Source: Candidatus Sumerlaeota bacterium
GTDB taxonomy: Bacteria; CG03; SLGR01
DNA: 26,994 bases
Direction of reading: 5' to 3'
Assembly (NCBI GenBank): GCA_007136585.1
Contig: SLGR01000142.1
Location: 1-26,994, forward strand
Below the pieces are notes generated by a model. It was given only the letters and a program-made list of their open reading frames with translations. It was not told the DNA's origin and did no database searches. Both the position numbers and the translations under genes were made by a program. This document shows positions 1 to 26,994 of the stretch, one piece after another (position 1 is the first letter of the stretch; the number at the start of each line of letters is the position of its first letter).

Positions 1-93
1 CATCCCCTGCCTGCCGCCTACAAGGTTCCCTATGAGCATCAGCACCCCCATAAGGCCCAGCATCAGAATGAACGTCTTTAATTTATTTAACAT
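1..93 (-). CDS. htpX: HtpX-like zinc metalloprotease, N-terminal fragment
   Basis: The minus-strand frame opens at an ATG (91-93) and runs off the window edge after 31 codons. The peptide starts MLNKLKTF, continues as one hydrophobic membrane segment (about residues 8-25) and ends GGRQGM. A short basic start, a first membrane helix and a GGRQGM-like turn are typical of the N-terminus of HtpX, the integral-membrane M48 protease that degrades damaged membrane proteins. The HEXXH zinc motif would lie outside the window, so catalysis cannot be verified. A good ribosome binding site (AAGGAG, plus-strand 103-108 region) sits upstream with suitable spacing. The gene is divergent from the kinase operon, with an insertion sequence between them. 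Confidence 0.7.
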   Translation of the reverse strand, partial: MLNKLKTFILMLGLMGVLMLIGNLVGGRQGM

Positions 94-122
94 AATAATA
101 TCTCCTTTTATTACTGCTTCCG

Positions 123-150
123 GTTAATAGTTAACTTTTTAAAAAGGTTA
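123..150. promoter_or_regulatory. Dyad-symmetric operator candidate over the htpX promoter
   Basis: Two overlapping palindromes lie between and over the presumed -10 and -35 boxes. GTTAA-TAG-TTAAC (123-135) is a perfect inverted repeat. 131-150 is a near-perfect one, pairing TAAC-TTTTT with AAAAAGGTTA. Three TTAAC-like half sites are therefore arranged across the core promoter, as expected for a repressor binding site. No regulator can be named from the sequence. Confidence 0.35.
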
Positions 151-156
151 TGTCAA
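128..156 (-). promoter_or_regulatory. Candidate sigma-70-type promoter of htpX
   Basis: On the minus strand a perfect TTGACA -35 box (plus-strand 151-156) is followed after 17 bases by TAACTA (plus 128-133), which is only a weak -10 match. The position, about 35 bases upstream of the htpX start codon, is suitable. The -35 box directly abuts the 6-bp target duplication of the neighbouring insertion sequence. Confidence 0.4.
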
Positions 157-162
157 CCGGCG
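157..162. repeat. Left target site duplication of the insertion sequence
   Basis: The six bases CCGGCG directly precede the left terminal TGT of the element and are repeated exactly after its right terminal ACA (1607-1612). This is the expected footprint of DDE transposase insertion. Confidence 0.85.
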
Positions 163-212
163 TGTAAGTGCAAAATGATAATTTCCTATTTGAGCAAAAT
201 AGAAATTTCCGG
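163..212 (+). repeat. Left terminal repeat region with two motif copies
   Basis: The motif GCAAAATGATAATTTCC (170-186) is followed by GCAAAATAGAAATTTCCGG (194-212) in the same orientation, just inside the terminal TGT. The same doublet appears inverted at the right end. Paired, evenly spaced motifs suggest that two transposase protomers bind each end. Confidence 0.75.
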
Positions 213-256
213 TTTTGTCTCTTTTGCTACACTTGTAGCTAAAGGAGGCTGGAAGC

Positions 257-1552
257 ATGACAAAGGAGATTATCAAAATGAGCCGGCAAGAGCTCAAGAG
301 GCTAAAATTGATTCATTCGGTACTTGATAAAAGAATAACTCAAAAAGAAGCAGCAGAAACTCTTTCTCTTACTGAAAGACAAATACGGAATATCATCTAT
401 GCGGTAAGAGACTATGGAGACACTGCGATTATCCATGGAAACAGAGGCCGGGCCTCTAACCGAAAGTATTCTGATAAGTTCAGAGATAGAGTAATAAGTA
501 TTGTCAGAGATAAATATTATGATTTCGGCCCTACTCTTGCTTCCGAGAAACTCGAAAAGTTAAATCAGGTTAAAATCTCAAGAGAAACGCTCAGAAACTG
601 GATGATCCAAGAAGCGATATGGATTCCAAGGTCCAAGCGCAAAACCGATGATGATCACTCCTGGAGGCAACGTAAAGACTGTTTCGGAGAGATGGTTCAG
701 ACAGACGGTTCTATCGGTAATTGGTTTGAAAAAAGAGGACCCAGGGCTGTAATGATGGCTTACATAGATGACGCGACCGGAATGCCGTTTGCGAGATTTT
801 ATCCGGCAGAAGACTCGAGGGCTGCTATGGACAGCTTCAGGAAATACATAGAAATTTACGGGGTTCCTAAAAGTCTCTACTTTGACCGGAACAGTATTTA
901 CAAGACAACGAGGCAGCCGAACCTGGACGAGGAACTCAAAGGAAAGTCCTCTGAGACTCAGTTTGAAAAGGTGCTGAACATACTTGAGGTTGATCCAATA
1001 TTCGCATACTCACCCCAGGCTAAAGGACGGATAGAACGCCTCTTTGGTACGTTTAAAGACAGATTAGTAAAAGAGATGAGACTGGCCGGAGTATGCGGTA
1101 TTGATGAAGGGAACAAATTTCTAAAAACTTATCTGCCGGAATATGCACAGCGATTTGGAGTACAAGCTAAAAACCCTGAAAATCTGCATAGAGAGATCCC
1201 TGCGGATATGGATTTAGACTGGGTCTTCGCGTTCAGAGAAAAGAGAGTTGTAACAAAGGACTTTACTATCCGCTGGAGGAACCGTTTTTTTCTGCTTGGT
1301 AAACAGTCAATTGCTATCAAAAAACAAAGGGTGACTGTACTTGAAAACCTGAATAGTGATATCAGAATTTGGTTTAGCGGACGCTATCTTGATTTCAATG
1401 AAATTACGGAAGATGTTTTACTGACGAAAAGAAAGGAAAGAAAAGAAGAGAACCTGCTTGAAAATATCGGACCAAAAAAGAAATGGAAACCCGCTAGCGA
1501 TCATCCATGGCGAAAGCAGAACAGGGCTCTTTTTAGAGAGTTGAGCAGATGA
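257..1552 (+). CDS. DDE transposase of the ISNCY/IS1202 group
   Basis: The product is a 431-residue transposase. An N-terminal helix-turn-helix region (about residues 8-60, around KEAAETLSLTERQIRNII) would bind the terminal repeats. A second DNA-binding stretch follows (about 75-135, with YDFGPTLASEKL and SRETLRNWM). The catalytic retroviral-integrase fold carries a DDE triad at D150 (QTDGS), D210 (YFDRN) and E260 (GRIERLFGTFKDRL). The C-terminal basic part ends 54 bases before the right end of the element. The length matches full-length relatives and no frameshift or stop is visible, so the protein is probably active. The ATG follows an AAAGGAGG ribosome binding site at 240-248. Family placement rests on the sequence style around the DDE residues and is more certain than the subgroup. 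Confidence 0.9.
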   Translation: MTKEIIKMSRQELKRLKLIHSVLDKRITQKEAAETLSLTERQIRNIIYAVRDYGDTAIIHGNRGRASNRKYSDKFRDRVISIVRDKYYDFGPTLASEKLEKLNQVKISRETLRNWMIQEAIWIPRSKRKTDDDHSWRQRKDCFGEMVQTDGSIGNWFEKRGPRAVMMAYIDDATGMPFARFYPAEDSRAAMDSFRKYIEIYGVPKSLYFDRNSIYKTTRQPNLDEELKGKSSETQFEKVLNILEVDPIFAYSPQAKGRIERLFGTFKDRLVKEMRLAGVCGIDEGNKFLKTYLPEYAQRFGVQAKNPENLHREIPADMDLDWVFAFREKRVVTKDFTIRWRNRFFLLGKQSIAIKKQRVTVLENLNSDIRIWFSGRYLDFNEITEDVLLTKRKERKEENLLENIGPKKKWKPASDHPWRKQNRALFRELSR

Positions 1553-1557
1553 AAAGA

Positions 1558-1606
1558 GGACATTTCTATTTTGCAGAAAACCGGAAATTTCTATTTTGCG
1601 TTGACA
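1558..1606 (-). repeat. Right terminal repeat region with two motif copies
   Basis: Read on the minus strand, the end begins TGTCAACGCAAAAT at 1606 and contains GCAAAATAGAAATTTCCGG (1599-1581) and GCAAAATAGAAATGTCC (1574-1558). This mirrors the doublet at the left end. The element ends at the ACA of GTTGACA (1600-1606). Confidence 0.75.
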
Positions 1607-1612
1607 CCGGCG
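1607..1612. repeat. Right target site duplication of the insertion sequence
   Basis: CCGGCG follows the right terminal ACA and is an exact copy of 157-162. Confidence 0.85.
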
Positions 1613-1624
1613 TATAGGGCGCAG

Positions 1625-1662
1625 TTGAAAATTTTGCAGCGCAATCAATAATAAGTTAAAAT
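1625..1662 (+). promoter_or_regulatory. Candidate promoter of the kinase-pilus operon
   Basis: Two overlapping possibilities exist. TTGCAG (1635-1640) is followed after 16 bases by TAAAAT (1657-1662), and TTGAAA (1625-1630) is followed after 18 bases by TAATAA (1649-1654). Both lie in an AT-rich stretch about 100 bases before the kinase start, between the insertion sequence and the gene. Neither is a full consensus, so this is a weak call. Confidence 0.3.
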
Positions 1663-1766
1663 TACTTAGATTAAGCATAAGTGCCCTTAAACGCACGGAA
1701 AGGCTCTCTGCTTCTAAGATGCGAAAGGGTCGGATTACGGGATAAACTTATCCGGAAGGCATAGAA
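1663..1766 (+). other. Kinase operon leader with a hairpin next to the ribosome binding site
   Basis: This untranslated stretch contains a short stem-loop at 1740-1753 (GGATA paired with TATCC; the outer CGG/CCGG may extend it). Its 3' arm touches the Shine-Dalgarno GGAAGG (1754-1759). Further possible pairing exists between CCCTT (about 1684) and AAGGG (about 1725). The arrangement could modulate translation of the kinase. It does not contain the conserved core of any riboswitch class I recognise. Confidence 0.3.
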
Positions 1767-4589
1767 ATGAAAAAAAAAGATATTCCTTTGGGTACCCGGG
1801 ATAAGGACCGGGACGGGATGTTAAAAGCGGTTCTTGAAAGCATCAAGGATTTTATTTTCCTCCTGGACAGCGATATGGTCTTCCGGGAGTACTTTCAGCC
1901 CGCCTCTGAAAATCTTCTGAAAGATCCCCGTGATTTTATAGGAAAGCATATAGAGGATATAGGGTTCCCAGAGCCTGCTCTAAGCGGGATAAAGAAATCC
2001 GTTGAAGAGACTATTGAAACCGGAGAGGATTCCCGGGCAGAGTATTGCCTTGACCTTCCGAACGGGCGGCGCTGGTATGATCTCAGGGCCTCAGTATTCA
2101 AAAATTCTTCCGGAGAGAAGGCCGGCGCGGTCTGCGTAGTAAGAGATATTACAGATACACACCGGCTTAAGAGCCGGCTTGAAAGAAACAGGAACCAGCT
2201 TTCAGCCACGCTTCTCTCTATAGGTGACGGCGTTATTACTGCAGATCACGAGGGGAGGGTATCAGTCTTAAACGCGGTCGCAGAAAAGCTTACCGGCTGG
2301 ACTCAGACGGAGGCCGAAGGGAAACGGGTTGAGGAAGTCTTTAATATTATAAAATCTGAAACCGGTGAAAAATCTGAGAACCCGGTGGGAAAAGCTTTAA
2401 GAGAATGTGTTACAGTCGGGCTTGAAAACGATACTGTTCTTATCTCTCTAGACGGAAGTAAGCATTACATAGAAGACAGCTGCGCGCCTATCAGGACTAA
2501 AGAAGGAGAAATTCTGGGAGCTGTGCTTGTATTCAGGGATGTCTCTGAAGAGTACCGAAGAAAAGAGCAGGAGAAATTTGAGTTGAGGTTTCAGGAGACT
2601 GTCTCCAGGACCTCTGACAGGTTTCTGACAATATCCGAAGAGGATTTTGACCGCGCGGTTGAAGACGCTCTTTCGGATTTCGGATCTCTTTTCGGGGTTG
2701 ACCGGGGGTACGTATTCCGTTTTTATGAAGACGGGAAGTTTATGGATAACACGCACGAATGGTGCGCGGAGGGTATAGAGCCCCAGAAGGACAGGATCAG
2801 CGGGATGCCTACGGATAATCTGCCCTGGTATAAAGAAAAAATAATGGAACTTAAGCCTGTTCATATTCCAAATGTAAAAAAACTTCCCGATGAAGCGGAG
2901 GCGGAAAAAAAGGAGTTTCTTGCCCAGGGGATCCAGTCGCTTATATGCCTGCCTATGCGTTCTTCTATAGGAATCATTAAAGGGTTTATGGGGTTTGACT
3001 CTGTAAAACAGCCTTACGGGTGGTCAGAAAAACAGTTGCGGATGCTTATGGTTATCGCTGAGATAATCTCAGGGGCTTTTAACCGGCGCGAAACCCTATT
3101 ATCGCTTAAGGAGAGCCGGGCCAGGTATAAATCCCTTGTTATTAATATCCCCGGGGCCGCTTACCGCTGCCTTCCGGATAAAAAATGGAGTATGATTTAC
3201 ATAGGGGATGAAATAGAGAGTTTAAGCGGGTATCCCGCTGAAGATTTTATTAATAACCGTAAACGAAGTTATGCTAGCATTATTCACCGGGATGACGCCG
3301 TTAATGTGGATAAGGCTATTAATAGAGCCGTTTCGGAAAATAAGCCTTGGGAGCTTGAGTACAGGATTCTAAGCAGTGCCGGGGAGACCCGATGGGTATA
3401 TGAAAAAGGAAGAGGGGTCCGGGAGGGCGGTGAAACAGTATTCCTTGACGGGTTCATATATGATATAACAGACCGAAAACATGCCGAGGAGAGGGTAAAA
3501 CAGCTTGTAAGTGAGCAGGAGCTTCTCCTTGCCAATATAGATGTTATGGTATGGTACCTGATGGACCACGAGACTTACGGGGCGGTAAACAGGGCTTATG
3601 CCGGTTTCCTTGGGATGGATAAAGAAGATATCGAGCATAGAAATATCCGGGATGTCCTTTCGAAAGAAAAGGCCGATATGTGTCTTGAAGGAAATATGAA
3701 AGTTTTTGAGACCGGGGAAAAAGATTTCTCGGAGTTCAGGGTTAAGGACACCGAAGAAGAGGAACGGGTTATATCGGTTACCAAGATCCCTAAATTAGAC
3801 AGGGAGGGAAAGGTTGAATACGTGGTATGTTCGGGTATAGACGTAACCCATCAGCGCAGGGCCCAGGAGGAGATGGAGAGGGCGATGAAGGCCCGTGAGG
3901 GGTTCATATCAATGGTCTCCCACGAGCTCCGGACCCCTCTTACAGTTATTATAGAAGGAGTCAATATAGTGGCCGACGGCTCCTGCGGTGAGGTCAACCC
4001 GGAGCAGGAGAAGTTTTTAAACCTTGCCCGTAAGAACGTGGACCGGCTCGGGCGTCTGATAAACGATATACTTGATATCCAGAAAATGGAAGAAGGTATG
4101 ATGAAGTATGAAATTAGGGAAAACAGTATAATTGAGACACTGCTCTCCGCGGCTGAAGCCTCGCGCCCTGTCGCGGAGAAAAAGGGTTTGGCTCTTGAAA
4201 CTGATATTGAAAAGGGGCTGCCTGAGGTTAGTTTTGACAGGGATAAGATATCCCAGGTTCTGAATAACCTGCTCAATAACGCCCTTAAGTTTACTGAAAA
4301 AGGTAGTATAACTCTTGCTGCGGCATTGGAGGATGATAATATAAAGGTCTCGGTTTCCGATACGGGGCCGGGGATAAGCCCTGAAGATATGCCGAGGCTT
4401 TTCGGAAAGTTTGAACAGTTTAAGATAAATAAGCAGCGAACCACTGGAGGAACGGGTCTCGGGCTTGCCATATGCCGGGAGATAATCTCCAGGCACGGGG
4501 GGCGGATATGGGCCGAGTCTGAACCGGGAACCGGGACCGTGTTTTATTTTACGTTTCCGGTGAAACAGGAAGGGGACCTAAATGAGTAA
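1767..4589 (+). CDS. Soluble multi-PAS/GAF hybrid-sensor-type histidine kinase
   Basis: The product is a 940-residue sensor kinase without a signal peptide or membrane segment, so it senses in the cytoplasm. Domains in order are PAS (about 18-130), PAS (about 142-260), GAF (about 280-432), PAS with PAC (about 440-560), PAS (about 570-690), HisKA and HATPase_c. The phosphoacceptor is His719 in the H-box MVSHELRTPLT. The ATP-binding part shows the N-box NLLNNALKFTEKG, the G1 box DTGPGIS (D865), the F-box region LFGKFEQ and the G2 box GGTGLGLAI. No receiver is fused to it; instead two stand-alone receivers follow directly, and the first overlaps its 3' end by 8 bases. The PAS and GAF ligands (redox, light or small molecule) cannot be read from sequence. 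The start ATG has GGAAGG upstream at 1754-1759. The most likely role is to control the pilus-type genes downstream through phosphotransfer. Confidence 0.92.
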   Translation: MKKKDIPLGTRDKDRDGMLKAVLESIKDFIFLLDSDMVFREYFQPASENLLKDPRDFIGKHIEDIGFPEPALSGIKKSVEETIETGEDSRAEYCLDLPNGRRWYDLRASVFKNSSGEKAGAVCVVRDITDTHRLKSRLERNRNQLSATLLSIGDGVITADHEGRVSVLNAVAEKLTGWTQTEAEGKRVEEVFNIIKSETGEKSENPVGKALRECVTVGLENDTVLISLDGSKHYIEDSCAPIRTKEGEILGAVLVFRDVSEEYRRKEQEKFELRFQETVSRTSDRFLTISEEDFDRAVEDALSDFGSLFGVDRGYVFRFYEDGKFMDNTHEWCAEGIEPQKDRISGMPTDNLPWYKEKIMELKPVHIPNVKKLPDEAEAEKKEFLAQGIQSLICLPMRSSIGIIKGFMGFDSVKQPYGWSEKQLRMLMVIAEIISGAFNRRETLLSLKESRARYKSLVINIPGAAYRCLPDKKWSMIYIGDEIESLSGYPAEDFINNRKRSYASIIHRDDAVNVDKAINRAVSENKPWELEYRILSSAGETRWVYEKGRGVREGGETVFLDGFIYDITDRKHAEERVKQLVSEQELLLANIDVMVWYLMDHETYGAVNRAYAGFLGMDKEDIEHRNIRDVLSKEKADMCLEGNMKVFETGEKDFSEFRVKDTEEEERVISVTKIPKLDREGKVEYVVCSGIDVTHQRRAQEEMERAMKAREGFISMVSHELRTPLTVIIEGVNIVADGSCGEVNPEQEKFLNLARKNVDRLGRLINDILDIQKMEEGMMKYEIRENSIIETLLSAAEASRPVAEKKGLALETDIEKGLPEVSFDRDKISQVLNNLLNNALKFTEKGSITLAAALEDDNIKVSVSDTGPGISPEDMPRLFGKFEQFKINKQRTTGGTGLGLAICREIISRHGGRIWAESEPGTGTVFYFTFPVKQEGDLNE

Positions 4590-4947
4590 AAAGATACTTA
4601 TAATTGATGACGAGCCGGATCTTATCGCTGTAGCGGTGGCAAGGCTCATGAAGGCGGGGTATGATGTCATTGAGTCCTGCGACGGGGAGTCCGGGCTTGA
4701 AAAGATGCGGCAGGAGAAACCTGACCTCGTGGTGCTGGATCTGATGATGCCCGGGGTTGACGGCAGAGAAGTATGCCGCAGGAAACTTGAGGACCCCCTG
4801 ATAAAAGATATACCGGTTATAATTTTTACAGCAAGCGTACACGGGATAGAGGATAAGGTGCAAGAGCTGGGGGCTGCGGATTATGAGCTGAAGCCTTTTG
4901 ACTCAAGGTCGCTTGTTGAGAAAATAAAAAAACTTACAGGATCCTGA
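4582..4947 (+). CDS. Single-domain response regulator receiver (CheY-like)
   Basis: This 121-residue protein consists only of a receiver domain. It has the acidic pair in IIDDEPD, the phosphoacceptor Asp53 (VVLDLMMPG), the switch Thr in IIFTAS and Lys104 in ELKPF, so phosphorylation should work. It has no DNA-binding or enzymatic output domain and therefore must act by protein contact or as a phosphate relay. Its start overlaps the kinase gene by 8 bases, which implies translational coupling and makes it a likely direct partner of that kinase. Related arrangements control motility and pilus machines. Possible targets here are the next receiver and the ATPase carrying a third receiver. Confidence 0.9.
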   Translation: MSKKILIIDDEPDLIAVAVARLMKAGYDVIESCDGESGLEKMRQEKPDLVVLDLMMPGVDGREVCRRKLEDPLIKDIPVIIFTASVHGIEDKVQELGAADYELKPFDSRSLVEKIKKLTGS

Positions 4948-4965
4948 AAAAAATACTTTGAATAA

Positions 4966-5337
4966 ATGAAAAAAATTCTTATTGTTGAAGATGAGCCTGA
5001 TGTTCTAAGTGTTCTGGCGGCAAGGCTGGAGGGAGCCGGGTTTGAGATTCTTGCCGCGGAAGACTCCTACAGGGGTATGGAGAAAATCCGTAAGGAGCTG
5101 CCGGACCTCATTATTCTGGATTTAATGCTTCCTGCCGGCGGTGGGGTTAACCTTTTAAGAAAGATAAGAGTGTTGGAAAAGACCAGGGATCTCCCTGTAA
5201 TTATACTTACGGGTCTCCGGGATCAGAAGATAAAAAATGAGATAACGGATATAGGGGTACAGGGGTATTTCTTGAAGCCTTATGAGCCCGAAGAGCTGAT
5301 AGGCAGTATACGGGCGCTATTATTACAGGTGGAATAA
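4966..5337 (+). CDS. Second single-domain response regulator receiver
   Basis: This 123-residue receiver domain has an acidic pocket (IVEDEPD), the phosphoacceptor Asp52 (IILDLMLPA), a Thr in ILTGLRD and a conserved Lys in FLKPY. It resembles the preceding receiver in length and layout but differs clearly in sequence, so it is a paralogue rather than a recent copy. It has no output domain. It starts 18 bases after the previous gene and ends one base before the ATPase start codon. It may be a second relay arm or a phosphate sink for the same kinase. Confidence 0.88.
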   Translation: MKKILIVEDEPDVLSVLAARLEGAGFEILAAEDSYRGMEKIRKELPDLIILDLMLPAGGGVNLLRKIRVLEKTRDLPVIILTGLRDQKIKNEITDIGVQGYFLKPYEPEELIGSIRALLLQVE

Positions 5338-5338
5338 A

Positions 5339-7447
5339 ATGACAAAACTTACAAGCGCGCTGATTGAGAGAGGACTTGTTACGCCCGAGCAGATGGAAGA
5401 CGCCCGGTATAAGCAGATAGGGGCAAAGAAACCCCTCCACGAGGTATTGCTGGATATGGGTTTTCTCAGCGAGGAAGCTCTCTTTAAGGCTGCTTCGGAG
5501 GTTTTCGGGGTTCCTGTTTCTTCTTTGGAAAGCGAACGGATAGATCCCGCGGCAGTGGAGGCCCTTCCCTATGAATACTCCAGGAAGTACGGGGTTTTCC
5601 CCCTGAGGAAAGAAAACTCAAGCCTGGTTGTAGCTACCGGGGACCCGCAGAATATTATAGCCCTGGATGATTTAAGGAGCATTACAGGTTTGAGTATAAA
5701 ACCTGTATTGGCCCTCCAGAGCGATATTTCGAAGTATACTGAGAAGTACTACCAGGCGGATGAATCCATTTACAGTCTTGTGAAAAATATTGTTGAAGAT
5801 AAGGATAAGGTTGAGGTAAAAAAAGAATCTCCGGTTAAACCCGCCCATGATCCCGGAGATTTCAGAATAGACAGTTCCCCGGTCGTCCGCATAGTCAACC
5901 TTATACTTAGCGAAGCCGTAAAATCACGGGCCAGCGATATACATATAGAGCCGTTTGAGAAATTCACCGAGGTAAGGTACAGGGTGGACGGGTTTCTGAA
6001 AAGAATAATGAAGCTTCCAAATAATATGTCGCGGGCCATAATAGCCCGGGTGAAGATACTCGCGGAGCTTGATATAGCGGAGAAACGCAAGCCGCAGGAC
6101 GGAAGGATAAAAATTTCAATGGGGGGAAATAAAATAGATCTGAGGGTCTCAAGCGTCCCTGTTTTTTACGGTGAAAAAATAGTCATAAGGGTTCTGGATC
6201 CCAGCCAGGCAAGGGTGAATATCAAGGACCTGGGGCTTATGCAAGAGGAGTTTGATTTACTGAAGGCGGCAGTGAGAAGAACACAGGGGATGATTCTGTT
6301 GACCGGCCCCACGGGCTCGGGTAAGACATCAACCATATACGCCGCCCTGGCCGATGCGAATAGCGAAACGGTAAACATAATAACCGTTGAGGACCCGGTG
6401 GAGTACCAGATTGAAGGCATAAACCAGATACAGGTAAACCCGTCCAAAAACCTTAATTTCTCAAACGGGCTTAAAAGCATCTTAAGACAGGATCCCGATA
6501 TAATTTTCGTGGGTGAGATAAGGGATTACGAGACAGCTGAGATGGCTTTCAGGTCCTCCCTTACCGGGCACCTGGTTTTTTCAACGCTTCACACCAACAG
6601 CGCTTCAGCCACGGTTACGCGCCTTAAAGATATAGGGATAGAGCCCTTCCTTATAAGCTCATCATTGATACTGGTCGTGGCGCAGAGACTGGTCAGAGTT
6701 ATCTGTCCCCACTGCATAGAAATGTATGAACCTGAAAGAAGAATTTTAGAGAAGTACAGGCTCTATTTAAAGAAGGCGGGGGTCAGAGAGTTTTACCGTG
6801 GAGCCGGGTGCGAAGAATGCGGGTATTCCGGTTTCCTTGGAAGGACGGCAATATTTGAAATGCTGGAGTTTAATGAAAAAATAAGGGAGCTTATCTCAAA
6901 AAACGCCACTGAAGCGGAGATACTTGCCGAGGCCGAAAAGAACAGTTTCAGGACCCTGGCCGAATCAGGGATAATGAAGGTCGCAAGCCGTATAACCACC
7001 ATTGAGGAGGTGGACAGGACAACTGAGATGACAGGCCAGAAGGATAAGAGCACCCCCCCGGGGGATGAGAGGGAAACGCCCAGGATACTTATTGCCGACG
7101 ACGAAGAGGGCATCCGAACTATTCTGGAGAAACGCCTTCTCTCTTCAGGGTATGAGGTGATGACCGCTCTTAACGGCCGGGAGGCGGTAGGGATGGCCTT
7201 CAAGGAAAAACCCGACCTTGTAATAATGGATATTATGATGCCTGAGATGGACGGAATCCAGGCTACTCGGAAGTTGCGGGAGAGTCTTGAAACGGCTTCG
7301 ATCCCCGTTCTTATGCTTACGGCCAAGAAGGACAAACGCAGCGAACTGGAAGGGATAGACGCAGGCGCTGACGATTATATGACAAAACCCTTTGACAGGG
7401 ATAAACTTCTGGCAAGGATAAAAATGCTTTTAAGGAGAGCGGGATAA
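5339..7447 (+). CDS. PilB/GspE-type assembly ATPase fused to a C-terminal receiver domain
   Basis: The product is a 702-residue secretion or pilus-extension ATPase. The N-terminal MshEN/GspE_N-like region (about 1-145) is followed by the hexameric T2SE motor (about 165-560). The motor has Walker A GPTGSGKTS with Lys329, an Asp box, Walker B around DPDIIFVGEIRD and the His box STLHTNS. A zinc-type tetracysteine element is present (CPHC ... CEEC), as in PilB and GspE. A linker rich in Thr, Lys and Pro leads to a complete receiver domain (about 582-702) with acidic residues in IADDEEG, phosphoacceptor Asp631 (IMDIMMPEMDG), TAKKD and Lys in MTKPF. A fused receiver would let phosphorylation gate the motor directly. 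PilB usually ends near residue 570, so the receiver is an addition. Neighbours are two receivers upstream and three pseudopilin-type genes downstream. PilB and GspE cannot be separated by sequence alone. Confidence 0.93.
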   Translation: MTKLTSALIERGLVTPEQMEDARYKQIGAKKPLHEVLLDMGFLSEEALFKAASEVFGVPVSSLESERIDPAAVEALPYEYSRKYGVFPLRKENSSLVVATGDPQNIIALDDLRSITGLSIKPVLALQSDISKYTEKYYQADESIYSLVKNIVEDKDKVEVKKESPVKPAHDPGDFRIDSSPVVRIVNLILSEAVKSRASDIHIEPFEKFTEVRYRVDGFLKRIMKLPNNMSRAIIARVKILAELDIAEKRKPQDGRIKISMGGNKIDLRVSSVPVFYGEKIVIRVLDPSQARVNIKDLGLMQEEFDLLKAAVRRTQGMILLTGPTGSGKTSTIYAALADANSETVNIITVEDPVEYQIEGINQIQVNPSKNLNFSNGLKSILRQDPDIIFVGEIRDYETAEMAFRSSLTGHLVFSTLHTNSASATVTRLKDIGIEPFLISSSLILVVAQRLVRVICPHCIEMYEPERRILEKYRLYLKKAGVREFYRGAGCEECGYSGFLGRTAIFEMLEFNEKIRELISKNATEAEILAEAEKNSFRTLAESGIMKVASRITTIEEVDRTTEMTGQKDKSTPPGDERETPRILIADDEEGIRTILEKRLLSSGYEVMTALNGREAVGMAFKEKPDLVIMDIMMPEMDGIQATRKLRESLETASIPVLMLTAKKDKRSELEGIDAGADDYMTKPFDRDKLLARIKMLLRRAG

Positions 7448-7448
7448 A

Positions 7449-7994
7449 ATGAGTCCGGATGAAAAGAATAAGTCAATTGACGAAAAGATAAGGAGTCTTG
7501 TTGAAGAGTACGGCGAGAAAGAACGCAGGGAAAAGGGTTTAAGAGAACGGGAAAAACTTAAATCCGGGAGGAAGCAGATAAATTCTATCTGGTTTCGCAG
7601 GGCGTTTATTTTAATCTCAGCGGCTTTTGTCTTATACCTTTATATTCTGGATCCTTTTTTTATCAACCCCCGGACCCCTGAGATTCTCTGGTTTTCCGGG
7701 TCCGCAGGTGAAGCGGATAATACTCTTCAGGAATGTATCGGAACTTTTTGGAGTATCAGGAGAGAGATTAACGTATACTATGCTGATAACAGGAGGTTCC
7801 CCGAAAACCTTGAAGATATTTTAGGCTCAGGCAGGCTTAAGGATTTTCCCCGGTGCCGTCAGAGCGGGCGAAGGTATGTTGTTGATAAAGAAGAAGGGCG
7901 CTCAATAGTTTCCTGTCCGGATCCGGATACTCACGGGGTAAAGAAGGTCTGGATGGATTTAAGGCAGGGCCCACCCCGTGTGGAAAGGCGTTAA
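7449..7994 (+). CDS. Membrane-anchored pseudopilin-like protein without a prepilin leader
   Basis: This 181-residue protein has a charged, probably coiled-coil cytoplasmic start (about 1-45) and one membrane helix (about 52-72, FILISAAFVLYLYILDPFF). An extracytoplasmic domain follows. That domain repeats the plan of the two pilin-like proteins downstream: a Cys at the start, REINVYYADNRRFPENLEDIL, a short loop, a second Cys after FP, and a final Cys before DPDTHGV. These match YYFD...FRDLY, PECPSGG and VVCSVHG in the neighbours. There is no G/FTLLE leader, so prepilin peptidase should not process it. It may be an inner-membrane scaffold or a minor-pilin-like assembly factor. It starts one base after the ATPase stop codon and 8 bases before the next pilin gene. 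The homology to pilins is inferred from the motif order only. Confidence 0.7.
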   Translation: MSPDEKNKSIDEKIRSLVEEYGEKERREKGLREREKLKSGRKQINSIWFRRAFILISAAFVLYLYILDPFFINPRTPEILWFSGSAGEADNTLQECIGTFWSIRREINVYYADNRRFPENLEDILGSGRLKDFPRCRQSGRRYVVDKEEGRSIVSCPDPDTHGVKKVWMDLRQGPPRVERR

Positions 7995-8002
7995 TCTGTA
8001 AT

Positions 8003-8656
8003 ATGAGAGAGAATAAAGGCTTTACGCTTCTGGAAATTCTGATAGCTATAGCTGTTATAGGCATAATTTCAGGGGGTTTTTACCTTAGAAGCGCGAGGCA
8101 GGCCCGTGAGCATACCGAAGAAAAAGCCTGCTTTCATAACCGCAGCGTTATAGCCCGGGCCGAATCCAGATATTACTTTGACCGCGAAACCCCCAGTTCA
8201 AATTTCCGGGACCTTTACGATTCCGGGTACATATCAGTAATACCCGAATGCCCTTCGGGCGGAGTTTACGCCTGGCTTCCCCCGGAAGAAACAGGCGGTG
8301 TTTTACAGTCTCAGGTTGTATGTTCGGTTCACGGTATTATAGAAGAAGAAAACGGAAACGGCGGTGAAGAAGCCCCCGAACTCCCGGATCATCCTGAGTG
8401 GGATCCGCAAACGGCTTATTCCGGGGGGAGTTATATTATTTTTGAATCAGGAGTGTACCGGGCCCGTTACTGGACCCGCGGGGATGAGCCGGGGAAACTT
8501 GCAAGCCCCTGGCAGGAGGTTACGGATCAGTGGCGCGATTTTAATATTTATCACGGTGGGGACATGGTTTTTTATGATGGTGTCGAATACAGGGCTAAAT
8601 GGTGGAATCAGAATGCCCGGCCGGATATATCGTCTGCCTGGGAATTAGCGGATTAG
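8003..8656 (+). CDS. Type IV pilin/pseudopilin with two C-terminal CBM5/12-like carbohydrate-binding repeats
   Basis: This 217-residue protein begins with a class III prepilin leader MRENKG, cut before Phe7, followed by FTLLEILIAIAVIGIISG (the conserved Glu is residue 11). The hydrophobic helix and a small globular part (about 30-115, with Cys pairs in PECPSGG and VVCSVHG) follow the GspG-type plan. After an acidic linker there are two tandem repeats of about 40 residues, from Trp133 and from Trp177. Both show the pattern W-x-aromatic-GG-x-aromatic, then Y-R-A-R/K-Y/W-W, then a final W. This is the signature of CBM5/12 chitin-binding modules. The protein would expose sugar-binding modules on a pseudopilus or pilus. 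The substrate (chitin, cellulose or another glycan) is not known. The N-terminal 320 bp are duplicated in the next gene. Confidence 0.85.
   Translation: MRENKGFTLLEILIAIAVIGIISGGFYLRSARQAREHTEEKACFHNRSVIARAESRYYFDRETPSSNFRDLYDSGYISVIPECPSGGVYAWLPPEETGGVLQSQVVCSVHGIIEEENGNGGEEAPELPDHPEWDPQTAYSGGSYIIFESGVYRARYWTRGDEPGKLASPWQEVTDQWRDFNIYHGGDMVFYDGVEYRAKWWNQNARPDISSAWELAD
8015..8334 (+). repeat. Pilin-module duplication, copy A
   Basis: These 320 bp encode the leader cleavage site, helix and globular pilin core. They align without length change to 8737-9056 with mostly scattered differences, and a block around TTACGATTCCGGGTACATAT is identical. Similarity stops where the C-terminal binding domains begin. 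Confidence 0.85.
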
Positions 8657-8703
8657 AAATAGAGCGGGGTGATCGCCTATCTGGCGGCGGAGGAAAATAA
8701 GTT

Positions 8704-9657
8704 ATGGTTACCGGGTTTAACATAAAAAAAAGCAGTAAAGGCTTTACTCTTCTGGAAATCCTGATAGCTATGGTCGTCATAGGCATAATTTCAGGGGGTT
8801 TCTACCTTAGAAGCGCGAGACAGGCCCGTCAGCAGGCTCAGGATAAAACCTGTTTTCATACCCGGGGGGTTATAGCCCGGGCGGGGTCCAGATATTATTT
8901 TGACCGCGAAACTCACCCTGCCCATTTCCGGGACCTTTACGATTCCGGGTACATATCAGTAATACCCGAATGCCCTTCGGGCGGAGTTTACGCCTGGCTC
9001 CTTCCGGAAGGGGGAGGAGGGTTTGAGAGTGTTCAGGTTGTATGCTCTGTTCACGGGTTCTCGGAAGAAGATCCCGAAGCCGCACCCGATGGAATAATTG
9101 AGTATGATTTCAATCATGGAAATGACGATGGCTGGACAAAAATAGGGAATAACTGGGAGGTAATAGACGGAAAATACTATGGCGGACCCGGGGGGGAGCA
9201 CCGTTCTTTTTACGGCAATGATGACTGGGAAGATTATACCATAGAGGTTGATGCCGCGCTTCTGGCCGGGACTCCTTCAGGGGGTTACGGGTACGGGATA
9301 TATTTCAGGGCCAGCGGGTATGAGGAAAGAGATACTCTTAACGCGTATGTCTTTCAGTATGATCCATTCTTTGGCGGCGGAGAGTTTATTTTCAGAAAAG
9401 TCGTCTCCGGTGGAGAAAGGGCGCCCACGGCCCGGGCTCCCGCCCCTGAGGGCTATAACTGGACGGGAGATGAGAAAAATATAAGAATAGAGGTCAGAGG
9501 AAATACATTTACGGCTTACATAAGCGATATAAACGGGGGAGGTGTGCCGGTTCTTACCGCAACTGACCCGGATTTCGGGGCCGGGGCGGTCGGTTTCAGA
9601 ACCTGGAGCGACTCAAGGGCCTCTTTTGACAATCTTATTGTAAGGCTCAAGGAGTAA
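8704..9657 (+). CDS. Type IV pilin/pseudopilin with a C-terminal concanavalin/lectin-like domain
   Basis: This 317-residue protein starts with a longer leader (MVTGFNIKKSSKG), cut before Phe14, then FTLLEILIAMVVIGIISG (Glu18). The pilin core (about 14-122) is nearly the same as in the preceding gene, including FRDLYDSGYISVIPECPSGG and VVCSVHG. From about residue 129 the sequence changes to a beta-rich domain. It begins DGIIEYDFNHGNDDGW, contains WEVIDGKYYGG, DYTIEVDA, YGIYFRA, IRIEVRGNTFTAYI and AGAVGFRTW, and ends SFDNLIV. This pattern is typical of the concanavalin-like LamG, CBM66 and DUF1080 group that binds or cleaves sugars. I see no clear catalytic pair, so binding is more likely than hydrolysis. 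It is preceded by a GGCGGAGGAAA ribosome binding site and probably shares the pseudopilus with the CBM5/12 protein. Confidence 0.83.
   Translation: MVTGFNIKKSSKGFTLLEILIAMVVIGIISGGFYLRSARQARQQAQDKTCFHTRGVIARAGSRYYFDRETHPAHFRDLYDSGYISVIPECPSGGVYAWLLPEGGGGFESVQVVCSVHGFSEEDPEAAPDGIIEYDFNHGNDDGWTKIGNNWEVIDGKYYGGPGGEHRSFYGNDDWEDYTIEVDAALLAGTPSGGYGYGIYFRASGYEERDTLNAYVFQYDPFFGGGEFIFRKVVSGGERAPTARAPAPEGYNWTGDEKNIRIEVRGNTFTAYISDINGGGVPVLTATDPDFGAGAVGFRTWSDSRASFDNLIVRLKE
8737..9056 (+). repeat. Pilin-module duplication, copy B
   Basis: This is the second copy of the 320-bp pilin module (see 8015-8334). Flanking sequence on both sides differs, so only the module was copied or homogenised. Confidence 0.85.
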
Positions 9658-9684
9658 ATTGATACTGAAAGGAAGGGAGTCAAT

Positions 9685-10110
9685 ATGTCAGGCGGAAAAT
9701 CAATAAACGAGATTAATATAGGAGACAGGGAGAGCGTTACGGTAACCCTTAATGAAGATAATGTAAAGGCCTTTGCCGAGGCCACGGGGGATTACAACCC
9801 TATACATATGGACGAGGAACACGCTAAAGGCTCACAGTTCGGAAGAAGGGTTGTTCACGGGGTGCTCCTTACCGGGATAGTATCCGGTATACTTGGAACC
9901 AAACTCCCCGGCCTCGGGACCGTGGCCCGGGAGATGGACGCGAAGTTCAGCCGTCCGGCCTTTATAGGGGATACGGTTACGGCGACCGTGGAGCTTACGG
10001 AGAAAAAGGAAAGGTTTAATATCTGTATATTTAAGTATACGGTTGTAAACCAGGACGGAAAGACCGTGGTCCGGGGCCGTGCGGTAGTCCTGCCTAAGAT
10101 CATACAGTAA
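9685..10110 (+). CDS. MaoC-like (R)-specific enoyl-CoA hydratase
   Basis: The 141-residue protein has a single hot-dog fold. The hydratase-2 motif is complete: AEATGDYNPIHMDEEHAKGSQFG, with catalytic Asp36 and His41, then RRVVHGVLLTGIVSGILG. Length and layout match PhaJ-type (R)-specific enoyl-CoA hydratases, which act on 2-enoyl-CoA or acyl-carrier-protein substrates in the cytoplasm. Some family members instead act in fatty acid synthesis or side-chain modification, so the physiological substrate is open. A strong ribosome binding site (GGAAGGGAG) precedes the ATG. It lies 28 bases after the pilin gene and 66 bases before a PAC2-family gene, with no functional link to either that I can see. 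Confidence 0.85.
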   Translation: MSGGKSINEINIGDRESVTVTLNEDNVKAFAEATGDYNPIHMDEEHAKGSQFGRRVVHGVLLTGIVSGILGTKLPGLGTVAREMDAKFSRPAFIGDTVTATVELTEKKERFNICIFKYTVVNQDGKTVVRGRAVVLPKIIQ

Positions 10111-10176
10111 GGATAAAATTTTAAGGGTATTGAAAAGGCGGAGCGTTATCTTTATCATTAGTTAGCGGGAAATATT

Positions 10177-11100
10177 ATGAGTATAAAAATAATAAAAAAA
10201 CCTGATATAGAGACGCCGCTTTTCCTGGCCGGATGGCCGGGGATGGGAAACGTGGGGGTCATAGCTGTAAACTACGCCAGGAAAGCCGTGGGGGCGGAGA
10301 AGTTCGCGGAGGTGGATATGACCAGGTATACCGTTCCGGATGCCGTTAATGTCAGGAACGGGCTGGCGGTGCTTCCCCCTCGCCCGACCTGCCGGCTCTA
10401 CTACAGCCGCGACCCTGCCGCGGTCTTCTTTGAAGGGGAGGTTCAGCTTTCCGGGCGGGCCGCTTCGGAGGTTATCTCGGAGATACTGGATTTTGCCGGC
10501 ACCCTGGGAGTAAAAAGGATGTTTACCGGGGCGGCATTTGCAAGCAACCTTTCAAGCAGAGAGCCTTCATTCGTTTACGGGGCCGCCAATGAAAGAAAGC
10601 TCAGGGGGCACCTGCGCAAACTTAACGTCCGGATGATGCCTGAAGGGCAGATATCCGGGATGAACGGGACTCTGATAGGTTTTGCCGGGCAGAGAAAGAT
10701 AGAGGCGGCCTGCCTGCTTGCCACTATGCCGATCTACGCCGTAAGCATACCGAACCCTAAGGCCTCGCTCGCCCTGGTGGAGGTATTTGAGCAGCTGCTG
10801 GAGGCGGATATAGACAAGGAGAAGCTTCACAGTCAGGGCAGGGATATGGAAGAGAATATGGTTGTGATAGAAGAGAAGATTCGCGAGATATTTCCCATGG
10901 TCCTCTCGGAGCAGGAGAAAGAGTCGATAAATATGGAAGATGACAAGATACCCGCCTATATAATCGACAAGATAGAGAGGCTTTTCGCAGAGGCCCGGCG
11001 TGACAGGACCCTGGCCGAGCGCCTTAAGAAGGAGCTTGACCGCTGGAACCTTTACGAGCATTACGAAGACAGGTTCCTTGACCTGTTTAAGGAAGATTAA
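10177..11100 (+). CDS. PAC2-family protein (proteasome-assembly-chaperone-like fold)
   Basis: This 307-residue soluble protein starts with FLAGWPGMGNVGVIAVNYA, followed by FEGEVQLSGRAASEVISEIL, FTGAAFAS, the GQISGMNGTLIG loop and the ATMPIYAVSIPNPKASLALVEVF segment. This is the order of conserved blocks in the PAC2 superfamily. A charged helical tail (about 205-307) is probably coiled coil. Bacterial PAC2 proteins have no agreed function, although the family includes eukaryotic proteasome assembly chaperones. No proteasome genes are visible here. It stands alone between the MaoC gene and the hydrogenase maturation genes, with 58 bases before the first possible start of hydG. Confidence 0.8.
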   Translation: MSIKIIKKPDIETPLFLAGWPGMGNVGVIAVNYARKAVGAEKFAEVDMTRYTVPDAVNVRNGLAVLPPRPTCRLYYSRDPAAVFFEGEVQLSGRAASEVISEILDFAGTLGVKRMFTGAAFASNLSSREPSFVYGAANERKLRGHLRKLNVRMMPEGQISGMNGTLIGFAGQRKIEAACLLATMPIYAVSIPNPKASLALVEVFEQLLEADIDKEKLHSQGRDMEENMVVIEEKIREIFPMVLSEQEKESINMEDDKIPAYIIDKIERLFAEARRDRTLAERLKKELDRWNLYEHYEDRFLDLFKED

Positions 11101-11158
11101 CCCCACCTTTTTTGTTTTAGTTTCCGGGTAATCCGGTCGCTTGCATAAACCGGAGAAA

Positions 11159-11224
11159 ATGAGTAATAATGTTTCAGGGTTTGTGAAAAATATCACAAAG
11201 TACAGGGAGGCAGGTTATCAGTAA
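11159..11224 (+). other. Short reading frame that may be the displaced 5' end of hydG
   Basis: ATG at 11159 with GGAG a few bases upstream opens a 21-codon frame, ending EAGYQ before TAA. It overlaps the start of the HydG frame, offset by one base. HydG proteins normally carry about 20 residues before the FIDE/FIND block, which is what this frame would supply. It could be a frameshifted 5' end, a sequencing error or a coupling leader peptide. Confidence 0.5.
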
Positions 11225-12605
11225 CGCAAATTTCATAGATGAAGGATATATCCACGGTCTCATAAAAGCGGGGGAGGAGCCCGGCTCCGCTAAGGTAAAC
11301 CGTATTCTTGAGAAGGCCCTTGAGCTCAAGGGGCTTGAGACAGAAGAGGGCGCGGTTCTTTTAAACCTTACCCGCCCGGAGCAGCTCGGGAAGCTTTTTA
11401 ACGCGGCGGGGAAGATAAAAGAGCAGATATACGGAAACCGGCTGGTCATATTCGCCCCGCTCTACGTATCCAACTACTGCTCCAATAACTGTCTTTACTG
11501 CGGGTTCAGGAAGGATAATCTCAATATCCGGAGAAGATGCCTCTCCCCGGACGAGGTGAGGGACGAGGCCCGCGCGCTCCTTGAGGAGGGGCATAAACGC
11601 GCCCTTATGCTTATGGGCGAGTCGGAGAGGGAGTGTTCTTTTGACCGTTTCCTTGAATCAATAGAGGCCGCATACAGCGCGCGAGATGAGAAGGGAAGCT
11701 CCGTCAGGCGGATAAACGTTGAGATACCTCCCCAGCCCCCTGAGAACCTCCGGAAACTTTCCCGGGCCCGGATAGGGACCTATACGGTCTTTCAGGAGAC
11801 CTACCACAGGAAAACATACGAGATGATGCACCCCTCCGGGCCTAAAAGCAGTTACCTGGACCGCCTGTATGCCATGGACGAGGCTCTTTCAAACGGTCTT
11901 AACGATGTCGGGATAGGGGCCCTTTTCGGGCTTTACGATTACAGGTTCGAGGTTCTCTCCCTGATAGAACACTCAAGACACCTGGACAGCAAGTTCGGGG
12001 TGGGGCCCCATACCATATCGGTACCCAGGGTGGAACCTGCCGAAGGCGCGCCTCTGGCCTCCGCTCCCCCGAGCGGTGTCAGCGACGGGGAGATGAAGAA
12101 AATAGTCGCGGTCCTGAGATGCGCCGTTCCCTATACGGGGATAATACTCTCTACCCGTGAGACCGCCAGTCTCAGGGACGAGCTTTTCTCTCTGGGGGTC
12201 TCCCAGATAAGCGCCGGCTCAAAGACAGGCCCCGGCGGGTACTCAAGACCCGGGAGCGGAACCCAGTTCTCTCTTAATGATACCCGCCGGACCGGCGAGG
12301 TAATAGATTCGCTTATAATGCAGGGGTATATCCCTTCTTTCTGCACGGGGTGCTACCGGCTGGGTCGCGTCGGGGAGGATTTTATGGAACTTGCAAAACC
12401 CGGCCTCATAAAACTCCACTGCCTTCCTAACGCTCTTCTTACGCTAAAGGAGTACCTGCAGGATTACGCCGGTCCCGAAGCCAGGGAGAAGGGGGAGGCC
12501 CTTATAGAAAAGGAGCTGGGCTCCGTCCCGGATCCGGCTCGCCGGGAAAAGACCAGGGAGAACTTAAAGAAAATAGAAGATGGCGAAAGAGACATATATT
12601 TCTGA
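11217..12605 (+). CDS. hydG: [FeFe]-hydrogenase maturase HydG (radical SAM); start unresolved
   Basis: HydG cleaves tyrosine to give the CO and CN ligands of the H-cluster. The radical SAM triad CSNNCLYC lies at 11478-11501, after the family block GNRLVIFAPLYVSNY. The C-terminal cluster that separates HydG from ThiH is present as SFCTGCYRLGR, with a further Cys in LHCLPNALLTLKEYL. The reading frame is open from 11187, but has no ATG, GTG or TTG before the GTG at 11556, which is downstream of the essential cysteines. Family similarity begins at NANFIDEGYIHGL (about 11223). An ATG at 11159 in another frame encodes 21 residues and stops at TAA (11222-11224); removing one base there would join it to this frame with a normal HydG length. 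The listed start is only the first codon after GGGAGG (11205-11210). The 3' end overlaps hydE. Confidence 0.88.
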   Translation: MSNANFIDEGYIHGLIKAGEEPGSAKVNRILEKALELKGLETEEGAVLLNLTRPEQLGKLFNAAGKIKEQIYGNRLVIFAPLYVSNYCSNNCLYCGFRKDNLNIRRRCLSPDEVRDEARALLEEGHKRALMLMGESERECSFDRFLESIEAAYSARDEKGSSVRRINVEIPPQPPENLRKLSRARIGTYTVFQETYHRKTYEMMHPSGPKSSYLDRLYAMDEALSNGLNDVGIGALFGLYDYRFEVLSLIEHSRHLDSKFGVGPHTISVPRVEPAEGAPLASAPPSGVSDGEMKKIVAVLRCAVPYTGIILSTRETASLRDELFSLGVSQISAGSKTGPGGYSRPGSGTQFSLNDTRRTGEVIDSLIMQGYIPSFCTGCYRLGRVGEDFMELAKPGLIKLHCLPNALLTLKEYLQDYAGPEAREKGEALIEKELGSVPDPARREKTRENLKKIEDGERDIYF

Positions 12606-13644
12606 TTGCATAGGGGACCTTGAGTTTCTTATAACCTCTTCCGGGGAAGAGCAGGCCCGCCTGATTGAGAAGGCCGGGAGCGTAAGAAGGGAGCAGGTCG
12701 GGGAGAAGGTGTATTTCAGGGGGCTAATAGAGTTTTCAAATATATGCGGTAACCCCTGCCCTTACTGCGGTATAAACAGGGACCGGAAGATAGACCGCTA
12801 CAGGATGAGCCCGGAGGAGGTGGTTGATGCGGCGCGGTTCTGTATTGAGTACGGGTGTGTTTCCCTTGTCCTTCAGTCCGGGGAGGAGCGTTCCGGTGAG
12901 TTTACGGGGTATGTTGAGGATATCCTTGGTAGCATATTCAGAGAGTACCCGGGGGTATCTGTAACGCTGAGCGCAGGGGAGCAGGACCGCCAGGTCTACC
13001 GGAGGTTCCGCCGGTCGGGCGCGGAGAGGTATCTCCTCAGGATAGAGAGTTCCGAGCGGGAACTTTACCGTAAGCTTCATCACGGCTCAATGTCTTTTGA
13101 AGAACGGGCTGAGTGTATTATGGCCCTGCGCGAAGAAGGGTTCCAGGTCGGGACAGGCGTAATGATAGGGCTCCCCGGGCAGAGCGCGCGCTCCCTTGCC
13201 CGCGACCTGCTCTTTATGAGGGAAACCGATGTTGATATGGTCGGAATGGGCCCGTATATACCGGTAAAGGGGGAGAAGGAGCTTGAGAGCCCCTATACTC
13301 CCGGAGAGCGGCTCAGTATGACGCTCAATATGACGGCTCTTCTGAGGCTTCTTATGCCCGATATAAACATAGCCGCGGCCTCGGCTCTCCAGGCCCTTGA
13401 CCCTCAGGGAAGGGAGAAGGCCCTTAAGGCCGGGGCAAACGTCATAATGCCTCTTATGACCCCGGCGCGGTACAGGGTCCTTTACTCGCTCTACGAGGGG
13501 AAACCCTGCCTGGAGGAGAGAGCTTCTGATTGTCTGGGATGTATCACCGGGAGGGTGAAGAGCGCGGGGCTTATCCCTGCTCCGGGGGAGAAGGGGGATT
13601 CTCTGAGGTATCTCAGGAGGGTAAAGAGTGTCTGCTCCGGTTGA
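12580..13644 (+). CDS. hydE: [FeFe]-hydrogenase maturase HydE (radical SAM)
   Basis: The 354-residue enzyme uses S-adenosylmethionine to build part of the diiron precursor of the H-cluster. The radical SAM motif is C56-x3-C60-x2-C63 within FSNICGNPCPYCGINRDR. HydE-typical segments follow: YRMSPEEVVDAA, VLQSGEE, HHGSMSFEERAECI, GVMIGLPGQS and MGPYIPVKGEKELE, and the C-terminal AASALQALDPQGREKAL with MPLMTPARYR. Biotin synthase, a related family, lacks this combination. The gene overlaps hydG by 26 bases and hydF by 17 bases, so all three maturases are translationally coupled. No optional second iron-sulfur cluster is obvious. Confidence 0.95.
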   Translation: MAKETYISDCIGDLEFLITSSGEEQARLIEKAGSVRREQVGEKVYFRGLIEFSNICGNPCPYCGINRDRKIDRYRMSPEEVVDAARFCIEYGCVSLVLQSGEERSGEFTGYVEDILGSIFREYPGVSVTLSAGEQDRQVYRRFRRSGAERYLLRIESSERELYRKLHHGSMSFEERAECIMALREEGFQVGTGVMIGLPGQSARSLARDLLFMRETDVDMVGMGPYIPVKGEKELESPYTPGERLSMTLNMTALLRLLMPDINIAAASALQALDPQGREKALKAGANVIMPLMTPARYRVLYSLYEGKPCLEERASDCLGCITGRVKSAGLIPAPGEKGDSLRYLRRVKSVCSG

Positions 13645-14911
13645 GCGCAGGAATATAGGGATATTCGGCCGGGTTAACTCCGGGAAGAGCACGCTTATGA
13701 ACCTGATCACGCAGGAAGAGACCTCCATAGTGGACTCCCATCCCGGGACGACCGCCGATACAAGGAAAGCCCTTATGGAGATACACGGGCTGGGACCTAT
13801 AGCGCTTTATGATACCGCCGGCGCGGACGAAGGGGGGTGCCTGGGAGAGAAAAAGAAGAAAAAGGTGCTTGCCGGGATAGAGGAATCCGACCTGGTTCTG
13901 CTTATGATAGATTCATCCTCGGAAGTTCTTGATATGGAAGAGGAGATACTTAAACACTCACGGTTGCATAACAGGCGGGTCTGCATAGTTTATAACGATT
14001 TCAGGGGGCGTCCCCGCCGCCCTCCCGAGGAGTTCGCCGGCCGGTACCCGTTCCTGAAGTTTCTGCCCTTCATATCGCTGGAGGCCGTGGATACTTCCGC
14101 GCGGGGAAGGCTTATAGATTTTATGGCTGAGAATTTACAGGATGAGAAGAAAGAACCTGAGCTTCTGCCCTTCCTGAAAAGGGACAGGTTTTACGCCCTT
14201 ATAATACCGATGGACGTTGAAACCCCTTCAGGGAGGCTCCTCCGCCCCCAGGCTATGGTTGAGGAGTATATAATCAGGAACTGGGCCTGGCCGGCGGCAT
14301 ACCGTCTTGACCTCTCCGCGGCAAGATCCCCGGATCCCGGGAAAAGGGATGCCGAACTCAGAAGGTTTTTCCGGTTTATGGAGAGTCTCGGGAACCCCGC
14401 CGGGGTTATAACGGATTCACAGGCCATTGAAGAAGTAGTAGGTATGGTTGAGCCCGGGGTCTTGCTTACGAGCTTCTCAATAGTTATGATTAACTACTTC
14501 AGCCGGGGAAACCTCTCCAGGTTCGCGGACGGAATGAGAACCCTGGAGACCCTGAACCCGGGGGACCGGGTCCTTGTGGTGGAAGCCTGCACCCACAGCA
14601 GGATAGGCGAGGATATAGGAACGGTTCAGATCCCGGGGCTTTTTGAGCAACTCTACCCGGGAGTTATACTGGAGCACAGTTTCGGAAAAGAGCTTTTTGA
14701 GATAAGGGGTATTGAGAAATATTCCCTGCTGATACATTGCGGGGCCTGCATGCTGAGCTCCCAGAAGCTTGGGGCCCGGATGAGGGACCTTGACGCGGCG
14801 GGAGTCCCGTACACAAATTACGGGCTATTCCTGGCCGGCGCTCGCGGAGATGAGACCCTGGAAAGGGTACTGGAGCCCTGGGGCATTTCAAACAGGAAGG
14901 AGAAAGAATAA
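13628..14911 (+). CDS. hydF: [FeFe]-hydrogenase maturation GTPase HydF
   Basis: The 427-residue scaffold protein receives the diiron subcluster from HydE and HydG and delivers it to HydA. Its N-terminal GTPase domain shows the P-loop GRVNSGKST (about 13-21), the switch TTADTR and DTAGADEGG. A dimerisation domain and the C-terminal cluster-binding domain follow, with EACTHSR and, about 50 residues later, IHCGACMLSS. Together these form the CxH...HCxxC ligand set for the [4Fe-4S] cluster. The start is GTG at 13628, chosen because AGGAGG (13615-13620) lies at ideal spacing and the protein then begins at the expected point before the P-loop. It overlaps the end of hydE. Confidence 0.95.
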   Translation: MSAPVERRNIGIFGRVNSGKSTLMNLITQEETSIVDSHPGTTADTRKALMEIHGLGPIALYDTAGADEGGCLGEKKKKKVLAGIEESDLVLLMIDSSSEVLDMEEEILKHSRLHNRRVCIVYNDFRGRPRRPPEEFAGRYPFLKFLPFISLEAVDTSARGRLIDFMAENLQDEKKEPELLPFLKRDRFYALIIPMDVETPSGRLLRPQAMVEEYIIRNWAWPAAYRLDLSAARSPDPGKRDAELRRFFRFMESLGNPAGVITDSQAIEEVVGMVEPGVLLTSFSIVMINYFSRGNLSRFADGMRTLETLNPGDRVLVVEACTHSRIGEDIGTVQIPGLFEQLYPGVILEHSFGKELFEIRGIEKYSLLIHCGACMLSSQKLGARMRDLDAAGVPYTNYGLFLAGARGDETLERVLEPWGISNRKEKE

Positions 14912-14912
14912 C

Positions 14913-15416
14913 TTGAAAGCAGCACTTAAAAAAGAAATTGACGGGATAATAAAATCGTATGACGGGACTCATGGATCGCTTCTGGGTATCCTGGAGGAGA
15001 TACAGAAGCGCAACCCCCATAATTACCTTCCCGAGAAAACACTGGCCTATACGGCGAAAAAGACCGGCATTCCACCGGCGAAGGTTTACGGGGTTGTGAC
15101 ATTTTATTCCTTTTTCAGTCTGATTCCGCAGGGAAAACACTGTATTTCCATATGCCGCGGGACCGCCTGTCACACCAAGGGTTCAAGAAAGCTTCTTGAT
15201 TACCTGAGGAGCTCCTTTGAATTCGAGGGGGATACAGGAGGGGACGCTAAGCTTTTCATAACTACGAAAGACCGCTATCTTACCGTAAGAACAGTGGCCT
15301 GTTTCGGGCAGTGCGCCCTTGCGCCTGTTATTGAGGTTGACGGGAAAATATACGGCTCTGTCACGGTAGAAGAACTTAAGAAGATACTGAAGAAACTTAA
15401 AGGAAGCAGGCAATGA
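14913..15416 (+). CDS. hydC: HydC/NuoE-like [2Fe-2S] subunit of hydrogenase 1
   Basis: This 167-residue thioredoxin-fold ferredoxin forms part of the diaphorase core with HydB. The family block KTGIPPAKVYGVVTFYSFF is present. The four cluster ligands are Cys81 and Cys86 (CRGTAC) and Cys130 and Cys134 (CFGQC). The start is taken as TTG at 14913, one base after the hydF stop. It has GGAAGGAG upstream, and the downstream residues (KAALKKEIDGII) are what the family begins with. The frame can be extended upstream to 14790, but this would be hydF-antiphase sequence without family similarity. The stop overlaps the hydB start codon (ATGA), which indicates coupling. Confidence 0.9.
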   Translation: MKAALKKEIDGIIKSYDGTHGSLLGILEEIQKRNPHNYLPEKTLAYTAKKTGIPPAKVYGVVTFYSFFSLIPQGKHCISICRGTACHTKGSRKLLDYLRSSFEFEGDTGGDAKLFITTKDRYLTVRTVACFGQCALAPVIEVDGKIYGSVTVEELKKILKKLKGSRQ

Positions 15417-18400
15417 AGATAAAAAGCATAGGACAGATAAAAAAGGCGCAGCTCCGGGGCTTGGAGAAACTCCGACCGGATAATATCAGGATCGCCGTAG
15501 GTATGAGCACCTGCGGTGCGGGGATGGGTGCAGAGGAAGTTTTCCTCGGGTTTGAAAAAGCGCTTAAGAGACTTTCAATGGAGGCTTTTCTGACCCGGAC
15601 AGGGTGCTTCGGGTACTGCGCCGAGGAGCCGCTGGTGAATATACTTATCCCGGGGTTTCCGCTCCTTGTTTTCAGCAGGGTAACCCCGGATGATACCCTT
15701 GAGATACTGAAAAAAATAAAGAAAGGTCAGGTTACGTCTCTTAAACCTTTCTTTCAGGTAACCGGATGGGATCATCATACCGGCCGGATTGCATACGGCA
15801 AAAAACTTGACGGGATACCTCTCTGGGATGAGATTCCTTTTTTCCGCGGCCAGGTAAAGAACGTGATGCGCAACTGCGGAATTATCAACCCGCTTGATAT
15901 AGAGGAGTACATAGGGGTCGGCGGGTACCGCCCGCTTCTTGAAGTTCTGAAAACCTCGGATCCGGAGGAGACCCTCAAACAGATAAAGGAGTCCGGTCTG
16001 CGCGGCCGGGGCGGAGCGGGTTTTCCGGTCTGGTTGAAGTGGCACCTTATAAGGGAGAATAATGATACTCCCAAGTATATCATCTGCAACGCCGATGAGG
16101 GCGATCCCGGGGCCTATATGAACCGGAACGAGCTTGAAGGCGACCCCCATATGGTGATAGAGGGGATGATCATAGGCGGGTTTGTTACCGGCGCATCGGA
16201 GGGGATAATATACTGCCGGGCTGAATATCCCCTGGCGGTGGAGCATCTTAACGAGGCTGTTTCCCAGGCCCGGCGCCGCGGTTTCCTGGGGAAAAATATA
16301 GCGGGAACCGGGTTTGATTTTGAGATAAGCCTCATAGAGGGGGCGGGTGCTTTCGTCTGCGGGGCCGAGACAGCGCTCATCTCGTCTGTTGAGGGGCATC
16401 CGGGATGGCCCTCTCCCCGACCGCCGTACCCCTCCGAATCGGGGCTTTACGGCAAGCCCACCTGCATAAACAATGTGGAGACTTTTGCCAATATCCCTAT
16501 GATAGTTTCCGTAGGAGGCCGGGAGTTCGCGAAAACCGGAACCGGCAAAAGCAGCGGGACAAAGGTTTTTTCCCTGGTCGGGAAAGTAAAGAATACCGGG
16601 CTTGTGGAGCTTCCCCTCGGCACCCCTATCCGTAAGCTTATATACGATATAGGAGGCGGAGCCCCGGGGGGAAAGAAGATAAAAGCCGTTCAGACCGGGG
16701 GCCCGTCCGGGGGATGCATACCCGTCTCTGAGTTCAACAGCCCCATAGATTATGAGTCCCTTGCAGCCCTTGGCTCCATAATGGGATCCGGGGGGGTCGT
16801 CATAATGGATCAGGATAACTGTATGGTGGACGTGGCCAACTATTTTACAGAGTTCACCACTTCGGAATCCTGCGGGAAGTGCGTTCCCTGCCGGGAGGGG
16901 TTAAGCCACGTGCTTGATATGCTGGAAAAGATAAAGCGCGGAGAGGGAAAGATGAAGCTTCTTGACGAGCTTGCGCAGCTTAATTCCGTTATCTGTGACA
17001 CGGCTCTCTGCGGGCTGGGCCAGACAGGCCCCAACCCGGTTATGACAACCATTAAGTATTTTCTGAGAGAATATGAGGAGCATATCAGGGAAGGGTTCTG
17101 CGATGCGGGGGTCTGCGAAGAGCTTTTCAGTACCCCCTGCGGAAACAGTTGCCCGGTGCATATGAATATCCCGGGATACCTTCAGCTTCTTTTGGAGGAG
17201 AGGATTGAGGAAGCCTTTGAACTTATCGTAATGGATAACCCCCTCCCGTCATCCATAGGGCGGATATGCCACTTCCACTGCAAGATGCGGTGCCGCAGGG
17301 AGGATATAGACGCCCCGGTTGCGCAGGGAGAGGTTCACCGCTATATAGCCGACGCTATAGCTGAGAAAGGCCTTCTTAAGGAATTTACGGAAAAGATAAA
17401 ATCCCGCCGCCTTAAGAGCACCGGAAAAAAAATAGCCGTTATAGGGGCGGGGCCAGCAGGGCTTACCGCCGCGTTTTACCTGAATTTACTGGGAAACCGG
17501 GTAAGGGTTTACGATGCCAGGGAGGAACCAGGGGGGATACTCCGGTGGGGTATCCCCGCTCACCGTCTTCCGCGGGAGGTTCTGGCCCGGGAAGTTGAGT
17601 TTATCGCGAGTACAGGAGTTAAGTTTTCTGCCGGCAGGGATCTCTCGGCGAAAGATATCGCCGGGCTGAGGGAAAAGAACGACGCGGTTTTAATGGCAAC
17701 CGGGGCATATGCTTCACGCGCCCTGGGTGTACCCGGGGAGGAGCTTAAGGGCGTCATCGCCGGCACAAGGTTCCTGGAGGATATCGCATCCGGACGGAAA
17801 CCCGAGATAGGCGGGAAAGTGCTTGTAATAGGCGGCGGGAACGTCGCTATAGACGCCGCAAGGACAGCCCGGAGACTGGGAAGCGAAGTTACAGTTGTAT
17901 ACAGGCGCAGCCGGGAACAGATGCCGGCAAACGCCTCCGAGATAGAGGATGCGGCCGCGGAGAAGGTGAAATTCCTCTTCTGGCGGTCTCCGGAGGAGAT
18001 ATTGGCGGATAAGAAGGGTCTCCTTAAGGGGCTCCGGGTTTCCCTTAACGAACCTGGGGAATACGATCTCTCAGGACGTATCCGCCCTGTGGCGACGGGA
18101 AAGAGCGTGGAGATCCCCGCTGATACCGTTATAAGCGCGATAGGAGAGACGGTTGACAGGGAGTTTCTTGCTTCCTGCGGGCTTGATACCGATAAATGGG
18201 GGAATATAGCCGCTGATCCTTTCACCTTTGAGAACAAAAAGGGTGTATATGCCGCCGGGGATGCCGTAACCGGTCCCGGGACGGCGGTTGAAGCAATGTC
18301 TCAGGCCAAGAAGGCAGCTTTCGCCATAGATGCCGCGTTATCCGGGAAGGACCGGAGAAGCGGAATTTTCAGGAAACCTGATTACGAAAACAGGGTTCCC

Positions 18401-18562
18401 GAAAAACCGCGGGGCGGCGGGCCCGTGAAAGTAAGGAAGCTTTCCACCCAAGCACGGGTTAAGGGTTTTGAGGAGGTATCTAAGGGGCTGGGCCCGGATC
18501 AGGCCCGCAGGGAGGCCCGGCGGTGCCTGCGCTGCGATGTACGTATTTCCGACGGAGAATAA
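15413..18562 (+). CDS. hydB: HydB (NuoF-like) fused to a GltD-like NADPH/FAD oxidoreductase module
   Basis: This 1049-residue fusion starts with a thioredoxin-like domain (about 1-105) showing only Cys34, Cys65 and Cys69, so its cluster may be absent or unusual. The NuoF core (about 155-560) has the FMN/NADH-site motifs GRGGAGFPVWLKW and NADEGDPGAYMNR, GAFVCGAETALI, and a [4Fe-4S] site at Cys487, Cys490, Cys493 and Cys533. Standard HydB ends with two ferredoxin-type clusters. Here a GltD/NfnL-like domain follows instead (about 565-1049). It has iron-sulfur ligands Cys576, Cys580, Cys619, Cys623 and Cys627, a FAD site at GAGPAGL (Gly678), a second dinucleotide site at GGGNVAIDAAR (Gly807), AGDAVTGPGTAVEA, and a terminal RCLRCD. 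Family knowledge says GltD-type modules bind NADPH. The complex may therefore couple H2, NAD(H), NADP(H) and possibly ferredoxin; that coupling is inferred. Confidence 0.92.
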   Translation: MKIKSIGQIKKAQLRGLEKLRPDNIRIAVGMSTCGAGMGAEEVFLGFEKALKRLSMEAFLTRTGCFGYCAEEPLVNILIPGFPLLVFSRVTPDDTLEILKKIKKGQVTSLKPFFQVTGWDHHTGRIAYGKKLDGIPLWDEIPFFRGQVKNVMRNCGIINPLDIEEYIGVGGYRPLLEVLKTSDPEETLKQIKESGLRGRGGAGFPVWLKWHLIRENNDTPKYIICNADEGDPGAYMNRNELEGDPHMVIEGMIIGGFVTGASEGIIYCRAEYPLAVEHLNEAVSQARRRGFLGKNIAGTGFDFEISLIEGAGAFVCGAETALISSVEGHPGWPSPRPPYPSESGLYGKPTCINNVETFANIPMIVSVGGREFAKTGTGKSSGTKVFSLVGKVKNTGLVELPLGTPIRKLIYDIGGGAPGGKKIKAVQTGGPSGGCIPVSEFNSPIDYESLAALGSIMGSGGVVIMDQDNCMVDVANYFTEFTTSESCGKCVPCREGLSHVLDMLEKIKRGEGKMKLLDELAQLNSVICDTALCGLGQTGPNPVMTTIKYFLREYEEHIREGFCDAGVCEELFSTPCGNSCPVHMNIPGYLQLLLEERIEEAFELIVMDNPLPSSIGRICHFHCKMRCRREDIDAPVAQGEVHRYIADAIAEKGLLKEFTEKIKSRRLKSTGKKIAVIGAGPAGLTAAFYLNLLGNRVRVYDAREEPGGILRWGIPAHRLPREVLAREVEFIASTGVKFSAGRDLSAKDIAGLREKNDAVLMATGAYASRALGVPGEELKGVIAGTRFLEDIASGRKPEIGGKVLVIGGGNVAIDAARTARRLGSEVTVVYRRSREQMPANASEIEDAAAEKVKFLFWRSPEEILADKKGLLKGLRVSLNEPGEYDLSGRIRPVATGKSVEIPADTVISAIGETVDREFLASCGLDTDKWGNIAADPFTFENKKGVYAAGDAVTGPGTAVEAMSQAKKAAFAIDAALSGKDRRSGIFRKPDYENRVPEKPRGGGPVKVRKLSTQARVKGFEEVSKGLGPDQARREARRCLRCDVRISDGE

Positions 18563-18564
18563 AG

Positions 18565-20346
18565 ATGACTCAGAAACAACTTAGAATAAAAATAAACGGT
18601 GACACTTATCTTATGTACGAGGGGCAGTCGGTGCTTGAGGCCTGCAGGTCCGCGGGTATAAATATACCCAACCTCTGCTACCTGGAGGGGGTAAGCAGAA
18701 GGGCTTCCTGCGGCATATGTGTCGTTGAGATTGAGGGGGCGAGGACCCTTGTCAGGTCCTGCGTTACCCCCATAAGGGAGGGGATAGAGATATTCACAAA
18801 TACCGGGAGGGTCAGGAAGGCAAGGCATACTAATATAAAGCTGCTTCTTGCCAACCATCCCAGGAACTGCCTTGAGTGCGATAAGAACAGGCAGTGCGAG
18901 CTCCAGAAGCTCTCGGACGACCTTGATGTCAGGGATACCAGTTACCCTAAGATAAGGAAGAAACATTACGATATAGACGCAAGTTCCCCGTCGCTTACCC
19001 GTGACCACGAGAAATGCATCCTCTGCGCCCGGTGCGTGGAGGTCTGCTCCCAGGTGCAGTCGGTAGACGCGATTGAGATAGCCGAGAGGGGCATGGAGGC
19101 TCATGTTTCCACTTTTTTCAATAAAGGCCTTGACGCCTCCGAGTGCGTAAACTGCGGGCAGTGTCTTCTCGTATGTCCTACAGGGGCTCTTATGGCGAAG
19201 CACGAAACGGGGTCCGTATGGAAAGCCATTGACGAACCAGGCCGCCACGTGGTAGTCCAGGCGGCCCCTGCTATAAGGGCGGCTATAGGAGAGGAGTTCG
19301 GGTTTGAGGCTGGAATGCCCCTTACGGGAACCCTTGCGGCAGCTCTAAGAAAAATGGGTTTTGACAGGGTATTCGATACCCAGTTTACCGCGGACCTTAC
19401 CATTATTGAAGAAGGGAACGAGCTTATAAGCAGGATAAAGAATAAAGGGGTTCTCCCTCTTATAACTTCCTGTTCCCCGGGGTGGATAAGGTTTGCGGAG
19501 ACCTTCTTCCCTAAACTTCTCCCGAACCTCTCAACCTGCAAGTCTCCGCAGCAGATGTTCGGGACCCTGGCCAAGACCTATTACGCAGAGAAGATGAATA
19601 TTGACCCTTCCAAAATAACCGTGGTCTCGGTTATGCCCTGTACGGCAAAGAAGTTCGAGGCCCGCCGCCCTGAGATGAATAGCGCCGCGGAGTACTGGCG
19701 AAATAAGGGGAGGCGGCTTCCCGGGGGAACCCGTGACGTTGATTCTGTAATAACCACCAGGGAACTGGCGGATATGATAAGGGAATCGGGTATAGATTTC
19801 GCCCGGCTTACCGGAGAGAAGTTTGATGAGCCTTTCGGAATTTCCACAGGCGCGGGGACGATATTCGGGGCTACGGGCGGAGTAATGGAGGCCGCGCTTA
19901 GGACAGCTTACGCGGAGCTTACAGGAAAGAGCCTGAAGGACCTAAACCTTAAGGCAGTCCGGGGTATGGGGGGTGTGCGGGAAGCCTCGGTCGATATCAA
20001 TGGCCTTACCCTTAAGGTGGCTGTTGCGCACGGACTGAAAAACGCCCGGGAGGTTATGGAACAGGTATCAAAGGGGAAAAGCCCCTATCATTTTATTGAG
20101 ATAATGACCTGCCCGGGAGGGTGTATAGGAGGCGGGGGGCAGCCTGTGCCCGCAACCACGGATGTAAGAGAAAAAAGAATAAAAGCGGTTTATTCCGAGG
20201 ATGAGTCCATGCCTCTCAGGGAGTCCCACAAGAACCCCGCGGTAATCGCGCTTTATGATGAATTTCTTAAGGAGCCGCTCAGCGGCGTTTCGCACTCAAT
20301 GCTGCATACAGAGTATTCCCGCCGGGACCTTTATCCCGGTATATAA
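18565..20346 (+). CDS. hydA: [FeFe]-hydrogenase catalytic subunit HydA of hydrogenase 1
   Basis: The 593-residue subunit has the multi-cluster layout of bifurcating-type group A enzymes. The N-terminal [2Fe-2S] domain (about 1-75) contains CYLEGVSRRASCGIC and RSC. A His-ligated [4Fe-4S] site follows (HPRNCLECDKNRQC), then two [4Fe-4S] ferredoxin motifs (CILCARCVEVC and CVNCGQCLLVCP). The H-domain has L1 TSCSPGW (Cys303), L2 MPCTAKKFE (Cys359) and L3 TCPGGCIGGGGQP (Cys516, Cys520), so all H-cluster ligands are present. L1 has Ser where monomeric enzymes often have a second Cys. The C-terminus keeps the short LHTEYSRR tail. The ATG at 18565 follows GGAG in the hydB stop region, and upstream in-frame codons are inside hydB. 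Confidence 0.96.
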   Translation: MTQKQLRIKINGDTYLMYEGQSVLEACRSAGINIPNLCYLEGVSRRASCGICVVEIEGARTLVRSCVTPIREGIEIFTNTGRVRKARHTNIKLLLANHPRNCLECDKNRQCELQKLSDDLDVRDTSYPKIRKKHYDIDASSPSLTRDHEKCILCARCVEVCSQVQSVDAIEIAERGMEAHVSTFFNKGLDASECVNCGQCLLVCPTGALMAKHETGSVWKAIDEPGRHVVVQAAPAIRAAIGEEFGFEAGMPLTGTLAAALRKMGFDRVFDTQFTADLTIIEEGNELISRIKNKGVLPLITSCSPGWIRFAETFFPKLLPNLSTCKSPQQMFGTLAKTYYAEKMNIDPSKITVVSVMPCTAKKFEARRPEMNSAAEYWRNKGRRLPGGTRDVDSVITTRELADMIRESGIDFARLTGEKFDEPFGISTGAGTIFGATGGVMEAALRTAYAELTGKSLKDLNLKAVRGMGGVREASVDINGLTLKVAVAHGLKNAREVMEQVSKGKSPYHFIEIMTCPGGCIGGGGQPVPATTDVREKRIKAVYSEDESMPLRESHKNPAVIALYDEFLKEPLSGVSHSMLHTEYSRRDLYPGI

Positions 20347-20369
20347 ACCTGTTTTAATGTGAATTTTTA

Positions 20370-20401
20370 TTGACAAAGAACGGGAAAATTATAATTATAA
20401 C
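20370..20401 (+). promoter_or_regulatory. Candidate sigma-70 promoter of the second hydrogenase operon
   Basis: A perfect TTGACA (20370-20375) precedes an AT-rich -10 region, TATAATTATAAC (20390-20401). TAATTA after 16 bases or AATTAT after 17 bases fits spacing best, because the exact TATAAT is 14 bases away. The 103-base gap is the only sizeable one in the hydrogenase region. It suggests that the two hydrogenases are separately transcribed. Confidence 0.5.
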
Positions 20402-20449
20402 TGAGAATGAAGCTCTCTGGCGGCGGAGCGTATTTACGGAGGTTAATTT

Positions 20450-20905
20450 ATGAGCCCGGAAGATTTGATCAGCAGGTCTGCAGAAAAGCACGGCCGCGAG
20501 CGTAAGAACCTTATCCCAATCTTACAGGATATAGTCAGGGAGAATAGCTACCTCTCGGAAGAGGCTATGGTCAGTGTGGCCAGGGAGCTTGATATCTCTC
20601 CGGCGGAAGTGTACGGGGTCGCCACCTTCTACTCGTTTCTTGATACAAAGCCGCTCGGCAAAAATATAATCAGGATATGCAAGACGATCATATGCTACAT
20701 GCACGGGCAGGATGAGGTGATAAGGGCCATAGAGGATCGGCTTAAGATAAAGCTTGGAGAGACGACCCCTGACGGGGAGTTCAGTTTTCTACCGACCAAC
20801 TGCATCGGGCACTGCCACAAGGGGCCCGCGATGCTCATAAACGACAGGGTTTACAGCAGCCTGACTCCGGAGACTGCGGTCAGGGCTGTAGAGGAGTATA
20901 TTTAA
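20450..20905 (+). CDS. hydC: HydC/NuoE-like [2Fe-2S] subunit of hydrogenase 2
   Basis: This 151-residue thioredoxin-fold ferredoxin has the family block LDISPAEVYGVATFYSFL and cluster ligands Cys77 and Cys82 (CKTIIC) and Cys118 and Cys122 (CIGHC). It is homologous to the first HydC but clearly diverged, so the two hydrogenases are not a recent duplication. A consensus GGAGGT ribosome binding site (about 20438-20443) precedes the ATG. The gene opens the second operon, 104 bases after hydA of hydrogenase 1, and ends two bases before hydB. It should form the electron-bifurcating diaphorase core with that HydB. Confidence 0.93.
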   Translation: MSPEDLISRSAEKHGRERKNLIPILQDIVRENSYLSEEAMVSVARELDISPAEVYGVATFYSFLDTKPLGKNIIRICKTIICYMHGQDEVIRAIEDRLKIKLGETTPDGEFSFLPTNCIGHCHKGPAMLINDRVYSSLTPETAVRAVEEYI

Positions 20906-20907
20906 CC

Positions 20908-22095
20908 ATGGACAGCAGCACCAGGGAACGCAGAATAGCCGAGCATAAAAAAAGAGTCAACCTTATATTTAAAAAATGCGTCTGGGATGATTTTCTTGAC
21001 CGGGCCCTGGAGATGTCTCCGGAAGATATGCTTGAAAAAGTGAAGGAATCGGGGCTTAGGGGCCGGGGCGGAGCCGGGTTTCCCACGTGGCTGAAATGGA
21101 AGTTCGCGCGCGAGGCGGAGGCTGATGAGAAATACGTAATCTGCAACGCGGATGAAGGCGAACCCGGAACTTTCAAGGACCGCGCTATCCTGCAGGAACA
21201 GGCCGGCAAGGTTCTCCCGGGTATGCTTGTCTGCGCCAAGGTTATAGGAGCGGAAAAGGGTTTTATATACCTCCGCGGCGAGTACGCCTATCTTCTCCCC
21301 GCGCTTTCTCAGGAGGTTGAGAATTTTAATGAGAAGATCAGGGAGAAGGGTGAGAGGTTCAGTATAGAGATCAAACTCGGAAGCGGCGCCTATGTATGCG
21401 GGGAGGAGACAGCTCTTATAGAATCTCTTGAGGGGAACCGCGGCGAGCCCCGAAACAAGCCCCCTTTTCCGGTAAGCGAGGGGTACCTTGGAAAACCCAC
21501 GGTGGTTCACAACGTTGAAACGCTTGTGTACGCCTCAATTATAATATCAGAGGGGCCGGAGTGTTTTAAGAGCCTGGGTACTTCTGATTCGGCCGGGGCG
21601 AAGGTCTTCTGCATATCCGGGGATACCGATCTTGACGAGGGCATATACGAACTTGAGATGGGTATGACCATAAAGGAGTTCGTGGAGCTTTTCAGCGACG
21701 GAGATATAAAAGCCGTGCAGGTCGGGGGAGCTTCCGGGCACTGCGTGCCGAGAAAAAAATTCGCAGATACCATAATAGGTTTTGAGGGTGTTCCGACCGG
21801 GGGTTCAATGGTCCTTTTCAACAGCAGCCGCTCAATGTACAATGTCCTTCATAACTATCTTGAGTTTTTCGAGGAGGAATCCTGTGGCCAGTGCACTCCC
21901 TGCCGGATAGGGTGCCAGCAGCTTCTCAAGGGGATAGAGGCTGTAAAGTCGGGTGAGAAACCGTCGGAATATCTGGACGACCTTGTAAAACTTGCCGGTA
22001 TGATGAAGATTTCCGCTAAATGCGGCCTGGGACAGTCCGCGGCCAACCCCTTTATATCAATAGTAGAGCATTTCCGCGAAGAGATCATGTATTAG
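20908..22095 (+). CDS. hydB: HydB (NuoF-like) subunit of hydrogenase 2, minimal form
   Basis: This 395-residue NADH-binding flavoprotein contains the NuoF core only. It has GRGGAGFPTWLKW and NADEGEPGTFKDR for FMN and NADH, GAYVCGEETALIESLEG, the SLBB-like region (about 230-300) and the [4Fe-4S] site Cys326, Cys329, Cys332 (SCGQCTPC) with Cys372. It lacks both the N-terminal thioredoxin-like domain and any C-terminal ferredoxin or GltD module, unlike the first hydB. Such short HydB proteins occur in NAD-linked bifurcating hydrogenases. It would oxidise or reduce NAD(H) and pass electrons to HydA and ferredoxin. It is tightly spaced with its neighbours, with AGAGGAG upstream inside hydC. Confidence 0.93.
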   Translation: MDSSTRERRIAEHKKRVNLIFKKCVWDDFLDRALEMSPEDMLEKVKESGLRGRGGAGFPTWLKWKFAREAEADEKYVICNADEGEPGTFKDRAILQEQAGKVLPGMLVCAKVIGAEKGFIYLRGEYAYLLPALSQEVENFNEKIREKGERFSIEIKLGSGAYVCGEETALIESLEGNRGEPRNKPPFPVSEGYLGKPTVVHNVETLVYASIIISEGPECFKSLGTSDSAGAKVFCISGDTDLDEGIYELEMGMTIKEFVELFSDGDIKAVQVGGASGHCVPRKKFADTIIGFEGVPTGGSMVLFNSSRSMYNVLHNYLEFFEEESCGQCTPCRIGCQQLLKGIEAVKSGEKPSEYLDDLVKLAGMMKISAKCGLGQSAANPFISIVEHFREEIMY

Positions 22096-22107
22096 AGGAA
22101 ACCCGTA

Positions 22108-23904
22108 ATGTCAGAAAAGATAACCCTGAAAATAAATAATATTGATGTGACTGTAAGCGCCGGGGCCACGGTGCTTGACGCCGCCAGGAAACTTAAGATC
22201 AAGATCCCGACCCTCTGTAATCACCCCGATATATGCGTCGCGGGGAACTGCCGGGTCTGCGTGGTGGAGCAGAAGGATTCCGGCGCCCTGCCTGCCGCCT
22301 GCGCCACACCGGCGGCTGAAGGGATGGAGATACATACCAATACCCGCAGGGTAAGGGAGGCAAGGAAGGCCGTAATATCCCTCCTCCTTTCCGAACATAA
22401 CAATGACTGCCTGAGGTGCTATAAGAACGGAAACTGCGAGCTTCAGGAGCTCGCAACAGAGTACACGGTGGAGGCTGACAGGTATATAAGTATCTTAAAA
22501 GATTACGGTGTAGACAAGTCCTCTCCTTCAATACAGAAAGACGATTCAAAATGTGTCAGGTGCCAGCGGTGTGTGCGGACCTGCGCCAACCTTCAGGATG
22601 TAAGCGCCCTGTGGATCTCGGGTAAAGGCAGAAAGAATAAGATATCCACATTTATGGACAAGACCATTGATTATGTCGTGTGCACGAATTGCGGACAATG
22701 CGTTAACAGGTGTCCCACCGGTGCCCTCACAGAGAAGAATTACATTGAGGAAGTGTGGGGGGCGATAGACGACCCTTCAAAACACGTGGTTGTTCAGACC
22801 GCCCCGGCGGTCAGGGTCGCGCTGGGCGAGGTGCTTGGATGCGAAACCGGGTCCAGGGTTACGGGAAAGATGGTGACCGTCCTCAAGAGGCTCGGGTTTG
22901 ACAGGGTCTTTGATACCAATTTTACCGCTGATCTTACGATTATTGAGGAAGGGCACGAGCTTCTGCGCAGGCTTTCGGAAAAACTCCGTGACGGCAAGGA
23001 TGTTCCTCTTCCCCAGTTCACCTCCTGTTCACCCGGATGGATCAAGTACGCCGAACACGTATTCCCCGAAATACTGGATTACCTGTCAACCTGCAAATCG
23101 CCGCAGCAGATGTTCGGGGCCCTGGCAAAGACCTATTATGCCGAGAAGGCTGGGATTGACCCTGCGGATATGGTGGTTGTATCTGTGATGCCCTGTACTG
23201 CTAAGAAATTCGAGGCAGCCCGTCCCGAGATGAACTCCAGCGGATTCCGGGATGTGGACTGCGTGATAACCACCAGGGAACTCGGGCATATGATAAAGCA
23301 GTCCGGGATAGATTTCAATAACCTTGAGGAGTCTCTCTGCGACAGCCTTCTGGGTGCTCATACCGGCGCTGCCGTTATTTTCGGGGCCACAGGCGGCGTT
23401 ATGGAGGCGGCCCTGCGCACCGCGTACGAGGTGGTAACCGGGCGGGCGGTACCGTTTGAGAACCTTAACATAATACCCGTAAGAGGGATGAACGGCGTGA
23501 GGGAGGCCTCGGTTAAGATTGAGGGGTGTCTCAGCAAGTGGAAGTTCCTTGAAGGTGCTGAGTTAAAGTTGGCCATAGCCCACGGCCTGGTTAACGCGCG
23601 CAAGCTCGCGAAACAGGTTGCCGAAGGCCGGTCGCCGTATCATTTCATAGAGATAATGGCCTGTCCCGGCGGATGCCTGGGAGGAGGCGGTCAGCCTATC
23701 CCGACAAATATGGATATAAGGATGAAAAGGATGGACGCCATTTACTCCGAGGACGAGTCTCTTGAGTTCAGAAAATCCCACGATAACCCTGAGGTAATCA
23801 GGATATACGAAGATTTTCTCAAGGAACCGCTTGGGAAGAGATCCCATAAACTACTTCATACCCGTTATACAGAACGGGGTAGGTACAGAACACTTAACAG
23901 GTAA
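22108..23904 (+). CDS. hydA: [FeFe]-hydrogenase catalytic subunit HydA of hydrogenase 2
   Basis: The 598-residue catalytic subunit has the same domain plan as the first HydA. It has a [2Fe-2S] domain (CNHPDICVAGNCRVC and ACATP), a His-ligated site (EHNNDCLRCYKNGNC), two [4Fe-4S] motifs (CVRCQRCVRTC and CTNCGQCVNRCP) and the H-domain. The H-cluster ligands are Cys307 (TSCSPGW), Cys363 (MPCTAKKFE), Cys519 and Cys523 (ACPGGCLGGGGQP). L1 again has Ser after the ligand Cys. A small insertion (EGCLSKWKFLEGAEL, about residue 472) distinguishes it from HydA1. The ribosome binding site is GAGG at about 22095. The gene ends the plus-strand block and is followed by a convergent gene. Confidence 0.96.
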   Translation: MSEKITLKINNIDVTVSAGATVLDAARKLKIKIPTLCNHPDICVAGNCRVCVVEQKDSGALPAACATPAAEGMEIHTNTRRVREARKAVISLLLSEHNNDCLRCYKNGNCELQELATEYTVEADRYISILKDYGVDKSSPSIQKDDSKCVRCQRCVRTCANLQDVSALWISGKGRKNKISTFMDKTIDYVVCTNCGQCVNRCPTGALTEKNYIEEVWGAIDDPSKHVVVQTAPAVRVALGEVLGCETGSRVTGKMVTVLKRLGFDRVFDTNFTADLTIIEEGHELLRRLSEKLRDGKDVPLPQFTSCSPGWIKYAEHVFPEILDYLSTCKSPQQMFGALAKTYYAEKAGIDPADMVVVSVMPCTAKKFEAARPEMNSSGFRDVDCVITTRELGHMIKQSGIDFNNLEESLCDSLLGAHTGAAVIFGATGGVMEAALRTAYEVVTGRAVPFENLNIIPVRGMNGVREASVKIEGCLSKWKFLEGAELKLAIAHGLVNARKLAKQVAEGRSPYHFIEIMACPGGCLGGGGQPIPTNMDIRMKRMDAIYSEDESLEFRKSHDNPEVIRIYEDFLKEPLGKRSHKLLHTRYTERGRYRTLNR

Positions 23905-23964
23905 CTTGCCTGTATTTGATCCCGCAGCGGCGCGGTTGTTCAGTCGGATCCGGACTTATTCAGC

Positions 23965-24558
23965 TCAGGTTATTATATATAAGCAGCTTCGCTCTTCCGG
24001 GTTCCTTCGGCATTTATCTGATTCGTGTTTTACGAATACGGAACCTGAAAATTTCTCAGCCGTTGCCTCTATTATTCCAATATCAAAACTGCAGGGGTAA
24101 GGGGTGTCGCAGACGAGTTTGTGTTCTCCTTCTCCTTCCCCGGGCTCATATTTATAGTGTCCGATTCCTTCCCTCATCTGACCCGTAGAGGGGCTGTAGA
24201 GGATTTTCCCTTCAATACGGTGATTAATATGGTAGGCTATATCTATTGAGCGGAGCGCCTCTTCCATTGAAGAGGAGACCTGGATCCACCGGGCGTTCTC
24301 CGGGATGCTTCGCCCTATCATCCTGAGAGTTGAGGAGCCTGTTTTCTCAGATATGTGACGAAAGGCGTTAAGCCAGTTCTGCTGCGGATACCAGGTCCCG
24401 GGTTTGGGGTCGGGGATACCGTTTTCCTCCAGTATCCTGTAGGCAGCGCTGCTGAAATTCAGCACCCCTTTTCTCTTTCCTCCCAGCCCCGAGACAACGG
24501 AGAGTATACTCTCACCGTTGACCTCCACCCTGCTGTCAAAAGCCTTAAACTGAACCAT
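23965..24558 (-). CDS. Uncharacterised protein with a V4R-like C-terminal Cys/His pattern
   Basis: I do not recognise a named family with certainty. The 197-residue soluble protein starts MVQFKAFDSRVEVNGESILS. It continues with a helical part (about 20-75) containing TWYPQQNWLNAF, then SIDIAYHINHRIEGKILY, GIGHYKYEP and VCDTPYPCSFDIGIIEATAEKF. It ends KHESDKCRRNPEERSCLYII. A final H-x4-C...C-x-Y/F-x-I strand resembles the end of V4R and heme-NO-binding-related small-molecule sensor domains, so a ligand or metal sensor is possible; this is weak. The ATG at 24558 is preferred because AGAGG lies just upstream. An upstream ATG at 24609 lacks a ribosome binding site. It is convergent with hydA2 (60-base gap) and follows purF on the same strand with its own candidate promoter. 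Confidence 0.65.
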   Translation of the reverse strand: MVQFKAFDSRVEVNGESILSVVSGLGGKRKGVLNFSSAAYRILEENGIPDPKPGTWYPQQNWLNAFRHISEKTGSSTLRMIGRSIPENARWIQVSSSMEEALRSIDIAYHINHRIEGKILYSPSTGQMREGIGHYKYEPGEGEGEHKLVCDTPYPCSFDIGIIEATAEKFSGSVFVKHESDKCRRNPEERSCLYIIT

Positions 24559-24643
24559 TGAAACCTCTTTTATTTCTCTTGCCGGAATATCACCTGCGGA
24601 TACTTCCATTACTTTTTTATTCTAAGAACCAATACTATAATAT

Positions 24644-24672
24644 ATGATACTTTCCTGCCTGAATTCTCGCAA
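24644..24672 (-). promoter_or_regulatory. Candidate promoter of the uncharacterised minus-strand gene
   Basis: On the minus strand TTGCGA (plus 24667-24672) is followed after exactly 17 bases by TATCAT (plus 24644-24649). This lies in the gap after the purF stop codon, about 90 bases before the preferred start of the next gene. The fit to consensus is moderate. Confidence 0.4.
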
Positions 24673-24682
24673 GTTTTTTAAC

Positions 24683-26023
24683 TCAAAGATCGTATTTTCC
24701 GCTGAAACAGGAAAAACAGTAACCGCCGCCGGTACTCGTACGGCAGGCCCGCTCCAGGCCTTCCCGGGAAAGGTAATGAAGGGTGCTTACTTTAAGGAAA
24801 TCGGCTGTTTCAGCCGGGGTTTTAGAGGCCGCAATGAGGTCTTTTTTATCAGGCGTGTCTAACCCGTAATAGCAGGAGTGTTTTATCGGGGGGGAGGAGA
24901 TGCGCATATGTATTTCTTTTGCCCCTGCGTTTTTTATAAGTTCCACAAGTTTCCTGGAAGTGGTGCCGCGGACAATGGAATCATCAATTATTACAACTCT
25001 TTTTCCCCTGACCGCTTTTCTGATAGGAGAGTGCTTTATTCTTACTCCCAGGTCTCTCGTTTCCTGGCGCGGAGATATAAAAGTCCTGCCTATGTAGTGG
25101 TTTCTGAGAAGCCCGAACTCCAGGGGAATCCCGCTCTGTCGGGCGTACCCCAGCGCTTGAATATTGGCAGAATCCGGGATCGGCATTACAAGATCAGATT
25201 TAACAGGGGCCTCCATTGCCAGGCGGCGTCCCATATTGAGCCTTGCCTGGTAAACGCTCTCTCCGAAAACAAAAGAATCAGGCCGGGCAAAATAAATAAG
25301 CTCAAATACACACTGGCGCGTATCGGATTTTTCCAGAAAAAAACTCTCTCGGCCGTCTTTGTTTACCCTTACTATTTCCCCCGGTTTTACTTCTCTCTCA
25401 TATTGTGCTCCTACAAGGTCTAAAGCGCAGGTCTCAGAAGCGAAAAGGACGGTTTTTCCTTTCTTGCCCATTACAAGGGGGCGGTAACCCATCGCGTCCC
25501 GGACCGCATAGAGTTCGCCGGGAAAGAGGATGAGCAGAGAGAAAGCCCCTTTAAGCCGGTTTAGGACTTTAATAAGCCGTTCCTCCCTGGTGCCTTTCTG
25601 CCGGGCATACATTTGAAGTATAAGTTCGCTGTCTCCGCTGGTGGTGAAAATAATCCCTTCTGATTCCAGTTCATCCCTGAGTTCCCGGGCCCTCGGAATG
25701 GTTCCGTTATGGGATATGGCCATGGGAACGCCTCTCTGCCTGAACATAAGGGGTTGTATGTTTTCTTCAGCGCTCTTTCCCGAGGTGGAATAACGCACAT
25801 GCCCGATGGCGCTTTCTCCCTTTATTTCTTCTATATCTTTTCCGGAAAAAACCCGGCTTACCAGCCCCATTCCCTTTCTTGAATGAAACCTGCCTCCTTC
25901 GTTAACTGTTATTCCGGCGCTTTCCTGGCCCCTGTGCTGAAGGGCAAAAAGCCCCAGATGTGTAAGGCCCGCTGCAAGTTTGTCTCCGTAAACACCGTAT
26001 ATACCGCAGTATTCCTTAAGCAT
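24683..26023 (-). CDS. purF: Amidophosphoribosyltransferase PurF (iron-sulfur type)
   Basis: The 446-residue enzyme makes 5-phosphoribosylamine from PRPP and glutamine, the first step of purine synthesis. The short propeptide MLKEY precedes the N-terminal catalytic Cys6 (CGIYGV), which is exposed after processing. The glutaminase domain shows LFALQHRGQESAGI, GHVRYSTSG and AISHNGTI. The PRPP loop is VVIIDDSIVRGTTSRKLV. A propeptide and cysteines near the C-terminus (GGGYCFSCFSG, with others upstream) fit the B. subtilis-type [4Fe-4S] enzyme. ATG at 26023 is chosen over a TTG six bases upstream. It overlaps the purQ stop by 8 bases, so the two are coupled. Confidence 0.96.
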   Translation of the reverse strand: MLKEYCGIYGVYGDKLAAGLTHLGLFALQHRGQESAGITVNEGGRFHSRKGMGLVSRVFSGKDIEEIKGESAIGHVRYSTSGKSAEENIQPLMFRQRGVPMAISHNGTIPRARELRDELESEGIIFTTSGDSELILQMYARQKGTREERLIKVLNRLKGAFSLLILFPGELYAVRDAMGYRPLVMGKKGKTVLFASETCALDLVGAQYEREVKPGEIVRVNKDGRESFFLEKSDTRQCVFELIYFARPDSFVFGESVYQARLNMGRRLAMEAPVKSDLVMPIPDSANIQALGYARQSGIPLEFGLLRNHYIGRTFISPRQETRDLGVRIKHSPIRKAVRGKRVVIIDDSIVRGTTSRKLVELIKNAGAKEIHMRISSPPIKHSCYYGLDTPDKKDLIAASKTPAETADFLKVSTLHYLSREGLERACRTSTGGGYCFSCFSGKYDL

Positions 26024-26735
26024 TTTCAACCATATTACGGTATATCTGAATCCCCCACGGAACCTGTCTCTCCCTGCGGGGACCGGGATACTGGTACCCG
26101 AACAGGTACCGTTCCGGGTGAGGCATAAGCCCCAGAACGTTCCCCTGGCTGCTTACTATTCCCGCTATATCCAGGGATGACCCGTTGGGGTTATCCAGGT
26201 ACTGTAAGGCTATCTGTCCGTTTTCCCGCAAACTCTCCAGCGCCTCTCTCTCTCCGGTAAACTTTCCCTCCGCATGGGCCACGGGGAGTTTTATGCGATC
26301 TTCCAACCCCCGGAACCAGAACTTATCCGTATCGACTTTAAGCTCAACCCAGCGGCATACAAAATCTCCGCAGTCGTTTCTTGTTAGGGTAAGGCGCTGA
26401 GAGCTGTCTGGTAAGTTAAAAACACCTGTTTTTAACAGCACCTGGAACCCGTTGCATATCCCCGCCACGAGTTTTCCTTTTCTTATGAACCTTTCAAAAC
26501 TCTCCCTGAACCTGTATTTTAAGAAAAGAGAGAAGAGCTTACCTGCTCCCAGCTCGTCCCCGTAGGAAAAACCGCCGGGAATAACCATTATGGAGAAATC
26601 ATCCAGGTTCACTTCCCCGGAGGCTATCCTGTTTATATGAACAATGCGGGGATCCGCCCCGGCCTTTTCCAGGGCATACCGGGTCTCGCAGTCGTTATTG
26701 GTCCCCGGAGCTTTCAGAACAACAGCTTTTTTCAC
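26016..26735 (-). CDS. purQ: Phosphoribosylformylglycinamidine synthase glutaminase subunit PurQ
   Basis: The 239-residue class I glutamine amidotransferase supplies ammonia to PurL for FGAM formation in purine synthesis. The catalytic triad is Cys94 (AGICNGFQ), His207 and Glu209 (MPHPERY). The N-terminus VLKAPGTNNDCE and the PGGFSYGDELGAGK block are PurQ-specific. The start is GTG at 26735, with a GGGGGT ribosome-binding-like run nine bases upstream. It overlaps purF. PurS and PurL are not found in the window, so they must lie elsewhere or beyond the right edge. Confidence 0.95.
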   Translation of the reverse strand: MKKAVVLKAPGTNNDCETRYALEKAGADPRIVHINRIASGEVNLDDFSIMVIPGGFSYGDELGAGKLFSLFLKYRFRESFERFIRKGKLVAGICNGFQVLLKTGVFNLPDSSQRLTLTRNDCGDFVCRWVELKVDTDKFWFRGLEDRIKLPVAHAEGKFTGEREALESLRENGQIALQYLDNPNGSSLDIAGIVSSQGNVLGLMPHPERYLFGYQYPGPRRERQVPWGIQIYRNMVENA

Positions 26736-26764
26736 CTGAAAATACCCCCAAATACATTTCCAGT

Positions 26765-26856
26765 CCCCGGCGGTACGGGTTTCCGGGTTTGCTCCGTCCT
26801 TTGGACGGAGCCCCTCGGAGCCGGAGGCGAGAATGAGGAAAACCGTTCCGGCGGGG
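26765..26856. repeat. Nested inverted-repeat element upstream of purQ
   Basis: Outer arms CCCCGGCGGTACGGGTTTCC (26765-26784) and GGAAAACCGTTCCGGCGGGG (26837-26856) are complementary at 17 of 20 positions. Inside lies a perfect 9-bp hairpin with a 3-base loop: GCTCCGTCC (26791-26799), TTT, GGACGGAGC (26803-26811). A further CTCG/CGAG pairing surrounds CCGG-rich sequence at 26814-26831. No T-run follows in either direction, so it is not a simple intrinsic terminator. It could be a small mobile palindromic repeat or a structured 5' leader of the purQF transcript. Confidence 0.6.
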
Positions 26857-26906
26857 GCACCCAGTATATTTTCATTTCTTTTTCTGCGTTTCTTCTCATG
26901 GACTCT

Positions 26907-26993
26907 TCACCACTTCAGAGCGCCCCTGTGTATTTCCTTTAATTTACCGGAGTTCTCCCTTATGATAGTATCCCGCCCGTTTCTTATAAGCAA
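26907..26993 (-). CDS. Possible 3' end of an unidentified minus-strand gene
   Basis: From the right edge one minus-strand frame reads 28 codons, including NGRDTIIRENSGKLKEIHRG, before a TGA (26907-26909). Codon choice (ATA, AGG, AAG) resembles the neighbours. Another frame reads 16 codons ending GYYHKGELR before TAA (26944-26946), so the true frame is uncertain. Either could be the tail of the gene preceding purQ. No family can be recognised. Between this and purQ lies the nested inverted repeat. Confidence 0.25.
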   Translation of the reverse strand: MLIRNGRDTIIRENSGKLKEIHRGALKW

Positions 26994-26994
26994 A

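Follow-up and report, generated by a model that had tools for sequence, protein, structure and literature searches.

A HydABC-type [FeFe] hydrogenase with a NuoF-GltD fusion in which NADP(H) may take the place of ferredoxin

What serves as the low-potential partner of a HydABC hydrogenase whose HydB subunit continues into a GltD-like module? In the characterised bifurcating HydABC-like enzymes of the cited literature, that partner is ferredoxin. The question arises from a contig of Candidatus Sumerlaeota bacterium (SLGR01000142.1; the whole stretch of 26,994 nucleotides is referred to here as the window), where two hydrogenase trimers follow a set of maturase genes in the order HydG-HydE-HydF-HydC1-HydB1-HydA1-HydC2-HydB2-HydA2, all on the + strand. 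As a preliminary description of this DNA had noted, the two HydB proteins differ in length and architecture: HydB1 (15413..18562) is read from a single stop-free frame of 1049 residues and includes a GltD module, whereas HydB2 is a NuoF core of 395 residues.

Domain matches (nuoF_fam at residues 159-558, Fer4_20/DPD_II at 563-653, Pyr_redox_2 at 673-965 and PRK12771 at 529-1041) and a 32-member alignment (A1) identify HydB1 as a bifurcation-type NuoF core running straight into a GltD/NfnL-like FAD-NADP(H) module. The core (residues 159-558; 15887..17086; TIGR01959, 449.5 bits) contains the FMN site, the B1 ligands Cys487, Cys490, Cys493 and Cys533, and the bifurcation residues Ala234 and Met236. 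Alignment to A. mobile places the Zn/B2 hinge ligands at Cys470, His557, Cys563 and Cys568 (16820..17116), matching Cys438, His525, Cys531 and Cys536 of that protein (numbering of PMC9304861); A. mobile Cys476 corresponds to Lys508 in HydB1. The literature disagrees on the occupant of the hinge site, Zn or a [2Fe-2S] cluster (PMC9499530, PMC9304861). The B1 ligands, the hinge ligands and the Ala/Met pair are invariant in 32 fused proteins. By the features taken from PMC7311640, PMC9304861 and PMC9499530 as diagnostic of bifurcating BfuB, namely Ala/Met near the FMN-NADH site and a Zn/B2 site of three Cys and one His, HydB1 belongs with the canonical enzymes and HydB2 does not.

The GltD module of HydB1 starts 8 residues past Cys568, the final hinge ligand. 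At that same junction an unfused protein nested inside the fused NuoF clade (L014) carries a ferredoxin domain. This domain, with its two [4Fe-4S] clusters B3 and B4, is absent from HydB1 and HydB2 and present in a canonical HydB of the same genome (L104). The GltD module is thus not an addition to HydABC, as it occupies the exact position of the ferredoxin domain; the preliminary description, which had the module standing instead of the usual C-terminal ferredoxins, was exactly right, and the mechanism turns on this point. To judge from the sequences, NADP(H) most likely took over from ferredoxin as the low-potential partner of the HydB1 complex.

Domain matches, alignment and fold comparison delimit the module to residues 572-980 (17126..18352). 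It includes [4Fe-4S] ligands at Cys576, Cys580, Cys619, Cys623 and Cys627, a FAD fold, Arg718 and a putative NADP(H) motif, Tyr830-Arg831-Arg832, which points to a preference for NADP. A C-terminal tail (approximately residues 1005-1042; 18425..18538) with Cys1038 and Cys1041 was matched by phmmer to the N-terminus of NfnL (residues 14-48); StnC aligned through 568. In 32 of 32 relatives the module retains seven Cys for its clusters, together with Arg718, YRR and the FAD fold. Residue 642 is His in HydB1, Glu in NfnB and Lys in StnC; the idea that the His/Lys split tracks the HydA partner was ruled out by L011/L101, which has both HydA and Lys. In the AF2 model of HydB1 (pLDDT 88.6, pTM 0.84) the module fold matches NADP(H)-bound NfnL (5jca) with Z 40.6 and StnC (8oh5) with Z 46.5. 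Together with the conserved FAD fold, two-cluster ligands and YRR motif, these predicted folds support the NADPH-binding module that had been proposed. The VIA range over 9bp5_B and 9n5u_B reaches residues 573-636, adding few aligned residues and saying little on the position of the module.

The fusion is accompanied by a true HydA, as had been claimed. HydA1 (18565..20346; NF040763, PF02906, PF02256, PF13510, PF10588, PF12838), the catalytic subunit with H-cluster and accessory-cluster domains, adjoins HydB1, and its H-cluster motifs (TSCSPGW, MPCTAKK, EIMxCPGGCxGGGGQ) form a full set, as in canonical BfuABC. The same check on the other fusions found these motifs whole in every neighbour of a fused HydB whose H-cluster region could be fully read. 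HydC1 (14913..15416; PF01257, 1.9e-39; probable TTG start), a thioredoxin-like [2Fe-2S] subunit, is 67-74% identical to its same-order orthologues (L041, L096-L098).

Canonical HydABC (T. maritima, A. woodii, T. kivui) shares with HydABC1 the H-cluster, NuoF/FMN core, B1, Zn/B2 hinge, Ala/Met and HydC; HydB1 differs in carrying the GltD module, not B3/B4, and in an N-terminal Trx domain with only three Cys (34, 65, 69). StnABC/Nfn-Bfu (S. ovata, T. sibiricus, C. saccharolyticus) likewise joins a GltD FAD-NADP(H) module and C-terminal Cys tail to a HydBC core. There, however, the module serves as mid-potential donor on a NuoG-like subunit that has no H-cluster, and B3/B4 is kept for ferredoxin, whereas in HydABC1 it sits on HydB1 at the ferredoxin position and HydA1 has the H-cluster. 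NfnAB shares the NfnL fold, FAD, NADP(H), two [4Fe-4S] clusters and an Arg201 equivalent; HydB1 differs in having His642 for Glu, a CxxC ligand pair at the C-terminus and no NfnS. Indeed, none of the genes of the cluster encodes an NfnS-like partner (a second subunit with FAD and [2Fe-2S]), so that the GltD FAD has one apparent exit.

We propose, with a probability of about 0.58, that HydA1, HydB1 and HydC1 form a bifurcating [FeFe] hydrogenase of the BfuABC type that uses NADP(H), and not ferredoxin, as its low-potential partner. The order of the domains, the conserved ligands, the missing B3/B4, the folds and the conserved gene neighbourhood are observed; the cofactors, the path of the electrons, the specificity for NADP, the coupling and the direction, as we infer them, would be as follows. 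Electrons from H2 would enter at the H-cluster, move along the clusters of HydA1, cross B1 and be split at the FMN of HydB1. One pair would leave at the FMN as NADH, and the other would travel through HydC1 and the Zn/B2 hinge into the GltD module, where both [4Fe-4S] clusters and then the FAD would hand it on to NADP+; the module would move on the hinge like the ferredoxin "bridge" domain of HydABC. The net reaction would be 2 H2 + NAD+ + NADP+ <-> NADH + NADPH + 2 H+, running towards H2 in fermentation. The papers that we found contain no biochemistry of any NuoF-GltD hydrogenase fusion.

The preliminary description had placed H2, NAD(H), NADP(H) and possibly ferredoxin on one complex. A closely related model has two bifurcating flavins, the FMN and, as in NfnB, the GltD FAD, with ferredoxin docking near a GltD cluster; a FAD centre in addition to FMN-FeS was put forward by the mSystems authors for the sub-type I enzymes of Hydrogenedentota (PMC11406978), and HydB1 Arg718, which is invariant, aligns with NfnB Arg201. 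This Arg is not decisive, however, as StnC has an equivalent Arg239 and its FAD does not bifurcate (PMC10482914). Moreover, residue 642 is not the Glu of NfnB and a high-potential branch would lack its NfnS partner. The B3/B4 domain, at which ferredoxin docks, is precisely what has been exchanged, so that a complex with four carriers seems unlikely as stated, and the two-flavin model is unlikely too.

We also regard as doubtful that HydABC1 is a non-bifurcating H2:NAD(P) oxidoreductase or H2-linked transhydrogenase, in which both nucleotide sites trade electrons with H2 independently. The potentials of NADH and NADPH are close, so that strict gating is not essential, and in S. wolfei Hyd1ABC the loss of B3/B4 accompanies loss of bifurcation (PMC11406978, PMC7311640); but the residues of bifurcating BfuB, the Zn/B2 His included, are absent from HydB2 and invariant in the 32 fusions. 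A purely structural or regulatory GltD module is very improbable: extra domains can acquire assembly roles, and StnC has an inactive FdhF-like part (PMC10482914), yet the residues of the FAD fold, the NADP motif and the clusters do not vary across several phyla. An assembly error joining two genes near 17095, which the preliminary description had allowed for, has practically no chance of being correct and is already refuted by some 27 full-length HydB1 relatives of equal length in independent assemblies, besides 5 other fused relatives.

The second trimer had also been taken for a bifurcating one. HydABC2 consists of HydC2 (20450..20905; PF01257, 5.8e-48), HydB2 (20908..22095; Complex1_51K and NADH_4Fe-4S only) and HydA2 (22108..23904), a second catalytic subunit with the same H-cluster motifs and a nearly identical NF040763 score (856 bits against 857 for HydA1; cut-off 765). 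The claim of complete cluster motifs in both trimers therefore stands for HydA1 and HydA2 and fails for HydB2, which has Thr and Lys at the Ala/Met positions (GEPGTFKDR) and Ser at Cys470, and which stops before the His/Cys/Cys ligands. S. wolfei-type enzymes have Thr or Ser at T. maritima position 232, Lys, Ser or Ala at position 234, and no added FeS domain; HydB2 has Thr and Lys there, without an extra FeS domain, and is of the non-bifurcating kind by PMC7311640 and PMC9304861. Bare NuoF core, Thr/Lys, missing B3/B4 and separate HydC are all shared with non-bifurcating S. wolfei-type HydABC, a likeness at the sequence level that makes HydABC2 a candidate for a separate, NADH-only, non-bifurcating hydrogenase.

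NuoF-GltD fusions had been suspected to be on record already, and sub-type I BfuB of Hydrogenedentota, predicted from sequence in 2024 (PMC11406978), has the same architecture. There, too, HydA is of group A3 and of the multimeric type, and the B3/B4 part of BfuB is replaced by DPD_II and a FAD/NAD(P) domain; in HydB1, PF14691 and PF07992 likewise follow PF10589, with HydA1 adjacent. The systems differ in phylum and in the lack of BfuD here, and the proposals differ as well: NADP(H) replacing ferredoxin for HydABC1, FAD as second bifurcation centre for sub-type I. Full-length fused relatives occur in Omnitrophota, Elusimicrobiota, FCPU426, Margulisbacteria, Bacteroidota and Chloroflexota; the literature titles, abstracts and passages searched held no report of the fusion in Elusimicrobiota or Omnitrophota. 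What is new, then, is that the fusion forms a large clade outside that phylum, with signs of several origins, that its hinge and NADP residues are invariant, that residue 642 is an unusual His, and that one genome carries candidates for three kinds of HydABC.

In trees, the NuoF and GltD halves of the window clade each group together, and therefore both parts evolve together. The sampled fusions, which did not include the named Hydrogenedentota sub-type I sequences, are not one clade, and a single origin of all fusions in this sample was rejected (AU test, p 1.4e-11), providing evidence that the fusion arose several times. A group of the window clade with L101/L102, named after the tree was seen, was also rejected (AU p 1.9e-7). 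Fused and bare trimers are not a conserved pair, as the bare trimer was not seen beside the fused one in the window's near relatives L041, L096 and L098. The neighbour that often comes after the fused trimer in Omnitrophota is a canonical, HydD-containing one (L034, L036, L037, L039, L048, L051).

The genome thus appears to hold three candidate types of HydABC, one working with NADH only, one with NADH and NADPH, and one with NADH and ferredoxin. With potentials of -280 mV for NADH, -380 mV for NADPH and -500 mV for ferredoxin (PMC9304861), we compute equilibrium H2 pressures of about 3 Pa for NADH only, 150 Pa for NADH plus NADPH and 16 kPa for NADH plus ferredoxin, which suggests a thermodynamic ladder. 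NADPH being the weaker low-potential partner, the energetic need for bifurcation would be smaller than with ferredoxin. If NADP(H) does stand in ferredoxin's place, HydABC1 would link H2 to NADPH directly, without Nfn, and would offer a test of whether the gate of FMN, HydC and hinge, rather than ferredoxin, makes bifurcation. The fuller picture, of a ferredoxin-free H2/NAD(H)/NADP(H) bifurcating hydrogenase with a swinging GltD arm, of a swap that evolved more than once and of one genome with three HydABC types, each suited to its own H2 pressure, is offered tentatively, at slightly less than even odds.

Both trimers would be served by the upstream maturases HydG (~11187..12605; TIGR03955, 392.6 bits, matching from 11556 onward), HydE (12580..13644; TIGR03956, 311 bits) and the GTPase HydF (13628..14911; TIGR03918, 286 bits; PF18133, PF18128). 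HydG does not begin at the ATG at 11159, whose frame ends after 21 codons. The HydG frame contains no ATG, GTG or TTG upstream of 11556; since conserved sequence begins before that, near 11217-11223, either translation starts at a non-standard codon or a small indel affects the 5' end.

Within the window, which is contig C149 of a genome of 1.88 Mb in 257 contigs, genes for HydG, HydE, HydF, HydC1-HydB1-HydA1 and HydC2-HydB2-HydA2 occupy the plus strand between about 11.2 and 23.9 kb. The closest named relative among the matches is the MAG Elusimicrobia T1Sed10_83R1 (locus L041). HydA1 and HydA2 both score above the group-A6 NCBIfam cut-off and retain the three H-cluster motifs. Conservation of HydG begins at about 11220, yet no ordinary start codon (ATG, GTG or TTG) lies upstream of 11556; the ATG at 11159 previously taken as its start is out of frame, in a frame ending after 21 codons. 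An AGGGAGG lies 5 bases upstream of an ATC at 11217 (HydG region 11187-11556), and the 5′ end has either a non-standard start or an indel.

HydB1 is encoded by a single frame of 1049 amino acids without stops. A thioredoxin-like part at the N-terminus holds three Cys (34, 65, 69). The NuoF core (residues 159-558) leads into a DPD_II two-cluster domain (563-653), and an FAD/NAD(P) domain (673-965) precedes the tail (about 1005-1042). The CxxC ligand pair of HydB1 is C-terminal (Cys1038/Cys1041) as in StnC, whereas that of NfnL is N-terminal. Two marks characterize bifurcating BfuB proteins: Ala/Met by the FMN-NADH pocket (PMC7311640, PMC9304861) and a 3-Cys+His site around cluster B1, described for A. 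mobile as a five-coordinate [2Fe-2S] cluster, B2 (PMC9304861), and for T. maritima as a hinge that holds Zn (PMC9499530). HydB1 carries both (Ala234, Met236; Cys470, His557, Cys563, Cys568), and all six residues are invariant in the alignment of 32 fused proteins. HydB2 has Thr/Lys at the Ala/Met positions and Ser in place of Cys470, and stops short of the remaining hinge ligands. By published criteria (PMC7311640, PMC9304861, PMC9499530) it is a predicted non-bifurcating NADH-dependent type, resembling in sequence S. wolfei Hyd1ABC, an enzyme of that type. Thus, the preliminary description of both trimers as bifurcating-type holds for HydB1 but not for HydB2.

Canonical HydB continues after the hinge with a B3/B4 ferredoxin domain, which passes electrons to ferredoxin. 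The window's own genome encodes such a protein on contig C197 (L104; ...CRSGKCSGLLSYRIDPDKCTRCSICFKKCP...). In HydB1 the GltD clusters (CGNSCPVHMNIP) follow the hinge, CDAGVC, within 8 residues, starting at the ferredoxin-domain junction and bearing out the earlier suggestion that a GltD module stands in place of the C-terminal ferredoxins. An unfused protein, L014, has its ferredoxin domain at exactly this junction; therefore, ferredoxin and GltD modules have been exchanged there. In the NuoF tree L014 and another unfused row, L016, are nested inside the fused clade, which points to exchange or reversion of the module.

In the predicted HydB1 structure (pLDDT 88.6), the GltD half superimposes on NADP(H)-bound NfnL (5jca) over 405 residues with an rmsd of 1.5 and Z 40.6, and on the StnC GltD domain (8oh5) over 450 residues with an rmsd of 1.9 and Z 46.5. 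Tyr830-Arg831-Arg832, which we take to contact the NADP 2′-phosphate after the GltD and thioredoxin-reductase families, is invariant, and the same NfnL segment also reads YRR. HydB1 Arg718 aligns to NfnB Arg201 and StnC Arg239; since StnC has this arginine and its FAD is non-bifurcating (PMC10482914), Arg718 does not decide on FAD bifurcation. The FAD-proximal cluster has an unusual ligand, Glu in NfnB and Lys170 in StnC (PMC10482914). The aligned residue 642, His in 26 of the 32 fused proteins and Lys in six, is a putative ligand in HydB1.

HydABC1 would most likely use H2 as mid-potential, NAD(H) as high-potential and NADP(H) as low-potential partner. Alternatively, the FAD could be a second bifurcation centre, as proposed for the Hydrogenedentota BfuABC of sub-type I (PMC11406978); however, HydABC1 lacks a ferredoxin domain, and its gene cluster encodes no NfnS partner. 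Computed from the potentials listed in PMC9304861, equilibrium H2 would be about 3 Pa with NADH as sole partner, 146 Pa with NADH plus NADPH and 16 kPa with NADH plus ferredoxin. The window's genome holds a HydABC-type candidate for each: HydABC2, HydABC1 and the C197 enzyme, respectively, the HydA of the last being cut by the contig end. The genome also has a NuoG-GltD Stn-like gene set (contig C240, L105).

The suspicion that such fusions were already on record proved correct: the NuoF-GltD BfuB architecture was described in 2024, without biochemistry, for Hydrogenedentota and near relatives (PMC11406978), and the window's enzyme is of this kind. In the literature searched we found no report of it in Omnitrophota or Elusimicrobiota. 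What is added here is the reading that NADP(H) takes the place of ferredoxin, evidence that the fusion had several origins, and a genome with candidates for three HydABC types.

A scan of genome contigs yielded about 27 full-length or near-full-length fusions in independent assemblies (Omnitrophota, Elusimicrobiota, FCPU426, Margulisbacteria, Bacteroidota, Chloroflexota), ruling out a chimaeric assembly or artefact; a separate search for relatives added five from other lineages. In a same-family HydB1 orthologue (L096, G002:C29) an in-frame TAA near codon 263 (2734-2738) is either a sequencing error or decay. The fusion clade to which HydB1 belongs, with 27 fused rows, is recovered in the NuoF tree and the GltD tree alike, so the two halves move as a unit. 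Fusions L056, L099, L100, L101/L102 and L103 fall outside it. The trees come from quick searches on NuoF cores, and HydA2 and HydB2 are long branches of unsure placement. Forcing all fusions into one clade was rejected (AU test on this sample, p-AU 1.4e-11); hence, the fusion arose more than once, or its halves recombined.

Nearly all fusion loci have HydC upstream and a HydA-like gene downstream. In the latter all three H-cluster motifs are intact wherever their region is readable whole and alignable, several contigs stopping inside the gene and the L058 copy being split into two frames. Two Chloroflexota loci (L053, 1953-6320; L054, 4029-8852) encode instead a HoxU-type subunit, above its NCBIfam cut-off in L053, which suggests that electron-input partners other than HydA can combine with the GltD-bearing module too. 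L056 has a short NuoG-like protein, and L103 (G036:C36, 3-9636) a complex I cluster (NuoE, NuoF-GltD, NuoB, NuoC, NuoD, NuoG). The L103 fusion, of about 1020 amino acids, retains the bifurcation residues, and the cluster would encode a variant of complex I that is linked to NADPH and may bifurcate. In six Omnitrophota loci (L034, L036, L037, L039, L048, L051) a canonical HydC-HydD-HydB-HydA set directly follows the fused trimer, so that a trimer of the NADP type is coupled with one of the ferredoxin type.

Several Omnitrophota and FCPU426 contigs also carry, near the fused hydrogenase, a separate GltD/NfnL-like gene of 470-520 amino acids (L038, 13985-15424; L047, 378-1814; L049, 8936-10492; L051, 1256-2698; L052, 6006-7412; L055, 5965-7413; L058, 13834-15306). 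Elsewhere in the window, positions 5339-7447 encode a PilB-type pilus ATPase bearing a C-terminal response-regulator receiver domain, adjoining genes for a PAS histidine kinase and for two stand-alone receivers as well as pilin-like genes.
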